Both the position numbers and the translations under genes were made by a program. Positions 1-64,000 of a stretch of 64,000 nucleotides of DNA are shown here, in pieces. The DNA lies in assembly GCF_003096675.1 (NCBI RefSeq), contig NZ_QEKW01000005.1, forward strand, positions 62,001-126,000, read 5' to 3'. The notes under the pieces are model-generated. The model was not told the DNA's origin. It ran no database searches and saw only the letters and a program-made list of their open reading frames with translations. Each line of letters begins with the position of its first letter. The first letter of the stretch is position 1. This DNA is from Actinomycetospora cinnamomea (GTDB taxonomy: Bacteria > Actinomycetota > Actinomycetes > Mycobacteriales > Pseudonocardiaceae).

Positions 1-383
1 CCCCGCCGCCGGCCGGACCGGCCGCACCGCGGCTCGCCGACCCGGCGCCGACCCGCGTCGGCCCACCGGTGCCCGGCCCGCGTCCCGCCCCGTCCCCGTA
101 CGAGCACGCCTCGACGGTGACGCGCGCGCAGTACGACGAGGCGGTCCGGCGCCGCCGGGCGGCCGACCAGCAGGTGGGCGTGTTCGAGCGCTTCGAGGCC
201 AAGCTGACCGAGCAGATCCACCACGCGACCGAGCAGGAGCGGCACGACTACGTGCGCGAGCTGCTGAGCCGGCGCATCGCCGTGCGGTCGCGGCTCGAGG
301 AGGCGACCCTGCGGCGCAACCGGCTCCTCGAGCGCGAGCAGGAGCTCGGCGCGGGCCTCGCGCCGTCGGCGGGGTGGCGGTGA
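1..383 (+). CDS. hypothetical protein, 5' end outside the window
   Basis: The reading frame is open from the first bases of the window, so this is the C-terminal part of a longer protein; the first ATG/GTG-type codon inside is at 69. The visible part starts with a Pro/Ala-rich stretch and then has about 80 residues rich in Arg, Glu, Leu and Gln with few prolines, which looks like a coiled coil (roughly FERFEAKLTEQIHHATEQER onward). No signal peptide, membrane segment or catalytic motif is visible. I do not recognise the family. It points toward the convergent YbjQ-like gene and nothing links it functionally to the carboxylase operon. Confidence 0.5.
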   Translation, partial: PPPAGPAAPRLADPAPTRVGPPVPGPRPAPSPYEHASTVTRAQYDEAVRRRRAADQQVGVFERFEAKLTEQIHHATEQERHDYVRELLSRRIAVRSRLEEATLRRNRLLEREQELGAGLAPSAGWR

Positions 384-411
384 CGTCCTGCGCCGTCCTG
401 GCGCCGGCGTC

Positions 412-795
412 CTACCGCTGGGCGGTGGGCACCACGTAGACCGCGGTGCCGTAGGCGGCGATCTCGCTCGCGGAGTTGGCGATCTCGTTGCAGTCGAAGC
501 GCATCGCCAGCACCGCGTTCGCGCCGCGCGCCAGCGCCTCCTGCGACAGCCGCGCCAGGGCCTCGTGCCGCGAGTCCGACAGCAGCTTCGACAGCCCCTT
601 GAGCTCGCCGCCCGCCATCGCCTTGAAGCCCGCACCCATGGTCGAGAACATGTTGCGGCTGCGGACGGTGAGGCCGAAGACCTCGCCGAAGACGCGGACG
701 ACCTGGTAGCCGGGCAGGTCGTTCATCGTCGAGAGCAGGATCGGGTACTGCTGCCCCCCGTACTGGAACTGTTGGTCCTGCTGCTGCGGCTGCAC
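412..795 (-). CDS. YbjQ/UPF0145 family protein
   Basis: About 127 aa from the GTG at 795; the frame extends to 840, but GTG 795 has a TACGCT -10-like hexamer a few bases upstream and could be leaderless. A Gln-rich N-terminus (QPQQQDQQFQYGGQQ) is followed by a YbjQ-type core: LPGYQVVRVFGEVFGLTV near the start, a Ser/Arg segment, then ALARGANAVLAMRFD and AAYGTAVYVV at the end, the usual pattern and length of the heavy-metal-binding-domain family PF01906. Molecular function is unsettled for this family; it forms a small oligomeric fold. It lies just downstream of the TetR gene on the same strand and may be co-transcribed with it. Confidence 0.75.
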   Translation of the reverse strand: MQPQQQDQQFQYGGQQYPILLSTMNDLPGYQVVRVFGEVFGLTVRSRNMFSTMGAGFKAMAGGELKGLSKLLSDSRHEALARLSQEALARGANAVLAMRFDCNEIANSASEIAAYGTAVYVVPTAQR

Positions 796-836
796 GGCGC
801 GGAGCGTAGCGGCGCGCGATCGCGCCCCGGGCGACG

Positions 837-1406
837 TCACCCCGGGCGGGCGTGCAGGGCCGCGCGCGTCATGGCGACGAGCACCGGCGCGGCGACCGCG
901 GCGCGGGTGTGGCCCGCGCTGCGGGGGGTCGAGTTCATCAGCCCGAACGCCGCGTGCGCACCGACCCGCGCGGTCTCCTCGCCGGCCGCGAGCCCCGCGC
1001 GCCGCAGCGCGTCCACCCAGATCTCGACGTACGCCCGCTGCAGCCCCCGCACGCGGCGCCGGGCGGCGTCGGGGAGGTTGGCGAGATCCCGGTCCTGCAC
1101 GGTGATGAGCTCGGGCTGGCGCAGCGCGAAGTCGGTGTGGAACGCGATGAGCGCGTCGAGCAGCGCGTCCGGGTCGCCGTGCTCGGCGGCGAGCTCCTGT
1201 CCGCCGGCGAGCAGGTGCTCGCTGATGCCGACGAGCATCTCGGCGAGCAGGCCCTCCTTCGACGGGAAGTGGCGGTAAAGCGCCGGGCCGCTGACGCCCA
1301 CCGCCGCGCCGATGCCGTCGATGGACACCCCGTGGAAGCCGTGGCGGGCGAACAGCCGCGCGGCCTCGGCGAGGATCTGCTCGCGGCGGGACGTCGTGAC
1401 GGGCAC
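837..1406 (-). CDS. TetR family transcriptional regulator of the adjacent acyl-CoA operon
   Basis: 189 aa. The N-terminal 50 residues form a classic TetR helix-turn-helix: SRREQILAEAARLFARHGF, then GVSIDGIGAAVGVSGPALYRHF and the PSKEGLLAEML extension. The remaining 135 residues are a helical ligand domain. The gene is divergent from the carboxylase/acyl-CoA dehydrogenase operon. The 51-bp gap to the operon ATG holds an inverted repeat (AACGCT-N10-AGCGTT) that is a natural operator. By analogy with other actinobacterial TetR regulators beside acyl-CoA carboxylase and dehydrogenase genes, it probably represses the operon until an acyl-CoA accumulates. Ligand identity is inference. Confidence 0.88.
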   Translation of the reverse strand: MPVTTSRREQILAEAARLFARHGFHGVSIDGIGAAVGVSGPALYRHFPSKEGLLAEMLVGISEHLLAGGQELAAEHGDPDALLDALIAFHTDFALRQPELITVQDRDLANLPDAARRRVRGLQRAYVEIWVDALRRAGLAAGEETARVGAHAAFGLMNSTPRSAGHTRAAVAAPVLVAMTRAALHARPG

Positions 1407-1444
1407 GCTCGCACCCTACGACCCCTTGCCAGGGGACGTGAACG

Positions 1445-1466
1445 AACGCTAACGTGAATGAGCGTT
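1445..1466. promoter_or_regulatory. probable TetR operator, inverted repeat AACGCT-N10-AGCGTT
   Basis: Perfect 6-bp arms AACGCT (1445-1450) and AGCGTT (1461-1466) are separated by 10 bp in the divergent gap between the TetR gene (start 1406) and the carboxyltransferase gene (GTG 1488). Position and size fit a TetR dimer site covering the operon promoter and leader. It also overlaps the alternative ATG at 1458, which argues for GTG 1488 as the true start. Confidence 0.6.
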
Positions 1467-1487
1467 AACACGACGAGGAGGTCGAGC

Positions 1488-3080
1488 GTGGCCGCGCCGA
1501 GCACCGACCACGTGCGTGATCTTTCGAGCTATAGCTCAGAAGATCACGCACATAGGGGCCACCGCGCGCTCGTCGCCGACCTGCGGGAGCGGCTGGCCGC
1601 CGCGCGGCTCGGCGGGCCGGAGCGCTCGCGGGAGCGCCACGTCGAGCGGGGCAAGCTCCTGCCGCGCGACCGGGTGGACGCGCTGCTCGACCCGTCGAGC
1701 CCGTTCCTGGAGCTCTCGCCGCTTGCGGCGACGGGGATGTACGGCGACGCCGCGCCGGGCGCGGGGATCATCACCGGGGTCGGGCGCATCGCCGGGCGCG
1801 AGTGCGTGGTCGTCGCCAACGACGCCACCGTCAAGGGCGGCACCTACTACCCGATGACGGTGAAGAAGCACCTGCGCGCCCAGGAGGTGGCGCTGCACAA
1901 CCGGCTGCCGTGCGTCTATCTCGTCGACTCGGGCGGGGCGTTCCTGCCCGAACAGGACCAGGTGTTCCCCGACCGCGAGCACTTCGGGCGCATCTTCTAC
2001 AACCAGGCGACGATGTCCGGGCTGGGCATCCCCCAGATCGCCGCGGTGCTGGGCTCGTGCACCGCCGGCGGCGCCTACGTCCCTGCGATGAGCGACGAGG
2101 CGATCATCGTCCGCGACCAGGGCACGATCTTCCTCGGCGGCCCGCCGCTGGTGAAGGCGGCGACGGGCGAGGAGGTCACCGCCGAGGAGCTCGGCGGCGG
2201 GGTGCTGCACGCGCGCACCTCCGGCGTCGTCGACCACCTCGCCGACGACGACGCGCACGCCCTGTCGATGGTGCGCGACATCGTCGAGACGCTCGGGCCG
2301 CGACGGAACGGTCAGCCGCCCCCGTGGGAGCGCCGCCCCACCGTGGAGCCGCGGCACGACCAGACGGAGCTCTACGACATCGTCCCCGTCGACGGGCGCA
2401 CCGCCTACGACGTGCACGAGGTGATCACGCGGCTGGTCGACGGGCCCTCGGGATCCTCCGCAGCGTTCACCCCGTTCAAGCCCGACTACGGCACGACGCT
2501 GCTCACCGGGTTCGCGCGGCTGCACGGGCACCCGGTGGGGATCGTCGCGAACAACGGCGTGCTGTTCCGCGAGTCGGCGCTCAAGGGCGCGCACTTCGTG
2601 CAGCTGTGCGACCAGCGCGGCATCCCGCTGGTGTTCCTGCAGAACATCACCGGGTTCATGGTGGGCCGCGAGTACGAGGCCGGCGGGATCGCGAAGGACG
2701 GCGCCAAGATGGTCACCGCCGTGGCCACGACGCGCGTGCCCAAGCTGACCGTGGTGATCGGCGGGAGCTACGGCGCCGGCAACTACGCGATGAGCGGGCG
2801 GGCCTACTCGCCGCGCTTCCTGTGGATGTGGCCCAACGCGCGGATCAGCGTCATGGGCGCCGAACAGGCGGCGACCGTGCTCGGGACGGTCGGGTCCTCC
2901 GACGCCGAGGGCGTGCGGGAGCAGTACGAGCGCCAGGGCCACCCCTACTACTCCACCGCGCGGCTGTGGGACGACGGCGTCATCGACCCCGCCGACACCC
3001 GCACGGTCCTCGGGCTGGCCCTGTCGGCGTGCGCCAACGCGCCCCTCGACCCGCCGCACTTCGGCGTCTTCCGGATGTGA
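1488..3080 (+). CDS. accD1: acyl-CoA carboxylase carboxyltransferase (beta) subunit, methylcrotonyl-CoA type
   Basis: 530 aa from GTG 1488, which has GAGGAGG at 1475-1481 (6-bp spacing); ATG 1458 in the same frame has no such site. The product transfers carboxyl from carboxybiotin to an acyl-CoA. Seen: [22 protein letters not shown] near the N-terminus, [17 protein letters not shown], the oxyanion-type Gly-rich loops [16 protein letters not shown] and [16 protein letters not shown], and [15 protein letters not shown], all typical of methylcrotonyl/acyl-CoA carboxyltransferases. Six bases separate it from the biotin-carrying subunit gene. Oddity: a 40-bp palindrome encodes residues 9-22, an insertion before the conserved LVADLRERL segment. 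Substrate is probably 3-methylcrotonyl-CoA, by family resemblance and context. Confidence 0.9.
1512..1551. repeat. 40-bp palindromic repeat, copy 1, inside the accD1 coding region
   Basis: Two 20-bp arms meet at a central TATA; the left arm begins GTGCGTGATC and the right arm ends GATCACGCAC. This copy differs from copy 2 (9171-9210) at only two adjacent left-arm positions, which makes its own hairpin slightly imperfect. It lies in frame within the 5' end of the carboxyltransferase gene, where it is translated into about 14 residues ([14 protein letters not shown]). Confidence 0.9.
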
Positions 3081-3085
3081 GGGGC

Positions 3086-5065
3086 ATGTTCTCCAGCGTC
3101 CTCATCGCCAACCGCGGCGAGATCGCCGTGCGGATCACGCGGACCCTGCACGCGCGGGGCCTGCGGGCGGTGGCCGTGTACACCGATCCCGACGCCGGCG
3201 CGCCCCACGTGGCGGCCGCCGACGTCGCGGTCCGCGTGCCCGACTACCTCGACGGCGCCGCCATCCTCGCCGCCGGGCAGCAGGCCGGCGCCGAGGCCGT
3301 CCACCCCGGCTACGGCTTCCTCGCCGAGAACGCCGCGTTCGCCCGCCAGGTCGAGCAGGCGGGCCTGGTCTGGATCGGCCCGCCCGCGGCGGCCATCGAG
3401 GCCATGGGCGACAAGATCCGGGCCAAGGCCACGGTCGGGCCGGCGGGCGTCCCGCTCGTGCCCGGCTCGTCCTCAAACGCTGACGGCACCGGCCTCGACG
3501 ACGCCGCCGTCGCCGCCGCGGCCCGCGACATCGGCTTCCCCGTGCTGCTCAAGCCCAGCGCGGGCGGGGGCGGCAAGGGCATGCACGTCGTCACGGGCGA
3601 CGCCGACCTCGACGACGCCATCGCCGCCGCCCGCCGCGAGGCCCGCGGCTCCTTCGGCGACGACACGTTGCTCGTCGAGCGCTACGTCACCGACCCGCGG
3701 CACATCGAGATCCAGGTGCTCGCCGACGCCCACGGCACGGTCGTGCACCTCGGCGAGCGCGAGTGCTCGCTGCAGCGGCGTCACCAGAAGGTGGTCGAGG
3801 AGGCCCCGTCGGCGGTGCTCGACGGGCGGCAGCGCCACGCGATGGGGGAGGCCGCGGTCGAGGCCGCCCGCGCGTGCGGCTACGTCGGCGCCGGCACGGT
3901 CGAGTTCGTCACGAACGCCGACGCGAGCGAGTTCTTCTTCCTCGAGATGAACACGCGCCTGCAGGTGGAGCACCCGGTCACCGAGGAGGTCGTGCGCATC
4001 CGCGGCCGCCGGCTCGACCTCGTCGCCGAGCAGCTGCGCGTCGCCGCCGGCGAGCCCCTGGACTACGACCAGGGCGACATCCGGATCGAGGGCCACGCCG
4101 TCGAGGTGCGCCTCTACGCCGAGGACCCGGCGCGCGGGTTCCTGCCCACCGGCGGGCGTGTGCTGGATCTGGTGTGGCCGGACGACGCACGGGTGGACGC
4201 GGGCGTCGCGGTGGGCACGGAGGTCGGGTCGCGCTACGACCCGATGCTCGCGAAGATCATCACCAGCGGCCCGACCCGCGCCGCCGCCCTCGACCGTCTC
4301 GACGCCGCGCTGGCGTCCACCACGGTGCTCGGGCTGCGCACCAACCTCGCGTGGCTGCGCACGCTGCTGGCGCACCCCGACGTCCGCGCCGGCCGCCTCG
4401 ACACCGGTCTCATCGGCCGCCTCGACGCGCCGGCCGACACCGTGCCCGGCGACGTCCTCGCCGCCGCGGCGCTCGCCGGCCTGCTCGACCTGCCCGCCGG
4501 CGACGCCCCCTTCGACCGGCTCGGCGGCTGGCGTCTCGGCGCCGACCCGGCGCCCGCCCGCTGGCGGCTCGCCCCCGCGGCCGGGGCGAGCGGAGACCCC
4601 GTCGACGTCGCCGTCGCCGGCCCGGCGGACCAGGCACTCGTCACCGTCGACGGGCGCGACCGGCGGGCCTCCGCCCACCGCGACGGGGCCACTCTCGTCG
4701 TCACGCTCGACGGCGCCACCCGCGGCTACCGCACCGCGGTGGCGGACGGGGTCCGGTGGCTCGCCCGCGACGGTGACGCCTGGGCGCTGCGCGAGCAGGA
4801 ACGGCTGCGCGCCGCCCGCACCGCCGGCGGCCACGCCGACGGTCCGCTGACCGCGCCGATGCCGGGCACGGTCACCGCCGTCGAGGTCGCCGAGGGCGAC
4901 CACGTCACCGCCGGCCAACGCCTCGTCGTCGTCGAGGCCATGAAGATGGAGCACGTCGTGTCGGCACCGGTCGACGGCGTCGTGAAGGACCTGGCCGCGA
5001 AGCCCGGCGCCGCCGTCGCCCTCGACGCGCCGCTGGTCACCGTGGTGCCCGAACCGGGAGAATGA
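3086..5065 (+). CDS. accA1: acyl-CoA carboxylase alpha subunit (biotin carboxylase plus biotin carboxyl carrier)
   Basis: 659 aa. It carries out ATP-dependent carboxylation of its own biotin, which the beta subunit then uses. N-terminal biotin carboxylase domain: FSSVLIANRGEIAVRITRTL, HPGYGFLAENAAFA, the Gly-rich ATP grasp loop KPSAGGGGKGMHVV, and EMNTRLQVEHPVTEE. A linker/BT region follows, then a C-terminal biotinyl domain beginning LTAPMPGTVTAVEV with biotin-acceptor Lys about residue 620 in VEAMKMEHVV. Length matches mycobacterial AccA1 and methylcrotonyl-CoA carboxylase alpha chains. It starts 5 bp after the beta subunit stop, and its TGA overlaps the next gene region (ATGATCATG), so translation is likely coupled. 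Confidence 0.93.
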   Translation: MFSSVLIANRGEIAVRITRTLHARGLRAVAVYTDPDAGAPHVAAADVAVRVPDYLDGAAILAAGQQAGAEAVHPGYGFLAENAAFARQVEQAGLVWIGPPAAAIEAMGDKIRAKATVGPAGVPLVPGSSSNADGTGLDDAAVAAAARDIGFPVLLKPSAGGGGKGMHVVTGDADLDDAIAAARREARGSFGDDTLLVERYVTDPRHIEIQVLADAHGTVVHLGERECSLQRRHQKVVEEAPSAVLDGRQRHAMGEAAVEAARACGYVGAGTVEFVTNADASEFFFLEMNTRLQVEHPVTEEVVRIRGRRLDLVAEQLRVAAGEPLDYDQGDIRIEGHAVEVRLYAEDPARGFLPTGGRVLDLVWPDDARVDAGVAVGTEVGSRYDPMLAKIITSGPTRAAALDRLDAALASTTVLGLRTNLAWLRTLLAHPDVRAGRLDTGLIGRLDAPADTVPGDVLAAAALAGLLDLPAGDAPFDRLGGWRLGADPAPARWRLAPAAGASGDPVDVAVAGPADQALVTVDGRDRRASAHRDGATLVVTLDGATRGYRTAVADGVRWLARDGDAWALREQERLRAARTAGGHADGPLTAPMPGTVTAVEVAEGDHVTAGQRLVVVEAMKMEHVVSAPVDGVVKDLAAKPGAAVALDAPLVTVVPEPGE

Positions 5066-5067
5066 TC

Positions 5068-6231
5068 ATGCTGTTGTCCGACGAGCACGAGGCCCTGCGC
5101 GCGACCGTCGAGGAGTTCGCGCAGAAGGAGGTCGCGCCCGTCATCGGCGACCTCTACATCAAGGAGCGCTTCCCGTACGACCTCGTCAAGACCATGGGCG
5201 AGATGGGCCTGTTCGGCCTGCCCGTGCCCGAGGAGTTCGGCGGGATGGGGGGCGACTACGTCGCGCTGTGCGTCGCGCTGGAGGAGCTCGGGCGGGTCGA
5301 CCAGTCGGTGGCGATCACCCTCGAGGCAGGGGTGTCGCTGGGGATCATGCCGATCCTGCGCTTCGGGTCCGACGAGCAGCAGCAGCGGTGGCTGCCCGAC
5401 CTCGCCGCCGGCCGGACGCTCGGGGCCTTCGGGCTGACCGAGGCCGGAGGCGGGTCCGACGCCGGCGCCACCCGCACCACCGCGAAGCTCGACGGCGGTT
5501 CAACTGAGCACGCCGATAGGGGCTGGGTGATCAACGGGACGAAGGCGTTCATCACCAACTCCGGCACCGACATCACCTCCCTGGTCACGGTCACGGCGGT
5601 CACCGACCGCGGCGAGGACGGGAAGAAGGAGATCTCGGCGATCCTCGTCCCGTCCGGCACGCCGGGGTTCACGGTCGCGCCGAGCTACTCGAAGGTCGGC
5701 TGGAACGCCTCGGACACCCACGAGCTCGCGTTCGACGACTGCCGGGTGCCGGAGGAGAACCTCGTCGGCCAGCGCGGGCGGGGCTACGCCCAGTTCCTGT
5801 CGATCCTCGACGAGGGCCGTGTCGCCATCGCCGCGCTGTCCACCGGCGCGGCGCAGGGCTGCGTCGACGAGTCGCTGCGCTACGCCCGCGAGCGCGAGGC
5901 CTTCGGGGCGACGATCGGGACCTACCAGGGCATCCAGTTCAAGATCGCCGAGATGGAGGCCCGCACCGTCTGCGCCCGCCTCGCGTGGCACGACGCGGCG
6001 GCGAAGATGGCTGCCGGTCGGCCGTTCAAGAAGGAGGCCGCCGTCGCCAAGCTGGTGAGCTCCAACGCGGCGATGGACAACGCCCGCGACGCGACCCAGA
6101 TCTTTGGCGGCTACGGATTCATGAACGAGTACCCGGTGGCCCGGCACTACCGCGACTCGAAGATCCTCGAGATCGGCGAGGGCACCAGCGAGGTCCAGAA
6201 GATCCTCATCGCCCGTCACCTGGGGCTCTAG
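5068..6231 (+). CDS. acyl-CoA dehydrogenase (isovaleryl/short-branched-chain type)
   Basis: 387 aa. FAD-dependent alpha,beta-dehydrogenation of an acyl-CoA, feeding electrons to ETF. Seen: LFGLPVPEEFGGMGGDYV, the FAD/substrate motif FGLTEAGGGSDAGATRTTA, NGTKAFITNSG, SYSKVGWNASDTHELAFDDCRVP, and C-terminal IFGGYGFMNEYPVARHYRDSKILEIGEGTSEVQ, the region of the catalytic base in this superfamily. ATG 5062 overlaps the previous stop, but GGGAG at 5056-5060 is better spaced for ATG 5068. As third gene of the TetR-flanked operon it fits oxidation upstream of the carboxylase step in leucine breakdown. Its stop codon (TAG, 6229-6231) overlaps the stop of the convergent DUF2834 gene. Confidence 0.9.
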   Translation: MLLSDEHEALRATVEEFAQKEVAPVIGDLYIKERFPYDLVKTMGEMGLFGLPVPEEFGGMGGDYVALCVALEELGRVDQSVAITLEAGVSLGIMPILRFGSDEQQQRWLPDLAAGRTLGAFGLTEAGGGSDAGATRTTAKLDGGSTEHADRGWVINGTKAFITNSGTDITSLVTVTAVTDRGEDGKKEISAILVPSGTPGFTVAPSYSKVGWNASDTHELAFDDCRVPEENLVGQRGRGYAQFLSILDEGRVAIAALSTGAAQGCVDESLRYAREREAFGATIGTYQGIQFKIAEMEARTVCARLAWHDAAAKMAAGRPFKKEAAVAKLVSSNAAMDNARDATQIFGGYGFMNEYPVARHYRDSKILEIGEGTSEVQKILIARHLGL

Positions 6232-6578
6232 CCGCGGCGAAGCCGCACCTCTCGCAGGGCCAGGAACAGCGGGAACGTGAACGCCACGGCGATGACGAAG
6301 CTCAGCACGACCAGCAGCCCGATCGTGACGGGGCGGAAGCCGAGGCGGCGGCCCTCGACGACGATGAGCACGCAGGCCGCGGCGCCCGCGACGAGGATGT
6401 CGACGGCCGCGGAGGAGCTCGCGGCGTTGGCGAACCACCCGCCGAGGTAGTCGCCGCCGCCGCCGAGGAAGAACGCGAGGTTGAACCACCACGTCCCGAC
6501 CAGCCCGACGAGCGACAGGACGAGGTACACGCCGACGAGGGCCGGGCTGCCGGTGCGGGTGCGGGATGCGGTCGTCAT
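6228..6578 (-). CDS. DUF2834-like small membrane protein
   Basis: 116 aa with three hydrophobic stretches: LVGVYLVLSLVGLVGTWWF near the N-terminus, AAVDILVAGAAACVLIVV in the middle and TIGLLVVLSFVIAVAFTFP toward the end. The sequence GTWWFNLAFF followed by a Gly-rich patch and WFANAASSSAAVD is typical of DUF2834 proteins of unknown role. The ATG at 6578 overlaps the stop of the upstream membrane-protein gene by 4 bp, so the two are translationally coupled. The 3' ends of this gene and the acyl-CoA dehydrogenase gene interlock by 4 bp. Confidence 0.7.
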   Translation of the reverse strand: MTTASRTRTGSPALVGVYLVLSLVGLVGTWWFNLAFFLGGGGDYLGGWFANAASSSAAVDILVAGAAACVLIVVEGRRLGFRPVTIGLLVVLSFVIAVAFTFPLFLALREVRLRRG

Positions 6579-7561
6579 CGGGGCTCCAGGACGGTCGGGG
6601 CCGGGCGCTGCGAGCGACGCGCACCCGTCCGCAGGACGGCGAGGGCGGCGCCGGCCGTCGCGACGAGCAGGGCGGCCGCCGCAGCGAGGGTGACGCCGTC
6701 CGGGGCGATGATCGGCTGGCCGCGCAGGGCCTGCCACACGAGCAGGAGGGTCAGCCCCGCCCAGGCGGCACCGGCGACCCCGATCAGCCGCGCTCGCACA
6801 CGGACGTCGCGGAGCACGGGCACGCGGGGCGCGAGGAGGAGGAGCGCGAGCGCCAGCAGGGGCAGTCCCTGCAGCGCGTGCAGGCCCACGAAGTGCCCGA
6901 TGCGCAGGTCGCCGCCGGTGGTGCTCCAGCCGAGCAGCGGCAGGCCGGGTCCGCCGTCGGGCACACCGACCGCGTGCGCGCCGACCGTCGGCATCGTGCC
7001 GGTGGCCCGGGCCGCCGCGATCTGCGCCCCCGTCGGGCCGGTCATGAGGAAGGCCGTGCCCATCCCGAGCAGGGTCACCCCCAGGCCGAGCCGGACGGCC
7101 CACGCGGTGTCGGCGCGCAGCGTGCGCTCGCGCAGCAGCAGGACCCCGATGGCGGCGGTGGCGACCCAGAGCACCACGATCGTCGTGCCCATGACCGCCC
7201 ATGCCGCCGTGTCCAGTGGCGTCGCGACGTTGAAGTGGCTGGCCCGGCCCCGCAGCACCTGCCCGACGATCGCGACCATCTCGATCGTCCCGGCCACCGC
7301 GACGACGGTGCCGGCGCCGCGGGCCCACCGGCGTGTCCGTGGTGCGGTGACGAGGGAGATCATCCAGGCGAGGGTGGCGGAGTAGAGGACGAGGCTGATC
7401 GAGAACTTGAGCGGCTTGGCCCAGATCGGCTGGCCGCCGAGCTGGCGTGGGTCGAGCGCGAGCCCGGCCAGGCACACGAGGGTGAGGACGGCCGTGGCCC
7501 CGGTGAACGCGGCGAGGGTGCGGTGGTCCCGAACGACCGAGCGGATAGTGGAAGTATCCAT
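6575..7561 (-). CDS. polytopic membrane protein, unknown function
   Basis: 328 aa with about nine hydrophobic segments, among them FTGATAVLTLVCLAGLAL, SLVLYSATLAWMISLV, WAVMGTTIVVLWVATAAIGV and ALLLVATAGAALAVL. The segment QPIWAKPLKFSISLVLYSA resembles a widespread actinobacterial membrane-protein family with no assigned role. No transporter signature or catalytic motif is visible. The start at 7561 lies inside a 9-bp inverted repeat dyad shared with the divergent MerR gene, so that regulator probably controls it. It forms a two-gene unit with the DUF2834 gene downstream. Confidence 0.65.
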   Translation of the reverse strand: MDTSTIRSVVRDHRTLAAFTGATAVLTLVCLAGLALDPRQLGGQPIWAKPLKFSISLVLYSATLAWMISLVTAPRTRRWARGAGTVVAVAGTIEMVAIVGQVLRGRASHFNVATPLDTAAWAVMGTTIVVLWVATAAIGVLLLRERTLRADTAWAVRLGLGVTLLGMGTAFLMTGPTGAQIAAARATGTMPTVGAHAVGVPDGGPGLPLLGWSTTGGDLRIGHFVGLHALQGLPLLALALLLLAPRVPVLRDVRVRARLIGVAGAAWAGLTLLLVWQALRGQPIIAPDGVTLAAAAALLVATAGAALAVLRTGARRSQRPAPTVLEPR

Positions 7562-7584
7562 AGATGGAGAGTAGAACTATCCGC
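7541..7584. promoter_or_regulatory. probable MerR operator in a divergent promoter
   Basis: Perfect inverted arms GCGGATAGT (7541-7549) and ACTATCCGC (7576-7584) are separated by 26 bp, between the membrane-protein gene (start 7561, inside the dyad) and the MerR gene (start 7609). The long spacer suits a MerR-type dimer acting on an over-spaced promoter. An additional partial TATCC half site lies inside the spacer. Confidence 0.55.
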
Positions 7585-7608
7585 AGTGGTCGTCCAGAGG
7601 GGAGCGGG

Positions 7609-8256
7609 ATGCGGGTCGCCGAGCTGAGCCGCCGGACCGGCGTGAGCGTCGCGTCGATCAAGTACTACCTGCGCGAGGGCCTGCTGCCGCCCGGCGAGCG
7701 CACGAGCCCCAACCAGGCCTCGTACGGCGAGGAGCACGTGCGCCGGCTGCGCCTGGTCCGGGCGCTCATCGACGTCGGCGGGCTCTCGGTCGCGGGCACC
7801 CGCGACGTGCTCGCGGCCGTCGACGCCGACGACGTCGCGCTGCACCACGTGCTCGGCGCGACCCAGGACGCGCTGCTCGGCGAGCCCGCCGCCACCGACG
7901 ACGACGCCACCGAGCGGGCCGGGAAGCTCCTCGACGACCTCGTCGCGCGGCGGGGCTGGCGGGTCACACCGACCAACCCCGGGCGGCGCGCCGTCGTCGA
8001 GATCCTCGCGACCAGCGAGCGCCTGGGCACCGACGTGCTCGCCGGCCTGCTCGACACCTACGCCGAGACGCTGGAGCCCCTGGCCCGCCGGGAGGTCGGC
8101 GCCGTCGTCGCGCGCAGCGACCGCGAGGACGTCGTCGAGAGCGCGGTCCTGGGCACCGTACTGGGTGCGGGGCTCATCTCGGCGCTGCGCACCATGGCCC
8201 ACGAGTCCGCGTCGGCGGAGCTGGCCTCCGGTGCGGCGCCGCCACCGGAGGGTTAG
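7609..8256 (+). CDS. MerR family transcriptional regulator
   Basis: 215 aa from ATG 7609, preceded by AGAGGGGAG at 7596-7604; the longer frame from 7564 would run through the operator dyad. The N-terminal winged helix reads MRVAELSRRTGVSVASIKYYLREGLLPPGERTSPNQ, with Y-L-REGL instead of the commoner Y-ERxGLL, as in actinobacterial relatives. A dimerisation helix (HVRRLRLVRALIDVGGLSVA) and a helical C-terminal domain with no Cys cluster follow, so metal sensing is not supported. It is divergent from the membrane-protein pair and faces a 9-bp inverted repeat that is a likely shared operator. Confidence 0.85.
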   Translation: MRVAELSRRTGVSVASIKYYLREGLLPPGERTSPNQASYGEEHVRRLRLVRALIDVGGLSVAGTRDVLAAVDADDVALHHVLGATQDALLGEPAATDDDATERAGKLLDDLVARRGWRVTPTNPGRRAVVEILATSERLGTDVLAGLLDTYAETLEPLARREVGAVVARSDREDVVESAVLGTVLGAGLISALRTMAHESASAELASGAAPPPEG

Positions 8257-8266
8257 CGTCCGGGCC

Positions 8267-9178
8267 GTGGCCGCACAGATCGACTTCTCGTCCCGCATCG
8301 GCGTCTGGTGGACCAGCGACACCTGGGCGATCCAGGACGCGCAGCAGGTCGCCCGGGACATCGAGGCGATGGGCTACGGCTCGCTGTTCTACGGCGAGGC
8401 CTACGGCAAGGAGACGCTGACCCAGGCCGGGGCGTTCCTCGCCGCCACCGATCGGCTCGTCGTCGGCACCGGCATCGCCAACATCCACGCCCGCGACCCC
8501 ATCGCCGCCGAGAGCGGCGGGCGCACGCTCACCGCGCTGCACCCGGGGCGGTTCGTGCTCGGGCTCGGGGTCAGCCACGCGCCGCTGGTCGAACGCGGGC
8601 GCGGCGGGCGCTACGAGAAGCCGCTGGCCACGATGCGCGACTACCTGCAGCGGATGGCCGCGGTGCCCGAGCAGGTCGAGCCCGGCGCCGGGCGTCCGGC
8701 GCGGCTCGTCGCCGCCCTGGGCCCGAAGATGATCGAGCTGGCGGGGTCGGAGACCGACGGGGTGCACCCCTACCTCGTCACCCCGGAGCAGACCGCCACG
8801 ACCCGCAAGGCGCTGGGCCCGGACAAGTGGGTGGTCTCCGAGCAGGCCGTGGCGGTCGGCGACGACGCCGACGACGCGCTGCGCCGGGCCCACCAGCACC
8901 TCGAGATCTACTCGGGGCTGCCGAACTACCGGAACTCGTGGCTGCGCCACGGCTTCGAGGAGTCCGACCTGGTCCGCGGGGGCTCCGAGCGGCTCGCGAA
9001 GGCGCTGGTCGGCATGGGCGACCTCGACACGGTCGCGGCGTCGGTGACGGCGCACCTCGACGCGGGCGCGGACCACGTGCTGATCCAGGCCCTGGGTGAC
9101 CGGGCGGGCGGGGGACCTATGGCCGACCCCCGCCCGGCGCTGAAGGAGCTGGCGGGCGCGCTCGACCTACGTGCGTGA
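8267..9178 (+). CDS. LLM-class F420-dependent oxidoreductase
   Basis: 303 aa from GTG 8267. TIM-barrel luciferase-like fold: RIGVWWTSDTWAIQDAQQVA at the N-terminus, MGYGSLFYGEAYGKE, VVGTGIANIHARDPIAAESGGRTL and GRFVLGLGVSHAPLVERGRG are the characteristic strand-loop motifs of F420-dependent LLM proteins of the probable TIGR03620 type. The substrate is unknown. A 10-bp gap separates it from the MerR gene and no good ribosome site is seen, so coupling to upstream translation is possible. Oddity: its last two codons and TGA stop (9176-9178) are supplied by the left arm of a 40-bp palindrome, so the native C-terminus may have been altered. Confidence 0.85.
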   Translation: MAAQIDFSSRIGVWWTSDTWAIQDAQQVARDIEAMGYGSLFYGEAYGKETLTQAGAFLAATDRLVVGTGIANIHARDPIAAESGGRTLTALHPGRFVLGLGVSHAPLVERGRGGRYEKPLATMRDYLQRMAAVPEQVEPGAGRPARLVAALGPKMIELAGSETDGVHPYLVTPEQTATTRKALGPDKWVVSEQAVAVGDDADDALRRAHQHLEIYSGLPNYRNSWLRHGFEESDLVRGGSERLAKALVGMGDLDTVAASVTAHLDAGADHVLIQALGDRAGGGPMADPRPALKELAGALDLRA

Positions 9179-9210
9179 TCTTCTGAGCTATAGCTCAGAA
9201 GATCACGCAC
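9171..9210. repeat. 40-bp perfect palindrome, copy 2, between convergent genes
   Basis: 20+20 bp with no mismatch: the left half begins GTGCGTGATC and ends GAGCTA, and the right half is its exact reverse complement. It is 95% identical to copy 1 at 1512-1551. It contains the stop codon of the oxidoreductase gene and ends 3 bp before the stop of the convergent VOC gene, so it can form a strong hairpin in both transcripts. No T-run follows, so terminator function is possible but not shown. Confidence 0.93.
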
Positions 9211-9213
9211 ATG

Positions 9214-9585
9214 TCAGCGGGTGTCGGTGCGGATCGGGTGGCCCGGGGGGATCTCGACGAGGACGATCGCGCGGCCGTCGGGGTCGGCGATCCAGCACTC
9301 GTCGAGCCCCCACGGCTCGCGGCGCGGCTCCCGGGTGATCGTCACCCCGCGTCCGCGGAGCTCGGCCACCGTGTCCGGTAGCGACCGCACCTGCAGCCAC
9401 AGCGCATCGTCGCCGATCGTCACCGCGCCGGCCTTCGACAGCTCCAGGTAGCCCGTGCCGAGGAAGAACACGACGCCGCCGGGGAACTCGCGGGCCACCG
9501 CGAGCCCGAGGACCTCGGCGTAGAACGCGCGGGAGACCTCCCAGTCGCGCGGGCGCACGAGGATGCGGCTCGACAGGATCTCCAC
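9214..9585 (-). CDS. VOC family (glyoxalase/bleomycin-resistance fold) protein
   Basis: 123 aa, one VOC module made of two beta-alpha-beta-beta-beta units. It starts ILSSRILVRPRDWEVSRAFYAEVLGLAVAREFPGG, with VVFFLGTGYLELSK; the second half has LWLQVRSLPDTVAELRGRGVTITREPRREPWGLDECWIADPDGRAIVLVEIP, including the typical DPDG turn and terminal Glu. Metal-binding residues cannot be fixed with confidence. Function is probably a small-molecule binding protein or dioxygenase-like enzyme. It is monocistronic and convergent with the F420 oxidoreductase gene. Confidence 0.8.
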   Translation of the reverse strand: MEILSSRILVRPRDWEVSRAFYAEVLGLAVAREFPGGVVFFLGTGYLELSKAGAVTIGDDALWLQVRSLPDTVAELRGRGVTITREPRREPWGLDECWIADPDGRAIVLVEIPPGHPIRTDTR

Positions 9586-9644
9586 GCCAGGTCCCTCCGT
9601 CCGGGGTCACGATTGACCCGGCGGTCGGCGGGAAGACCCACCGC

Positions 9645-11435
9645 GTGAGTTCTCCCGAGCCCGACCCGCGACGCTGGCGCGCCCTGGCGGTCTGCCTCAT
9701 CGCCGGGTTCATGACGTTGCTCGACGTCAGCATCGTCAACGTCGCCCTGCCCGCCATGCAGCGGGGGGTCGGCGCGTCGTCCGCCGAGCTGTCCTGGGTC
9801 GTCTCCGGCTACGCGCTGACCTTCGGCCTCGTGCTCGTCGCGTCCGGGCGCCTCGGCGACGACCGTGGCCGCAAGAAGATGTTCCTCATCTCGCTGGCGC
9901 TGTTCACGCTGACCAGCGCCGCGGCCGGGATCGCACCGAACGCGGAGACGCTGGTCGCCGCCCGCCTCCTGCAGGGCGCGGCCGGCGGCATGCTGAACCC
10001 GCAGGTCATCGGGTTCATCCAGCAGCTGTTCCAGGGTCGCGAGCGGGGCCGGGCGTTCGGTCTGTTCGGCGCGGCGATCGGCGTCTCCACCGCGATCGGT
10101 CCCCTGCTCGGCGGCCTGCTGCTCGAGTGGGGCGGGGAGGCGGACGGCTGGCGCTGGGTCTTCTACGTCAACGTGCCGATCGGCGTCCTCGCCCTCGTGC
10201 TGGGCGCGCGCCTGCTGCCCCGCGACACCGTCACCGGGGGTGAGCGGCAGCCCCTCGACGCGGTCGGCGCGCTCCTGCTCGGCGGCGCGGTGGTCTCGCT
10301 GATGATCCCGCTCGTGCTCTCCGAGCGGGACCCGGCGAGCGCGCCGTGGTGGTTGCTCGCGGCGTTCGTCGTCCTGCTCGTCGCCTTCGTGTCCTGGGAG
10401 CGCCGCGCCCGCCGCGTCCACGGGCACCCGCTGGTCGACTTCGCGTTGCTGCGCACCCGCAGCTACGCGCTGGGCACCTCCCTGGGCCTGCTCTACTTCG
10501 CCGGCTTCACCGCGATCTTCTTCGTCACCACGCTCTTCCTCCAGACCGGCCGCGGCTACACGCCCCTGCAGGCCGGCCTCGCCCTCACCCCGTTCGCGCT
10601 CGGCTCGGCCGTGTCGTCGGCGATCGGGGGACGGCTCGTGTCGCGGCTGGGCAAGCCGCTGGTGGTGGGCGGCCTCGTCGCCGTCGCGGTCGGGCTGATC
10701 GCGGTCGACATCGTCCTGCGCCTCGACCCGGAGCAGGTCGGCTGGGCGATCGCCGGACCGCTGCTCGTCGCCGGTCTCGGCAGCGGGTTCGTCATCGCGC
10801 CGAACCAGACGCTGGCGCTCGAGGAGGTGCCCGCCCGCGAGGGCGGTACGGCCGCCGGCGTCCTCCAGACCGGGCAGCGCGTCGGGTCGGCGATCGGGAT
10901 CTCCGCGGTCGGCGCCGTGTTCTTCGGCCAGCTCGCGAGTACGGGCGGCGACTGGTCGCGCGCCATCAGCCTCGGCCTGCTCGGCGCCGTCGGCTTCGTC
11001 GTCCTCGCCCTCGTGCTCGGGGTGGTCGACCTGCTCGTCGGGCGACGCCGTCAGCCGTCGCCCGGCGCGGCGCCCGACGCGGAGCCCGACGCTGAGACCG
11101 CCGCTGAGACCGCCGAGGTCGGCGACGCCGACGCCGACGCGACCGACCAGGCGGCGCTCCCGCCGGGGCTCCACGGGCGGGTGACCGACGCGCAGGGCGC
11201 GGCGGTCGGCGGCGCGACGCTGACGCTGGTGGGTCGCGACGGCGACGAGGCCGCCGTGGTGACGACCGGCGACGACGGCGTGTTCCGGCTGGTGCCGCCC
11301 GCGACCGGGACCTACCAGCTGGTCACGCGCGCGGGGGAGCACCGTCCGGACGTGGCGTGGGTGGACGTGTCCACCGGCGGCCGGGTCGTGCGCGACGTCG
11401 TGCTGGCCGGCCCGCAGCGGTCCACCGCGGGTTGA
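9645..11435 (+). CDS. MFS drug-efflux permease (DHA2 type) with a C-terminal carboxypeptidase-regulatory-like domain
   Basis: 596 aa. Residues 1-470 are a 14-TM EmrB/QacA-type permease: WRALAVCLIAGFMTLLDVSIVNVALP in TM1, GRLGDDRGRKKMF between TM2 and TM3, and RLLQGAAGGMLNPQ. An acidic linker of Asp/Glu/Ala repeats follows at about 475-505. The last 85 residues form a beta-sandwich of the CarboxypepD_reg/CnaB kind (LHGRVTDAQGAAVGGATLTL, DGVFRLVPPATGTYQLVTRA). The permease probably uses proton antiport to export amphiphilic compounds. The appended domain is uncommon on MFS proteins, and the sequence does not show which side of the membrane it faces. GTG 9645 is the start. Confidence 0.88.
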   Translation: MSSPEPDPRRWRALAVCLIAGFMTLLDVSIVNVALPAMQRGVGASSAELSWVVSGYALTFGLVLVASGRLGDDRGRKKMFLISLALFTLTSAAAGIAPNAETLVAARLLQGAAGGMLNPQVIGFIQQLFQGRERGRAFGLFGAAIGVSTAIGPLLGGLLLEWGGEADGWRWVFYVNVPIGVLALVLGARLLPRDTVTGGERQPLDAVGALLLGGAVVSLMIPLVLSERDPASAPWWLLAAFVVLLVAFVSWERRARRVHGHPLVDFALLRTRSYALGTSLGLLYFAGFTAIFFVTTLFLQTGRGYTPLQAGLALTPFALGSAVSSAIGGRLVSRLGKPLVVGGLVAVAVGLIAVDIVLRLDPEQVGWAIAGPLLVAGLGSGFVIAPNQTLALEEVPAREGGTAAGVLQTGQRVGSAIGISAVGAVFFGQLASTGGDWSRAISLGLLGAVGFVVLALVLGVVDLLVGRRRQPSPGAAPDAEPDAETAAETAEVGDADADATDQAALPPGLHGRVTDAQGAAVGGATLTLVGRDGDEAAVVTTGDDGVFRLVPPATGTYQLVTRAGEHRPDVAWVDVSTGGRVVRDVVLAGPQRSTAG

Positions 11436-11503
11436 CCCGGACCGCCGCGGGTATTCACCCGTTCGACAGCGTGCCGGCCGCGGCGCGCGGTGAGGAGGCG
11501 GTC

Positions 11504-11677
11504 ATGGCGCAGGAGCACAAGGTCGACAACAAGGTCCAGGAGATGAAGGGCAAGGTCAAGGAGGGCGTCGGCCGGGCCGTCGGCAATGAGCGGCTCGAGG
11601 CCGAGGGCAAGAAGGACCAGACCGTCGGCAACCTCAAGAACGCCGGCGAGAAGGTCAAGGACGCGTTCCGCGACTGA
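11504..11677 (+). CDS. CsbD family stress-response protein
   Basis: 57 aa from ATG 11504 with GAGGAGG at 11492-11498. The whole protein is a CsbD domain: NKVQEMKGKVKEGVGRAVGNERLEAEGKKDQTVGNLKNAGEKVKDAF, hydrophilic and helical, rich in Lys, Glu and Gly. Such proteins are abundant under general stress in many bacteria; the biochemical role is unknown. The gene is monocistronic and followed 13 bp later by a perfect 12-bp stem hairpin. Confidence 0.9.
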   Translation: MAQEHKVDNKVQEMKGKVKEGVGRAVGNERLEAEGKKDQTVGNLKNAGEKVKDAFRD

Positions 11678-11690
11678 GCCGCGGCGTGCC

Positions 11691-11722
11691 GGGGGTCGTC
11701 GGTGTCCGCGCCGACGACCCCC
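11691..11722. terminator. bidirectional hairpin terminator after csbD
   Basis: Arms GGGGGTCGTCGG (11691-11702) and CCGACGACCCCC (11711-11722) pair perfectly over 12 bp with an 8-nt loop. It lies between the convergent csbD and DMT-transporter genes. There is no clear T-run, as is usual for GC-rich actinobacterial terminators. Confidence 0.75.
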
Positions 11723-11730
11723 GCGCGGAG

Positions 11731-12591
11731 CTACAGCCGCTTCAGCGGCGGCGGGGCGACGCCGTCGTCACCGGCCAGCGACGCCTGCGCCGGCGACCGC
11801 GCCAGCAGCACGACGCTGCCCAGGGCGAGCACGAGCCCCAGGACGAACCCCCACATCCAGCCCGGCCGGATGCTGTCGCCCAGCGCCACGAGGCCCAGCA
11901 GGCCCGGCGCCAGGGTCTCCGTGACCGCCAGCACCGCCACCACGGGCCCGACGTGGCCCCGGCCCAGCGCCACGGTGTAGAGCGCGAGCCCCAGCACCGC
12001 GAAGCCGAGCAGCGCCCACACCGCCGGGTCGGCCATCAACTGTTGGGCCATGTCGCCGAGCGAGCCGTGCACGTCGATCAGCCGCACGGCCACCGCGGTT
12101 CCTCCGAACGCCAGCCCGGCGAGGAACGAGACGAGCATCGCCCGCCGGCTGCGGACGGCCACGGGGACGCCGACCGCGACCAGCACCCCGAAGGTCGCCA
12201 GCAGCGCCACCAACGCCCCGGTGGTCGGCACGAGCGGCTCCTCGTCGACGCTGGCGCTCGCCACCAGCAGCGCGAGCCCGACCACGTTCGCCACCGCGGC
12301 GGCGAGGTCGAGCCGGCGCAGCGGGGTGTCGAACACCCAGTGCGACGCCACGACCGTGATGGCCACCTGGCCGGCCACGATCGCCTGCACCGCCACGATC
12401 GGCATGAAGCGCAGCGCCACCACGGTGAGCACCCAGCCGCCGATGTCGAGGGCGAGACCCGAGAGGTACATGGGGTGCAGGACGACCGTCGCGGGCCGGC
12501 TCGCCCGCCGTGCGGCACTGGCCTCGAGCAGGGCGGCGCCGGCGTTGGCCCCCGCCGCGGCCAGCGCGGCGAGGAGCCCCAGGAGGAGCAC
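11731..12591 (-). CDS. DMT/EamA-like multidrug or metabolite transporter
   Basis: 286 aa from GTG 12591; the open frame runs further but the upstream part is low-complexity out-of-gene sequence. About ten hydrophobic helices in two repeats: LLLGLLAALAAAGANAGAALLE, PMYLSGLALDIGGWVLTVVALRFMPIVAVQAIVAGQVAITVV, GFAVLGLALYTVALGRGHVGPVVAVLAVTETLAPGLLGLVALGD. This is the EamA/DMT pattern, with the conserved repeat that places a substrate path between halves. The substrate is not identifiable. It is convergent with csbD and divergent from the PAP2 phosphatase gene. Confidence 0.72.
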   Translation of the reverse strand: MLLLGLLAALAAAGANAGAALLEASAARRASRPATVVLHPMYLSGLALDIGGWVLTVVALRFMPIVAVQAIVAGQVAITVVASHWVFDTPLRRLDLAAAVANVVGLALLVASASVDEEPLVPTTGALVALLATFGVLVAVGVPVAVRSRRAMLVSFLAGLAFGGTAVAVRLIDVHGSLGDMAQQLMADPAVWALLGFAVLGLALYTVALGRGHVGPVVAVLAVTETLAPGLLGLVALGDSIRPGWMWGFVLGLVLALGSVVLLARSPAQASLAGDDGVAPPPLKRL

Positions 12592-12680
12592 GCTCCCAGT
12601 CTGCCTTGGGATGATCGCAGGGGTGGTGCCGCCGGGGATGGGCGCGTCGCCCGCCCGTCCCGCACCCCGCAGGAGGACTC

Positions 12681-13475
12681 GTGGCCCTCGACGCCACCGC
12701 CGTGTCGCTGCTGGTCCTCGGACTGCTCCTCGGGATGGCGGTGCTGGCCGACCGGCTCGCCGGCGGCGCGCTGTCGGCCGTGCCCGGGGCGCTGCGCGAC
12801 ACGGCCGTCGTGGCTGTCCTCGTCGCGGCGGCCGGCGCGGTGTTCGCGCTGGTCGCCACCGATCAGGCCCTCGTCGCCGCCGACTCCCCGGTGCTGTCGT
12901 GGGCGATCGCGCACCGCACACCCGGGCTGACCACGACCGCCGAGGTGGTCTCGCTGGTCGGGGGCACGGTCGGCACGGGCGGGCTCGCCGTGGTCTCGGC
13001 GGTGGTGCTCTTCGCGCGCGGTCACCGCCGCACGGCGGTCGTGTGGGTGGCCGGCGTCGCCGTCGGTGCGCTCACCATCCGCCTCGTCAAGCTGGCCGTG
13101 GAGCGCCCGCGGCCGCCGGAGGTGACGCGACTCGCGGAGGAGACCACCGCCTCGCTGCCGTCGGGGCACGCGCTGATGGCGGCGCTCGGGCTGGGCCTCA
13201 CGGCCGCGGCGGTGAGCGCGCTGAGCGTGGGCACGCCGCGCGCGGGCGCGATCCGCGCGGTCGCGGTCGTGCTGGCCGTCGTCGGCGCCGCCGTCATCGG
13301 CGCCAGCCGCGTCTACCTGGGCGTCCACTGGACCACCGACGTCACCGCCGGCTGGCTGCTCGGTGCCGCCCTGGCCACGACCTGCGTCGCGCTCGCCCGT
13401 GTCCTCGACGCCCGCGCCCGCCTCGGGGACGCCCCTGACCACGAGCCCTCCGCCCGGCTCGGCGACGGTCCCTGA
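12681..13475 (+). CDS. PAP2 superfamily membrane phosphatase
   Basis: 264 aa from GTG 12681, preceded by AGGAGG at 12671-12676. Six hydrophobic segments carry the three PAP2 signature motifs: KLAVERPRP (KX6RP), PSGH in TASLPSGHALMAA, and SRVYLGVHWTTDV (SRX5HX3D). These supply the phosphohistidine mechanism for hydrolysis of lipid phosphates such as phosphatidic acid or undecaprenyl pyrophosphate. Which lipid is used cannot be told from sequence. A Glu/Asp-rich polar tail follows the last helix. Confidence 0.9.
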   Translation: MALDATAVSLLVLGLLLGMAVLADRLAGGALSAVPGALRDTAVVAVLVAAAGAVFALVATDQALVAADSPVLSWAIAHRTPGLTTTAEVVSLVGGTVGTGGLAVVSAVVLFARGHRRTAVVWVAGVAVGALTIRLVKLAVERPRPPEVTRLAEETTASLPSGHALMAALGLGLTAAAVSALSVGTPRAGAIRAVAVVLAVVGAAVIGASRVYLGVHWTTDVTAGWLLGAALATTCVALARVLDARARLGDAPDHEPSARLGDGP

Positions 13476-13620
13476 CGGCACGGGGTCGTCGGTCGGTGAG
13501 CCCTCCACCACCCGAGGGAGTGGTCCGTCCGTCCGGCACCTCACCAACCGGCGCGTGATTGCTCCGTCCGTGATGATCTGCTTAGGCTTTCCTCGTCCGT
13601 TGAGGTGAACGAGGTGAGCC

Positions 13621-14847
13621 GTGGTTGCGGTACCGCTGCTCGTGCTGGGGTCACGCTTCTCCGGCCTCGTGACCGCACTCTTCCTCGCCCACCAGGGCTT
13701 CCCCGTGCACGTCCTCGAACGCGACCGGCCCGAGGACGTCGACGCCGGCCTCGCCGTGCTCACCCCGTCGGCGCTGCGCGAGCTCGCCGTCCTGGGTCTG
13801 GCCGACGCCGTGACCGCCGAGGCGTGGGAGCCGCGGCGCCTCGTGCACGCCGACGCACGGTCGGGCGCGGTCCTGCGCGTCGCCGACCTCGGGCCGGCGG
13901 TGCGCGCACGCTTCGGGCGTCCCTACGTGCTCGTCCCGCACGCCGTGCTGCGGGCGCTGCTGGTCGCCGCGTGCACGGCCGACGAGATGGTCACGGTCGA
14001 GTGGGGCCGCCGGGCCGCCGCCGTGGAGGACCTCGGCGACGCGGTGCTCGTCACCGACGAGGCGGGCGCCTCCTACCGCGCCGAGGCCCTCGTCGGCGCC
14101 GACGGTCCCGGCAGCCGCGTGCGCCCCCACCTTGGCGGCGGCCACGCCGTCTCCGGGCCCTACCTGCTGCACCGGGCCGCGGGGCCGCCCCCGCCCGACG
14201 ACGTGCTGCGGCTGTGGTCGGCGCCGTCGCTGCACGTCACGCAGTCCGCGGTCCCCGACGGCACGGGGCACGTGTCGGTGACCGTGCGCGTCGACGCCCT
14301 CGACGAGGTCCACCGCGAGGGGATGCCCGCGCTGCTGACCCGGCTGCTCGACGGCACCGCGCCGGAGGTCCGCGCCACCGCCGGCCAGGCCGTCGGGACG
14401 CGACCGGTGGCCGTCCACCGCCACCACGCACCCCTGCAGCACGGCACGCGACACCGGATGACGGTGGTCGGCGGCGCGGCGCAGCCGATGCTGCCGCACA
14501 CCGCCCAGGCGGTGGCCCTGGAGGTGCTCGACGCCGCGGCGCTGGGCCGGGCGTTCGACCACGCCGACGGGCGGATCGTGCCCGCGCTCGACGAGTACGC
14601 CCACGTCCGCGCGGCCCCGCGCGCCGCCGTCGCCGCGCGCGCCCACGACTTCGCCATCCTGTGCCACGGCGACGGCCTGCTCCGCCGCATGCGCGACCGG
14701 CTCTGGCGCGCCGACGCGATCGACGCCACCGCCGCGGTGGTCGACGCCACCGGGCGGGGGTCCTCCGGCGGCCCGTCGGCCCCGTCCGGCGGGCGGGCGC
14801 GGGCCCGCGCGGACCCGGCGGACCGGCCCGGGCCGATCGCGGGCTGA
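13621..14847 (+). CDS. FAD-dependent monooxygenase/oxidoreductase of the PHBH fold
   Basis: 408 aa from GTG 13621. N-terminal dinucleotide fold: LLVLGSRFSGLVTALFLAHQGFPVHVLERD, with the first Gly of GxGxxG present as GSRFSG. The mid-domain motif EALVGADGPGSRVRPHL matches the DG motif of flavin monooxygenases. The third motif is degenerate: MTVVGGAAQPMLPHTAQAVALE has Gly-Gly-Ala where GDAAH is usual. A disordered Arg/Pro/Ala tail ends the protein. The altered GD motif leaves monooxygenase activity uncertain, and it may be a non-hydroxylating relative. It starts a codirectional group with the dehalogenase-like and serine hydrolase genes. Confidence 0.72.
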   Translation: MVAVPLLVLGSRFSGLVTALFLAHQGFPVHVLERDRPEDVDAGLAVLTPSALRELAVLGLADAVTAEAWEPRRLVHADARSGAVLRVADLGPAVRARFGRPYVLVPHAVLRALLVAACTADEMVTVEWGRRAAAVEDLGDAVLVTDEAGASYRAEALVGADGPGSRVRPHLGGGHAVSGPYLLHRAAGPPPPDDVLRLWSAPSLHVTQSAVPDGTGHVSVTVRVDALDEVHREGMPALLTRLLDGTAPEVRATAGQAVGTRPVAVHRHHAPLQHGTRHRMTVVGGAAQPMLPHTAQAVALEVLDAAALGRAFDHADGRIVPALDEYAHVRAAPRAAVAARAHDFAILCHGDGLLRRMRDRLWRADAIDATAAVVDATGRGSSGGPSAPSGGRARARADPADRPGPIAG

Positions 14848-14874
14848 GCCCGGTCGCGGGCAGGATGCGGCCGC

Positions 14875-15744
14875 GTGAGCACCCCTGCGCTGACCGCCGA
14901 CACCGCCGCCGTCAACGGGATCCGGCTGCACTTCCGCCGCGGCGGGGAGGGCCCGCCGGTGGTGCTCCTGCACGGCTGGCCGCAGACGGGGCACTGCTGG
15001 CGCCACGTGGCCGGCCCGCTCGCCGCCGACCACACGGTGATCGTCCCCGACCTGCGCGGCTACGGGGCCAGCGACAAGCCCACGAGCGGCTTCGACAAGC
15101 GCACCATGGCCGCGGACATCTCGGCGCTGGTACGCCACCTCGGGTTCGAGCGGACGGCGGTGGTGGGCCACGACCGGGGCGGGCGGGTCGCGCACCGGTG
15201 GGCGCTCGACCGCCCCGACGAGGTCTCGCGGCTCGCCGTCCTCGACATCGCCCCCACCCGCGCGACGTGGCAGCGCATGGACGCCGAGCTCGGCGCCAAG
15301 TACTGGCACTGGCTGTTCCACCTGCAGCCCGACCTGCCCGAGCGGCTCGCCGGCGCCGACGTCGAGGGCTACCTGCGCTACTTCCTCGAGAAGTGGACCT
15401 ACGCCCGCGAGGGCCTCGAGCCGGCCGCAATCGCCGAGTACGTCCGCGCGTTCTCCCAGCCCGGTGCCCTGCGCTGCGGCTTCGACGACTACCGGGCCGA
15501 CGCCGTGGACTCCCGGCACGACGAGGACGACCACGCGGCGGGCCGGCGCGTCGCGCAGCCGCTGCTGGCGCTGTGGGGCGCCGAAGGCGTGATGGGCACG
15601 ACGCTGTCGCTGCTGGACCTGTGGCGCGAGTACGCCGCCGACGTGCGCGGGCGCGCGGTCGAGCGCTGCGGCCACTTCGTGCCCGAGGAGCGGCCCGAGG
15701 AGGTCGTCGACGAGTTGCGGGCGTTCCTCACGGAGGCAGGATGA
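14875..15744 (+). CDS. alpha/beta hydrolase, haloacetate (fluoroacetate) dehalogenase-like
   Basis: 289 aa. Motifs: oxyanion HGWPQT (residues 34-39), PDLRGYGASDKP, nucleophile Asp100 in VVGHDRGGRVAHR with the paired Arg residues, His145-Trp146 in KYWHWLF, and catalytic His267 in CGHFVPEE. The D-R-G-G-R arrangement plus the His-Trp halide-site pair is what distinguishes fluoroacetate dehalogenases from epoxide hydrolases. It would displace halide from 2-haloacids through an aspartyl ester. Biological substrate is inferred only from these motifs. Its stop overlaps the start of the serine hydrolase gene (ATGA). Confidence 0.8.
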   Translation: MSTPALTADTAAVNGIRLHFRRGGEGPPVVLLHGWPQTGHCWRHVAGPLAADHTVIVPDLRGYGASDKPTSGFDKRTMAADISALVRHLGFERTAVVGHDRGGRVAHRWALDRPDEVSRLAVLDIAPTRATWQRMDAELGAKYWHWLFHLQPDLPERLAGADVEGYLRYFLEKWTYAREGLEPAAIAEYVRAFSQPGALRCGFDDYRADAVDSRHDEDDHAAGRRVAQPLLALWGAEGVMGTTLSLLDLWREYAADVRGRAVERCGHFVPEERPEEVVDELRAFLTEAG

Positions 15745-16994
15745 GGGTGATGAGCAGCCCCCTGAAGGTCGACGCCGATCCCGAGGAGCTGGGTTTCGAC
15801 CCGGCGCGCCTGGCCCGCATCGACCACCACTTCGCCCGCTACGTCGACGACGGCCGCCTCGCCGGCTGGCACACCGTGGTGGCCCGGGACGGCCGGGTCG
15901 TGCACTCGTCGGTGGCCGGGTACCGCGACGCGGAGGCCGGCCTGCCGGTCACCGACGACACCCGCTGGCGCATCTACTCGATGACCAAGCCGATCACCTC
16001 GGTGGCGGCGATGATCCTGTGGGAGCAGGGCCGGTTCGAGCTCACCGACCCGATCAGCCGCTGGCTGCCGGAGTTCGCCGAGCCCCGGGTCTACGTCAAG
16101 GGCTCGTCCACCAAGCCGCTGCTCGAGGCCGCGACCGAGCCGATCCGCGTCTGGCACCTGCTGACCCACACCGCCGGGCTGACCTACGGCTTCCACCACG
16201 CCCACCCCGTCGACGAGCTCTACCGGGCCGCGGGGTTCGAGTGGGCGGCCCCGGCCGGGATCGACCTCGCCGGCTGCGTCGAGGCCTGGGCACGCATGCC
16301 GCTGGTCTTCCAGCCCGGCACGGAGTGGAACTACAGCCACGCCACCGACGTCCTGGGCCGGCTGATCGAGGTCGTCTCGGGTCAGCGCCTCGACGCGTTC
16401 CTCGACGAGCACGTGCTCGGCCCGCTCGGGATGACCGCCACCCGGTTCGTCGTCGACGACCCCGACCGGCTCGCGACCCTCTACGTCGCCAACCCGGCCA
16501 CGGGCCGCTACCTCAGCGCCGAGGCCGCCGGCATGGGCTCGATGGGCCGGGACGCGCTGGAGGACACGTGGCTCTCCGGCGGCGGCGGGCTGGTGTCGAC
16601 CGCGGCGGACTACCACCGGTTCACGCAGATGCTGCTCGGTCGGGGCGAGGTCGACGGCGTGCGCATCCTCGGCAGCCGCACCGTCGACTACATGGCGCAG
16701 AACCACCTGCCCGGCGGCGCCGACCTCGAGCAGGTCGGCCGGCCCCTGTTCGCGGAGATGCCGTTCCACGGGGTCGGCTTCGGGCTCGGCGTCGCGACGG
16801 TGATCGACCCCGTCCGGTACCGCACGGTGTCCAGCCGCGGCGAGCTCTCGTGGGGCGGCGCGGCGAGCACGGCCTTCTGGGTCGATCCCGCCGAGCGCAT
16901 CACCGCGATGTTCTTCACCCAGTTGCTGCCCTCGAGCGCCCACCCGATCCGCACGCAGCTGCGCGGGCTCGTGTACCAGGCCCTCGTCGACTGA
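15741..16994 (+). CDS. serine hydrolase of the beta-lactamase (class C/EstB) family
   Basis: 417 aa. Residue Ser80 and Lys83 form the S-x-x-K motif in RIYSMTKPITSVAAMI; Tyr198 lies in WNYSHATDVLGRLIEVVSG, the Y-x-N-type motif with His in place of Asn; a late HGVGFGLGV and SWGGAASTAFWVDP correspond to the KTG-equivalent Trp-Gly-Gly motif of esterase-type members. There is no signal peptide, so a cytoplasmic esterase or amidase is likelier than a true beta-lactamase. The ATG at 15741 overlaps the previous stop, with GGAGG at 15732-15736. It may act with the upstream hydrolase on a shared ester substrate (inference). Confidence 0.85.
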   Translation: MRVMSSPLKVDADPEELGFDPARLARIDHHFARYVDDGRLAGWHTVVARDGRVVHSSVAGYRDAEAGLPVTDDTRWRIYSMTKPITSVAAMILWEQGRFELTDPISRWLPEFAEPRVYVKGSSTKPLLEAATEPIRVWHLLTHTAGLTYGFHHAHPVDELYRAAGFEWAAPAGIDLAGCVEAWARMPLVFQPGTEWNYSHATDVLGRLIEVVSGQRLDAFLDEHVLGPLGMTATRFVVDDPDRLATLYVANPATGRYLSAEAAGMGSMGRDALEDTWLSGGGGLVSTAADYHRFTQMLLGRGEVDGVRILGSRTVDYMAQNHLPGGADLEQVGRPLFAEMPFHGVGFGLGVATVIDPVRYRTVSSRGELSWGGAASTAFWVDPAERITAMFFTQLLPSSAHPIRTQLRGLVYQALVD

Positions 16995-17298
16995 CTCTGC
17001 GTCGACCCCGTCGGCACGCAGCGTGTGCTCGCGCGACGGCGACGGTCCGGCCGGGCCAGGGAGCACCCGAGTGGTCGCTCCCCGTGACCGCCTCGCGGCT
17101 GGACCGTCACCTGGCGCACACCTCGTCCGTCACTCGGAGAGGGGGCTGCATCGATGGGGGCGGCTGGGTAGCGTCGTCGCGACTCGGACGAGGGACGGAC
17201 TCGGGCACGTGGAGTGACCGGGGGCGTCGCTCTCGCGGGTGATCCCGCCGCGTGATGTGTTGCAGCGGGTCGGGACCAGGCGGCCACCGGGAGCCAGC
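16995..17298. other. intergenic region without a convincing gene
   Basis: 304 bp between the serine hydrolase gene and the small hypothetical gene. Open frames here overlap several ways and none has a recognisable product or ribosome site. A weak hairpin GGGAGC/GCTCCC (17059-17064 and 17077-17082) could act as terminator. I see no RNA gene. Confidence 0.5.
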
Positions 17299-17544
17299 AT
17301 GAACGCCACGTCAGGACCTCGCCGACGACCGAACGGACCGCACCCCGAGCGCGCCTCGGCGGACGAACCAGCGGTCCCCACGCAGCGCACCGCCGCCGAC
17401 GTCTACGGGGTCAGCGAGGAGCAGGTGCACCGGGCCCGCATCGCGGTCGCCCGCAACTCCCTCGACTCCGACGACTGCCGCGAGCTGCTCGACATGCTCG
17501 GGCTCATCGGCGAGGGCGGCGACCCGCCCCCGGTCCGCCGCTGA
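17299..17544 (+). CDS. small hypothetical protein
   Basis: 81 aa from ATG 17299 (preceded by GGGAG at 17289-17293); the frame is open further upstream. The N-terminal 40 residues are low-complexity and charged. The C-terminal half, TAADVYGVSEEQVHRARIAVARNSLDSDDCRELLDMLGLI, is helical and looks like a small conserved actinobacterial domain, perhaps a sequence-specific or protein-binding helix pair. I do not recognise a function. It is 80 bp upstream of the ScbR-like regulator and on the same strand. Confidence 0.55.
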   Translation: MNATSGPRRRPNGPHPERASADEPAVPTQRTAADVYGVSEEQVHRARIAVARNSLDSDDCRELLDMLGLIGEGGDPPPVRR

Positions 17545-17623
17545 CCGCACCCAGATCGTCCGTGGTCTGACGACCAGCGTGGGCACCTGGTCCCGCGGCG
17601 TGACCGCGCTACCGTGATCCCCG

Positions 17624-18343
17624 ATGTCCGAGCCCGACTTCCCTCCCCGCGACCCCGGGCCGCGTCCGGGCGGGCACCGTCAGGCCCGGGCGCTGGCCAC
17701 CCGCAGCGCGATCCTCGCCGCGGCCGCCGAGGAGTTCGCGACCGCGTCCTACCACGAGGCGTCGCTGTCGCGGATCCTCGAGCGCAGCAAGGTCACCAAG
17801 GGCGCGCTGTACTTCCACTTCGTCTCCAAGGAGAGCATCGCCTGCGCCGTCGTCGACGAGATGGAGATGCTCTGTCGGGCGATGGTCGACCGCTGCCGCG
17901 GGCTCGGGCTCGATCCGCTGCGGACCGCCACGCAGGTCGTGCGCGAGATGCAGGACGCCCTCGACGGTCCGGTGCTGCGTGCCGGACAGCGCCTGTGCTC
18001 GGACGGCTTCACCGGCCCCGATCGGTCGGGGTGGCCGTTCCGGTTCTGGCAGGAGGTGTTCACCGCGCTGTTCGTCGAGGCCGCGGCCGCCCGGCTGCTG
18101 GTGCCGCGGGTGGAGCCGGCCTCGTTGGCGCGGACCGTCGTCGACGTCTCCGGCGGGGCCTTCATCGCCTCGCTCGCCGTCTCGGAGCTGTCCGACCTCG
18201 CGCAGCGCGTCTGCGAGAACTGGGAGCTCCTGCTGGGTGCGGTCGCCGACCCGGCCTGGCTGGAGGGCTTCCGGGCCGAGGGCGGCATGGGTGCCGTGCT
18301 CGGGCCGCACCTCGGGCGAGGGGGGTGGGTGGCGGAGGCCTGA
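17624..18343 (+). CDS. TetR family regulator, gamma-butyrolactone receptor (ScbR/ArpA) type
   Basis: 239 aa. HTH region ATRSAILAAAAEEFATASYHEASLSRILERSKVTKGALYFHFVSKESIACAVVDE is the pattern of the ScbR/ArpA/CprB group, including ALYFHF and the S-K-E-x-IA extension. The C-terminal domain has the typical Trp-containing segment GWPFRFWQEVFTALF. These receptors sense gamma-butyrolactone-like signals and repress secondary metabolism or their own genes, but no butyrolactone synthase (afsA) gene lies nearby. It may therefore be a pseudo-receptor answering another signal. The gene ends 74 bp before the tRNA-Glu gene. Confidence 0.8.
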   Translation: MSEPDFPPRDPGPRPGGHRQARALATRSAILAAAAEEFATASYHEASLSRILERSKVTKGALYFHFVSKESIACAVVDEMEMLCRAMVDRCRGLGLDPLRTATQVVREMQDALDGPVLRAGQRLCSDGFTGPDRSGWPFRFWQEVFTALFVEAAAARLLVPRVEPASLARTVVDVSGGAFIASLAVSELSDLAQRVCENWELLLGAVADPAWLEGFRAEGGMGAVLGPHLGRGGWVAEA

Positions 18344-18417
18344 GGGCCGTCGCCTATGCTTGGCCTCGCTCCCAACGGGTCTGCCGTTGCGGGTAAGGTC
18401 CTCAGCCAGAGGGTCGC

Positions 18418-18490
18418 GCCCCCATCGTTCAGCGGCCTAGGACTCCGCCCTTTCAAGGCGGCAACGCGGGTTCGAATCCCGTTGGGGGTA
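18418..18490 (+). tRNA. tRNA-Glu (anticodon TTC)
   Basis: 73 nt. Acceptor GCCCCCA pairs with the 3' arm TGGGGGT, with discriminator A at 18490. Anticodon stem CCGCC/GGCGG encloses loop CTTTCAA, giving anticodon TTC at 18452-18454. T-arm GCGGG-TTCGAAT-CCCGT is normal. CCA is not encoded. First of three clustered tRNA genes. Confidence 0.95.
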
Positions 18491-18511
18491 CGCTGTACCG
18501 AGTACGATCAA

Positions 18512-18585
18512 GGCCCAGTGGCGCAGTTGGTTAGCGCGTCGCCCTGTCACGGCGAAGGTCGCGGGTTCGAGTCCCGTCTGGGTCG
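18512..18585 (+). tRNA. tRNA-Asp (anticodon GTC)
   Basis: 74 nt. Acceptor GGCCCAG pairs with CTGGGTC (two G-T/G-C end pairs), with discriminator G at 18585. Anticodon stem TCGCC/GGCGA encloses loop CTGTCAC, anticodon GTC at 18546-18548. D-loop GTTGGTTAGC is typical. CCA is not encoded. Confidence 0.95.
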
Positions 18586-18616
18586 CTCTCCGGTCGAGGT
18601 GGTCCCTCGACCGTCC

Positions 18617-18690
18617 GGCCAGGTAGCTCAGTTGGTACGAGCGATCGCCTGAAAAGCGATAGGTCGGCGGTTCGACCCCGCCCCTGGCCA
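18617..18690 (+). tRNA. tRNA-Phe (anticodon GAA), AICE attachment site
   Basis: 74 nt. Acceptor GGCCAGG pairs with CCTGGCC, with discriminator A at 18690. Anticodon stem ATCGC/GCGAT encloses loop CTGAAAA, anticodon GAA at 18651-18653. The 3' half from the anticodon loop to the end is duplicated at 31655-31698, marking integration of the mobile element. The gene is intact because the element supplies an identical 3' part. Confidence 0.95.
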
Positions 18691-18691
18691 C
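18648..18691. repeat. attL, 44-bp direct repeat overlapping tRNA-Phe
   Basis: Identical to 31655-31698. It starts at the anticodon loop (CCTGAAAAGC) and runs one base past the tRNA discriminator. The flanking bases differ on both sides (G18647 vs C31654; C18692 vs A31699), which defines its limits. Confidence 0.95.
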
Positions 18692-18695
18692 CGTC

Positions 18696-18722
18696 GCCCA
18701 CCAGCGGAAACGCTCGGTGGGC
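18696..18722 (+). terminator. terminator-like hairpin after tRNA-Phe, element side
   Basis: GCCCACCAGCG (18696-18706), a GAAA tetraloop, and CGCTCGGTGGGC (18711-18722) form a stem with a single bulged G, followed by GTTGTGCTTT. It resembles the perfect hairpin on the chromosomal side at 31704-31735, so the element appears to carry its own terminator for the split tRNA transcript. Confidence 0.7.
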
Positions 18723-18741
18723 GTTGTGCTTTCCGGGCCGT

Positions 18742-18761
18742 CTGCACCAGTCCCTGCACCA
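18742..18761. repeat. left pair of CTGCACCA repeats, possible integrase arm-type sites
   Basis: CTGCACCA occurs at 18742-18749 and 18754-18761 (12-bp period), just inside attL and next to the integrase stop. The same paired arrangement, with the same flanking CCC and CGGG context, occurs near attR at 31541-31560. Arm-type integrase or excisionase sites are the simplest explanation. Confidence 0.5.
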
Positions 18762-18769
18762 ACGGGGCA

Positions 18770-20002
18770 TCACAGGTCCTTCCACTCGATGGCGTCGAGC
18801 GCCTGGCGCATGGCGTCGAGGTTGGTGTGGGCGTAGATCGCCATCGTGATGTCGACGTGCGCGTGCCGGGCGATGGCCTGGACCACGTGCGGCGGCGTCC
18901 CGAGGTCCAGCAGCAGGCTGACCACGGTGTGACGCAGGTCGTGAAGCCTGACGTCGGGCAGCCCGGCCGTGACGCGCAACCCGTCGAAGTGACGGTTGAG
19001 GTTCCGTGGCTCCAGCGGCTTACCGATCGTTGAGGGGAACACGAGGTCGTGGTCCTCCCACCGGGCCGTCTTGGCTCGGTTCGCGTCCTGACGCCGGCGG
19101 TGCTCCTCGAGGACGCGGCGGGTGACCTTGGGCAGCGGGATCGTCGCCTCCGAGGCGTCCGACTTGGCCGGCCCGACGTAGAGCTGACCGGCCGCTCTCG
19201 CGACCGTCTGCGCGACGGTGAGCGTGGCGCGCTCGAAGTCGATGTCCTGCCAGCGCAGGCCCAGCAGTTCGCCGTGACGTAGCCCGAGCGTGGCGGCGGT
19301 GACGTAGAGCGCGTACCAGCGCGTCCCCTTCGCCGCGTCGAGCAGGCGCTTGGCCTGGGCCACGGTCAGGCCCTTGCCGACCTTGTACTTCGGTGTCGGG
19401 ACCTTCACGAGCTTGGCGACGTTGCGCATCACCAGCTCCTCGCGCTCGGCGTTGCTCAGCGCGTTCCGGAGCACGGCGTGGACGTACTGGACCTGACGGG
19501 CTGTGGCCCGGCGCTCGCAGCACCGCAGGCCGGGCCGGCAGCACGCCGGCTGCTTCGGCTTCCGTCTCGCGTGACGTCCGTTGGTGCAGCACAGGCACTT
19601 GGCGCGGACGGTGCTGATGAAGTGGCGGACGTCGGCGCCGGTGAGTCGGTCGAGTCGCTTCGTACCAAGGCTCGGGACGATGTGCAGCCGGACCACGGAC
19701 TCGTATCCGTGGTAGGTGGTGAGCCGGCGCTCGACCTTGACGATCGCGAGCCAGTGCTCCATGTACTCGGCCACCGACATCGACTTGTCCGGTATCGGGA
19801 TGCCCTGATCGTTGTTCGACTGCAGCCGGACGAGCTCAGCGCGAGCGTCGTCGAAGCTGCGGGCGTACTTGCGCTTGCGCTCCAGGCGGCCCGACGCCGT
19901 GTAGACGTACGCCGAGGCGACCCACAGGCCGTCGCTGGAGCGCTGGAAGATGCTGCCCTCGCCGTTGACCTTCCGGCCCTTCTTGCGCTCGCCGGCCATC
20001 AC
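18770..20002 (-). CDS. int: tyrosine-recombinase integrase
   Basis: 410 aa from GTG 20002 (ATG 19999 is one codon inside). It catalyses attP x attB integration into tRNA-Phe and excision with Xis. N-terminal arm-binding part has KVNGEGSIFQRSSDGLW; the SAM-like core-binding domain contains SVAEYMEHWL. Catalytic residues: Arg242 in LGLRHGELLGLRW, His354-x-x-Arg357 in RLHDLRHTVVSLL, and nucleophile Tyr390 in DITMAIYAHT. Oddity: between the two domains, around residues 133-165, lies a Cys-rich insertion (CLCC, PACC, RCCERR) that could bind zinc. The gene overlaps the excisionase stop and reads toward attL. Confidence 0.95.
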   Translation of the reverse strand: MMAGERKKGRKVNGEGSIFQRSSDGLWVASAYVYTASGRLERKRKYARSFDDARAELVRLQSNNDQGIPIPDKSMSVAEYMEHWLAIVKVERRLTTYHGYESVVRLHIVPSLGTKRLDRLTGADVRHFISTVRAKCLCCTNGRHARRKPKQPACCRPGLRCCERRATARQVQYVHAVLRNALSNAEREELVMRNVAKLVKVPTPKYKVGKGLTVAQAKRLLDAAKGTRWYALYVTAATLGLRHGELLGLRWQDIDFERATLTVAQTVARAAGQLYVGPAKSDASEATIPLPKVTRRVLEEHRRRQDANRAKTARWEDHDLVFPSTIGKPLEPRNLNRHFDGLRVTAGLPDVRLHDLRHTVVSLLLDLGTPPHVVQAIARHAHVDITMAIYAHTNLDAMRQALDAIEWKDL

Positions 20003-20184
20003 ACGACCGCCTGGGCGTCGACGAGCCGCGCGACGTACTCCTCCAGCGAGGCGCGGGGGATGCGCCGAGAGCCGCCGATCTTCACCGAGCGGAGGTCGTG
20101 GTTGCGGAGCAGGTCGTAGACCTTGCAGCGGCTGATCTTGAGCAGCTCGGCCGCTTCCTCGGCCGTGAACAGCAGCGCGTCCAT
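19999..20184 (-). CDS. xis: excisionase, MerR-like/helix-turn-helix DNA-binding protein
   Basis: 61 aa. TAEEAAELLKISRCKVYDLLRNHDLRSVKIGGSRRIPRASLEEYV is the standard excise/DNA-binding domain (winged helix, HTH_17 type), the size and form of AICE Xis proteins. It directs the integrase toward excision. Its TGA overlaps the integrase start, so the two are made as a coupled pair, and it follows the transfer genes in one minus-strand operon. Confidence 0.9.
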   Translation of the reverse strand: MDALLFTAEEAAELLKISRCKVYDLLRNHDLRSVKIGGSRRIPRASLEEYVARLVDAQAVV

Positions 20185-20187
20185 GGG

Positions 20188-20538
20188 TCAGTCCTCCGAG
20201 AGCCGGCGGCCGAGGTGGCCGAGGTGGGTGCGGGCGTGGTCGAGCTGGTGGGCGAGGTCGTCGACCAGGCCGCGCGCGTCGCTGAGGTGGCCGTGCGCGC
20301 GGCAGAGCGCGCCGGCCGGGTCGGCGCCGCGGTCGTCGTAATGCTCGGTCGGATCGGCGCGGCGCAGCGACCGGGTGAGGAAGTCGAGGACCTGGGGGAG
20401 CCGGCGGACCAGCTCGGCGAGGTCGCCGACGGCGGCGGAGGCTTCAAGACCGTCGAGCACGCCGCGCCCGGTCGCGTGGTTGGCGCTGCGGATGGCCTCG
20501 GCGGCGCGCTCGATGTCGCGGGCGACGAGGTTGCTCAT
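20188..20538 (-). CDS. AICE conserved hypothetical protein
   Basis: 116 aa from ATG 20538. Predominantly helical and charged: MSNLVARDIERAAEAIRSANHA, LAELVRRLPQVLDFLTRSLRRAD, ARGLVDDLAHQLDHARTHLGHLGRRL. There is no membrane segment or catalytic motif. Small helical proteins at this place, between the spd-like and xis genes, are common in actinobacterial integrative elements and of unknown function. The start overlaps the stop of the membrane-protein gene by 4 bp; 3 bp separate its stop from the excisionase start. Confidence 0.65.
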   Translation of the reverse strand: MSNLVARDIERAAEAIRSANHATGRGVLDGLEASAAVGDLAELVRRLPQVLDFLTRSLRRADPTEHYDDRGADPAGALCRAHGHLSDARGLVDDLAHQLDHARTHLGHLGRRLSED

Positions 20539-20765
20539 CGCTGCACCCCCTGTGGCGAGACGTCGGCAGCGCGGTCGGTGGCGGCACCGAGCTGGTGGGC
20601 GAACTCGCCGGCGCTGCTCGACACCGCGGGCCCGAGGGTCGGGAAGGCGGCGAAGAGCAGCACGAGGGTCACGACTCCGGAGACGAGCGCCGGCGCGGCC
20701 TTGTGGCTCTTGATCAGCAGGGCGGTGACCAAGCCGGCGATGATCACGATCGCGATGAGGTTCAT
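20535..20765 (-). CDS. small membrane protein, SpdB-like (plasmid spread)
   Basis: 76 aa. Two hydrophobic helices, LIAIVIIAGLVTALLI and ALVSGVVTLVLLFAAFPTL, then a polar tail (SSAGEFAHQLGAATDRAAD). Size, topology and place directly after the TraB-type gene match spread (Spd) proteins, which help intramycelial or intercellular distribution of AICE and plasmid DNA. Homology to named Spd proteins is not proven by eye. Its ATG overlaps the TraB stop (TGATG). Confidence 0.6.
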   Translation of the reverse strand: MNLIAIVIIAGLVTALLIKSHKAAPALVSGVVTLVLLFAAFPTLGPAVSSSAGEFAHQLGAATDRAADVSPQGVQR

Positions 20766-22027
20766 CAGTGCGCCCGCCGTCCGTGCGCGGCGATCCGGTC
20801 GCAGTACTCGCCGTAGTCGCCGAGGTAGGGCACGCGGATGCGCTGGCAGTCCCTGCCAAGTCCTGACAGGTAAGCCACGCCGGGGTCGGCGTTGGCGTGC
20901 TCCTGCCCGAGCGAGCGGGCGTCGGTGCCGTGGAGCATCTCCAGCGAGTCCGCCGGCACCCGGAAGCTGAGCCTCAGGGCGAACTGGTCGCGGGCGTAGC
21001 CGCCGCCGACGGCGGTGGCCTCGAAGCGCTGGGCGAGCATCAGCACCCGGAACGCGGCCTTGCGGCCCTCGGAGAGCAGCCTCAGCACGGCTATGCGGAT
21101 GCGGTCGCCGACCGGGATGCCTTCGCCGCGCTTGGGCTTCGGGAGTCCGTCAGCGGCCCGTAGGAGGCCGGGGAACTCCTCCAGCACCACGAGGACCGTC
21201 GGTGTCTGCGGCGACGGCTCGACCTTGTCGCGGCGCGGCGGGATCGTCGCCAGCCGGCGGTCCATCTCGGCGACCAGGTCCTCCAGCAGCACCGCGTGAG
21301 CGGCGATGTCGTGCGTCCCGGTGACCTGGTGAGGCCGGTGCACCGTGTCGTCCCAGGCGCGGCCGAGCAGAAGACCGGTGATGTCCGAGCCGGTGACGAG
21401 GACGTCCGGGGCGGCGGCGAGCTGGGCCAGCAGCCCGTAGGTGAACACCGACTTCCCGGAGCCGTTCATGCCCTGCACCGCGAGGTGGGCGGGGTCGGTG
21501 AGGGCGTGTCCGAGGGTGGTGGCGTCCTCGGTGCGCCCGAGGATCACCGAGTCCGACCCGGTCTCGACGGTGACGGGTGGGAGGCCGAAGCCGCCGCGCA
21601 GCGGGTCGGCATCGAGCAGGTGCAGCCGTACCCAGCGGCCCGCGATCGGTTCGACGCGCAGGGCGTGGGCGCCGAGGGTGTGGGCGAGGCGGGCGCCGTT
21701 CTCGCCCTTGGTGAAGTCAGCCGGCTCCTGGCCGGCCATCAGTTCGACGGTGAACGAGGTGGGTGGGCCGAGGCGGACCTCCCCGACTCGCGGGGTGCGG
21801 ATGGTGACGCCTGCCGCGACCTGGACGTATTGGCAGAGGGCGATGCCGGTGCAGGCCTCCCGGAAGGCCGCCTTGAGCGAGGCGGCGAACGCCAGGACCG
21901 ATGCTTCGTAGTCGCGACGGGCGCGCTCGGCGCGGAGCCGGGCGAACAGCCCGGGCCGGTGCGCGCCGGGCCCGCGGGTGCGCCCGGAGCGGTGCTCGAG
22001 GCGGCGCGTGTGCTCGAGGGCGGTCAT
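20765..22027 (-). CDS. FtsK/SpoIIIE-type DNA translocase for conjugation (TraB-like)
   Basis: 420 aa from ATG 22027. After an Arg-rich N-terminus comes an FtsK-like motor: Walker A at residues 186-193 (GMNGSGKS, in HLAVQGMNGSGKSVFTYGLLAQL), Walker B TVLVVLEEFPGLLRA, and a late RFEATAVGGGYARDQFALRLSF arginine-finger-type region. No N-terminal membrane helices are clear, so it may use the SpdB-like partner. AICEs move double-stranded DNA between cells with one such protein and no relaxase. The gene overlaps its neighbours by 1 and 4 bp in the transfer operon. Confidence 0.85.
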   Translation of the reverse strand: MTALEHTRRLEHRSGRTRGPGAHRPGLFARLRAERARRDYEASVLAFAASLKAAFREACTGIALCQYVQVAAGVTIRTPRVGEVRLGPPTSFTVELMAGQEPADFTKGENGARLAHTLGAHALRVEPIAGRWVRLHLLDADPLRGGFGLPPVTVETGSDSVILGRTEDATTLGHALTDPAHLAVQGMNGSGKSVFTYGLLAQLAAAPDVLVTGSDITGLLLGRAWDDTVHRPHQVTGTHDIAAHAVLLEDLVAEMDRRLATIPPRRDKVEPSPQTPTVLVVLEEFPGLLRAADGLPKPKRGEGIPVGDRIRIAVLRLLSEGRKAAFRVLMLAQRFEATAVGGGYARDQFALRLSFRVPADSLEMLHGTDARSLGQEHANADPGVAYLSGLGRDCQRIRVPYLGDYGEYCDRIAAHGRRAH

Positions 22028-22383
22028 CGGATGGTCCTCTCCGTGCAGGCGGCGCACAGCTGGCCGTCCACGGCGGGCATGGGGAACAGCAGCGCGCACC
22101 CGGGACACATGGGTTCGGCGTCGGCGACCGGGTCGGGGATGCCGGCCAGGCGAGCGCGGCGGATGGCGCGGCGGTCGGTGGGAGTGGTGGCCGCCCACAG
22201 GCCGTAGTCCTGGCCGGTGTCCAGCGCCCAGCGCAGGCACTCGGTGGCGACCGGGCAGCGCCCGCAGATGGGGGCGACGGCGATGCGGTGGCGGGCGACG
22301 ACCGTGCTGGTGTCGTCCTCGGACGGCGGAAAGAACAGCTCCGGGTCGGCGTCACGGCACGCCGCGTCGCGCTGCCAGCTCAT
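22024..22383 (-). CDS. WhiB-like iron-sulfur transcription factor with an extra C-terminal zinc-ribbon motif
   Basis: 119 aa. Residues 1-75 form a WhiB domain: Cys9, Cys40, Cys43 and Cys49 (C-x30-C-x2-C-x5-C) to hold a [4Fe-4S] cluster, then YGLWAATTPTDRRAIRRARL, the G[VIL]W turn and basic helix that contacts DNA or sigma factor. The tail adds C93-P-G-C96 and C110-A-A-C113, a second four-Cys site that could bind zinc. The gene sits inside the transfer operon, overlapping TraB by 4 bp, so it may couple transfer to redox or developmental state (inference). Confidence 0.85.
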   Translation of the reverse strand: MSWQRDAACRDADPELFFPPSEDDTSTVVARHRIAVAPICGRCPVATECLRWALDTGQDYGLWAATTPTDRRAIRRARLAGIPDPVADAEPMCPGCALLFPMPAVDGQLCAACTERTIR

Positions 22384-22790
22384 GACGCCGCCGCCTCGGA
22401 CTGCGCAACCTCACCGCGACGAGGACGCGGAGCCGTGGACGCGGTCGTGCGGACCTCCTGGCAGCGGTACCAGACCTGCGCGCCGGCGACGTTGCCGTCG
22501 CGGTCGCGCTTGTCCATGACGCCGATCTCGAACCCGACGAGCTCCACCGGGGTAGCCGGCGCGATGTCCTCGACGGGCTGCCGCTCGGACGTCATGCCGA
22601 CCTTGATGATTTCGTTGGTGGCCCGGCCGAACTGACGGAACCTGGCGACGAACTGGGCCTCCCACTTCGGGGTGCCGTCTTTGGTCGTCTCCTGTCGGTA
22701 GCTGTCGCCGAAGGCGGTCTTGGGCTCGCAGGACAGGAACAGGAGCGACTCAAAGGTCGCGGCCTGGTCGATGGCGAAGTTCTGGATCAC
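22380..22790 (-). CDS. AICE conserved hypothetical protein, first gene of the transfer operon
   Basis: 136 aa from GTG 22790, with AGGAGA 4 bp before it. Beta-rich core: FLSCEPKTAFGDSYRQ, PKWEAQFVARFR, NEIIKVGMTS, PVELVGFEIGVMDKRD, GAQVWYRCQEV, then a disordered Ala/Ser/Arg tail. I do not recognise it; the pattern of strands suggests a small OB-like or beta-barrel domain, a guess only. It leads the overlapping minus-strand operon (this gene to integrase) and its promoter lies between two operator copies, so it is a conjugation or maintenance factor by position. Confidence 0.6.
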   Translation of the reverse strand: MIQNFAIDQAATFESLLFLSCEPKTAFGDSYRQETTKDGTPKWEAQFVARFRQFGRATNEIIKVGMTSERQPVEDIAPATPVELVGFEIGVMDKRDRDGNVAGAQVWYRCQEVRTTASTAPRPRRGEVAQSEAAAS

Positions 22791-22807
22791 TGCATCTCCT
22801 CACTCGT

Positions 22808-22860
22808 ACTCCTCTAGACGACTCGACCTTAGCAGCGGTGAGATAGACGTCTAGAGGACT
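22808..22860 (-). promoter_or_regulatory. promoter and double operator of the AICE transfer operon
   Basis: Two 16-bp operators in inverted orientation: ACTCCTCTAGACGACT (22808-22823) and AGACGTCTAGAGGACT (22845-22860), with perfect 10-bp arms CCTCTAGACG/CGTCTAGAGG. On the minus strand a -35-like TAGACG (22848-22853) and a -10-like TAAGGT (22826-22831) are 16 bp apart, so one operator covers the -35 and the other lies just downstream of the -10. A third related copy lies before the GntR gene, which implies that GntR protein represses both promoters. Confidence 0.6.
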
Positions 22861-22895
22861 AGCAGGAGGCGTTATGGACCCGTTGCTCTCGCGGG

Positions 22896-23672
22896 TCAGC
22901 GTGCCGGGACCTCGTACTCGAGCACGTACGCCGGCGCGGCCTTGAGGGTGTCGCAGACCTCCAGCGGGCGGCCGGTCGTGTCGTAGGCGGTGCGAACGAG
23001 GACGACGACGGGCACGCCATCGGTGAGCTGGAGCCGGCGGCGCTCCTCGGCGGACGGCATCCGGGCTGAGACCTCTTCGGTGAAGTGGTCCAGCTCGAAG
23101 CCCATGTCCTCCAGGCGCGCGTAGATGCCGCCGGGGCCGGTGTCCGCCTCGACGATGCGCGACCCGGCGGCGACGGAGGCGGGCAGGTAGGAGACCGCGG
23201 TCTCGACCGGCTGCCCATCGGCGAGGTAGCGCCGGGACCGCACGACAACCTCCTCGCCGTCGCCGAGGCGCAGCCGGTCGCGAATCTCCGGGGTAGCGGG
23301 CCCGGTCGACACCTCTAGCTGATCGACGTTCGGCGTGAACCCGGTCTTCTGGGCCTCGACGCTGAACGCCGCCAGCCCCGCCTCCCGGTGGCGTCGGGCG
23401 AAGCGCTCCGACGCGAGCCGACGCACCTGAACGGGCTGGCGAACGAACGTGCCGCGCCCGTGCTCGGCGACCACACGACCCTCGTTGCGCAGCTCCTGGA
23501 CGGCCTGGCGCACGGTCATGCGAGCGACGCCGTAGTGCTCGATGAGCACGGCCTCGCTCGGAAGCTTGTCGCCGGCCGCCAGGTCGCCACGGTCGATCGC
23601 GGCCCGGAGGTGGTCGGCGATCTGCCGATACGGCGGCCGGTCGTCTGCGCGGTCGATGGCCCCGAGCTGCAC
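22896..23672 (-). CDS. GntR family (HutC/UTRA subfamily) repressor, KorSA-like
   Basis: 258 aa from GTG 23672 (GGAGGA just upstream); the longer frame to 23705 would run through an operator copy. N-terminal winged helix: PPYRQIADHLRAAIDRGDLAAGDKLPSEAVLIEHYGVARMTVRQAVQELRNEGRV, followed by GRGTFVRQP. The UTRA ligand domain has VVRSRRYLADGQPVETAVSYLP and PVVVLVRTAYDTTGRPLEVCDTL. In pSAM2, the GntR protein KorSA silences transfer and the activator gene; gene order and operators here suggest the same role. It is divergent from the Nudix gene. Confidence 0.88.
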   Translation of the reverse strand: MQLGAIDRADDRPPYRQIADHLRAAIDRGDLAAGDKLPSEAVLIEHYGVARMTVRQAVQELRNEGRVVAEHGRGTFVRQPVQVRRLASERFARRHREAGLAAFSVEAQKTGFTPNVDQLEVSTGPATPEIRDRLRLGDGEEVVVRSRRYLADGQPVETAVSYLPASVAAGSRIVEADTGPGGIYARLEDMGFELDHFTEEVSARMPSAEERRRLQLTDGVPVVVLVRTAYDTTGRPLEVCDTLKAAPAYVLEYEVPAR

Positions 23673-23673
23673 G

Positions 23674-23689
23674 ACTCCTCCAGACGACT
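23674..23689 (-). promoter_or_regulatory. operator copy overlapping the GntR ribosome-binding site
   Basis: ACTCCTCCAGACGACT differs from the site at 22808-22823 by one base. It lies directly upstream of the GntR start GTG 23672 and includes its GGAGGA ribosome site, consistent with autoregulation. Confidence 0.55.
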
Positions 23690-23708
23690 GGACATCTACC
23701 ATCAATGC

Positions 23709-23734
23709 CGAACGCTACCGAACGGTCACGAACG
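23709..23734. repeat. three CGAACG repeats phased every 10 bp
   Basis: CGAACG at 23709-23714, 23719-23724 and 23729-23734, each 10 bp apart, so on one face of the helix. They lie between the GntR operator and the Nudix ribosome site, in the divergent promoter. A cooperative binding site for an element-encoded regulator is likely; an iteron role is less so at this size. Confidence 0.55.
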
Positions 23735-23747
23735 TCAGGAGGCGACA

Positions 23748-24197
23748 GTGGCAGACACGCCCAAGCACTCGGTCAGCGTCGCCGGCATCGTCATCGACGA
23801 CCGTGACCGCGTGCTCGTCATCCAACGCCGCGACAACGGCCAATGGGAGCCACCCGGAGGTGTGCTCGAGCTACACGAAACCCCAGCGGCAGGCGTTGCG
23901 CGGGAGGTCTTCGAGGAAACGGGCGTTGAGGCAGCGGTGGACCGCCTCACAGGTGCCTACAAGAATATGCCGCGCGGGATCATCTCCCTTGTTTTCCGCT
24001 GCCATCCATTGTCGACCTCCACGACTTCGTCGGATGAGGCTACTGAAGCGCGCTGGGTACACCGAAGCGAGATTCCACAGATGATGACAGAAGCTTATGC
24101 AATTCGGGTCAGCGACGCCTTCCTCGAAGGCGCTCCCGCTGTACGCGCTCATGACGGGAAGAGCCTCGTAAATTCGTCAGAACCAGCTGACGCTTAG
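23748..24197 (+). CDS. Nudix hydrolase, Pif-like (element immunity) candidate
   Basis: 149 aa from GTG 23748, with AGGAGG at 23737-23742. Complete Nudix box G-x5-E-x7-REV-x-EE-x-GV: GGVLELHETPAAGVAREVFEETGVE. The N-terminal strand is VAGIVIDDRDRVLVIQRRDNGQWEPPGG. Nudix enzymes cleave nucleoside diphosphates linked to another group. In pSAM2 a Nudix protein, Pif, beside the KorSA gene blocks redundant transfer into cells that already hold the element; the neighbour arrangement here is the same, so that role is likely. Base composition falls in the 3' half, where the cargo region begins. Confidence 0.82.
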   Translation: MADTPKHSVSVAGIVIDDRDRVLVIQRRDNGQWEPPGGVLELHETPAAGVAREVFEETGVEAAVDRLTGAYKNMPRGIISLVFRCHPLSTSTTSSDEATEARWVHRSEIPQMMTEAYAIRVSDAFLEGAPAVRAHDGKSLVNSSEPADA

Positions 24198-24223
24198 ACT
24201 CCCAGTGGGATAGGTTCTGGCGC

Positions 24224-24898
24224 GTGTCTGAGATTGACAGGTACTTAGCAGCTGCTCGTGATGCGCTGAACGCCGACGGAGTTGCGCGCGTTTGTTCGAG
24301 CGATCCAGGGAGCGAAGCGACCGAGGATGAGATCGAAGAGTATGAGCAGGTCCTAGCTGCGGCGTCCGATGAGCGTCCAATCCAGCAGTTCCTAGAACGG
24401 CATCCCGGGATGCTGACGGCAGAGTACGGCGGCCAATGCCGTTGGATTATCCCGCAACCGCGCCTCGGAAATCAGTGGATACCAGACTTCGCTGTCGCTC
24501 GTCTAGATAGCACGGGCGTTGTTTGGACGCTTGTGGAACTGCAAAGCCCCACCGCGTCCCCGTTTAATTCGAGAGGCGTACCCGGACGTCATCTGAACGA
24601 GGCAATTACGCAGTTAGCGGACTGGCGCCAATGGTTGTTGCGAAACGCAGACTACGCCGAACGTCCAGCAGCAGCCAACGGTCTCGGCATGATTGGTTTG
24701 ACCTACCAAGTGAGGGGATTGATTCTCGTCGGGCGGCAATCGCAACGGGACGACACGACGAGAGAGAAGTTGGCCTACTTCATGTGGGAGCACCGGGTTG
24801 CAATCCACTCTTATGACTGGCTTGCACGAGAAGCCGCCGGGCGTCTCCGCGAGATAAGGGACTTCCCTCGCGAAGCCCCATGCGACTGTGCGAGCTAG
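24224..24898 (+). CDS. DUF4263 (Shedu-like) PD-(D/E)XK-type protein, defence candidate
   Basis: 224 aa from GTG 24224, 26 bp after the Nudix stop. Residues 75-200 follow the DUF4263 pattern: WIPDFAVARLD (Pro87-Asp88-Phe89), VVWTLVELQSP (Glu105), then ITQLADWRQWLLRNADYA, RGLILVGRQSQRDD and VAIHSYDWLAREAAGRL. This domain is the core of Shedu (SduA), a single-gene anti-phage nuclease. Oddities: the E-x-K lysine is Gln107 here, and the N-terminal region is only about 60 residues, so it is a compact form. It lies upstream of a Hachiman-like pair on the same strand. Defence function is inference from family and context. Confidence 0.72.
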   Translation: MSEIDRYLAAARDALNADGVARVCSSDPGSEATEDEIEEYEQVLAAASDERPIQQFLERHPGMLTAEYGGQCRWIIPQPRLGNQWIPDFAVARLDSTGVVWTLVELQSPTASPFNSRGVPGRHLNEAITQLADWRQWLLRNADYAERPAAANGLGMIGLTYQVRGLILVGRQSQRDDTTREKLAYFMWEHRVAIHSYDWLAREAAGRLREIRDFPREAPCDCAS

Positions 24899-25028
24899 GC
24901 AGTCGGGACTGGCCGCGTCATCGAAAGGCGCCCAGCGTCCACGGCCCTCAAGCGACTTGTAACGAGAAGCAGCACTCAAGCGACATGCAGTCGAACTAGT
25001 AGCCCGACGGACCCGGAGAGCGCAGGCG

Positions 25029-25970
25029 TTGACCACTCAGGAGACAGAAGCGCTTCCACCTCAAATTGATCCCCTCGACCTCTTTCCCGGGTTTGCGCCA
25101 GCTTGTCGGTGCCATCGGCAGGGACAGGTACACCGAACCTTCACAGACCTACTCCAACCTGTGTCCTATGTCGATAAGAATGGATGCCGCTGGACTAGAG
25201 CTGTTTTGGAAGCCGACCGAGGGGCGGATGTGACCGAGGCAGCTTGTCGGCTCGCCGACTTATCGATGCGCTGGCGGTGCGCTGGATCGAATGTGGCCTA
25301 CCCTTTGTGGCGGGAGGCCGTCCAAGCAGGCGCGACTCTAGACCTGCGGGACCAGAAGCGAATCACCCCGTTCATTGGCACTGGTTTCGGCACCCCAGCG
25401 ACCCCAAAGCCCGACTCTCACGTTTGCGGTTGGGTCGCCGAGTTCCTCTGGTATTGCATCAGCGCGGAAGAGCGACATCGCGAAGGTCGATCGTTGGCAC
25501 GGCTTGAAGGACCCGGTTTGCACGCCACGGAACCGGGCGGCGATGGACTGGCGATCTGGCGCAAAGAGCACGGCGGCGAGCTCAGCTTCTGCCTGTGGGA
25601 GATTAAGAATAGCGTCGGCAGCGCTGCCGTCTCCGCAACAGTCAAGAGGGCTTACGACCAACTCGGCGATAGGGCAACCGAGTATTTGGCGAAGATGACC
25701 GCAATCGCAGCGTCGCTCGACTACGACCCGCAGATGCAGCAGCTATACGCCGGACTAGTAGATCTATGGGTCGACGACGACGAACAGTCTGCTGCCGGAA
25801 TCGCAGTGGGAACTCATAGCGCGAAGGCGCCGCAACAATGCTTCTCTACCATGCACCAATACTTCCCAGGTAAGCGGCGAGATTGGCAGCTTGAGGGCCT
25901 CGTCGTGGCGATCTCGGACTTCGAAAGCTTCTCCGAGGAGGTTCGAGCTAACGTATGGAGCGTGCTCTAG
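25029..25970 (+). CDS. HamA-like (DUF1837-type) PD-(D/E)XK nuclease of a Hachiman-like system
   Basis: 313 aa from TTG 25029, with GGAGAG at 25015-25020. The middle holds a nuclease pattern: Glu138 in WVAEFLWYCI, Asp172 in GGDGLAIW, and Glu191-x-Lys193 in FCLWEIKNSVGSAAVSATVKRAYDQL, as in HamA proteins, where a helicase partner controls DNA cleavage. The N-terminus has a Cys/His cluster (CRCH at 26-29). It overlaps the helicase start by 16 bp, the expected hamA-hamB order. Low GC and common TTA, AAT and ATA codons mark it as foreign to the host. Not proven: the DUF1837 match was judged by eye. Confidence 0.68.
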   Translation: MTTQETEALPPQIDPLDLFPGFAPACRCHRQGQVHRTFTDLLQPVSYVDKNGCRWTRAVLEADRGADVTEAACRLADLSMRWRCAGSNVAYPLWREAVQAGATLDLRDQKRITPFIGTGFGTPATPKPDSHVCGWVAEFLWYCISAEERHREGRSLARLEGPGLHATEPGGDGLAIWRKEHGGELSFCLWEIKNSVGSAAVSATVKRAYDQLGDRATEYLAKMTAIAASLDYDPQMQQLYAGLVDLWVDDDEQSAAGIAVGTHSAKAPQQCFSTMHQYFPGKRRDWQLEGLVVAISDFESFSEEVRANVWSVL

Positions 25971-28900
25971 ACATTGAGCTTGTCGAGAACGCTTTGGGTC
26001 CTCACCCCACGCTAACTCAAAATTCGACGAACCCCTATCAACGCGTTCAATGGTTCGACCCATCTACAGCTCCTAGGTGGCCAGAGACCGCGGATGACTG
26101 GACGTCGGCCTTGCCGACTGCTGTGGAACTCCAGGCTCAAATAGCTCGCACTGAAGTGACCCTTTTTCTTCACCAGCATGACTTCCCGGAAGAACTCCTG
26201 CGCTCCGCGTGGTATTTGCACGGAGTCGCGAGTTCAGACGCGGCGGCACAACTCTACACTGTTGATCGGCAACGTAACGCCTTCGCCTTGAGTGCTCACA
26301 TCTTCGATCTGGCCACAATCTCGAGCGATCGTCCGACTCGAGAACGATTGAAGCTGGCGTTCGGTGCTCAAGTTGGATACCACAGAAGCGACCGAGAGCC
26401 GAACGCGATTGCGCTCGAGAGGCGATTTAGGATCACGCCCGCTCCATCTGAGTCTCTCGCTGAACCGTCTGTCGCCGGCCCGACCCCAGTTCTCGACTTT
26501 GAATCGCTCGCACTTGATGCTGGTGTATCGTTTCTTGGACTCGACACAGGTCGGACACGGCAACGTCTCGGGCGCTGGCGCGCTGAGTTGCGTCAGCTGC
26601 AAGGCGACACAGGTATCGACGACATGGCTCGCACGATATTCGGTCCAACTTATTGCGTAGTCGAGGCGATTCACCACCTCTTGCAGTATCTAGCTTTGGG
26701 GGATACTGAGGACTTCGACGCAGCGCTTCAGCTGATCGATCAGGCGTTGACATCACCAGAAGGACTGGGAGACCACGACGCACGATGGGTGGCCTCCCAC
26801 CTAAGGTTCCTGGCGGACGAAATGGGCGCCGGTAGCGTTTGGTCACTGCTGCCGCCAGACCTACCCGCGAGCGCGAAGCAAGCATTCACACTCTCGTCTC
26901 CCCCGATCCTTGCGCTTTGGAAGCCGCAACGCGAGCTCCTCCGCCCCGAAACGACGAACGAGGACGGTCAGGCACTCGACGCCCTCCACGAAAATGTCCG
27001 TCGGATCGTGTTATCGGTACCGACCAGTGCCGGGAAGACACTGATATCCCAGCTCCTGACGGTTTCTTTCTTAGCGAGATCAGACTCCAGTGTGTGTTAC
27101 GTTGTGCCACAACGGAGTCTCGGGCGGGAGATTCGCAGAGATCTTAATTCGCGACTCTTGCTGTTGGGTAAGTCCCTTTCCCGCGAACTGCCGGAATTCG
27201 CAGCGAGCGTCGACCAGTTCTTCCGTGAAGTCTTTGGAGAAGATGAAATCTTCCCGATCTCCTTTGATCGAGCCCTCGGCGATGTTTCCATCATGACGCC
27301 GGAAGGTCTCGACCAAGCTTTGAGACGGGACCCGGACGACGTGCTCAAGCAGTATGGAATGTTCGTCTTCGACGAAGTGCATTTGATAAAGGAGAAGTCT
27401 CGCGGCTTCAAGCTCGAGTCGGTGCTCTCATTCTTGCACTTGCATACAAGGGACACGGAGCACAAGATCGTCTTACTGTCTGCCGCTCTCGGGAATGCCG
27501 GGCAGCTTGCGGCGTGGATGTCGTCGGACGGACCTGCAAAGCTACTTGAATCCGACTGGCGAGGACCTCGAAGGCTGCACGCGGTCTTTAATACCGATAT
27601 CAGGTGGAATGACTATACAGTTCAGGACGTGCCACGGGCCAGGGGGAACCTCTCGAAGAGACTTGTTTACGATACCTACGGAAGAGTCAGACTTCGGCCC
27701 GCTCATGGGCAATCACAGGCCGTAGAGACAACAGAGCCGATTGGGCAAACTGTCTTCCGCGCCACAGCCCAGCTGGAGAGGGACAGCAGTCCGGAAGGGC
27801 CGAAGAGTACACCTAGCTACCGCATGCTTGCCGATATCGTGCGACATGTTGGACAAGCCGGACCCGTGCTTGTATTCCGGTCGACTCGAGCGGGCGCGGT
27901 CGCAATGGCCAATGCAGTTGGAGAGGGCCTAGAAGCTCTGCAACAGTGTGAAGACTTGGCCGAGATGGCTCGGGAGAAGCTTAGCGAGAAGCATCCCTTA
28001 CCTGGGCTATTAGCCAAGGGTGTGGCGTTCCACCACGCAGGCTTGCCAATCGATATACAGGAAGCGATTGAAGATGGTCTGCGGGCCGGTCTGCTGAACT
28101 ACGTGACGGCCACAACTACCCTCGCTGAGGGTGTCAATCTGCCCGTACGGACAGTTGTACTCGCAGAAAATTCCTACCCTGGACAGTCGCCAGAAACTCA
28201 CCTCACGGGCTCGCGGCTTGTTAACGCCGTTGGACGCGCTGGTCGGGCGACGAAAGAGACGGAGGGGTGGGTAATCCTTGCGCGCAACGCGGCCCCCACC
28301 GAATCTGATTTTGACCTATTTGAGCCCGCGGAAGATGACCTTCGGGTTTCGTCAGTCCTGCTGGAGGCGTCCGCGCTCGAAGCGTTGGCGGTGTTCGAGG
28401 AAGCTCTTCGCGCCGGCGAGGATGCGGTACTGAGCGCCCACGACGAATTGGCGGAGTTCACGAAGTACGTGTGGTTTATTCTTGCCGCCCAAGAAGAGCT
28501 GACTAGTGCCGAGCGATCGCCCGACCCGATGACGGCATTCGCTGGAACATTGGCCTATCGGCAACTGGACGCCGAGCTCAGAGCGCGCTATGAATCGGTC
28601 GTCGAGGCAGTTACGAGTAGGTATGCACAGCTAGATCGAGAGTCTCGAATCCGCTGGTCGCGAACGGGCGCAGGGCTCCAGACATCGAGACGTCTCGACG
28701 ACCTTGCTCGACGCGTCGCGGATACCTGGTCGCTGACCGACCTCACAAGCGAGGCGGACCCCGGTAGCGTGCTGACCTTTCTGGAGGAAGTAGGGGTACT
28801 AGACGCGATGCTCGACTTCAACGAGTGTCCTCGTACTGGTCTTCAGTTTCAATCGAAGCAGGGAAAGAATGGCCAGACCTTCACGGTCTCTCCGGGTGAC

Positions 28901-29656
28901 CTCCTTGCTGAGTGGGTGTCAGGCGCTAGCCTTCTAGGAATATCGGAGCGACTCTTCTCGCGTATTGAGTCCGAAACGAAGCGCATCGAGCAAGCTGTTG
29001 ATACTGTCACGGACTTTTGTGAGCACTACTTCGCATGGATGCTCGCGGCGTTGGCGGCCCTTGTAAATGCACATCTTGAGGCTGATCGAGCTGAGGCGGA
29101 GTTTCCCACAAACTTGGCGACGTTGGTTAGATACGGCGTACGTTCGAAGCACGCCGTTGAACTGTTGACGTCTGGGGTGCACTCCAGGGACGTTGCCAAC
29201 AGCATTGCTGAGGCTTTTGAGTATGAGGGTGTTGATCCAAACGGCACGGTCGCATGGCTAAGCGCTGTGGGGATCGACGGGTGGCGCGAGAGGTTTTCTG
29301 CTACCAACCTCGACGCTAGGGAGCTTCTCGAATATTGTCGTGATCAAGATAGGTCGATCTTGCAGGAGCTCCTTGGAAGCGGAGTGACCTCGTTCCGACT
29401 TGAGGGATGGAAAGAGGCGGCATCAGACGGCCGCCTTGAGCTTGCCTGTGACGATCTGTCTTCTTCTCCAGCACCTGTGGTAGTGCATGAGATTGCAGGT
29501 GGTGAGCGCCGCTCGCTCGGAGCCGTACCCATCATGAGGCACATCGAAGTGCAGGCACTGATGTCGGCCGGGCTTGAGATGAATCTAGAGTTGAGAGGTG
29601 GGGAGCTCTCGATTTCCCTCATGGGGTTCAGAGGCGACGTACCGGGCGACCTGTAG
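25955..29656 (+). CDS. HamB-like Ski2-type superfamily 2 helicase
   Basis: 1233 aa. Helicase core: Walker A VPTSAGKT at about 355-362, motif Ia VPQRSLGREI, DEVH box at about 473 (FVFDEVHLI), motif III LLSAAL, GVAFHHAGLPIDIQEAIEDG and TATTTLAEGVNLPV before motif VI VGRAGRA at about 759. About 340 residues precede the core and 450 follow it, both without recognisable domains, so it is large for a HamB. HamB is an ATP-dependent helicase that holds HamA in check and releases it on DNA damage or phage attack (known for the family). It overlaps the nuclease gene by 16 bp and the convergent rep gene by 72 bp. Confidence 0.8.
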   Translation: MERALDIELVENALGPHPTLTQNSTNPYQRVQWFDPSTAPRWPETADDWTSALPTAVELQAQIARTEVTLFLHQHDFPEELLRSAWYLHGVASSDAAAQLYTVDRQRNAFALSAHIFDLATISSDRPTRERLKLAFGAQVGYHRSDREPNAIALERRFRITPAPSESLAEPSVAGPTPVLDFESLALDAGVSFLGLDTGRTRQRLGRWRAELRQLQGDTGIDDMARTIFGPTYCVVEAIHHLLQYLALGDTEDFDAALQLIDQALTSPEGLGDHDARWVASHLRFLADEMGAGSVWSLLPPDLPASAKQAFTLSSPPILALWKPQRELLRPETTNEDGQALDALHENVRRIVLSVPTSAGKTLISQLLTVSFLARSDSSVCYVVPQRSLGREIRRDLNSRLLLLGKSLSRELPEFAASVDQFFREVFGEDEIFPISFDRALGDVSIMTPEGLDQALRRDPDDVLKQYGMFVFDEVHLIKEKSRGFKLESVLSFLHLHTRDTEHKIVLLSAALGNAGQLAAWMSSDGPAKLLESDWRGPRRLHAVFNTDIRWNDYTVQDVPRARGNLSKRLVYDTYGRVRLRPAHGQSQAVETTEPIGQTVFRATAQLERDSSPEGPKSTPSYRMLADIVRHVGQAGPVLVFRSTRAGAVAMANAVGEGLEALQQCEDLAEMAREKLSEKHPLPGLLAKGVAFHHAGLPIDIQEAIEDGLRAGLLNYVTATTTLAEGVNLPVRTVVLAENSYPGQSPETHLTGSRLVNAVGRAGRATKETEGWVILARNAAPTESDFDLFEPAEDDLRVSSVLLEASALEALAVFEEALRAGEDAVLSAHDELAEFTKYVWFILAAQEELTSAERSPDPMTAFAGTLAYRQLDAELRARYESVVEAVTSRYAQLDRESRIRWSRTGAGLQTSRRLDDLARRVADTWSLTDLTSEADPGSVLTFLEEVGVLDAMLDFNECPRTGLQFQSKQGKNGQTFTVSPGDLLAEWVSGASLLGISERLFSRIESETKRIEQAVDTVTDFCEHYFAWMLAALAALVNAHLEADRAEAEFPTNLATLVRYGVRSKHAVELLTSGVHSRDVANSIAEAFEYEGVDPNGTVAWLSAVGIDGWRERFSATNLDARELLEYCRDQDRSILQELLGSGVTSFRLEGWKEAASDGRLELACDDLSSSPAPVVVHEIAGGERRSLGAVPIMRHIEVQALMSAGLEMNLELRGGELSISLMGFRGDVPGDL

Positions 29657-30922
29657 GGCGTAAGATGTGCCGTCGTTTACTGCGATCCAGCCGCGGTTGC
29701 CGTTTGACATGAGGCGCACGCGGGAGCGCGACCGGCGGAAGCGCACGCGACCGGTCGTCTGGTCGACGCGGGGCTTCCAGGTGTGTTGGGCGCGGCGCTG
29801 GGCCTTCGCCCAGCGACGGGCCACGCGGCCGGCGCGGATGCCATCGTCGGGCGAGACGCGGACGGTGCGTATGGCGCGGTGGAGGGCCCACACGCCCCAG
29901 AAGCGGCCGGGGCCGGTGCCGGGCTCGGACCACTCAGGCGGGACGTGGTGCTGGTACTCCTTCGCAGCCATCAGCCCATGCTTGGTGAAGTACGCGGCGA
30001 CCCGTCGCGGGTCGGGGGCGCGCAGGCCCTCGGCGTAGTCCAGCGCGGTGCCAGCGCGTTCGTGACGGCGGCGCTGCTCGGGGTCGGGGTGATCGACAAC
30101 GTCGGCCCACGCCGCAGAGAGCCACACGGCGAACGTCTCGCCGGTCGTACGGGCGCGGCCGTGGGGCGGGGTGCAGAGCATGTGCACGTGCGGGGCGCCG
30201 CGGCGCTGGAACTCCAGCTTCCACACGCACGCCCATTCCTCGCCCCAGGCGCGGGCGTAGCGCTTGCGCAGCGCCTTCATGTGCCGCTTGAGCACCTGCC
30301 CGGTGGGGACGACAGTGAGCCAGTCGCCGGGGTAGGTCAGCGTGACCATCGCCGGGAGTCGACCCGAGGCGTAAAGCGGCGTGTAGTCCAGCTCGCAGAG
30401 CCGCCGCACCATGTTCGCCCTGCTCTTGCGCGACCACGAGGTGATCGCCGTCCGCGGCGTCGGGGGCTCGGGCCACTCGTCGGTCGCGATGTGCGCGGCC
30501 ACCGCGGCATCGACGTCCTTCACGTGCGCGGCGCGCGCCCGCTCCTCGGTGCGTTCCCGCCGAGCCCAGTCCCGGCAGGCGACCGCGAACACGCCCGGCC
30601 CGACGGTCAGCTCCCACCGCGGACCCTCCGCCAAGGTGCCGGGCTCCTCGCGGATCGCGGGCAGCATCGCGGCCGCCGCGTCGACGAGCTCCGGAGAGGG
30701 GAACGCCGGGGTCCACAACCCCGCGATCGAGTCCGGGACCGACGTCTCGTCGAGGCCGTCAGACTCGGTGTCGACGTGGTCGCTGGGCCCGCGGCCCGAT
30801 ATGGCACATAGAACAAGCCCAGGCGGCCGGCCCTCGGCTGGCGCCGGGGCGGCGGCCGGGTCCGTCGCGACCGGCTTACGCCGGTCGCTCCTGTCTTCGA
30901 CCCGCTGCGGCGTGCCGGCCAC
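29585..30922 (-). CDS. rolling-circle (HUH) replication initiator, RepSA-like
   Basis: About 445 aa from GTG 30922; the frame stays open to GTG 31081, so the start is uncertain. The HUH motif is His245-x-His247 in GAPHVHMLC, and the catalytic Tyr311 with Lys314 is in RRVAAYFTKHG, as in RepSA-type initiators of pSAM2-like AICEs. It nicks the element origin to begin replication before transfer. The C-terminal part is Arg-rich (TTGRVRFRRSRSRVRLM). The final 24 codons overlap the 3' end of the convergent helicase gene, so its original C-terminus may have been replaced when the cargo entered. The gene is high-GC like the backbone. Confidence 0.82.
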   Translation of the reverse strand: MAGTPQRVEDRSDRRKPVATDPAAAPAPAEGRPPGLVLCAISGRGPSDHVDTESDGLDETSVPDSIAGLWTPAFPSPELVDAAAAMLPAIREEPGTLAEGPRWELTVGPGVFAVACRDWARRERTEERARAAHVKDVDAAVAAHIATDEWPEPPTPRTAITSWSRKSRANMVRRLCELDYTPLYASGRLPAMVTLTYPGDWLTVVPTGQVLKRHMKALRKRYARAWGEEWACVWKLEFQRRGAPHVHMLCTPPHGRARTTGETFAVWLSAAWADVVDHPDPEQRRRHERAGTALDYAEGLRAPDPRRVAAYFTKHGLMAAKEYQHHVPPEWSEPGTGPGRFWGVWALHRAIRTVRVSPDDGIRAGRVARRWAKAQRRAQHTWKPRVDQTTGRVRFRRSRSRVRLMSNGNRGWIAVNDGTSYALQVARYVASEPHEGNRELPTSQL

Positions 30923-31654
30923 TCCTGCCCCGGCCGCCCACGACGACAGCGAGGAGGCGGGCGCCGGCGTGTACGTGCGCCAGGGATCAGGCAGGGCGGG
31001 CAGCGACCGTCGCGACGACCGAGTCGACGACAACGCCGAGGACGAGCGGGACCGGGTGCTCAAGGTGGGGGAGTGGGACACGGCGAGACCTCTCGGCGAG
31101 GTCGTCTCGCGGCGTCTGACCGGATGCGGACGCGCGGCATCGCCGCAGGACCCGGTGGGGTCTGCGGTGGGCGCGTCAGATGGGCCGTCTCGCGGCCCTG
31201 GCGGTCAGAGCGGCGAGACGGCGGCGGACGGGATCAGCGGACGAATGGGTGCGAGCCTTCGGCGACCAGGCGCTCCGCCCTGGACCAGGACACCGACCTG
31301 AGGAGACGAGGCGCGAGCGTCGAGCGGGTCGGGAGTGTGGTGGTGGTCGGGACGGGGTCTCGCCCCCGTCGGCGCTTCCGGGGTCTGACAGCCCGCTCGC
31401 ACCACCGCAAGGGCCACGCTGAGCACGAAGGTCCAGAGGGTCGACGGTGTGGCCCTTGCCCCGGCACGAGCGACCTGTCCGAGGCGACCCCGCGCCGCCG
31501 AGGGAGAGACCCCGAGGCCGTGCCGTGCGGCGTGGGTGCACTGCACCAGCCCTGCACCAGCGGGACGAGACTCGGGAGTGTCCGGCCCCGTCTGCTCCTG
31601 TCGTTCGCCCTGCTCAGCAGACTCACCTAGACGAGTTGTGGCGTGTTCCGGGCC
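30923..31654. other. right-end noncoding region of the AICE
   Basis: 732 bp between the chosen rep start and attR. Long open frames on both strands overlap one another, show Arg/Pro-rich nonsense composition and lack ribosome sites, so I annotate no gene; the rep frame itself continues to 31081. The segment near 31535-31560 holds paired CTGCACCAG repeats and a GGTGCACTGCACC near-palindrome. It probably also contains the rep promoter, and perhaps the transfer or replication origin, which I cannot place. Confidence 0.5.
31535..31560. repeat. right pair of CTGCACCAG repeats, possible integrase arm-type sites
   Basis: CTGCACCAG at 31541-31549 and 31552-31560 (11-bp period) with the same CCC and CGGG context as the left pair at 18742-18761. 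The first copy also forms the near-palindrome GGTGCACTGCACC at 31535-31547. Occurrence at both element ends suggests recombination-protein binding. Confidence 0.5.
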
Positions 31655-31698
31655 CCTGAAAAGCGATAGGTCGGCGGTTCGACCCCGCCCCTGGCCAC
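31655..31698. repeat. attR, 44-bp direct repeat (3' fragment of tRNA-Phe)
   Basis: Exact copy of 18648-18691, corresponding to the tRNA-Phe anticodon loop through the discriminator base plus one. There is no 5' half, so it is not a functional tRNA. It marks the chromosome-distal end of the AICE. Confidence 0.95.
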
Positions 31699-31703
31699 AG
31701 CCA

Positions 31704-31735
31704 GAGCCCACCGAGCGCGGACGCTCGGTGGGCTC
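31704..31735. terminator. chromosomal tRNA-Phe terminator hairpin, separated from its gene by the AICE
   Basis: GAGCCCACCGAGCG (31704-31717), loop CGGA, and CGCTCGGTGGGCTC (31722-31735) form a perfect 14-bp stem, 5 bp after attR. Before integration this would have followed tRNA-Phe directly. It can also serve the convergent YeaQ-like gene. Confidence 0.8.
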
Positions 31736-31757
31736 CGTTCTCCCGGTCAGGGTGTGG

Positions 31758-32024
31758 TCAGACCCGGCTCTTGCGCCCGGTGACCTTGTTGTAGACCACC
31801 AGCACGATGATCGCGCCGATGATCGAGCCGATCCAACCGGTCGGCTCGAAGCCACGGATGCCCACCGTGAGCAGCCCGAAGACCAGGCCACCGACGACCG
31901 ACCCGGCGATGCCGAGCAGGATCGTGCGCAGGATGCCGATGTCGTCCTTGCCGGGCACCAGCGCCCGCGCGATGAAGCCCGCGATGAGGCCGAAGACGAT
32001 CCAGCCGAGGATGGTCAGGATCAC
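31758..32024 (-). CDS. GlsB/YeaQ/YmgE family stress membrane protein
   Basis: 88 aa from GTG 32024, with AAGGAG upstream. Three hydrophobic, Gly-rich helices: LTILGWIVFGLIAGFIARALVPG, ILRTILLGIAGSVVGGLVFGLL and GWIGSIIGAIIVLVVYNKV. The GxxAGxxAR start and the PGKD turn are the family signature (transglycosylase-associated protein). Members are general-stress membrane proteins of unknown mechanism. It lies 37 bp from a DUF3040-like gene and may be co-transcribed with it. Confidence 0.88.
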   Translation of the reverse strand: MILTILGWIVFGLIAGFIARALVPGKDDIGILRTILLGIAGSVVGGLVFGLLTVGIRGFEPTGWIGSIIGAIIVLVVYNKVTGRKSRV

Positions 32025-32060
32025 GAGATCACTCCTTCTGTGGTGGACGTCCCGGCGCGA

Positions 32061-32387
32061 TCAGCGCTGGGAGTCCCGGTGGATCGACCAGACGGCGAGC
32101 AGGGCGGGGAGCAGCGCGAGGGCGAGCCCGATCAGCACGCCCGCCGCGGGACGCGGCAGCACGACGATGGCCAGGACGTAGACGACGGCGACCTGGACGA
32201 TCGTGTTGTAGGTGCGCGACGAGATCCCCGAGTTCCAGCGCGGCGTCGCGCGCCGCAGCCGCATGCTCAGGCCGGGGTCGGTCTCGGTGGCGTGGGCCTC
32301 GAGCTCGCGGAGCGCCTGCTGCTCGTGCTCGGAAAGGGGCCGCCGCTCGGGCGGCTGCGCATCGTGGCCGGCGGGCGTGGCGGTCAT
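32061..32387 (-). CDS. DUF3040-like small membrane protein
   Basis: 108 aa. LSEHEQQALRELEAHATETDPGLSMRLR is the opening pattern of DUF3040 (L-S-E-x-E-Q-x-x-L-x-x-I/L-E), usually followed by two membrane helices. Here the helices are TIVQVAVVYVLAIVVLP and AGVLIGLALALLPALLAVW. Function is unknown. It is placed upstream of the YeaQ-like gene on the same strand. Confidence 0.72.
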   Translation of the reverse strand: MTATPAGHDAQPPERRPLSEHEQQALRELEAHATETDPGLSMRLRRATPRWNSGISSRTYNTIVQVAVVYVLAIVVLPRPAAGVLIGLALALLPALLAVWSIHRDSQR

Positions 32388-32547
32388 GGACGACCCCTCC
32401 GTGGGCGGCGGACAACACGACGCCGACCAGGCTTCCCGGCACTCCGCTGACGACGATGTCAGTTGGAGCTGAGCAGGCCCTGAGAGGGAGCTGACGATCG
32501 CAGCAGGGGCCCGTCCGCTCCGCCGGCTCGCCCGTAGCGTCGGTCAG

Positions 32548-33744
32548 GTGAACAGCACAGGAGCGCCGAACCTGCTGGACGCGGTGCTCGTCCTGCTGCT
32601 GTTCCTCGCCGTGTTCCGCGGCTGGCGCCAGGGTGCGCTGTCCCAGCTCACCGCGTTCGCCGGTCTCGCCCTCGGTCTGCTCGCCGGCATGTGGTTGGCG
32701 CCGCGTGTCGCCGACGCGATCGTCGACGGGCCCGGAGCGGCCCTGCTGACCCTCGGCCTGCTCCTCGTTGCGGGGTTGGTCGGACAGGGTGTGGGGATCG
32801 CCGTGGGTCTCCGCCTGCGCCGCGGCGCCGACCGCGTCGGGGTCGGTCCGGTCGATCGCGTGGCCGGCATCGGTGTCGGCGTCGCCATCACGCTGTTCGT
32901 GGTCTGGCTGCTCGCCGGGGCGCTGGTGCAGGGCCCGTCGGCCGCGATCTCCCAGCAGATCCGCGGATCGGCCGTCGTCGACGTCCTCGACCGCGCGTTG
33001 CCCTCACCGCCGGACGTCGTCGGGAGCGTCGCCGCCCATCTCGACCGTCAGGGCTTCCCGCAGGTGTTCGCCGACCTCGGTGGCGGCGTCACCGCGGCGC
33101 CGGTGCCGGAGACGGCCGACGCGTCGGTGCGGGCGGCTGCCGCGGCCGGACAGCCGAGCACCGTGATGGTCCGCGGTGTGGGGTGCGGCGGCCGGATCGG
33201 AACGGGCTCGGGGTTCGTGACCCGCCCCGGTGTCGTCGTGACCAACGCGCACGTCGTGGCCGGCTTCGAGCGACTCACCGTGCAGGACACCGACGGCACG
33301 CACCCCGCCGTGGCGATCGGGGTCGACCCGGACCTCGACCTGGCCGTCCTCGCGGTTCCCGACACAGAGGCGCCCCCGATCGCGTGGGCCGACACGGCGC
33401 TGAGCCGCGGCACCGAGGGAGCCGTCCTCGGCTTCCCGGGAGGCCGGACGGACCTCGTCGTGGAACCGGCGACGGTGCGGACGCGGATCGACGCCGTCGG
33501 GCGGGACATCTACGGCGAGGATCAGGTCCGTCGCGAGGTCCTCGTCCTCGCGAGCTCCGTCGAGCGCGGGAACTCCGGCGGTCCCTTCGTCACCGCGGAC
33601 GGTCGCGTCGGCGGTGTGGTGTTCGCCGGCGACGCGGCGGGCGGCGACACCGCCTACGCCCTCACCCCCGACGAGGTCCGCCCCGTGGTGGAGGACGCGG
33701 TCGCCCGCGACGAGGAGGCCCCGGTCGGCGCCTGCCGCCCGTGA
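32548..33744 (+). CDS. MarP-like membrane-anchored serine protease (CvpA domain plus trypsin-like domain)
   Basis: 398 aa from GTG 32548. Residues 8-130 have four membrane helices with the CvpA pattern (LLDAVLVLLLFLAVFRGWRQGALSQ). The periplasmic protease domain carries the triad His235 (VTNAHVVAG), Asp264 (DLDLAVLAVP) and Ser343 (RGNSGGPFVT). Cys178 in GVGCGGRIGTGSGF and Cys396 near the end may form a disulfide, as in the redox-controlled MarP of mycobacteria, where the protease is needed for acid resistance. Length matches MarP (about 397 aa). It is monocistronic. Confidence 0.9.
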   Translation: MNSTGAPNLLDAVLVLLLFLAVFRGWRQGALSQLTAFAGLALGLLAGMWLAPRVADAIVDGPGAALLTLGLLLVAGLVGQGVGIAVGLRLRRGADRVGVGPVDRVAGIGVGVAITLFVVWLLAGALVQGPSAAISQQIRGSAVVDVLDRALPSPPDVVGSVAAHLDRQGFPQVFADLGGGVTAAPVPETADASVRAAAAAGQPSTVMVRGVGCGGRIGTGSGFVTRPGVVVTNAHVVAGFERLTVQDTDGTHPAVAIGVDPDLDLAVLAVPDTEAPPIAWADTALSRGTEGAVLGFPGGRTDLVVEPATVRTRIDAVGRDIYGEDQVRREVLVLASSVERGNSGGPFVTADGRVGGVVFAGDAAGGDTAYALTPDEVRPVVEDAVARDEEAPVGACRP

Positions 33745-33821
33745 GCGGCGGCGTCGCGCGGGGTGTCGGTGGGGCGGCGTAGGGTCACCGTTGAAGGTTG
33801 AACCGATGAGAAGAGGCCGCC

Positions 33822-34244
33822 GTGAAGCTGCGGGTCAAGAAGCGCCACCTGCCCGGACGGATCGCCACCGGGGCGTTCATCCTGAACTCGGGGATCGAGA
33901 AGGCCCGCGGGGACGACGAGACCGCGCAGGCGATGCACGGCATGGCGTCCGGGACCTATCCGTTCCTCGGCAAGATGAAGCCCGCCGACTTCCTCAAGGC
34001 GCTGTCGGCCACCGAGATCGCGCTGGGCACCGCGCTGCTGCTGCCCGTCGTCCCCACGGCCGTGGCCGGCGCGGGCCTCGCGGCGTTCTCCGCCGGACTG
34101 CTCGGGCTGTACCTGCGCACGCCCGGGATGCGCAAGGAGGGCAGCCTGGCGCCGTCGCCGCAGGGCCTGACGATCGCCAAGGACGTCTGGATGCTCGGCA
34201 TCGCCACGGGCCTGGTGCTCGACGAGGTGCTCGACGAGGACTGA
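33822..34244 (+). CDS. hypothetical membrane protein (DoxX-like)
   Basis: 140 aa from GTG 33822. The sequence RIATGAFILNSGIEKARGDDETAQAMHGMA is followed by helices SATEIALGTALLLPVVPTAV and AGLAAFSAGLLGLYLRTPGM and a final ITKDVWMLGIATGLVLDEV-like helix. The pattern, a conserved first helix then paired helices and G-L-Y-LR-T-P, resembles actinobacterial DoxX-like proteins, but I see no quinone or redox motif. Function unknown; it stands alone. Confidence 0.6.
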   Translation: MKLRVKKRHLPGRIATGAFILNSGIEKARGDDETAQAMHGMASGTYPFLGKMKPADFLKALSATEIALGTALLLPVVPTAVAGAGLAAFSAGLLGLYLRTPGMRKEGSLAPSPQGLTIAKDVWMLGIATGLVLDEVLDED

Positions 34245-34398
34245 CCCCGCGCGACCCCGGAGCCGATCGACCGCCCGCCCCGTGGCCGGCACCGGACGGC
34301 GAGGGACACGGACGCTCGGCGAGATCCCGGCGACGATCCCGTAACACCGTCACCCGATCGTGCGACTCCGAGCGCGAGGTGGCGGACGCAGGGGGTCG

Positions 34399-34620
34399 GT
34401 GCGCGTGGAGTGGATCGTGGCGGTCGGGGCGTTCCTGGTGGTCTCGGTGCTGGTCATCGGTGTGCCGTTGTACCTGGCGACGTGCCGGTGGTCGTCGCGC
34501 CAGGAGCGTCGGGCCGCGGAGGCCCGGCGCCGTGCGGCGTCGGCCCACCCCGCGGTCCCGTCGGCCCCTGCGCCGCCGCGGGCCCCGAGCGGGCGTCGTC
34601 GCCGGGCCGTCAGTCGCTGA
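34399..34620 (+). CDS. small single-pass membrane protein
   Basis: 73 aa from GTG 34399. One hydrophobic helix (WIVAVGAFLVVSVLVIGVPLYLA) then a very basic, Ala/Pro-rich cytoplasmic tail (SSRQERRAAEARRRAASAHP). It overlaps the 3' end of the convergent protease gene by 11 bp. The composition is that of many actinobacterial micro-membrane proteins; it could also be non-coding, so confidence is moderate. Confidence 0.45.
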   Translation: MRVEWIVAVGAFLVVSVLVIGVPLYLATCRWSSRQERRAAEARRRAASAHPAVPSAPAPPRAPSGRRRRAVSR

Positions 34621-35437
34621 CCGACCCGTCCGTCACGAGACGGACGTCCTCGATCCCGTGGTCGCGGGCGTAGTCCAGCATCTTCGCGAGGTCGCTGACC
34701 CCGTTGCTCGCGGGCAGCGGCGCGAACTGCAGCGTCGACAGGACGCCGAGCGCGGAGCCGTCGGGGGAGAGGAACGCGCTGCCCGAGTCGCCCGGGACGC
34801 CCGGCGTGGCGGTGAGGACGTCGTGGCTCCAGCCGCCGCCCCGCGACGCGACGACCGTGCCGACCTTCGGGCTCAGGAGCGTGACCCCGCCGCGCAGCTC
34901 GGAGTTGCCGTAGCTGCGCACGACCTCGCCGGGGCGCGCGCCGTCGGAGTCGACCCCGGTGGGCCCGCCGAACACCGGCACCGCGGCGGAGACCGCCGCG
35001 ACGTCGGCGGGGTCGATCCGCACGAGGGCGAAGTCGTTGAAGGCGCAGGCGTCGGGGTCGGTCTCGTCGGCGGCCTGCATGGCCAGCCACGAGTTGTAGG
35101 CCAGCGTGCCGGGCCGGCTGGCGCCCGCGATCTCGACGGGCGTGCCGAGTGGCAGCGAGCCCGCCCGGCAGCCGTCGACGTCGGTCGACGTGCCGGTCCC
35201 CGAGCAGTGGGCGGCCTGCCCCAGGTAGGTGTCGGCGCCGTCGGTGAAGACGAAGTTCGCGGTGCACTGCGCGCCGTCGGTGCGGGTCTGCACGCCGGGG
35301 TGGACGCCCGGTGCGGTCGCGACCGGCCCGTCGCCCGGGGCGGCGACCGCGGCGGGGCCGCCCAGCCACGCGGCGGCCGCGACGGCCGCCCCCGTCGCCA
35401 CCGCGACCATCAGCCGACGCACCGAGCGTGCTGCCAT
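34610..35437 (-). CDS. secreted chymotrypsin-fold serine protease
   Basis: 275 aa. Signal peptide of about 33 residues (RRLMVAVATGAAVAAAAWL, cut near AVAA). Catalytic triad: His77 in GQAAHC, Asp135 in NDFALVRID and Ser218 in GVPGDSGSAF. Cys58/Cys78 and Cys90/Cys131 suggest two disulfides. The fold is that of streptogrisin-like/trypsin-like extracellular proteases without a propeptide. Substrate unknown. Monocistronic, and divergent from no close neighbour. Confidence 0.85.
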   Translation of the reverse strand: MAARSVRRLMVAVATGAAVAAAAWLGGPAAVAAPGDGPVATAPGVHPGVQTRTDGAQCTANFVFTDGADTYLGQAAHCSGTGTSTDVDGCRAGSLPLGTPVEIAGASRPGTLAYNSWLAMQAADETDPDACAFNDFALVRIDPADVAAVSAAVPVFGGPTGVDSDGARPGEVVRSYGNSELRGGVTLLSPKVGTVVASRGGGWSHDVLTATPGVPGDSGSAFLSPDGSALGVLSTLQFAPLPASNGVSDLAKMLDYARDHGIEDVRLVTDGSVSD

Positions 35438-35519
35438 CCGTCACTCCCCGAGCCAGGAACCGTACCGACCACTCCGTCGTGTGCAACGGCTCGGTCACGC
35501 CCGGGTGACGGGCGAACGC

Positions 35520-36293
35520 TCAGCGCGTCTGCAGGGCGGCCCAGGTGGTGGCGGCGGCGACACCACCGTCGGCGGCGAGGGTCTGGCCGTTGACCCACCG
35601 GCTCTCGTTGGACATGAGGAACGCGACGACCGAGGCGATCTCCGAGGCCTCGGCGTCGCGGCCGGCGGTCGAGCGGGAGCGGGTGAGGCGGCGCGGGTCG
35701 GTGGAGCGCTCGACCTCGGGCAGCGACGGCGTGCGCACCGGGCCCGGCGCCACGGCGTTCATCCGCACGCCGTCGGCCCAGGTCAGCGTCGACGACGCGG
35801 TCGTGTACGCGAGCACGGCCTCCTTGGAGACGTCGTAGACCGGGCGGTCGGGCCGCTGCTCGCGGCACCAGCGCAGTCCCTCGGCGAAGGTGCGGGTGGC
35901 CAGCAGCGGACGCAGCTCGGCGAGGTGGGCCACCCAGTGCCGGCCCTCCGACGAGGACACGTTGACCACCGAGCCGCCACGACGGATGCGTCCCACGAGC
36001 GCCTCGGTGAGGTGGCGCAGGCCCAGGAAGTTCACGGCGAGCACGGTCTCGGCGGGTGCGGTGCCGGCGACGCCGGCCACGTTCGCCAGCGCGTCGACCT
36101 GGCCGTCGAGGCTCTCGACCGCGGCGTCGATCGAGGTGGGGTCGGCGAGGTCGCAGCGCACGTGCGACACCTCGCGGTCCGGCGGCTCGCGCCGGTCGAG
36201 CCCGATCACCGACACGTGGTGGCGCGCGAGGAACTGCGCCAGCGCGCGGCCCACCCCGGACGACGCACCCGTCACGAGGAAGACCGTGCTCAT
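35520..36293 (-). CDS. SDR family oxidoreductase, 3-alpha-hydroxysteroid dehydrogenase-like
   Basis: 257 aa from ATG 36293. TGASSGVGRALAQFLARH gives the Rossmann TGxxxGxG, LANVAGVAG the NNAG-like motif, and Tyr-x-x-x-Lys lies in VYDVSKEAVLAY. C-terminal MSNESRWVNGQTLAADGGVAAA is the standard SDR ending. The layout, with NVAGVAGTAP and a long middle loop, resembles bacterial 3-alpha-hydroxysteroid dehydrogenase/coniferyl-alcohol dehydrogenase types. Substrate uncertain. It shares strand and a 26-bp gap with the frameshifted epimerase gene upstream. Confidence 0.85.
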   Translation of the reverse strand: MSTVFLVTGASSGVGRALAQFLARHHVSVIGLDRREPPDREVSHVRCDLADPTSIDAAVESLDGQVDALANVAGVAGTAPAETVLAVNFLGLRHLTEALVGRIRRGGSVVNVSSSEGRHWVAHLAELRPLLATRTFAEGLRWCREQRPDRPVYDVSKEAVLAYTTASSTLTWADGVRMNAVAPGPVRTPSLPEVERSTDPRRLTRSRSTAGRDAEASEIASVVAFLMSNESRWVNGQTLAADGGVAAATTWAALQTR

Positions 36294-36319
36294 GGCGGGA
36301 GACGGTAGCGGCGGTCCCC

Positions 36320-37364
36320 TCACCCCCTCGGGGCAGTCCCGGTGGCGCAGCGTCGTACCAGGTCGGCCTCGCGGGCGCGGTCGAGGCCGGCGGCGAGCGC
36401 GGGGCTCCCCCGGCCGCGGTGCCACGCCAGCACGTCGCGGGCGGTCTCGAGGGCGGGGCGGAAGCGCAGTCCGGCGGCCAGGGCCCGCGAGGAGTCGATC
36501 GCGTCCTGCGGGATCTGGTCCTCCGGGAACCACAGCGGGCGTGCCTCCTCCTCGACGTCGCCGAGCTCCGCGCGCAGCGCGTCCTCGCCCGCCCACGCCC
36601 AGGTCACGTCGCCGGGGCGCCCGCCCGCGGCCTCGAGGCAGGCGTCGAGCACCGCCGACAGCGGCTGCGCACGTCCGGGGCCCACGGTGTCGAAGGTCCC
36701 GTCGTACCCGCAGGCCAGCGCGTGCAGGGCGAAGGCGGCGATGTCGCGGGCGTCGCTGTACTGCACCGCCCGTGTCGGATCGCCCGGGGCGAGCACGGTG
36801 CGTGACGCCTCGCCCGCGAGCGCCCGGGCCAGGCGGACCGGCCACCAGGTGAAGCGGTCCGACGGGTCGCGCGGCCCGACCATGATCCCCACGCGCAGCA
36901 CGCTCACCGGGCCGTCGAACGCGGCCAGGGCGTCCTCGGCGGCGAGCTTGGCGACGGAGCGTTCCTGCAGACGGTCCTCCCCGCCCGCCCCGTCCCCGCC
37001 CGCCCCCTCGTGGGTGGCCTCGCCCTCACGGCGGACCGGGTCGCCGGCGGACGGCACGGCGGGGCCGTCGGGGTGGTAGACGCTCATCCCCGAGACGTAG
37101 CCGTACGCGCCGACGGCCCCGGAGAGGAGGCCGGCGGCACGCCCGACCGCGTCGGGGTCGGAGAACGTGTCCAGGGCGGCGTCGAACGCGCGACCTCGCA
37201 GGCCGGAGAGATCGCCGTACCGGTCGACGGCGAGGGCGTCGACGCCCTCGAGCGGCGCGTCCCCGGACCGGCTCGCGACCGTCACCGCGTGGCCGGCGCG
37301 CACCGCCTCGGCCGCGACGTGGAACCCCGAGGAAACCGCCGCCGCCGAGCACGAGCAGTCGCAT
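36320..37364 (-). pseudogene. NAD-dependent epimerase/reductase, frameshifted near the N-terminus
   Basis: The ATG at 37364 opens with MRLLVLGGGGFLG, the Rossmann start. After that the frame runs off into an Arg-rich shadow, while the continuation FHVAAEAVRAGHAVTVASRSG and the remaining 327 residues are in the next frame, ending at 36320. One extra base near 37325-37329 (in the run CCCC, read as GGGG on the coding strand) explains it. Downstream SGMSVYHPDG and the usual SDR-extended pattern (VLRVGIMVGP, YSDARDIAAFALHAL) are intact. It could be a true pseudogene, a sequencing error, or a shifted gene; the base run favours an error or a recent mutation. Confidence 0.72.
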
Positions 37365-37536
37365 CCGCCGGGCTACCCGGGCGCCACCGCGCGACACCTC
37401 AGACGCGCAGAGTGACGACGAGCGCGCTCACCATGCCCTGATGGTCGGATGGTGGAGATCGGCGACGATCTGTGTGACGCTCTGTGAACAAGCAGCGGCC
37501 CGCGTGGCCGCCGACCGTGACGGGAGAGAGCTCATC

Positions 37537-38316
37537 ATGTGGATCGTCGGCCTCGTCCTGCTCGCCCTGGGGGTCGCGGGCTTCTTCGCGGCCCACGGCG
37601 CCCGCGCCCGGCGGCACGCCATGATCGCGGCCGAGACCCTGCCGATCGCCGAGCTCGAGGAGCACCGGAGCACGCTCGCCGACCTCGGGGGGAACGGGGG
37701 CTTCCGCAAGGTCTGCGAGGTCGTCGGCACGGCGCACCCGCACCCCGACGGTCCGTTGCGCGCCCCGCAGAGCGGCGTCGAATGCGTCTGGTACCGCCAG
37801 ACCGTCGCCCACAAGTACACCGAGCACTACCGCGACTCGCACGGCCACTGGCGGCGCCGCGAGCGCACCGACACCGTCCTCGACCAGACCTCGCACCAGG
37901 GCTACGCCCTCGTCGACGCCACCGGGATCATCGGCGTCGACCCGAACGGGACCGCGCCCGACGGGCCCGAGAAGGTCCACGAGAACTTCGTCCCGGGCGG
38001 GCCGGAGCGGGCGTCGGGTTTCGCCGCGGTGGTGCAGGGCTTCATGGGCCACGGCAGCGACACGCTGGGCATGGTCTACACCGAGTGGGTCATCCGTCCC
38101 GGCCGGCCGCTCTACATCCTCGGCGAGGTCCACGACAGGATCGGGCCTCTGGTCATCGGCAAGCCGGAGTCGTCCTCCGACCCCTTCATCGTCTCGACCC
38201 GTTCCGAGGACGAACTGCGCGCGGACGCGGTCGGCAGCCAGCGCTGGTTCGCCTGGGGCGGCGCGGCCCTCGCCGTCGTCGGGCTGGTGCTGACCGTCGT
38301 CGATCTGCTGACGTGA
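37537..38316 (+). CDS. GIDE-domain membrane protein (E3-ligase-like)
   Basis: 259 aa from ATG 37537, preceded by GGGAGAGAG. An N-terminal helix (MWIVGLVLLALGVAGFFAA) and a C-terminal helix (FAWGGAALAVVGLVLTVVDLL) flank a domain with CEVVGTAHPHPDGPLRAPQSGVECVWYRQTV, DATGIIGVDPNG, YTEWVIRPGRPLYILGEV and PFIVSTRSEDEL. This is the GIDE/BAM domain pattern of eukaryotic MULAN-type E3 ligases, but no RING finger is present. Prokaryotic members are of unknown function. It ends 41 bp before the PhzF start, or overlaps it if GTG 38313 is used. Confidence 0.8.
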   Translation: MWIVGLVLLALGVAGFFAAHGARARRHAMIAAETLPIAELEEHRSTLADLGGNGGFRKVCEVVGTAHPHPDGPLRAPQSGVECVWYRQTVAHKYTEHYRDSHGHWRRRERTDTVLDQTSHQGYALVDATGIIGVDPNGTAPDGPEKVHENFVPGGPERASGFAAVVQGFMGHGSDTLGMVYTEWVIRPGRPLYILGEVHDRIGPLVIGKPESSSDPFIVSTRSEDELRADAVGSQRWFAWGGAALAVVGLVLTVVDLLT

Positions 38317-38357
38317 ACCCGGCGCCGCGCACCACCGACGCCGCCGCGCACGGCACC

Positions 38358-39197
38358 ATGGGGAGCGTGCAGCTCCACCTGGTCGACGCGTTCACGTCCT
38401 CGCCCTTCACCGGCAACCCGGCCGGCGTGTGCCTCACCGACGCGACCGACGCCGCCTGGATGCAGGCCGTCGCGGCGGAGGTGAACGTCTCCGAGACGGC
38501 GTTCGTCGACCTGTCGACCCTCGAGGCGACGGGCGAGGTCGGGCTGCGGTGGTTCACGCCCAAGGTCGAGGTGGAGATCTGCGGGCACGCGACGCTGGCC
38601 AGCGCGCACGTGCTCTTCGAGCAGGGGCTGGCGCCCTCGCCGATCGCGTTCCGCACCGCATCGGGCGTGCTGCGCGCCGAGCGCCTGCCCGGCGGGGGCA
38701 TCCAGCTCGACTTCCCCGTCGACGTGCCGGTCTCGGCGCTGCCCGACGGGCACCTCGCCGACGAGTTCGCCGACGCGCTCGGCGCCGCGGTGGTCGAGCT
38801 CGCGCGCTGCCGCTACGACGTCCTCGTCGAGATCCCCTCGGCGGAGGAGGTCCGTGACCTCGAGCCCGACCTGTCGGTGCTGCGCGCGGCCAGCGGGCGC
38901 GGCGTCATCGTCACCGCCCGCGCCGAGGAGGACCCGGCGCCGGGCGCGCCCGATTTCGTCTCGCGCTTCTTCGCCCCCGCGGTGGGCATCGACGAGGACC
39001 CGGTGACCGGCTCGGCACACTGCTGCCTGGCGCCCTACTGGGCCGAGCGCCTGGGCCGCGAGCGCCTCGTCGGCGCCCAGCTCTCCCCGCGCGGCGGCGA
39101 GGTGGGCGTCGAGCTGGCCGGCGACCGCGTCTACCTGCGCGGCGACGCCGTCACCGTGACCCGGGGCGAGCTGCTCGCCGAGGCGACGAAGATCTAG
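38358..39197 (+). CDS. PhzF family isomerase/epimerase
   Basis: 279 aa from ATG 38358; GTG 38313 in frame is an alternative that would overlap the previous stop. LHLVDAFTSSPFTGNPAGVCL opens the fold, the catalytic Glu46 lies in NVSETAFVD, and WFTPKVEVEICGHATLASAHVL and DEDPVTGSAHCCLAPYW form the two halves of the active cleft. These are diagnostic of PhzF, which isomerises trans-2,3-dihydro-3-hydroxyanthranilate in phenazine synthesis; most stand-alone homologues, such as this, have unknown substrates. There are no phenazine genes nearby. Confidence 0.87.
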   Translation: MGSVQLHLVDAFTSSPFTGNPAGVCLTDATDAAWMQAVAAEVNVSETAFVDLSTLEATGEVGLRWFTPKVEVEICGHATLASAHVLFEQGLAPSPIAFRTASGVLRAERLPGGGIQLDFPVDVPVSALPDGHLADEFADALGAAVVELARCRYDVLVEIPSAEEVRDLEPDLSVLRAASGRGVIVTARAEEDPAPGAPDFVSRFFAPAVGIDEDPVTGSAHCCLAPYWAERLGRERLVGAQLSPRGGEVGVELAGDRVYLRGDAVTVTRGELLAEATKI

Positions 39198-39221
39198 TCG
39201 CCCTGCGGGCGTGTGAGCGCC

Positions 39222-39243
39222 TGTCCGTGCCCCAGCACGGACA
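39222..39243. terminator. hairpin between the convergent PhzF and nitrilase genes
   Basis: TGTCCGTGC (39222-39230), loop CCCA, GCACGGACA (39235-39243): a perfect 9-bp stem with a 4-nt loop, 20 bp before the nitrilase stop. Suits bidirectional termination. Confidence 0.7.
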
Positions 39244-39263
39244 AGCACGCACGAGAGCGCAGC

Positions 39264-40121
39264 TCAAAGGTCGCCGCCCTCGTCCAGCAGGCGGTCGATC
39301 TCGCGGCGCAGCAGGCCCAGGCGGGCCTCGCGCACCAGCGGGATGTCGCGGCGGCGCCGGCGGACGTCGGCCAGGTCGATGTCGATCGTGCAGATCTCCT
39401 CGGCCTCGGCGCCCTCGCCGCACTCGCCGACGACCTCGCCCCACGGGTCGACGATGTGGCTGCCGCCCCAGAACGTCAGGCCGCCCTCGACGCCCACGCG
39501 GTTCACGAACACGACGAACAGCTGGTAGATGCGCCCGTAGAACGTGGTGATGTTGCGCCAGTACTCCTTGGAGTCGTAGCGCTCGGGCGTCATCGACTGC
39601 GCCGAGTTGGCGGGGACGAGCAGCAGGTGCGCGCCGTCCTGCACCGACAGGAAGGCCACCTGGGGCTGCCAGGCGTCGTTGCAGATGAGCGTGGCCGCGC
39701 GGTGGCGCCCGCCCCGGACCCCGTAGGCGCGGGAGTGCTGGCCGGGCAGGAAGTGCTTGCGCTCCTCGAACGTCGAGTACGTCGGCAGGTAGAGCTTGCG
39801 GTGGGTGTGCACGAGGTGCCCGTCCTCGTAGTAGCCCGCGCTGTTGTAGGTGTGCAGACCGTGGCTGCCGGCCTCGGGGAACCCGAGCAGCACGCCCGCC
39901 CCGCCCGCACGCTGCGAGACGCGCAGCAGCCGCGGGTCGTCGGGCGCCATCGAGAGGTCGTGGGGCACGTCGCCGACCTGGTAGCCCGAGAGCGCCAGCT
40001 CGGGGAACACCACGAGGTCGGAGTCGGAGTCCACGGCCTCGGCGACCACCCGTTCGACCCGCTTGAGGTTGCCGTCGACGTCGCCGAGCGTGGCGTCGGT
40101 CTGGGCGAGCGTGATGCGCAC
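39264..40121 (-). CDS. carbon-nitrogen hydrolase (nitrilase superfamily)
   Basis: 285 aa. Catalytic triad: Glu41 in VVFPELALSGYQVGD, Lys109 in THRKLYLPTY and Cys147 in LICNDAWQPQV. The sequence HRKLYLPTYSTFEERKHFLPG is close to amidase-type and NAD synthetase glutaminase-like members. It hydrolyses an amide or nitrile bond; the substrate cannot be assigned. The C-terminal tail ends in charged helices (REARLGLLRREIDRLLDEG). Monocistronic, upstream of and codirectional with no close partner. Confidence 0.85.
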   Translation of the reverse strand: MRITLAQTDATLGDVDGNLKRVERVVAEAVDSDSDLVVFPELALSGYQVGDVPHDLSMAPDDPRLLRVSQRAGGAGVLLGFPEAGSHGLHTYNSAGYYEDGHLVHTHRKLYLPTYSTFEERKHFLPGQHSRAYGVRGGRHRAATLICNDAWQPQVAFLSVQDGAHLLLVPANSAQSMTPERYDSKEYWRNITTFYGRIYQLFVVFVNRVGVEGGLTFWGGSHIVDPWGEVVGECGEGAEAEEICTIDIDLADVRRRRRDIPLVREARLGLLRREIDRLLDEGGDL

Positions 40122-40191
40122 CGCGGGCTCCTCGGGGGCTCGGCGCCGCGCACGGCGTCGGGGACAGGACGGCGGCGCGCGGCAGCGGACC

Positions 40192-41646
40192 TCAGCGCGG
40201 CCGGCGTGCCCGGCGCGCGACGAGGACGGCGAGACCGGCTCCCCCCAGCAGCGCCATTGCCCCCGCGGACCCGATCAGCGCCACCGTGCGCGATCCGGAG
40301 TGTGCATCCCGGGTGTTGCTCAGGTCGACCCGCCCCGCCTCGGCGGGCGACGCCGTCGCCGGATCGGTGCCGGTGAACTCGTCGGGGCGCACGTCGGCCA
40401 CCGCGGCGACGGGGTCGACCGTGCCCGCGCCCACCGCGTCGTCGTGGCCCGCGGCGGGAGAGGCGGCGGGGCGGTCGGCCGAGGACGTCACGCGCGCCAT
40501 GACCTGGCGGGCGTCGAGCCCGGGGTAGCGCGCCCGGACCAGGGCGACCACGCCACTGACGTAGGGCGCGGAGAAGCTCGTGCCCTCGACGGGGATCGCC
40601 TGGTCGGCGCCGATCGGGACGATGCGGTCGACCACGCCCGGGCCGGCCGGGTCGAGCGAGACGATCTCCGAACCCGGCGCGGCGAGCGAGACCCACGGCC
40701 CGCGCAGACTCTGCGGCGCGGGCAGGCCGTCGCGGCGCGTGTAGCCGACCGAGAGCACGTCGTCACCGAACCAGGCCGGCGCCACCACCTGCCCGGAGCT
40801 CTCGCCCGCGGGTCCCTGGACGCACGCGCCCGACCCGGCGTTGCCCGCGGCCGCCACGACGACGACGTCGGCGTCGACCGCGGCGCGCACCGCGGCCCGC
40901 AGCCCCGCGAGCGCCCGGGGCGCGTCGGCCGTCGGCACGCAGGCAGCCTCGGAGATGTTGATGACTCCTGCGCCGAGCCGGACGGCGCGCAGCACCGCCT
41001 CGGCGAGGGTCGCGACGTTGCCGCCGCCGGCGGTGGTCGAGCCGTCGGGCGCCGTGGTCGCCACGGTGGCGCTGGACTGGCGGATCGAGAGCACCCGCGC
41101 GTCCGGGGCGACACCGACGAAGCCGGTCGCCGGGTCCGGCGCCGCGGCGATGATCCCGGCGACGAGGGTGCCGTGGCCGTCGCAGTCGCGCAGCCCGGTC
41201 TCGTCGGCCACGAAGTCGCCGCCGTCGACGAGGCGCCCGGCGAGCCGCGGGTGGCGGCTGACGCCCGTGTCGATCACGGCCACGGTCTGGCCGGCCCCGC
41301 GGGTGAAGCGCCAGGCGTCGGTGAAGCGCAGGCGCTGCTGCGACCAGGGCGCGCCGGGGATGACGGCGTCGCCCCCGCCGACCGAGGTCACGCACGCCAC
41401 CCGGGGCCGCACGCCGGGCAACGGTCGGGGCTCGGGGTCGAGGCCCGCGAGCGCGGCGGGGTCCGGCGGCGGGGGCACGGGGGCTTCGCCGGGCGCGGTG
41501 GGCGCGGTGGGCGCGGTGGGCGCGGTGGGCGCGGTGGGCGCGGCGACCGCCGCCGGGACGACGGGCACGAGCAGCGCGAGCACCACCGCGACCGCCACCG
41601 TGACCACCGTGGCCACCACGGCCACCCGGCGCCCGCGGATCTCCAC
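40192..41646 (-). CDS. mycosin-like S8 (subtilisin family) serine protease
   Basis: 484 aa from GTG 41646. Signal/anchor helix VVATVVTVAVAVVLALLVPVV, then a Pro-rich AP-T repeat tail, then subtilase triad Asp126 (VAVIDTGVSRHP), His158 (DCDGHGTLVAGIIAA) and Ser357 (EGTSFSAPYVSGVV). A C-terminal membrane helix (TVALIGSAGAMALLGGAGLAVLV) and Arg-rich end match mycosins (MycP) of ESX/type VII secretion, which are anchored facing outward. No ESX genes are in the window, so it is an orphan copy. The AP-T stretch is encoded by a 9-bp tandem repeat (41492-41545). Confidence 0.85.
   Translation of the reverse strand: MEIRGRRVAVVATVVTVAVAVVLALLVPVVPAAVAAPTAPTAPTAPTAPTAPGEAPVPPPPDPAALAGLDPEPRPLPGVRPRVACVTSVGGGDAVIPGAPWSQQRLRFTDAWRFTRGAGQTVAVIDTGVSRHPRLAGRLVDGGDFVADETGLRDCDGHGTLVAGIIAAAPDPATGFVGVAPDARVLSIRQSSATVATTAPDGSTTAGGGNVATLAEAVLRAVRLGAGVINISEAACVPTADAPRALAGLRAAVRAAVDADVVVVAAAGNAGSGACVQGPAGESSGQVVAPAWFGDDVLSVGYTRRDGLPAPQSLRGPWVSLAAPGSEIVSLDPAGPGVVDRIVPIGADQAIPVEGTSFSAPYVSGVVALVRARYPGLDARQVMARVTSSADRPAASPAAGHDDAVGAGTVDPVAAVADVRPDEFTGTDPATASPAEAGRVDLSNTRDAHSGSRTVALIGSAGAMALLGGAGLAVLVARRARRPR
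41492..41545. repeat. 9-bp tandem repeat in the mycosin gene
   Basis: Five perfect copies of GGCGCGGTG and one variant, 54 bp, in frame, encoding an Ala-Pro-Thr repeat in the extracellular linker. Whole-codon units allow copy number to change without a frameshift. Confidence 0.9.
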
Positions 41647-41821
41647 GCGCCGATCGTAGGTCGCGCGGCGGGCGCCGGGGGCCCGTTCGGGCGCACCGGT
41701 GCGTGTGGCGCACGGTCGCCGTGGCACAGCCGACCGCGGGGTGCGTCCACCCTTCTGGCTCAGCGTTCCGACTTGTCGTCTCTCTCCGTCACCGCAAAGC
41801 TGACCTCGGGAGGAGGAGACG

Positions 41822-42790
41822 ATGACCGCGACGACGACGCGTGACGCGAACCTGCCCGGGGGCGGACCGGTGTCACGCTGGTCCCCCCGCCGGTGGGCCC
41901 ACCACCGCTACCTCTGGTGGGCGGGCGCGCTCCTGGTCGGTGCGCTCGCCGCGGCCGTCGCCATCGCCCGGGACACCTCGCCCGAGCCGGGCATCCACGA
42001 CACCGGCGCCCTCGCGGTGCTGGCCACGGTCGGCCTGCTCTCGCCGTTCCTGCTGGTGGGGCTGTGCATGAGCCTCTCGTCCGCGGTGCGACGGCGCGTG
42101 CACGACGACGTCCGCACCCACGGGGTCGGCCGGCCCGTGCGCAGCGAGGTGCCGCGGCGCGAGCCCGGCGCCCCGGCGTGGCCCCCGCCCCGCGAGGAGG
42201 TCCTGCTGCGCGTCGAGGTCGACCGCGTGCCCGACGCCGCCCGGGTGGTCGAGCGTGCCGTGCGGAGCGGGCGCCACCGCAGGATCGAGAGCTCCGCCGG
42301 GGATCTGCGCCTGCGCTCGGGGCGGGGGTGGCTGACGGCCACCGCCCGCGACGGCACGGTGCGCCACCGGGCCGAGCGCCGGGGGCTGCCCGAGCCCTAC
42401 CGCGCCCGGTGGGAGCTCGTGCTCGACGGGCGCCGCCTGCACGTCGACGTGCGGGGCCTGCAGGACCCGCCGCGGCGCACGCTGCTCGAGCCCGACGGCA
42501 CGGCGTGGCTGCTGCAGATGGGCATCCCCTCCCTCGTCGACCAGGTCCGGGGGCGACGCGCGGCCCGGCTCCACCCGCACGGACGCCTGCCCGAGGAGCT
42601 CGCCCCGGACGCGGCCGCCTTCGTCCTCTGGTTCGTCTGCGAGCTCGAGGAGCACCTGGCGCGCGTACGCAGCTACGGCCAGGAGGTCGGTGCGATGCGC
42701 CGCGACGAGGTCGCCGAGGCCTGGGCCGGCTGGCCGCCCCCCGGCCGAGCCGCCGAGACCGTCCCCGACGACGAACGGGCGAACGCATGA
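41822..42790 (+). CDS. hypothetical two-TM membrane protein, paralogue A
   Basis: 322 aa from ATG 41822. Opening RWSPRRWAHHRYLWWAGALLVGALAAAVAIARDTSPEPGI forms the first helix; LAVLATVGLLSPFLLVGLCMSL is the second. A cytoplasmic or wall-side domain follows, with the repeated patterns VRRRVHDDVRTHGVGRPVR, RRGLPEPYRARWELVLDGRRLHVDVRG and DPPRRTLLEPDGTAWLLQMG. I do not recognise a family. It overlaps the next gene by 4 bp, whose product shares its layout, so the pair arose by tandem duplication. Confidence 0.7.
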   Translation: MTATTTRDANLPGGGPVSRWSPRRWAHHRYLWWAGALLVGALAAAVAIARDTSPEPGIHDTGALAVLATVGLLSPFLLVGLCMSLSSAVRRRVHDDVRTHGVGRPVRSEVPRREPGAPAWPPPREEVLLRVEVDRVPDAARVVERAVRSGRHRRIESSAGDLRLRSGRGWLTATARDGTVRHRAERRGLPEPYRARWELVLDGRRLHVDVRGLQDPPRRTLLEPDGTAWLLQMGIPSLVDQVRGRRAARLHPHGRLPEELAPDAAAFVLWFVCELEEHLARVRSYGQEVGAMRRDEVAEAWAGWPPPGRAAETVPDDERANA

Positions 42791-43734
42791 CCACGACCCT
42801 CGGCCCCCTCCGCCCCGTTCACGGCGGACCCGCGCCCCGCTGGTCGCCGCGACGCCTCGGGCACCACCGCTACCTGTGGTGGCTCGGTGCCCTCGTGCTC
42901 GCCGCGGTCGCGGCCGCGATCGCGGTCGGTCTCGACGCCTCGCCGGAGCCCGGGATCCCCGACGACGGCGCGGTCAACGTGCTGACCGCCGTCATCCTCG
43001 TGAGCCCGTTCCTGCTCTGGGGCCTGATCCACCAGTTCGTCTCGGCGGTGCGGCGGCGGGTGCGCGACGACGTCCGCGAGTACGGCGTCGGGCAGCCGGT
43101 GCGGTTCCGCCCGCCCGGGGCGGACGACGCCGCGGCGGGGGTCCGCTACCTGATCGACGTCGACCACGCGCCGGCGGCCGTCCTCGTCCGCGACTCCCGC
43201 GAGCGCGGCGGGCCCGTCGCGCGTCTCGAGCACGGCGAGCGGCGGCTGCGGCTGCGGATGCGGGCGGGCGTGATGACGGCGGGCGACTCCTCCGGCCCGG
43301 TCTTCACGGCCCGCCGCTCGGGACCCGCCGGACGCCGCTCCTGGGAGATCACCGCCGACGGTGCACGCCTGCGTTTCGAGGTGCGCGGCGGCCACCCCGT
43401 CCCGCGCCGCACGCTGGTCGACGCCGAGGGCGTGGCCTGGCTCGTGCGGATCGGGCGGCCCCGGGCCGGCGGGCGCGGGCGCGTCCACCCCGACGCCCGC
43501 GTGCCCGAGCGTCTCTCGCCCGCCGGGGCCGCGTTCTGCGTCCTCGTGCTCGCCGAGCTCGACGCGAAGATCCGGGCCGCGCGCGACGCTCCCCTCACCG
43601 GCGGCAGCGGGGACGGGGACTCGTCGTGGACGGACACCGGCAGTTCCGACTCCGGCGGTGGAGACGGCGGGGGCGGCGGTGGCTCCGGCGGGGACGGTGG
43701 CGGAGGAGGCGGCGGAGGAGGTGGCGGTGACTGA
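42787..43734 (+). CDS. hypothetical two-TM membrane protein, paralogue B with Gly-rich tail
   Basis: 315 aa from ATG 42787, coupled to paralogue A (ATGA). The N-terminal part matches A nearly step for step: RWSPRRLGHHRYLWWLGALVLAAVAAAIAVG, SPEPGIPDDGAVNVLTAVILVSPFLL, VRRRVRDDVREYGVGQPVR. The domain has RRSWEITADGARLRFEVRGG and PRRTLVDAEGVAWLVRIGRP. It ends in Ser/Asp and a long Gly-only run (GGGGGGGGGGGD), which paralogue A lacks. Function unknown; divergence between copies suggests separate partners. Confidence 0.7.
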   Translation: MTTTLGPLRPVHGGPAPRWSPRRLGHHRYLWWLGALVLAAVAAAIAVGLDASPEPGIPDDGAVNVLTAVILVSPFLLWGLIHQFVSAVRRRVRDDVREYGVGQPVRFRPPGADDAAAGVRYLIDVDHAPAAVLVRDSRERGGPVARLEHGERRLRLRMRAGVMTAGDSSGPVFTARRSGPAGRRSWEITADGARLRFEVRGGHPVPRRTLVDAEGVAWLVRIGRPRAGGRGRVHPDARVPERLSPAGAAFCVLVLAELDAKIRAARDAPLTGGSGDGDSSWTDTGSSDSGGGDGGGGGGSGGDGGGGGGGGGGGD

Positions 43735-43814
43735 CCGCGCGGGGCCGGTCCCGGTGCGTCACGGGCTGATTCGATCGAGACGCCTCCGGCCTGCGATCGC
43801 CTAGGCTCGTCGCC

Positions 43815-45479
43815 GTGACCCGTCCGGTGATCCTGACCGTCGACGACGACCCCGGCGTCTCCCGCGCCGTCGCGCGCGATCTGCGCCGCGAGTACGGCGA
43901 GCACCACCGCATCGTGCGCGCCGAATCCGGGCCCGCGGCGCTCGAGGCGCTGCGCGAGATCGCGCTGCGCGGCGAGCAGGTGGCGGTGATCCTCGCCGAC
44001 CAGCGCATGCCGCGAATGACCGGCGTCGAGTTCCTCGAGCGGGCGATGGACCTGTTCCCGCGGGCCCGCCGCGTGCTGCTCACGGCCTACGCCGACACCG
44101 ACGCCGCGATCACCGCGATCAACGTCGTCGACCTCGACCACTACCTGCTCAAGCCCTGGGACCCGCCGGAGGAGAAGCTCTACCCGGTGGTCGACGCGCT
44201 GCTCGCCGCGTGGCGGGAGGCGCCCGACCGGCCGGCGGCCTCGATCCGCATCGTCGGGCACCGCTGGTCGTCCCGCTCCTACGAGCTGCGCGACCTCGTG
44301 GCGCGAAACCAGCTCGCCTACGAGTTCCTGCGCGTCGACGAGCCCGAGGGCGCCCGCCTGCTCGAGGCCGCGGGTGTCGGCGCCGATCGCCTGCCGGTCG
44401 TCGTCACCGCGGACGGGCAGGCGCTGGTGGAGCCCAGTGACGGGGAGGTCGTCGCGGCGGCGGGGCTCGCGACCAGCGCGACGCAGGCCGTGTACGACCT
44501 CGTCGTGGTCGGTGGCGGGCCGGCCGGGCTCGGCGCCAGCGTCTACGGCGGCTCCGAGGGGCTGCGCACGGTGCTGGTCGAGTCGCGCGCCACGGGAGGA
44601 CAGGCGGGCACGTCGAGCCGCATCGAGAACTACCTGGGCTTCCCCAACGGCGTCTCCGGCGACCAGCTGACCACACGTGCGCGACTGCAGGCCGAGAAGT
44701 TCGGCACCGAGGTCATCACCACGCGCACGGTCACGGCGCTCGAGCCGCGCGGGCGGGCCCGGGTGGTGCGCTTCGACGACGGCACCGAGATCACCGCGCA
44801 CGCCGTGGTGCTGGCCACCGGCGTCTCGTACCGGATGCTGGACTGCCCGGGCCTCGACGAGCACACCGGGCAGGGCGTCTTCTACGGCGCCGCGGCCACC
44901 GAGGCCAGCGCGTGCGCGAACCAGGACGTCTACGTGGTCGGCGGCGCGAACTCCGCGGGGCAGGCGGCGATGAACTTCTCCCGGCACGCCCGCCGGGTGG
45001 TGATGCTCGTGCGCGGGCCGTCGCTCGAGGCGTCGATGTCGAGCTACCTCATCGACCAGATCCGGGCCAACCCGCGCATCGAGGTGCGCACCTGCACCGA
45101 GGTCGTGGGGGCTTCCGGCACCGACCACCTCGAGAAGCTGACGTTGCGTGACAGGAACAGCGGTGACGAGGAGACGGTCGAGGCCTCGTGGCTCTTCGTC
45201 TTCATCGGCGCCGCGCCGCGCACCGACTGGCTCGAGGGCGTGGTGGCCCGCGACGGTCGCGGGTTCGTCCTCACCGGGTCCGACCTGCCGCGGCGGCCCG
45301 AGGAGAAGGGCCCGCCGGGATGGGAACCGGAGCGCGATCCGTTCCACCTGGAGACCTCCGTGCCCGGGGTGTTCGCCGTCGGCGACGTCCGGGCCGAGTC
45401 GGTCAAACGCGTGGCGTCCGCGGTGGGTGAGGGCGCGATGGCGGTGAGTCTGGTGCACCGATGGTTGGAGAACGGATGA
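43815..45479 (+). CDS. response regulator fused to a thioredoxin-reductase-like FAD/NAD(P)H domain
   Basis: 554 aa. Residues 1-125 are a CheY-like receiver: ILTVDDDPGVSRAVARDL, phospho-acceptor Asp62 in VILADQRMPRMTG, and the conserved Lys of LLKPWDPP. A linker domain of about 100 residues resembles a thioredoxin-like fold. Residues 228-554 form a TrxR-like flavoprotein with GGGPAGLGASVYGGSEGL, a second GGANSAGQAAMNFS and GVFAVGDVRAESVKR. The redox CxxC is absent (CAN at the expected place). It may be a signalling or cyclic-nucleotide-linked redox sensor. It overlaps the histidine kinase gene by 4 bp, so the two form a pair. Confidence 0.87.
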   Translation: MTRPVILTVDDDPGVSRAVARDLRREYGEHHRIVRAESGPAALEALREIALRGEQVAVILADQRMPRMTGVEFLERAMDLFPRARRVLLTAYADTDAAITAINVVDLDHYLLKPWDPPEEKLYPVVDALLAAWREAPDRPAASIRIVGHRWSSRSYELRDLVARNQLAYEFLRVDEPEGARLLEAAGVGADRLPVVVTADGQALVEPSDGEVVAAAGLATSATQAVYDLVVVGGGPAGLGASVYGGSEGLRTVLVESRATGGQAGTSSRIENYLGFPNGVSGDQLTTRARLQAEKFGTEVITTRTVTALEPRGRARVVRFDDGTEITAHAVVLATGVSYRMLDCPGLDEHTGQGVFYGAAATEASACANQDVYVVGGANSAGQAAMNFSRHARRVVMLVRGPSLEASMSSYLIDQIRANPRIEVRTCTEVVGASGTDHLEKLTLRDRNSGDEETVEASWLFVFIGAAPRTDWLEGVVARDGRGFVLTGSDLPRRPEEKGPPGWEPERDPFHLETSVPGVFAVGDVRAESVKRVASAVGEGAMAVSLVHRWLENG

Positions 45480-46927
45480 CCACGTCCACCCCGGACAAGC
45501 TGACCCGCGACGAGCTGCGCGGGCTGTTCCTGTTCGAGTCGCTCTCCGACGACCAGCTCGACTGGCTCGCCGGGCACGGCGACGTCGTCGCGTTCTCCGC
45601 CGGCGAGGACGTCTGCCGCGAGGGCGACCCGGCCCGCTGTTTCTGGGTGCTGCTCACCGGCGAGCTCGCGATGATCCAGCGCATCCGCGGTGACGAGGTC
45701 GAGACCACCCGCACCTCCCAGCGTGGCGCCTACGGCGGGTCGATGCAGGCCTACATCCCGAGCGCCGACCAGACCTACCAGGCCACGCTGCGCGCCACGC
45801 GGGACTCGACGTTCCTCGCGCTGCCGGCCACCGAGTGGGCCGAGGCGCTCCGCAGCTGGTTCCCGCTGCCGATCCACCTGCTCGAGGGGCTCGTGGTCGG
45901 CATGCGCCGCACCTCGACGATCACCAGCGAGCGCGAGCGCCTGCTCGCGCTGGGGCAGCTCTCGGCGGGCCTGACCCACGAGCTGAACAATCCGGCGGCG
46001 GCCGCCCAGCGGGCCACCGAGTCGCTGCGCAGCCGCGTCGCCGGCATGCGCCACAAGCTGGGGCTGCTGGCCTGCGGCAAGCTGGACGGCGAGATGGTCG
46101 CGCAGCTCGTCGAGCTGCAGGAGGACGCGGTCAACCGGGCCGAGACCGCGCCGGAGCTCTCGGCGCTGGAGGCCTCGGACGCCGAGGACGAGCTGGGTGA
46201 CTGGCTCGACGAGCGCGGCGTCGGAGGTGCCTGGGACCTCGCGCCGGTGCTGGTCGCGGGCGGGCTCGACGCCGAGTGGCTCGACAAGGTCGAGCGCGCC
46301 GTGCCCGCGGGCTCGATCGAGGCGGCGGTGCGCTGGATCGCCTACGCCGTGGAGACCGAGACGCTCATGGGCGAGATCACCGACGCCACCGGGCGGATCG
46401 CGACGCTGGTCGGTGCCGCGCGGCAGTACTCCCAGCTCGACCGCGCACCGTTCCAGGAGGTCGACCTGCGTGACCTGCTGAAGTCGACGCTGGTGATGAT
46501 GAACCGCAAGCTCGAGGGCATCCGCGTGGTCAAGGAGCTCGACCCCGACCTGCCGCGGATCCCGGCCTACGCCGCCGAGCTCAACCAGGTGTGGACCAAC
46601 GTCATCGACAACGCCGTGGCCGCCATGCGGTCGCACGGCGACGGCTCCGGGACGCTGACCATCCGTACGCGGCGCGACGGGCCGAACGCCATCGTCGAGA
46701 TCAGCGACACGGGGCCCGGCATCCCGCCCGACGTGCGCCCACGGATCTTCGAGCCGTTCTTCACCACGAAGGACGTCGGCGAGGGCACGGGCCTGGGGCT
46801 GGACATCTCCTGGCGGATCGTGGTCAAGAAGCACCACGGCGACATCCGCGTCCGCACCGGTCCCGAGGGGACGACGTTCGAGATCTGCCTGCCGCTCGAG
46901 GGCCCGGCGCGCGAGCCGGGGCCGTAG
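45476..46927 (+). CDS. sensor histidine kinase with N-terminal cyclic-nucleotide-binding-type domain
   Basis: 483 aa from ATG 45476, overlapping the fused regulator by 4 bp. Residues 20-140 form a CRP-like beta-roll (FLFESLSDDQLDWLAGHGDVVAFSAGEDVCREGDPA). A helical dimerisation segment has phospho-acceptor His168 in LSAGLTHELNNPAAAA, followed by about 190 helical residues, and the HATPase_c domain has NQVWTNVIDNAVAAM, SDTGPGIPPDV and GTGLGLDISWRI. There are no membrane helices, so the kinase is soluble. It probably phosphorylates the receiver of its partner, with a nucleotide or redox signal as input (inference). Confidence 0.9.
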   Translation: MTTSTPDKLTRDELRGLFLFESLSDDQLDWLAGHGDVVAFSAGEDVCREGDPARCFWVLLTGELAMIQRIRGDEVETTRTSQRGAYGGSMQAYIPSADQTYQATLRATRDSTFLALPATEWAEALRSWFPLPIHLLEGLVVGMRRTSTITSERERLLALGQLSAGLTHELNNPAAAAQRATESLRSRVAGMRHKLGLLACGKLDGEMVAQLVELQEDAVNRAETAPELSALEASDAEDELGDWLDERGVGGAWDLAPVLVAGGLDAEWLDKVERAVPAGSIEAAVRWIAYAVETETLMGEITDATGRIATLVGAARQYSQLDRAPFQEVDLRDLLKSTLVMMNRKLEGIRVVKELDPDLPRIPAYAAELNQVWTNVIDNAVAAMRSHGDGSGTLTIRTRRDGPNAIVEISDTGPGIPPDVRPRIFEPFFTTKDVGEGTGLGLDISWRIVVKKHHGDIRVRTGPEGTTFEICLPLEGPAREPGP

Positions 46928-46940
46928 CGGCCCGGGGCGT

Positions 46941-48350
46941 TCACGCCGGGCGCGGCGCCGGCACGATGTTCGCGTTGCGGTGCAGCACGTTGTCCGGGTC
47001 GTACTCGGCCTTGATGCTCGCGAGGCGCTCGTACTTGCGGGCTCCGTAGGACGCGCGCACCCGGTCGGGCTCGGGGTCGGTCATGAAGTTGACGTAGCTC
47101 CCGGCGTCGGCGGCGAACGGCCGCAGGTCGCGCCAGAGCGACCGCACCCAGGCGCGGTCGGCGGCCATGCCCTCGGCGTCCGGGGCGATCGCGTCCATGT
47201 TGACCGCGTAGCGGCTGCTGCGGCGCCCGCCGAAGGCGGTGGCGTCGTCGTCCACGTCCGCGAACGCACCCCCCAGGGGGAAGATCGGGACGAGGCTCAG
47301 GGGCGAGGTCCGGGCGGGCAGGGCCCCGGTGAGGACGTCGATCGCCTCGTCGGTGAGCTCGTCGAGGAAGAGCGCCTTGTTGTAGGCGTGCACCACGCCG
47401 TAGGGGGCCGCCTCGTCGAGCATCGACTGCAACCCGATGTAGGGCAGCTCGGCGACGGACTCGCACAACGGCGGCAGCGCGTCCCGGGCCGGCGCGAGCA
47501 GCTCCGCGTGCGCTCGCGCCCCGGCGAACCCGGCGACGAGCAGGGCGATCCCCGGGGTGAAGTGGTGGGCCTCCGGGACGAACGGCGCGGGCGGTGCGTC
47601 CAGGGCGGCGATGAGGGCACCGGCGTCACGGGGCAGGCCGTCGGCCACGTCCCGCGCCACCCGCAGAGCCGGTCCCCCGCGCGCCAGCTCCCAGAAGAGG
47701 AAACCGAGCTGCACCGTCGGCCCGACGGCGTGGAGGCGGAACTCGAACTCGGTGACGACGCCGAAGCTGCCGCCGCCACCGGTGAGCGCCCAGAACAGGT
47801 CGGGATGCTCGTCCGGGGCGGCCCGCACGGTACGCCCGTCGGGGAGCACCACCTGCGCGGCCGCGAGGTTGTCGATCGCCAGCCCGCACCGGTGGGTCAG
47901 CCAGCCCATCCCCCCGCCGAGGGTCAGTCCCCCCACCCCGGTGTGGCTGACGGTCCCCCCGGTGACCGCGAGACCGTGACGCTGGGTCGCGGCGTCCAGG
48001 TCGGCCTGCCGGGCGCCGCCTCCGCACCGGACCCGGCGGCCGACCGGGTCGACGACGGCGTGGACCATCGGTGAGAGGTCGATGGTCAGCCCGCCGTCCG
48101 GCACCGCGTTGCCCGCGTAGTTGTGCCCCCCGCCGCGCACGCCGACCTCCAGACCGGACTCCCGGGCATGGCGCAGGGCGGCCGCGACGTCGTCGGCCGT
48201 GCGGCACCGGGCGATCAGGGCGGGCCGGTGATCGACGGCCGCGTTCCAGACCGAGCGCGCGCTGTCGTAGTCCGGGTCTCCCGGCCGGACGACGTGCCCG
48301 CCGAAGCGGCGGGCGAACGTGCCGTGATCGGGGCAAATCGTGCTGGTCAT
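46941..48350 (-). CDS. FAD-linked oxidase of the BBE/6-HDNO family
   Basis: 469 aa from ATG 48350. PCMH-type FAD-binding domain: VGVRGGGHNYAGNAVPDGGLTIDLSPM, with the His of GGGHNYAG that is flavin-linked in the family, then TGGTVSHTGVGGLTLGGGMGWLTHRCGLAIDNL and FWALTGGGGSFGVVTEFEFRLH. The C-terminal BBE domain ends SYVNFMTDP, YERLASIKAEYDPDNVLHRNANI. Such enzymes oxidise sugars, alcohols or alkaloids and often lie in secondary-metabolite or degradation clusters. The adjacent BTAD regulator, 14 bp upstream of its start and on the same strand, may be co-transcribed. Confidence 0.88.
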   Translation of the reverse strand: MTSTICPDHGTFARRFGGHVVRPGDPDYDSARSVWNAAVDHRPALIARCRTADDVAAALRHARESGLEVGVRGGGHNYAGNAVPDGGLTIDLSPMVHAVVDPVGRRVRCGGGARQADLDAATQRHGLAVTGGTVSHTGVGGLTLGGGMGWLTHRCGLAIDNLAAAQVVLPDGRTVRAAPDEHPDLFWALTGGGGSFGVVTEFEFRLHAVGPTVQLGFLFWELARGGPALRVARDVADGLPRDAGALIAALDAPPAPFVPEAHHFTPGIALLVAGFAGARAHAELLAPARDALPPLCESVAELPYIGLQSMLDEAAPYGVVHAYNKALFLDELTDEAIDVLTGALPARTSPLSLVPIFPLGGAFADVDDDATAFGGRRSSRYAVNMDAIAPDAEGMAADRAWVRSLWRDLRPFAADAGSYVNFMTDPEPDRVRASYGARKYERLASIKAEYDPDNVLHRNANIVPAPRPA

Positions 48351-48363
48351 GGCTCCTCCTGCC

Positions 48364-51300
48364 TCACCTCGCGATGGGGCGCGGAGCGTGCTCCGTAGGG
48401 CGTTCCGCCGCCGTTCCACGGACCAGCTCGTCGTGCACGGCCCGGGCCACCGGTGCCCACAGCCGGCCCGGACCCCCCATGGCGAGCAGGTGGTCGGCGG
48501 CCGCCCGGGCACCGCCGGTGTCGCCGGCCGCGAGGCAGGAGGCGAGGAGGACACGGACGAGCAAGGCGTGCTGCCCCGGTGCCGTGCCCACGGGCCCGGT
48601 GGCGGCCACGGCGGCCCGGACCCGGGCCAGCCCGTCGCCCGTGTGGCCGTCGAGCACCGCCACGTGACCGCGGAAGGCCTCGGTCACGTGCCCGCTCACG
48701 GTCCTCTCCGCCGTGGCGAGGAGACCGGCCGTGTGCTCGCGGAACGCCCGCTCGTCGCCCATGTCGAGGGCGAGCAGGGCGGCGAAGGTCAGGGCGATCG
48801 TGCGGCTGAAGGGGTGCTCGAGCCGTCGCGCCCACGCCAGCGCCTCCGATGCCGCCCGGCCGGCCTCGTCGGGTTCCCCGAGGAACCAGAGCGTGTTGGC
48901 GAGCCGGCCCAGACACACCACCTTGGGGTCCTGCGCGTAGTGCAGCTGGTGGGTCGTCGCGAGCGCCGGGTCGTAGCGCGCGACGGCGCGCCGGAAGTGG
49001 TCGCGCGCAGGCTCCAGATCGGCCTGCCAGAACGCCGACACGCCGAGGACGTAGGCGGCCTCGACCTCGAGCACGCGGTCGCCGGAGCGGTCGGCCAGCC
49101 GGGCGAGCCGGTGGCCGAAACCGGTGGCCGCCGCGAAGTCGGACCGGGTCAGGGCGCTGAGCGCGAGCGAGCGCACCAGCAGCGGCGACGGCTCCGTGGC
49201 GAGGACGCGGCCCAGCTCGGCCACGCGCTCCTGGGTCGCCCGCATCCGCGGTGACTCGTAGGCGGCGACGGACACGAGCGGGGCGAGCAGGTCGGTCCGC
49301 AGCGCGAGCTCCCGCCGGTCGCGCGAGGTCGTGGCGGGCTGGTCGGCGAGCAGCGCGAGGGCACGCTCGAGGAGCCGGACCGCCTCGTGGTGGGCGTGCA
49401 GGGCCCGCGCGACACGGGCCGCGCGCCGGCACCACCCGACGGCCCGCTCCGTGTCCCCGGCACCTTCGAGGTGCGCGGCGACGCGGGCGCTCACGCGGTC
49501 GACCTCGGTGGTGTGCCCGCTCACGAGGGCGGCCGCGATCCTCGCGTGCAGTCGGCGCCGGTGTGCCGGCCCCGTCCCGTCCACCACGACCTGACGGATC
49601 TTCCCGTGGCTGAACTCGTAGGACCCGCCGTGCCCGACACCACCGGCGCGCTCCCGGACGAGGCGTCGGCGCCAGAGCTCGTCGAGCGCGCGAACGAGCG
49701 TGTCCTCGTCGACCTCGGCCGCCGCGCGCAGGACGCCGACGTCGAACTCCCGCCCGATGGTGGCGGCCAGGGTCGCGAGCTCGCGGGTCCGTGGGTCGAG
49801 CCGGCCGAGTCGGAGCTCGACCGCCGACTGCACGCGTGCGGTCGTCCCCGTGCGCTGCGTCCATCCGGCGCGGACCGCCTCCACGACGAACAACGGGTTG
49901 CCCTCGGTGTCGTCGACCAGACGGTCCGCCTCCGCGGCCGTCAGTGTCGAGCCCGCGAGCCGGCGCGCGAGCACGACGGTCTCCCGGGGGCTCAGGGGGC
50001 CCAGTTCGATCTCCTCGAGGGCGCCTCGGGCGTTCGTCCCCAGGAGCAGGTCGTGGGCGGGGTCGCCGCCCTCCATCTCCTCGTGGCGCCCGGTGGCGAG
50101 GACGAGCAGGCCGGGACCGGGCCGCTCGCGCACCAGGTAGTGCAGGAGTCGCGCGGATTCCCGGTCGACGGCGTGGACGTCGTCGACCACGAGGAGCGTG
50201 GGGCGCACCGGGGACAGCACCGCGGCGGCGACGGCCTCGAAGAGCCGGCGGCGCTGCTCGGCCTCGCCGAGCGCCACCGGCGGCGCGGCGTCCGGACGCT
50301 CGGTGAGGACCTCGGGCACGAGGCGCGCGACCTCCGAGACGTGGGCGGGCTCCATCCGCAGGACCGAGGGCCACACCGTGTCCGCCCGCAGCCAGGTGGT
50401 CACGAGGCCGTACGCCAGCGGCCCGTCGGCGGGATGACAGCGAGCGTCGGCGACACGAGCCCCGCGTCGGCGGCACCACGTCCCGAGCTCCTCGGCGAGC
50501 CGGGTCTTGCCGATGCCCGGGTCGCCGCTGAGCAGGACGAGCCGTGAGCCACCGGCTTCGACGGCGTGCCACACGGCCTCCAGCCGCACCTGCTCGCGCC
50601 GGCGCCCGACGAGCGGGCCGGGGTCCGCCGTCGCCGCGGCCGGAACCTGGGGGCGGGCGGGCGCGGGCGCCGGCAGGAGGGCGTCGTAGGCCGCGCGGGT
50701 CTCGGCCGAGGGCGCGACACCGAGTTCCTGCTCGAGCGTCGTGGCGCACAGGTGGTAGACCCGCACCGCCCGCGCCCGGTCGCCGCGTGCCACGTGCAGT
50801 CGCATGAGGAGCCGGTAGGCGTCCTCCCGCAACGGGTCCGCGCGCTGCAGCCGTTCGGCGTGGCGGATCGCCTCCGTGAGGGCGCCCGACCGCTCGCACC
50901 GCGTCGCGAGCTCGGCGAGGGCGTCGTGGATCCGGTGCCGGAGGCGCTCGCGGGGCTCCCGGAGCCACTCGTCGTCGTGGTCCTCGAGCAGTTCCCCCGT
51001 GCCGAGGGCCACGGCCTCCTGCAGCTCCTGCCGCCGCGCGGCGTCGCGGTCGCTCGTGTCCCTCGCGCGGCCGGTGAGCAGGTCCTCGAGGAGCGCCACG
51101 TCGCTGCGCAGCGGCCGGTCGCGGTGCAGCCGCAGGGCGTGCGGGCCGACCTCGAGGTACCGGTCGATCGCCGGGAGGCCGCGGCGGAGGTCGTGCAGGA
51201 CGTGGCGCAGGTTGGTCCGCGCCTGGGCCTCGGTCGAGTCGGGCCAGATCGCCGACGCGATCGAGGCCCGGGGGAGCGGCCCGCCGCCCTCGAGCAGGAG

Positions 51301-51408
51301 CAGGGCGAGCACCGACTCGGCCCGTGCGGACGCGAGGAGCGTCGGGTCCTCGCCGTCGAGGCGCAGTGCGAAGCGGCCGAGCAGGCGGACCGTCACGTCC
51401 GGGTCCAC
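48364..51408 (-). CDS. large AfsR/SARP-type transcriptional activator with BTAD, AAA ATPase and helical-repeat domains
   Basis: 1014 aa from GTG 51408; the frame continues to 51486 but VDPDVTVRLLGRF is the usual protein start. Domain order: OmpR-like winged helix (VRLLGRFALRLDGED to LHDLRRGLPAIDRY, about 1-85), BTAD helices (about 90-240), AAA/NACHT-like ATPase with Walker A LLSGDPGIGKT and Walker B LLVVDDVHAVD, then about 400 residues of TPR-like helices. It integrates ATP or ligand signals to switch on target genes. The nearest target is the BBE-like oxidase gene, 14 bp downstream, which may share its operon. Confidence 0.86.
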   Translation of the reverse strand: MDPDVTVRLLGRFALRLDGEDPTLLASARAESVLALLLLEGGGPLPRASIASAIWPDSTEAQARTNLRHVLHDLRRGLPAIDRYLEVGPHALRLHRDRPLRSDVALLEDLLTGRARDTSDRDAARRQELQEAVALGTGELLEDHDDEWLREPRERLRHRIHDALAELATRCERSGALTEAIRHAERLQRADPLREDAYRLLMRLHVARGDRARAVRVYHLCATTLEQELGVAPSAETRAAYDALLPAPAPARPQVPAAATADPGPLVGRRREQVRLEAVWHAVEAGGSRLVLLSGDPGIGKTRLAEELGTWCRRRGARVADARCHPADGPLAYGLVTTWLRADTVWPSVLRMEPAHVSEVARLVPEVLTERPDAAPPVALGEAEQRRRLFEAVAAAVLSPVRPTLLVVDDVHAVDRESARLLHYLVRERPGPGLLVLATGRHEEMEGGDPAHDLLLGTNARGALEEIELGPLSPRETVVLARRLAGSTLTAAEADRLVDDTEGNPLFVVEAVRAGWTQRTGTTARVQSAVELRLGRLDPRTRELATLAATIGREFDVGVLRAAAEVDEDTLVRALDELWRRRLVRERAGGVGHGGSYEFSHGKIRQVVVDGTGPAHRRRLHARIAAALVSGHTTEVDRVSARVAAHLEGAGDTERAVGWCRRAARVARALHAHHEAVRLLERALALLADQPATTSRDRRELALRTDLLAPLVSVAAYESPRMRATQERVAELGRVLATEPSPLLVRSLALSALTRSDFAAATGFGHRLARLADRSGDRVLEVEAAYVLGVSAFWQADLEPARDHFRRAVARYDPALATTHQLHYAQDPKVVCLGRLANTLWFLGEPDEAGRAASEALAWARRLEHPFSRTIALTFAALLALDMGDERAFREHTAGLLATAERTVSGHVTEAFRGHVAVLDGHTGDGLARVRAAVAATGPVGTAPGQHALLVRVLLASCLAAGDTGGARAAADHLLAMGGPGRLWAPVARAVHDELVRGTAAERPTEHAPRPIAR

Positions 51409-51827
51409 CGGAACAGTGTCCCGGGTCACACGAGCGAGGTCGAGGCCCGCCGGCAGGGGCGCCCCCCGGTCGCCGTGGGGCAGCACGGCGACCGAGGGAC
51501 GCGAGACCCCGTGCGGCCGGGCGCGGTCGGTCGCACGGGGGACCGGGTCGTCCCCGGGGGGACGGCTCGGGTGGTCGGGCCGTGACGGCCTCGCGGCGGC
51601 TCCGGCGCGAACTGCGGCGACAACGGCATCTGTCCAACGAACGAGGTCTCCCCCGCGATACGCACTCTCGCCGTCCCGCCGGGGATTCGCGCCGACCGGT
51701 CGCCCGGTTCACCCCCGTGGGCGACGAGCGGGGCGCGACGGGCGGCCCGGGCGGCCCTGCCCCGGCTCCCGGTCCGCGGGCGGTCGCGTTCCGGGGGTCG
51801 CGCCCCGACGGTGGGACACTGGAATCC
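51409..51827. other. divergent intergenic region between the BTAD regulator and DUF445 genes
   Basis: 419 bp. It contains the alternative in-frame extension of the regulator (to 51486) and open frames on both strands without ribosome sites. Both flanking genes are preceded by a GGGACACTG motif a few bases before their GTG starts (51818-51820 end on the plus side; mirrored near 51416-51424 on the minus side), possibly -10 elements for leaderless mRNAs. I see no RNA gene. Confidence 0.45.
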
Positions 51828-53267
51828 GTGCAGACCGCCCAGGGCCCCGACCGCGGCGCCGGGACACGCAGCGACGCGGGCCCCGACGAGCCGATCGACC
51901 CACCCACCGACCCGCTCGGCCGTGACGTACCCGCCGTGGGACCCGCTCCCGAGGACCGTACGACGTCCGGAGCCCGGTCGGCGACCCGCACGTCGTCGGT
52001 CGGCATGAGCATGGTGGGCCTGACCGACGACGCCGACAAGCGCGCCCGCCTGCGACGGATGAAGGCCGTGGCGCTGTCGTTCCTGCTCGGCGCCGCGGTC
52101 ATCTGGGTGATCTTCCGCCTCTGGGAGGGCAACGGCGGACCCGCGTTCACCGGCTACGTCCGCGCCGCCGCCGAGGCCGGCATGATCGGCGGGCTCGCCG
52201 ACTGGTTCGCCATCACGGCCCTCTTCCGCCACCCGCTCGGCATCAAGGTTCCGCACACGGCGCTCATCCCGCGCAAGAAGGACCAGCTCGGCCAGAGTCT
52301 GTCCGGCTTCGTCGGCGACAACTTCCTGGCGCCGGCCGTCGTCGCCGACAAGCTGCGCACCGCGCAGGTCACCGCGCGCGTCGGCAGCTGGCTCGCGTCC
52401 CCGGGCAACGCCGCGCGCGTCACGGCCGAGCTCGCCACGGTGGTGCGCGGCGCGGTCACGGTGCTGCGGGACGACGAGATCCAGGCCGTGGTCGACCAGG
52501 CCGTCACACGCCGCGTCGTGGCCCAGCCCTGGGGGCCACCGCTGGGCCGCCTGCTGGCCGGTGTGCTGGCCGACGGCTCGCACCGCAGGCTCGTCGACCT
52601 CATCTGCGACCGTGCCTACGACTGGGTGCGCAACAACCACGAGACCGTGATGGCCCTGGTCAGCCGGCAGGCGCCGAGCTGGTCGCCGCGGTTCGTCGAC
52701 GGCCTGATCGCCGACCGTATCTACGCGGAGGCGCTGTCCTTCGCATGGGCGGTGAAGGCCGACCCGGACCACCCGCTGCGCAAGGCCATCGACCGCTTCC
52801 TCGTCTCCTTCGCCGGCGACCTCCAGGACGACCCGGAGACCGGCGAGCGGGTGGAGGCCATCAAGCGCCAGCTCCTCGAGCACCCCGACGTCCAGGCGCT
52901 CATCTCGCGAGCTTGGGCGACGGGCAAGGCGATGCTGCTCGACGCCGCCGAGGACCCGTCCTCGCAGCTGCGGCTGCGCGTCACCGACGGCGTCACCCGC
53001 TTCGGCGAGCGCCTCGACACCGACGCCGAGCTGCGCGACAAGATCGACGGCTGGATCGTCGACGCGGCGGGCTACGTCGTGGGCCGCTACTCGCGCGAGA
53101 TCACCACCCTGATCTCCGACACGGTCGAGCGCTGGGACGGGCACGAGGCGTCCCGCAAGATCGAGCTGCAGGTGGGGCGCGACCTGCAGTTCATCCGTAT
53201 CAACGGCACGCTCGTCGGGGCACTCGTGGGGCTCGCCATCTACTCGGTCGGCGAGCTGCTCGTCTGA
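51828..53267 (+). CDS. DUF445 family membrane protein
   Basis: 479 aa from GTG 51828, possibly leaderless. A disordered 60-residue N-terminus (Pro/Asp-rich) precedes AVALSFLLGAAVIWVIFRLWEG. The DUF445 signature follows: YVRAAAEAGMIGGLADWFAITALFRHPLGIKVPHTALIPRKKDQLG, then long helices (TVVRGAVTVLRDDEIQAVVDQ, DLQFIRINGTLVGALVGLAIYSVGELL). DUF445 proteins of bacilli and actinobacteria are membrane-associated with no assigned biochemistry. The last helix suggests N- and C-terminal membrane anchors with a large helical middle. Confidence 0.85.
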   Translation: MQTAQGPDRGAGTRSDAGPDEPIDPPTDPLGRDVPAVGPAPEDRTTSGARSATRTSSVGMSMVGLTDDADKRARLRRMKAVALSFLLGAAVIWVIFRLWEGNGGPAFTGYVRAAAEAGMIGGLADWFAITALFRHPLGIKVPHTALIPRKKDQLGQSLSGFVGDNFLAPAVVADKLRTAQVTARVGSWLASPGNAARVTAELATVVRGAVTVLRDDEIQAVVDQAVTRRVVAQPWGPPLGRLLAGVLADGSHRRLVDLICDRAYDWVRNNHETVMALVSRQAPSWSPRFVDGLIADRIYAEALSFAWAVKADPDHPLRKAIDRFLVSFAGDLQDDPETGERVEAIKRQLLEHPDVQALISRAWATGKAMLLDAAEDPSSQLRLRVTDGVTRFGERLDTDAELRDKIDGWIVDAAGYVVGRYSREITTLISDTVERWDGHEASRKIELQVGRDLQFIRINGTLVGALVGLAIYSVGELLV

Positions 53268-53354
53268 CCCCGGGAGGACGCCGCCCAGCAACGTCCCGGT
53301 GGCCACCGCGTCACCCGTCCGTGTGTGCGTGAGGCCACGCCATCAGCGCTAGCA

Positions 53355-53388
53355 GAGTGCTTGCACCAGCTAGCACTCGTGTTAGCGT
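53355..53388 (+). promoter_or_regulatory. promoter with inverted-repeat operator upstream of the XRE regulator
   Basis: GAGTGCT (53355-53361) and AGCACTC (53372-53378) are inverted with a 10-bp spacer. They sit on a promoter with -35 TTGCAC (53361-53366) and -10 TAGCGT (53383-53388), 16 bp apart. The half sites equal those of CIRCE but in the outward order, so this is not CIRCE; autoregulation by the XRE protein is the simplest guess. Confidence 0.5.
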
Positions 53389-53420
53389 GGATGTCAGCGA
53401 GATCGGAGGAGGTGGTTCCG

Positions 53421-53873
53421 GTGGCCACGGACGGGGTCGAGAAGATCGGCCAGGCCGTCGAGGACATCGGGGCCTACATCCGCCGGCAGCGCGAGGGCGC
53501 GGAGGTCTCCCTCCGTCAGCTCGCCAAGGTCGCGGGGATCAGCAACCCGTACCTGAGCCAGATCGAGCGGGGCCTGCGCAAGCCCTCGGCCGAGATCCTG
53601 GCCCAGATCGCGACCGGCCTGCGGATCTCCGCCGAGGCGTTGTACGTCCGCGCCGGGATCCTCGAGCCCCGGGAGTACTCCCCGGTGCTCGACGCCCTCG
53701 CCGCGGACCCGGACCTGACCGAGCGCCAGAAGCAGGTGCTCACCGACATCTACGAGTCGTTCCGCCGCGGCAACAGCGCGGGGGACGCGACGGGGTCCCG
53801 CCCCGCCGGTGTCGGCGAGGACGCCGTCATCGCCGTGCCCGACGTCGAGCACGTCGGCGACGGCACCGCCTAA
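53421..53873 (+). CDS. XRE family regulator (Rv0474-like), upstream of HBHA
   Basis: 150 aa from GTG 53421, with GGAGGAGG at 53405-53412. The helix-turn-helix is IGAYIRRQREGAEVSLRQLAKVAGISNPYLSQIERGLRKPSAEILAQIATGL, followed by SAEALYVRAGILEPRE and an acidic tail. In mycobacteria the same position upstream of the hbhA gene is held by the XRE regulator Rv0474, which supports naming by synteny. Its targets are unknown, and the dyad at 53355-53378 may be its own operator. Confidence 0.85.
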   Translation: MATDGVEKIGQAVEDIGAYIRRQREGAEVSLRQLAKVAGISNPYLSQIERGLRKPSAEILAQIATGLRISAEALYVRAGILEPREYSPVLDALAADPDLTERQKQVLTDIYESFRRGNSAGDATGSRPAGVGEDAVIAVPDVEHVGDGTA

Positions 53874-53912
53874 CGCTCACGCACGACCACCGAGACACGA
53901 GTGAGGACACCC

Positions 53913-54635
53913 ATGGCTGTCACCTTCCCGACCAAGTTCGACGTCCGCGAGGCCCGCGACCAGGCCAGCAAGGCCGTCTCGGACGCCATCGACCCCCTGC
54001 GCCAGCCGGCCCTGGCCGTGCTCGGCCTCGGCGACGTGGCCGTCGCCGCCGGCCGGGACGCCGTCGCCCGCGTGCAGGCCGGCGCCACCGAGGTGCAGGC
54101 CCGCGTCGAGGACCTGCCCGCCGAGCTGCAGGAGCTGCGCACCAAGCTGACCGCGGAGGACTTCCGCCGCCTGGTCGACAGCTACCTCGCCGCCGTCCGC
54201 AGCGTCTACAACGACCTCATCAAGCGCGGCGAGGTCACCTACCACGGGATCAAGGCGCAGCCGCAGGTCAAGCAGGCGCTCGACACCGTCGACCAGGTCC
54301 AGAGCGAGATCGAGCACCGTCTCGAGGACGCCGTCGAGGGCTTCCGCGTCCGCGGCGAGGCCGGCCTGGCCGAGGTCACCAAGCAGACCCGCTCGGTCGG
54401 TGAGCGCGCCGCCCGCGCGACCCAGCGCTTCAGCGCGCAGGCCGCCGAGGAGGTCGCCGAGACCGGCGCCGAGCTCTCCGAGGAGATCAAGGAGGCCGGC
54501 GACGAGGTCGCGGCGGAGACCCGCAGCGCCACCCGCAGGGCCGCCGCGCGCACCGCGCCGAAGAAGCAGGGCCCGAAGAACGCGCCGAAGTCCGCGGCCA
54601 CCACGGGCGGCGCCAAGAAGGCCCCGAAGGCCTGA
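53913..54635 (+). CDS. hbhA: heparin-binding hemagglutinin (HBHA)-like protein
   Basis: 240 aa from ATG 53913, with GAGGA 5 bp upstream. Long helical coiled-coil core: FDVREARDQASKAVSDAIDPLRQPALAVLGLGDVAVAAGRDAVARVQ, DLPAELQELRTKLTAEDFRRLVDSYLAAVRSVYNDLIKRGE, then a Lys/Ala/Pro-rich C-terminus (KKQGPKNAPKSAATTGGAKK) like the heparin-binding tail of mycobacterial HBHA. In this free-living-type organism the likely role is lipid-droplet or membrane association rather than adhesion. It lies 39 bp after the XRE gene, which matches the Rv0474-Rv0475-Rv0476 order. Confidence 0.85.
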   Translation: MAVTFPTKFDVREARDQASKAVSDAIDPLRQPALAVLGLGDVAVAAGRDAVARVQAGATEVQARVEDLPAELQELRTKLTAEDFRRLVDSYLAAVRSVYNDLIKRGEVTYHGIKAQPQVKQALDTVDQVQSEIEHRLEDAVEGFRVRGEAGLAEVTKQTRSVGERAARATQRFSAQAAEEVAETGAELSEEIKEAGDEVAAETRSATRRAAARTAPKKQGPKNAPKSAATTGGAKKAPKA

Positions 54636-54669
54636 CACCGGTCACCCCACGGGTGACGCTCTGCACCGT

Positions 54670-54703
54670 ACGGCCCCGGGACGCTCCGCCGTCCCGGGGC
54701 CGT
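54670..54703 (+). terminator. strong hairpin terminator after hbhA
   Basis: ACGGCCCCGGGAC (54670-54682), 8-nt loop, GTCCCGGGGCCGT (54691-54703): a perfect 13-bp stem, 35 bp after the hbhA stop. No T-run. Confidence 0.8.
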
Positions 54704-54765
54704 CGTACGTCGTCCGCCGGACGCGTGGCTGTCGCGGCGGCAGCGGGGGGACGTACTCTGATGGT

Positions 54766-55065
54766 GTGTCGGTGCTCTACAACCTCGACTCCTACGTGCT
54801 GCTGGTGCTGTGGCTGCTCGGGATCCCGGTCGGCCTCTACGCCTTCGTGCACGCCCTGATGCAGCGCTCCGACGCGTTCACGGCCGCCGACAAGCTGACC
54901 AAGCCCGTCTGGTGCGCCATCACCGGCGTGGGACTCGCGATCCTCGCGATCTCCACCAGCGGGCCGTACAGCTTCCTCTGGCTGATCGGCATCATCGCCG
55001 TCCTCATCTACATCGTCGACGTCCGTCCGCGGGTCGTGGAGATCCAGCAGGGGCCGCGCTGGTGA
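54766..55065 (+). CDS. DUF2516 family membrane protein (Rv0476-like)
   Basis: 99 aa from GTG 54766, with TACTCT ten bases before the start. Three hydrophobic helices: YVLLVLWLLGIPVGLYAFVHALMQRSDAF, PVWCAITGVGLAILAIS and FLWLIGIIAVLIYIVDVRP, ending in VEIQQGPRW. This is the DUF2516 pattern, and the position after hbhA equals Rv0476. Function unknown. The GTGA overlap with the next gene suggests coupled translation. Confidence 0.85.
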   Translation: MSVLYNLDSYVLLVLWLLGIPVGLYAFVHALMQRSDAFTAADKLTKPVWCAITGVGLAILAISTSGPYSFLWLIGIIAVLIYIVDVRPRVVEIQQGPRW

Positions 55066-55619
55066 CCTCACCGGCCGTGCACGTCGCCGGGTCGCTGCGC
55101 CCGGAGCCGGCCCTCGATCGACCCGAGCTCCTCGCCGCGCCGGTGCTCGACGCGCTGCGCGGGCTGCCCGCCGACCGCGCCACCGCCTGCCTCGTCGCCG
55201 CCATCGACCCGGAGCTCGCCGACACCGCCGCCTTCTGCGACGCCTACGGCTCCCCGCTCGAGGCCTCGGCCAACTGCGTCGTCGTCGCCGGGGCACGCTC
55301 CGGCGAGCGGCGCTTCGCGGCGTGCGTCGTCCTCGCCACGACCCGCGCGGACGTCAACACCGTCGTGCGCAAGCGCCTGGACGTCCGCAAGGCGTCGTTC
55401 GCGCCGATGGACGAGGCCGTCGAGCTCACGGGTATGGCCCACGGCGGCATCACCCCGTTCGGCCTACCCGCGGGCTGGCCGCTGCTGGTCGACACCGCCG
55501 TCCTCGCGGCGCCCGCCGTCGTCGTCGGCAGCGGACGGCGGGAGAGCAAGCTGTTCGTGCCGGGCGCGGTGCTCGGCGAGCTGCCGGGCGCGGAGCCGGT
55601 GGACGGCCTCGGCCGCTGA
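55062..55619 (+). CDS. YbaK/EbsC-like (aminoacyl-tRNA deacylase) protein
   Basis: 185 aa from GTG 55062, overlapping the DUF2516 gene. The core has ANCVVVAGARSGERRFAACVVLATTRADVNTVVRKRLDVRKASFAPMDEAVELTGMAHGGITPFGLPAGWPLLVD, the YbaK pattern of a conserved Lys-x-x-Arg segment, GxxxGGIxPFG and a C-terminal strand (VVVGSGRRESKLFVPG). Members hydrolyse misacylated Cys-tRNAPro or Ala-tRNAPro. Which aminoacyl-tRNA is edited here cannot be read from sequence. Confidence 0.82.
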   Translation: MTSPAVHVAGSLRPEPALDRPELLAAPVLDALRGLPADRATACLVAAIDPELADTAAFCDAYGSPLEASANCVVVAGARSGERRFAACVVLATTRADVNTVVRKRLDVRKASFAPMDEAVELTGMAHGGITPFGLPAGWPLLVDTAVLAAPAVVVGSGRRESKLFVPGAVLGELPGAEPVDGLGR

Positions 55620-55903
55620 GCGGGAGAAGGCCGGCCGGGGGCCGCGAGCTAGGCTCAAGATCGCGTCGAGCCCGACCAGCACCGGCCGCTCGAGGGCCGC
55701 GAGCTAGGTGCAAGATCGCGCCGAGACCGACCAGCACCGGCGGGGCGAGGCCCGCGACCTCGGCGCGGGATCACGTCGATCGCTCCGATCCGAGCGGGAG
55801 CGCGCCGCTGCGGCGGCGTCGGCCGCGGGAGGCCCCTCGTCGGCCTCGATGCGATCTTGTGCCTACGTCACCGGTGCGTTCCCACGTCGCCCCCGGCCCG
55901 CAC
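55620..55903. other. repeat-bearing intergenic region before purU
   Basis: 284 bp with no convincing gene. Two 48-bp direct repeats (44/48 identical) at 55638-55685 and 55694-55741, a degenerate third copy from about 55748, and an inverted copy at 55846-55865. Short minus-strand frames here (MLVGLDAILSLARGPR, MLVGLGAILHLARGPR) are the repeats read as protein and are not genes. Confidence 0.7.
55638..55741. repeat. tandem 56-bp-period direct repeat with CAAGATCGCG core
   Basis: Two units begin GGGCCGCGAGCTAGG and contain CAAGATCGCGYCGAG; the second starts exactly 56 bp after the first, with 4 mismatches in 48 bp. An inverted relative with core TCGATGCGATCTTGTGCCTA lies at 55846-55865. This is likely a dispersed intergenic repeat family. 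Confidence 0.75.
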
Positions 55904-56800
55904 CTAGCGGAACACGACGGTGCGGCCCGCGTGCACCTGGACGCGGTCCTCGAGGTGGGCCCGCAGCCCGCGGGCGAGCACCAGCTTCTCGACGTCGCGG
56001 CCCCGGCGGACCATGTCGTCGGCGCTGTCGGCGTGGTCCACGCGGCTGACGTCCTGCTCGATGATCGGGCCGGCGTCGAGGTCCGGCGTCACGTAGTGGC
56101 AGGTGGCGCCGACGAGCTTCACCCCGCGGGCGTGCGCCTGGTGGTAGGGCCGGGCGCCGACGAACGAGGGCAGGAAGCTGTGGTGGATGTTGATGGCCCG
56201 GCCGGCCCAGCGCTCGCACAGCTCGGGCGTCAGCACCTGCATGAAACGCGCCAGGACGACCGCCGCCGGCTCGTGCGCGTCGACGAGCTCGGCGACCTGC
56301 GCGAACGCGGCGTCGCGACCGGTGCGGGCCTCGTCGTCCTCCTCCCGGGACGGGAACGGGACGTGGTGGAACGGCACGCCGTGGGCCTCCGCGACCGGGC
56401 GCAGCACCTCGTGGTTGCCGACGACCGCCCGCACGTCCATGTCGAGCTCTCCGCCCCAGACCCGGCCCAGCAGGTCGTGCAGGCAGTGCGACTCCTTGCT
56501 CACGAGCAGCACCACCCGCGGGGTCTCCGCGGTGTCGCGGACCCGCCACTGCACGGGCTCGCCGCCGGGCTCCTCGAGCTCGGCGGCCACCTGCCCCACC
56601 ACCACCCGCAGCACGTCGGCGCCGCCGGGCACCGACGCGGAGTCCACGACCTGGCGCGTGACGAACCAGCCCGCGGCGATGTCCGCGTGGTACGCGGCCT
56701 CGGTGATCGACGCCCCGATCGCGGCCAGCCGCCCGGTGATGGCGGCGACGATGCCGGTGCGGTCCGGGCAGCTCAGGGTGATGACCAGGCGTCTGCTCAC
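55904..56800 (-). CDS. purU: formyltetrahydrofolate deformylase
   Basis: 298 aa. N-terminal ACT-like domain: RLVITLSCPDRTGIVAAITGRLAAIGASITEAAYHADIAAGWFVTRQ. The C-terminal formyltransferase-like domain has VVGNHEVLRPVAEAHGVPFHHVP, RFMQVLTPELCERWAGRAINIHHSFLPSFVGARPYHQAHARGVKLVGATCHYVT, with the His-x-Ser and Asp of the active cleft, and DLDAGPIIEQDV. It releases formate from 10-formyl-THF to balance one-carbon pools. Length and order match PurU. The DUF2505 gene ends 2 bp before its start region on the same strand. Confidence 0.93.
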   Translation of the reverse strand: MSRRLVITLSCPDRTGIVAAITGRLAAIGASITEAAYHADIAAGWFVTRQVVDSASVPGGADVLRVVVGQVAAELEEPGGEPVQWRVRDTAETPRVVLLVSKESHCLHDLLGRVWGGELDMDVRAVVGNHEVLRPVAEAHGVPFHHVPFPSREEDDEARTGRDAAFAQVAELVDAHEPAAVVLARFMQVLTPELCERWAGRAINIHHSFLPSFVGARPYHQAHARGVKLVGATCHYVTPDLDAGPIIEQDVSRVDHADSADDMVRRGRDVEKLVLARGLRAHLEDRVQVHAGRTVVFR

Positions 56801-56802
56801 GC

Positions 56803-57303
56803 CTACCCCTGCGCCAGCCGGCGGCGGGTGAACTCGTCCTCGGTGTCGAGCAGCCCGTTCACCTGCTCGTTCACGATCCCCTCGATGCGCCCACCGACGA
56901 GCGGGACCGGAACGTCGGCTTCCCCCTCGACCTCGGTGACCGCGCCGTCGCCGGCGTCGGTGAGGCGCTGGGTCCCGGTCAGCGAACCCGGGAGCCCCCG
57001 CACCGTGACCTCGAACGTGCCGTCGTAGCCGCCCCCGTCACGCGGACGCCAGGTCTCGACGCGGTCGAGCACCAGGTCGTCGCCGGTGAAGCGGCGGATC
57101 ACCGACGGCAGGAACTGGACGGGCACGGCCTGCCGCAGCCGCACGCGGGCGCCGGAGCCGTCGACGGCGTGCTCGAGCAGGGCGGGGTCGTTGCCGCCCA
57201 TCTCCTGCAGCCGGGCGCGGAGGTGGTCTTCGTCGACCAGCAACGAGTAGACGTCCCGCGCCGGGGCGTCCCAGGTGGCGCGGTGGGTGATGCGGCGGGG
57301 CAC
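56803..57303 (-). CDS. DUF2505 (START-like) protein
   Basis: 166 aa from GTG 57303. MPRRITHRATWDAPARDVYSLLVDEDHLRARLQEMGGNDPALLEH, then RLRQAVPVQFLPSVIRRFTGDD, YDGTFEVTVRGLPGSLTGTQRLTDAGDGAVTEVEGEADVPVPLVGGRIEGIVNEQV: the Bet v 1/START-like helix-grip pattern of the actinobacterial DUF2505 family. It probably binds a lipid or hydrophobic ligand; no role is known. It is adjacent to purU (2-bp gap) and divergent from murB. Confidence 0.85.
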   Translation of the reverse strand: MPRRITHRATWDAPARDVYSLLVDEDHLRARLQEMGGNDPALLEHAVDGSGARVRLRQAVPVQFLPSVIRRFTGDDLVLDRVETWRPRDGGGYDGTFEVTVRGLPGSLTGTQRLTDAGDGAVTEVEGEADVPVPLVGGRIEGIVNEQVNGLLDTEDEFTRRRLAQG

Positions 57304-57327
57304 GGGCCGGAGGCTACCGTCGGGGTC

Positions 57328-58458
57328 GTGCCACCCGGTCCGCCCACGGGGACGACGCCGGCGCAGGACGCGCGCGCCGACCCCACCGTGCCCCCCGACA
57401 CCTCTCTCCTCGCTCCGCACACCACCCTCGGGCTCGGGGGCCCGGCGCGGCGGCTGGTGCGCGCGACCACGGCCGACGAGGTCGTGGCGCGGGCCCGGGC
57501 GGCGGACGGGGCGGACGAGCCGTTGCTGCTGGTCGGCGGCGGCTCGAACCTCGTCATCGGGGACGCGGGGTTCGCCGGCACGGCGCTGCTCATCGACAAC
57601 ACCGGCCACCACGTCGTCGCGAGCGACGACGGGTCGGTCGTGCTGCACGTCGAGGCGGGCACCGACTGGGACGCGCTGGTCGCCGACACGGTGGCCGACG
57701 GGCTCGGCGGTCTCGAGTGCCTCTCGGGCATCCCCGGGCGCACGGGCGCCACGCCGGTGCAGAACGTCGGCGCGTACGGGGTGGAGGTCGCCGACGTGCT
57801 CGTCGACGTCGACCTCTACGCCCGCCGGACCGGCCGGCGCGGCAGCGTCCCCGCCGCCGACCTGGGTCTGGGCTACCGCACCAGCCGCCTCAAGGGCGAC
57901 CGCAACGTCGACGGCGAGATCGTGCTCGGCGTGCGGTTCCGGCTCACCACCGACGGGCTCTCGGCCCCGGTCCGCTACATCGAGCTCGCCCGCGCGCTCG
58001 GCGTCGAGCCCGGCGCGCGGGTGCCCGTCGCGGACGCCCGCGAGGCCGTGCTCGGCCTGCGTCGCGGCAAGGGCATGGTGACCGAGGCGGGCGACCCCGA
58101 CAGTCGCAGCGCCGGCTCCTTCTTCATGAACCCCGTCGTCGACGAGGCCACCGCGGCCCGCGTCGCGCAGCGGGTGGAGGCCGCGGGCCAGGTGCCGGTC
58201 ACGGCCTGGCCGCAGCCCGACGGGCGGGTCAAGCTCTCGGCGGCGGCCCTGATCGAGCGCGCCGGCGTGCCCCGGGGCCATCCGGGCCCGCAGGCGCCCG
58301 TCCGCGTCTCGACCAAGCACACCCTGGCGCTGACCCATCGTGGTGGCGGCACCACCGACGACCTGCTCGCCCTGGCCCGCGACGTGCGCGACCGCGTCGA
58401 CGACGCCTTCGGTCTCCTGCTGCAGCCGGAGCCGGTGCTGGTCTCCTGCGCGTTGTGA
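57328..58458 (+). CDS. murB: UDP-N-acetylenolpyruvoylglucosamine reductase
   Basis: 376 aa from GTG 57328 (TACCGT-like -10 a few bases before; leaderless start possible); GTG 57388 is an in-frame alternative giving 356 aa. FAD domain: LAPHTTLGLGGPARRLVRATTADEVV, LLLVGGGSNLVIGDAGFAGTALL, ECLSGIPGRTGATPVQNVGAYG. The substrate domain carries catalytic Ser264 in SAGSFFMNPVV, with Arg and Glu of the family present. It reduces the enolpyruvyl group to make UDP-MurNAc, the second committed peptidoglycan step. Together with the SEDS-PBP, MreB-like and L,D-transpeptidase genes it makes this a cell-wall region. Confidence 0.92.
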   Translation: MPPGPPTGTTPAQDARADPTVPPDTSLLAPHTTLGLGGPARRLVRATTADEVVARARAADGADEPLLLVGGGSNLVIGDAGFAGTALLIDNTGHHVVASDDGSVVLHVEAGTDWDALVADTVADGLGGLECLSGIPGRTGATPVQNVGAYGVEVADVLVDVDLYARRTGRRGSVPAADLGLGYRTSRLKGDRNVDGEIVLGVRFRLTTDGLSAPVRYIELARALGVEPGARVPVADAREAVLGLRRGKGMVTEAGDPDSRSAGSFFMNPVVDEATAARVAQRVEAAGQVPVTAWPQPDGRVKLSAAALIERAGVPRGHPGPQAPVRVSTKHTLALTHRGGGTTDDLLALARDVRDRVDDAFGLLLQPEPVLVSCAL

Positions 58459-58467
58459 GGGCCGCGG

Positions 58468-61400
58468 CTACGGCGCGCCCGCCCCGTGGGCCCGCATCGT
58501 GGCCGCCACGACGGCCGCGGTCCGGGAGGTGCCGGTCTCGGGGCGCTGCGCGAGCGCGGTGACCACGAGATCCGGGGAGTCGGCGGGCGCCACGGCGGTC
58601 ATCCAGTCGTCCACCCCACCCCCGGGGACCGAGGGGTCCTCGGCGGTCCCGGACTTCGCCGCGACCGGGACGCCGACGTCGGCCAGCGCTCGGCCGGTCC
58701 CCGAGGTCACCACCGCCCGCATCCCCTCCCGGACCGGCCCGAGCCGGTCGGCGAAGGGCAGCGGGGTGGGTGCAGGGTGCGGCAGGGCGATCGCGCCGGG
58801 GCCGGTACCCACGGCCATCCCGACGTACGGCGTCGGCAGGGCGCCGGTGGCGACCGCGGCCGTCCACCGCGCGCTCTGGAGCGGGGTCACCTGGAGGGGT
58901 CCCTGCCCGATGCCGAGGATGACGGTCGTGCCCGGGTACCAGGTGCCGCCGGCCGCCTCGACACTCGCGGGCGTACCGAGGTAACCGGCGCTCTCCCCCG
59001 GCAGGTCGATGCCCGTCGGGCTGCCGACGCCCAGCGCCCGGGCAGTGTCGATCATGGTCTCCGGGCCCAGGGCCAGCGCGAGCTGGTAGAAGTACACGTC
59101 GTTCGACCAGGCGAGGGCGTCCACGAGGTTCTGAGCGGGCAGCACCCGCCAGTTGCCGAAGGAGTGGCCGCCGTAGGTGAAGCTGCCGCCGCCGGGGAGG
59201 ACCCGTTCCGGCGGGATCGTCGAGGTGATCATGTTCGCCGTGGCGTTGACGAGCTTGAAGGTGGAGCCCGGCGGCAGGGCCGAGCCGATGGCATGGTTGA
59301 TCATCGGCGTGCCGGGCGCCCGCGACGTGGCCCTCAGGGCGGCGGTGTCGAGCGGCGGCCCGTACAGGGCGTTGTCGTGGCTGGGCCAGCTGGCCATGGC
59401 GAGCACCGCACCGGTGCGGGGGTCCATGGCCACCGCGCCGCCGACCGCGCCGCGCGCGCTCCCGGAGAGGGACGCGGCGACGTCGGCCACGAGGCGCTGC
59501 TGCATACCGAGGTCGATGGTCAGGGCGAGCGTCGCCCCGGGCACCGGGTCCCGCCGCGCGGCGGCGCTCATCGGGCGGCCGACGGGATCGACCCAGTAGC
59601 ACTGCTCGCCCGGCACCCCGCGCAGGACAGCGTCGTAGCTCTGCTCCACCCCGGCGCGCCCCGTGGTGCCCCGGGGGTCGAGGTCGGGATGCAGGGCGGT
59701 CTGCCTCGGCGTCGCGAGGCCGACCCATCCGAGGACGGGGGCGAGCACCGGGCCGGTGGGGTAGGAGCGGCGGGGCGCCGGCACGACGACGACGCCCGGC
59801 AGCCCGGCGCGGGCCACGGTCTCGCCGACCGGCCCGGGCACCGTCCCGGCGTCGAGCCCGACGACGGTGTCGGGCGCCGGGTCCACCAAGGCGTGCAGCT
59901 CACCGGGCGGGCGGCCGAGCAGCGCGGCGAGACGGTCGACGGCCGCCGGATCGCGGCGCAGCAACGCCGGCGCGACGCGGATGCCGCGGTCCCCGGCGTC
60001 GGCCGCGAGGAGCGCTCCGTGCCGGTCGACCACGGCACCGCGCGGCGCCGGGATCGTGACGCACCGTGTCATCTGGTCCACGCTCGCCGCGGCCGCCACC
60101 GGGTCGCGCACCACTCCCGCTCCGAACGACGCGAACGCGACGAGCACGACGGTGAGGGCCGCCACCGTGGTCCGGGCCAGCCGGGGACTGCTCCGGGCGG
60201 CGGGCGTCCACAGCTGGCGGCGCGCGCCGTCGCGGCGGGCGCTGAGCGCGAGGCCGAGCGCCGCGAGGTGCACGACGGTCGCGGTGCCGCCGCCCGACAG
60301 GATCGGGAAGGGCACGCCGGCGACGGGCAGCAGGCCCAGGTTGCCGCCGGTCGAGACGACGAGCTCGACGGCGAGCAGGACGGCGAAGCCGGCGCACAGC
60401 AGGCGGCCGGTGGCGCTGCGCGGGGCCCTCGCCCCGAGCACGCACCGCCACACGATCACGAGCCCGGCGAGCAGCGCGAGGGCCGCCGCGACCGCGCCCC
60501 AGCCCGAGGCGAGCGAGGCGAGGGCGAGGTCGGTCTGGCGCTCGGGCAGGTAGCGGGCGGCCAGGAGGTGGACGGGGTCGGTCCGGTCGCCCCACCAACC
60601 GCCCCGGGCGATCGCGAGCCGGGCCTGGCGCACGGCCCACCCCGGCCCCTCGGCGGACTGGGACCCGGTGAGGAAGGTCCCGAGACGGGCGGCCTGGTAG
60701 TCGCGCAGGAGCCCGACCGCGAGCGGGGCCGCCACGACCGCCGCGGCGAGCACCGGCAGCAGGTAGCGGGTGGGGACCCGGGCGATCACGAGCACGGCCG
60801 CCGTGGTGAGGGTCAGCAGCGTGGCCGTGGAGAGGTCGGGCTGGTCGGCGACGAGCACGATCGGCACGGCGGCGAGCGGGAGCGCCACGGCGAAGCGCCG
60901 CCAGGTGGGGCGGCCCCGGGTGAGCACCGCGGCCAGCACGAGGGGGACGGCGATCTTCGCGAGCTCGGACGGCTGCAGGGTGATCCCCCCGACGGCGAGC
61001 CAGCGCAGGGCGCCGTTCACCTCGCGTCCGACGACGAGCACGGCGAGCAGCAACGCCAGCGTCGTGCCGTAGACCGTCCAGGCCAGCGCCGGCGTGACCG
61101 CGATGCGTCGCGCGGCGAGCAGGAACAGGAGCGCGAGGCCCAGCCCGCCGGTCGCGAGCTTCGTGGTGGTCGCCCCCACGTCGCCCATGGCCGCCAGGTT
61201 GGCCGCGCCCAGGACGACCAGCACGACCGCCGCCAGCAGCGCGAGGATGTCGCCCCACGCCGCGCGCGGTGGCTCGAGCCCGCGCTCGTCGCGGGCGCGG
61301 GCGCGGGCCCGGCGCTGCTCCGCGCGGTCCGCCCTGCTCGGGCGGCCCGGGCGGTGGGTGAGCCGGCGCAGCGCACGGCGCAGCCGGACGCCGGGCCGCC

Positions 61401-61485
61401 GCCGGTCCCGGTCCCAGCCGTCACCGGGCGCCGGCCCGCGCGGTGCGGGTTCGTCCCAGCCGTCCGTGCTGCCGCCGCTCAGCAC
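58468..61485 (-). CDS. natural fusion of a SEDS glycosyltransferase (RodA/FtsW) with a class B penicillin-binding protein
   Basis: 1005 aa from GTG 61485, overlapping the preceding stop by 7 bp. Residues about 75-420 are a SEDS polymerase: PSELAKIAVPLVLAAVLTRGR, ADQPDLSTATLLTL, the catalytic-loop Asp in LPERQTDLALASLASGWG and VPFPILSGGGTATVVH. Residues about 440-458 are a PBP membrane anchor, and 465-1005 a class B transpeptidase with Ser741-x-x-Lys744 (PPGSTFKLVNA), Ser794-Asn-Asp796 (WSNDVYF) and Lys944-Ser-Gly-Thr (AAKSGTAED). It would polymerise lipid II and cross-link strands in one chain. Usually the two are separate proteins; the fusion is rare. Confidence 0.9.
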   Translation of the reverse strand: MLSGGSTDGWDEPAPRGPAPGDGWDRDRRRPGVRLRRALRRLTHRPGRPSRADRAEQRRARARARDERGLEPPRAAWGDILALLAAVVLVVLGAANLAAMGDVGATTTKLATGGLGLALLFLLAARRIAVTPALAWTVYGTTLALLLAVLVVGREVNGALRWLAVGGITLQPSELAKIAVPLVLAAVLTRGRPTWRRFAVALPLAAVPIVLVADQPDLSTATLLTLTTAAVLVIARVPTRYLLPVLAAAVVAAPLAVGLLRDYQAARLGTFLTGSQSAEGPGWAVRQARLAIARGGWWGDRTDPVHLLAARYLPERQTDLALASLASGWGAVAAALALLAGLVIVWRCVLGARAPRSATGRLLCAGFAVLLAVELVVSTGGNLGLLPVAGVPFPILSGGGTATVVHLAALGLALSARRDGARRQLWTPAARSSPRLARTTVAALTVVLVAFASFGAGVVRDPVAAAASVDQMTRCVTIPAPRGAVVDRHGALLAADAGDRGIRVAPALLRRDPAAVDRLAALLGRPPGELHALVDPAPDTVVGLDAGTVPGPVGETVARAGLPGVVVVPAPRRSYPTGPVLAPVLGWVGLATPRQTALHPDLDPRGTTGRAGVEQSYDAVLRGVPGEQCYWVDPVGRPMSAAARRDPVPGATLALTIDLGMQQRLVADVAASLSGSARGAVGGAVAMDPRTGAVLAMASWPSHDNALYGPPLDTAALRATSRAPGTPMINHAIGSALPPGSTFKLVNATANMITSTIPPERVLPGGGSFTYGGHSFGNWRVLPAQNLVDALAWSNDVYFYQLALALGPETMIDTARALGVGSPTGIDLPGESAGYLGTPASVEAAGGTWYPGTTVILGIGQGPLQVTPLQSARWTAAVATGALPTPYVGMAVGTGPGAIALPHPAPTPLPFADRLGPVREGMRAVVTSGTGRALADVGVPVAAKSGTAEDPSVPGGGVDDWMTAVAPADSPDLVVTALAQRPETGTSRTAAVVAATMRAHGAGAP

Positions 61486-62135
61486 GGTCCCGCTCCGATC
61501 GGCACGGGCGCGGAGGCGGCTCGGGAGGGCGCGTCGGTGACGGCGAGGAGCGCGAGCGCGCGGCCGGGCGGCACGACGACGGTGGTGGTCCCCCAGGCGC
61601 CGGCCGGACTCGTCCCCGACCCGAGGGGCACGACCCCGCCGCGGCAGCGGTCGGCGACGACGAGCGTCCACGGTGAGGCCACCGCGGCGGCGCCGGGGTG
61701 AGGGTCGATCCCGACGAGGACGGAGCAGGCGCCGCCCGGGTCGCACGGGGGATCGACCACACGGAGCCGGACGGCGTCGACGTCGCCGGCGGCCGGGGGC
61801 GCGATCACCGGGACCGGGGGCAGCGCCGGGGCCGCGACGGTGGTGGTCGGGGCCCCGCCCGCGGCGTGCAGGCGCGCCAGGTCGGCCTCGATACGGCCCC
61901 GGAGCAGGGCGAGCTCCGTGGCCACCACCAGGACGACCGCGGCGACCGCGGCGAGCCAGGGCCAGGACCGGCGCCACATCCGGGCGCCGGTGGCGCGGAC
62001 GTCGCGGGGTGGGCGCGGCGGCGGGAACGACGGCGCCCGCACCACCCGGTCCGTGGGGATCGCGGGGGCGGGGCGGTCGGCCTCGTCGGGGGCGGGAGTG
62101 GGTGGGCCGGGAGGGCGGCCGAGGGCAGGGGTCAC
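61479..62135 (-). CDS. single-pass membrane protein with extracellular domain, cell-wall operon
   Basis: 218 aa from GTG 62135. A Pro-rich cytoplasmic N-terminus of about 52 residues precedes the helix WPWLAAVAAVVLVVATELALL, then RGRIEADLARLHAAGG (a short coiled-coil-like helix) and an extracellular beta-rich domain with two Cys (DPPCDPGGACSVLVG) and a further pair near its end. Its topology and place between an MreB-like and a SEDS-PBP gene recall MreC-type scaffold proteins, but no homology is visible. The stop overlaps the fusion-protein start (GTGCTGA). Confidence 0.62.
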   Translation of the reverse strand: MTPALGRPPGPPTPAPDEADRPAPAIPTDRVVRAPSFPPPRPPRDVRATGARMWRRSWPWLAAVAAVVLVVATELALLRGRIEADLARLHAAGGAPTTTVAAPALPPVPVIAPPAAGDVDAVRLRVVDPPCDPGGACSVLVGIDPHPGAAAVASPWTLVVADRCRGGVVPLGSGTSPAGAWGTTTVVVPPGRALALLAVTDAPSRAASAPVPIGAGPC

Positions 62136-62174
62136 CGTGGCGTCCGGGGCGGGTCGTGTCGGGTCGGGGGTGGG

Positions 62175-63155
62175 TCAGGCGGGACGGGCGCGCAGCTCGG
62201 GGCGCCCGCCGGCGAGGGCCAGGCCCTCGGCGACGCAGGTCCGCGGCCGGTCGGGCACCTTGACCGGGACGCCGAGCGCGGCCTCGAGCTCGTCGCGCAG
62301 GTGGGGCGCCGGCGCGCTGCCGCCCGCGAGCACGACGCCGCCGGCGAGCAGGTCCGGGATGCCGGCGACGGGGACGTCGTCGAGGAAGTCGGCGAGGGCG
62401 CCCACCGCGCGGCGCACGACGGGCGCCAGGGCCGCCTCGATCTCGGCGACCTCGACGGTGACCACCCGGGGCCGTCCGGTCGCGACGTCCCGCCCCTCGG
62501 CCGCGAGGGGCTCGCGGGCCGCGGAGGCCCGGACCTTGAGCGCGTCGGCGGCCGCCTCGGAGAGGTGCAGCCCGTGGTGCTCGCGCAGGTGCGTCCGGAC
62601 GGCGGCCGTCATCTCGTCGCCGGCGTGGCGGCAGGAGCGGCGGGTCAGCACGGTGCCGCGGCAGAACACCGCGATCTCCGCGGTACCCGCGCCGACGTCG
62701 GCCACGGCCTGGACGCGGGCGTCGGCGAGGTCGAGGCCGCACCCGAGGGCGCCGGCCAGGGGCGCCGGGAGCAGGTCGGCGTGGCCGAGCCCGGCCTCCT
62801 CCGCCGCCTCGAGCAGCGCCCGGCGCTCCAGGGGTGTCGCGTCGACGGGGCAGCTCAGCACGGCGTGCGGGCGCCGGACGCGCCACCGGTTGCGGGACGT
62901 GCGCCGCAGGAGCTCGTGCAGGTAGGTCCGGACGAGCGAGAGGTCGGTGACCGCGCCCCCGCGGACGGGACGGCCGGTCCGCGCGCCGGGGGGTGTCCGG
63001 CCGTCGAGGGCCGCGGCGTCGTTGCCGAGGATCAGCTCCCGGCCGCGACGTGCCGGCCACTCCACGAGCAGTGACGGCTCGTCGTACACCACCCCGTCCC
63101 GCGGGTGGCACACCACCGTCGTCCCCGTCCCCAGATCGATGCCGATGTCCGCCAC
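62175..63155 (-). CDS. MreB-like actin-family ATPase
   Basis: 326 aa. Actin-fold nucleotide pocket: ADIGIDLGTGTTVVCHPRDGVVYDEPSLL (phosphate 1), QAVADVGAGTAEIAVF (phosphate 2) and GVVLAGGSAPAPHLRDELE (adenosine loop), with the order of MreB/Mbl. It is at the short end for MreB (about 340 aa) and has few of the membrane-binding N-terminal hydrophobics, so it may be a diverged paralogue. It starts the operon that leads through the small membrane protein to the SEDS-PBP fusion, suggesting a dedicated wall-synthesis complex. Confidence 0.85.
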   Translation of the reverse strand: MADIGIDLGTGTTVVCHPRDGVVYDEPSLLVEWPARRGRELILGNDAAALDGRTPPGARTGRPVRGGAVTDLSLVRTYLHELLRRTSRNRWRVRRPHAVLSCPVDATPLERRALLEAAEEAGLGHADLLPAPLAGALGCGLDLADARVQAVADVGAGTAEIAVFCRGTVLTRRSCRHAGDEMTAAVRTHLREHHGLHLSEAAADALKVRASAAREPLAAEGRDVATGRPRVVTVEVAEIEAALAPVVRRAVGALADFLDDVPVAGIPDLLAGGVVLAGGSAPAPHLRDELEAALGVPVKVPDRPRTCVAEGLALAGGRPELRARPA

Positions 63156-63378
63156 CCCGACCCCCCTCGCCCCACGCTGGCTGCTGCCCGGCGACGCTCG
63201 ACGCTAGGAGCCCGGACCGGGGGTCGGGCAGGGCCCATGCTCCTCATGGCGGAGTCCGAAGGTCCCGATTCGTCCGCGCCGGCGGGGTGCCGGCCCCTGG
63301 GCCGACGCGGGTGCGCGCCCGGCGCGTGTCGGGGGTGGGTGCCACGATGGGGCGACGGGCACGAGGTTGAGGGGACGT

Positions 63379-64000
63379 ATGGGTCGGGCGCTGGTCGCCG
63401 TGCTGGGTGGACTGCTGCTGGTCCTGGTGACGGCCTGCGGATCGGGTTCCACGCCGGCGGTCCCGTCCGCGCCGCTGCCCGTGCCCGTCGCGGTGGAGCC
63501 GGCGGCCAGCGCGACGGACGTGGCCCCGCGGGCCCCGGTCGCGGCCACCACGCAGGGCACCTTCACCGACGTCACGCTCACGGCGTCACCGGGTGGGCCC
63601 GTCGCCGGCACGCTCTCGTCCGACCGCACGCGGTGGACGCCGAACGGGCCACTGGCCTACGGCACCACCTACACCTGGGGCGGCACGGCGACGGGGCCCG
63701 AGGGGGCGTCCTCACCGGTCAGCGGCTCGTTCACCACGGTGGCGCCGGCGGAGACGGTGCGCGCCACGCTGAACATCGGTGACGACCGGGAGGTCGGGGT
63801 CGCCGCGCCGATCACCATCCAGTTCTCGGCGCCGGTGCAGGACAAGGCGGCGGTCGAGCGGGCGCTGCGGGTGCGCACGTCGGTGCCCACCGAGGGGTCG
63901 TGGGCCTGGCTGCCGGACCAGGACGGCGGCTCGCGGGTGCACTGGCGGCCCAGGGAGTACTGGCGCCCGGGCACCCAGGTCGACGTCGCGGCGGACCTGC
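63379..64000 (+). CDS. L,D-transpeptidase-type lipoprotein, Ig-like N-terminal domains (3' end outside the window)
   Basis: 207 aa visible from ATG 63379; the frame stays open to the window end. Signal peptide with lipobox: MGRALVAVLGGLLLVLVTAC, Cys20 lipidated. A Pro/Ala linker is followed by the first Ig-like domain (TFTDVTLTASPGGPVAGTLSSDRTRWTPNGPLAYGTTYTW) and the start of a second (GVAAPITIQFSAPVQDKAAVERAL, RVHWRPREYWRPGTQVDVAADL). This layout is that of LdtMt2-like L,D-transpeptidases of actinobacteria, whose YkuD catalytic domain would lie beyond the window. It is divergent from the MreB-like gene. Confidence 0.82.
   Translation, partial: MGRALVAVLGGLLLVLVTACGSGSTPAVPSAPLPVPVAVEPAASATDVAPRAPVAATTQGTFTDVTLTASPGGPVAGTLSSDRTRWTPNGPLAYGTTYTWGGTATGPEGASSPVSGSFTTVAPAETVRATLNIGDDREVGVAAPITIQFSAPVQDKAAVERALRVRTSVPTEGSWAWLPDQDGGSRVHWRPREYWRPGTQVDVAADL

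Follow-up and report, generated by a model that had tools for sequence, protein, structure and literature searches.

A HamB-type helicase paired with a probable divergent relative of HamA, beside a Shedu-like gene, in an AICE of Actinomycetospora cinnamomea

Introduction

Hachiman consists of the nuclease HamA (DUF1837) and the helicase HamB, and published work describes control by the helicase, sensing of DNA ends or damage, and DNA destruction (PMC12278908). The N-terminal helical domain of HamB binds HamA and is described there as missing in related Ski2 helicases (PMC12278908), and HamA is known to carry a D-ExK nuclease motif (PMC12278908, PMC12799240). AbpAB and the protease-HamA fusion HamMAB are described as Hachiman variants with an altered effector side (PMC12278908, PMC12799240), and Hachiman type II combines hamAB with a third gene, HamC (DUF3223) (PMC8565338, the PADLOC paper). 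The cargo of AICEs is reported to be variable and to include phage-resistance genes (PMC9513070). According to a survey of Actinomycetota, most known defence systems are absent or rarer in this phylum (PMC10482375).

Here we analyse a window, meaning the whole stretch of 64,000 nt from Actinomycetospora cinnamomea (contig NZ_QEKW01000005.1, positions 62,001-126,000, forward strand), in which an earlier sequence-only reading had pointed to three plus-strand genes with a possible defence function. Profile searches used Pfam, PADLOC 2.0.0 and NCBIfam. Locus handles (L) denote regions compared with the window.

Results

An AICE with a three-gene cargo

The three-gene cargo is carried by a 13-kb AICE with a perfect 44-bp direct repeat at both ends. 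The hallmarks of an AICE are present, namely att repeats in a tRNA gene, an integrase, an FtsK-type protein, a GntR regulator, a Nudix hydrolase and Rep, and the element matches the published AICE gene list (PMC11706625). This gene set, together with the repeats, bears out the earlier claim of a conjugative element, and all three plus-strand genes were found as open reading frames in the cargo slot between the Nudix and rep genes:

18617-18692, tRNA-Phe, host of the left repeat
18648-18691, + strand, AICE end repeat, left copy (44 bp), within the 3' portion of tRNA-Phe
18770-20002, - strand, tyrosine integrase (Pfam Phage_integrase, 2e-23)
19999-20184, - strand, excisionase-like HTH_17 protein (Pfam, 2.1e-15)
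20765-22240, - strand, FtsK/SpoIIIE-type transfer protein (Pfam, 3e-5, at its cut-off)
22896-23705, - strand, GntR/UTRA regulator (Pfam UTRA, 3.4e-28; GntR, 2.4e-20)
23748-24197, + strand, Nudix hydrolase (Pfam NUDIX, 1.7e-18, on the longer ORF 23388-24197)
24224-24898, + strand, gene 1, Shedu-like protein, 224 aa, GTG start, SduA_C domain at residues 48-200
25029-25970, + strand, gene 2, candidate HamA-like nuclease, 313 aa, TTG start, with E138, D172 and E191-x-K193
25955-25970, + strand, overlap of genes 2 and 3, 16 bases
25955-29656, + strand, gene 3, HamB-like Ski2-type helicase, 1233 aa, ATG start, PTSAGKT at 356 and GRAGR at 760
29585-31081, - strand, replication initiator (rep) of the AICE (Pfam REP_ORF2-G2P, 1.3e-10)
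31655-31698, + strand, AICE end repeat, right copy (44 bp), identical to the left one

The start of the Nudix gene (23748) was set by comparison with relatives. At their 3' ends, rep and the helicase gene share 72 bases. The cargo has a G+C content of 58.3% (58.7, 59.7 and 57.6% for genes 1, 2 and 3), compared with 73.4% for the whole window. The earlier figures of about 50% against more than 80% describe extreme lines rather than means, as 60-base lines span 45-70% in the cargo and 48-92% in the window. Outside the element, an ORF at 32548-33744 combines a colicin V production domain with a trypsin-like protease domain.

The helicase resembles HamB at both ends

Among PADLOC models, gene 3 scores best with PDC-M23B (2.4e-73) and next with HamB (5.1e-53), as do 14 of 14 family members. 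The best PDB match of the single sequence is HamB (8vx9, 1.5e-25). When a 14-row helicase profile was searched against the PDB, several eukaryotic or archaeal Ski2-type helicases outranked HamB; many of these have a pair of helicase cassettes, and scores are dominated by the shared core. Profile-profile comparison of the full-length protein with HamB gave 100%. Taken separately, the two ends match as well: residues 1-335 with the HamB N-terminal region (93.8%, P 1.7e-7), residues 790-1233 (444 residues) with the C-terminal one (97.6%, 4e-12), compared with 0.3% and 0.1% for the crossed comparisons. Shuffles of the N-terminal part scored at most 20.3 against 57.1 for the real comparison (145 scored of 150).

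These results uphold the assignment as a Ski2-type, HamB-like helicase. The roughly 340 N-terminal and 450 C-terminal residues that had been called unrecognised do exist, but both stretches are HamB-like, and novel terminal domains are ruled out because both ends match the ends of HamB. A tree of 16 new-type and 10 canonical helicases places each group on one side of a single branch (99/99). In a midpoint drawing, the new group falls between the HamB1/PDC-M23B-type helicases and two long-branched HamB, with the root unsure and the long rows poorly placed. The 15-row helicase set omits L009, L010 and L022 (helicase broken), L020 and L049; L049 is included in the tree.

Gene 2 and its relatives

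Searched alone, gene 2 hit no model of Pfam, PADLOC or NCBIfam, and the PDB gave nothing noteworthy. The curated HamA/DUF1837 models in particular are unmatched, by gene 2 in all three libraries and by 17 family members in Pfam and PADLOC. The 17-row family yielded only chance matches in Pfam and PADLOC (best 0.027 and 0.039, one member each), and a PDB sequence search with the family profile returned nothing.

Relatives of gene 2 occur in 6 of 100 related genomes and in 3 of 396 genomes of the phylum, both counts including the genome of the window and the former including one weak match. The weak match L006/L011, with an E-value of 9.1e-4 over 63 residues, was dropped as a relative. Sixteen plasmid records contain relatives (Streptomyces 13, Deinococcus 2, Rhodococcus 1). 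Twelve of the 16 were inspected, and in all 12 of these regions the product is labelled 'hypothetical protein'. Phage records and viral contigs yielded no relatives, and one scan of genome contigs gave a single partial relative (L012), cut by a contig end. A structure model of gene 2 built on a two-row alignment of the window and L012 was unusable (mean pLDDT 34).

In the 17-row alignment of the family, seven columns are invariant, E138 and D172 included. In a 19-row set, which omits L020 as a near copy and L025 for its interrupted nuclease gene, E138 and D172 are present in 19 of 19 rows, and E191 and K193 in all 18 rows that reach this point.

Profile comparison of gene 2 with HamA

The gene 2 family and HamA were set against each other in four profile-profile comparisons. 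The broadest, of 19 gene 2 relatives with 15 HamA of several groups, gave 51.6% (P 1.5e-4) over 213 columns and set E138, D172, E191 and K193 opposite the HamA motifs GxxGE, GxD and GExK. Leaving out any one HamA row gave 37-79%. None of 200 column shuffles of HamA reached the observed score of 38.0 (best 20.6), and the reversed profile scored 10.0; 100 shuffles of the gene 2 family scored at most 20.2. The Shedu family, which is also PD-(D/E)XK, scored 19.9 as a control profile. The three narrower comparisons were weak, at 1.1% (in a different register), 1.0% and 1.7% (a narrower HamA1 set).

Homology of gene 2 to HamA is therefore probable but not proven. The moderate profile match suggests that the nuclease family is a very divergent relative of HamA, invisible to the libraries tried. 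The sequence-only reading of the 313-aa protein as HamA consequently stands in part: its position, its residues and one moderate profile match of four agree with it, while the HamA/DUF1837 library models do not match.

The pair and its junction recur

Genes 2 and 3 are adjacent in all 20 loci read, which come from Actinomycetota and Deinococcota (the window, L007-L010, L017-L030 and L049); because L017, L020, L021, L025 and L028 are close relatives, these are not 20 independent cases. In every one of the 20, across the two phyla, the two genes overlap by exactly 16 bases. The overlap encodes the end of the nuclease, typically VW[ST]xL, and the start of the helicase, typically [MV][ED]R[AT]L. 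Among 13 canonical or AbpA-type pairs, none has a 16-base junction. Eight overlap by 4 bases (L035, L047, L051-L054, L057 and L083), and the others overlap by 14 (L055) or 11 bases (L050, longest start), abut (L037) or leave gaps of 10 (L034) and 257 bases (L038).

In 4 of the 20 loci the pair has one broken gene, through IS insertion in L009, L010 and L025 and through a split helicase frame in L022. The interrupting transposase genes lie at 11684-13078 in L009, 13673-14806 in L010 and 7684-8805 in L025.

The genes upstream of the pair vary. They encode a TPR-HEPN protein (L008), an AAA ATPase (L017), an Mrr-like protein (L018), ParA/ParB on the opposite strand (L023) and, by eye, an HTH protein (L030); the large upstream ORF in L029 is, judged by eye, pPIWI-like. 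The TPR-HEPN gene of L008 (7217-8929, LA2681-like) and the start of the nuclease gene have 4 bases in common.

No SduA is annotated beside the pair in the 12 plasmid regions among the other 19 loci. An SduA profile scan of all 19 likewise found none, with a narrow profile (4 sequences) that lacked a positive control; the annotation of the records, covering 12 of the 19, is for this reason the stronger evidence against a conserved trio. From the other side, 3 of the 18 plasmid records with gene 1 relatives were inspected, and none has the pair beside such a relative. Plasmid NZ_CP107895.1 carries an SduA gene and, about 63 kb away from it, a pair that is interrupted. In the window, 131 bases separate genes 1 and 2, and no promoter- or terminator-like site was found within 24100-26000 by a scan that has little power at this G+C. 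The gene trio was not seen elsewhere, and a three-gene system was rejected on the grounds that the trio does not recur at the other 19 pair loci. Two options had been offered at the outset, two stacked systems or one system with a second nuclease; the first fits, and the second finds no support.

Gene 1 is Shedu-like with an altered motif

Gene 1 matches Pfam SduA_C (DUF4263; 3.2e-10, 40.8 bits against a cut-off of 27) and PADLOC SduA (1e-17), in agreement with the original DUF4263/Shedu-like reading of the 224-aa protein. A genome search for PF14082 listed no match in the genome of the window itself, contrary to this direct Pfam match.

Gene 1 has VELQ where the solved SduA 8ti8 (PDB) has IEIK, in a weak match (E 0.011); the E-x-K nuclease motif of Shedu is thus absent from gene 1, with ExQ at that position. 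The three fetched plasmid relatives (L039, L040 and L041) all have ExE, and with the window's gene 1 they make up a Shedu-like subgroup in which E-x-Q or E-x-E replaces E-x-K. Eleven SduA_C loci were fetched from further genomes of the class, and all 9 readable ones have ExK (2 were unreadable). ExE or ExQ occurs in some active restriction enzymes. Relatives of gene 1 were found in 18 plasmid records, in none of 100 related genomes apart from gene 1 itself, and in no phage records. Gene 1 is probably an independent neighbour that shares the cargo slot with the nuclease-helicase pair.

The slot beside rep in related elements

Of 18 genomes of the genus, 12 have a relative of rep. Ten regions were compared with that of the window (G007 omitted), and in nine of the ten the stretch beside rep has a low G+C (0.56-0.60), with a different gene set in each, for the most part defence-like. 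The slot contents include:

L083, canonical Hachiman (local profiles)
L084, Lamassu LmuB and LmuA
L085, KAP/NB-ARC ATPase with a QatA-like score
L086, TRADD-N-associated membrane protein
L088, CBASS cyclase and UG22 reverse transcriptase
L089, PDC-M02B
L090, AAA ATPase of Ari/Ptu type
L091, DUF6414

No Nudix relative was found in L088 and L091. Ten slot proteins were scanned, leaving out L087, and with L092 cut by a contig end; seven have a PADLOC match at 1e-3, some of these being generic ATPases, and three have none. The stretch between Nudix and rep (24198-29584 in the window; L083-L091) is possibly a defence-cargo site, and our literature search found no description of this slot as such.

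Frequency of the two nuclease types

Among 394 genomes drawn from the class, the gene 2 profile matches 3 (own genome included) and Pfam HamA matches 7, of which 6 lie over the cut-off. One genome, G497, has both a gene 2-type and a Pfam-detectable HamA. With 3 gene 2-type against 7 HamA genomes, an appreciable fraction of the Hachiman-like systems of Actinomycetota may therefore escape notice.

Discussion

We consider it fairly probable that genes 2 and 3 are a Hachiman-like nuclease-helicase pair with a divergent HamA-type nuclease, and that gene 1 is a Shedu-like gene in its own right. Since no curated HamA model matches gene 2, the pair is not classed as Hachiman in the strict sense; we class it as a Hachiman-like variant, which by analogy probably works as Hachiman does. 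On the published model (PMC12278908), the helicase would restrain the nuclease through its N-terminal domain while scanning DNA. A free single-stranded end or damage would then set off ATP hydrolysis, and the released nuclease would destroy phage and host DNA. Complex formation, DNA-end sensing, DNA destruction and an abortive outcome are each proposed here from published Hachiman work.

A possible, if somewhat doubtful, reading makes the 313-aa family a distinct effector class on a HamB scaffold with its own activation, be it a HamA divergent enough to make up a Hachiman type by itself or a nuclease that was recruited independently. This class would span Actinomycetota and Deinococcota and would have been missed by defence surveys because the libraries tried hold no model for it.

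It is unlikely that gene 2 is a PD-(D/E)XK nuclease unrelated to HamA that was recruited onto a HamB-type helicase, which would make the pair a Hachiman analogue, possibly with its own activation rule. The missing direct HMM match to HamA, the 1-2% reached by three of the four profile comparisons, and a junction constant at 16 bases as opposed to the varied junctions of the 13 canonical or AbpA-type pairs would all suit such an origin. However, the broad comparison runs collinearly across 213 columns, holds the catalytic residues in register and lies far above the shuffles and the Shedu control. Furthermore, the helicase has kept the HamB N-terminal region, the part to which HamA binds in Hachiman (PMC12278908).

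Decay of the cassette into cargo with no present defence function appears quite unlikely. One pair gene is broken in 4 of the 20 loci, and a survey reports many pseudogenes in AICE cargo (PMC9513070), yet in the window all three frames are open and genes 2 and 3 keep their catalytic residues, with the Shedu-like gene, though, lacking the usual lysine. That all three genes form one system, with the Shedu-like ExQ protein as sensor or regulator of the pair, is highly improbable: they are adjacent, on one strand and similar in G+C, with no terminator- or promoter-like site found by the low-power scan, but 131 bases part genes 1 and 2, SduA was not found at the other 19 pair loci, where upstream genes vary, and the 3 inspected of 18 plasmid records show no pair beside a gene 1 relative.

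Defence counts depend on profile libraries, and the HamB-paired nuclease family described here matches no model tried. The pair also lends itself to testing which elements of the nuclease-helicase interface matter in keeping the nuclease under control, and the compact AICE slot is a good place to seek more defence genes.

Comparison with known systems

The Shedu system (SduA) resembles gene 1 in its SduA_C nuclease-fold domain; gene 1 differs in being short, with about 47 residues ahead of the domain, and in having ExQ rather than ExK. Hachiman type II also has a third gene beside the pair, whereas in the window this gene is SduA-like instead of DUF3223, and it does not recur. PDC-M23, a PADLOC phage-defence candidate (PDC-M23A and PDC-M23B) for which our literature search found no paper, is similar through its helicase component, the best-scoring model for gene 3. 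It differs in the nuclease: gene 2 and 17 members have no PDC-M23A match at E 1, whereas the HamA-type partner of the PDC-M23B helicase in L048 does match. Unlike AbpAB and HamMAB, the new pair has no fusion or recurrent extra gene, and it keeps its nuclease residues.

With Hachiman (HamA and HamB), the pair shares the nuclease-helicase order, a large helicase of Ski2 type with HamB-like ends, the E...D...ExK residues and a location on mobile elements. In contrast to Hachiman, its nuclease is missed by the HamA models (Pfam PF08878, PADLOC HamA), its overlap is constant at 16 bases and its helicases form their own group (99/99).
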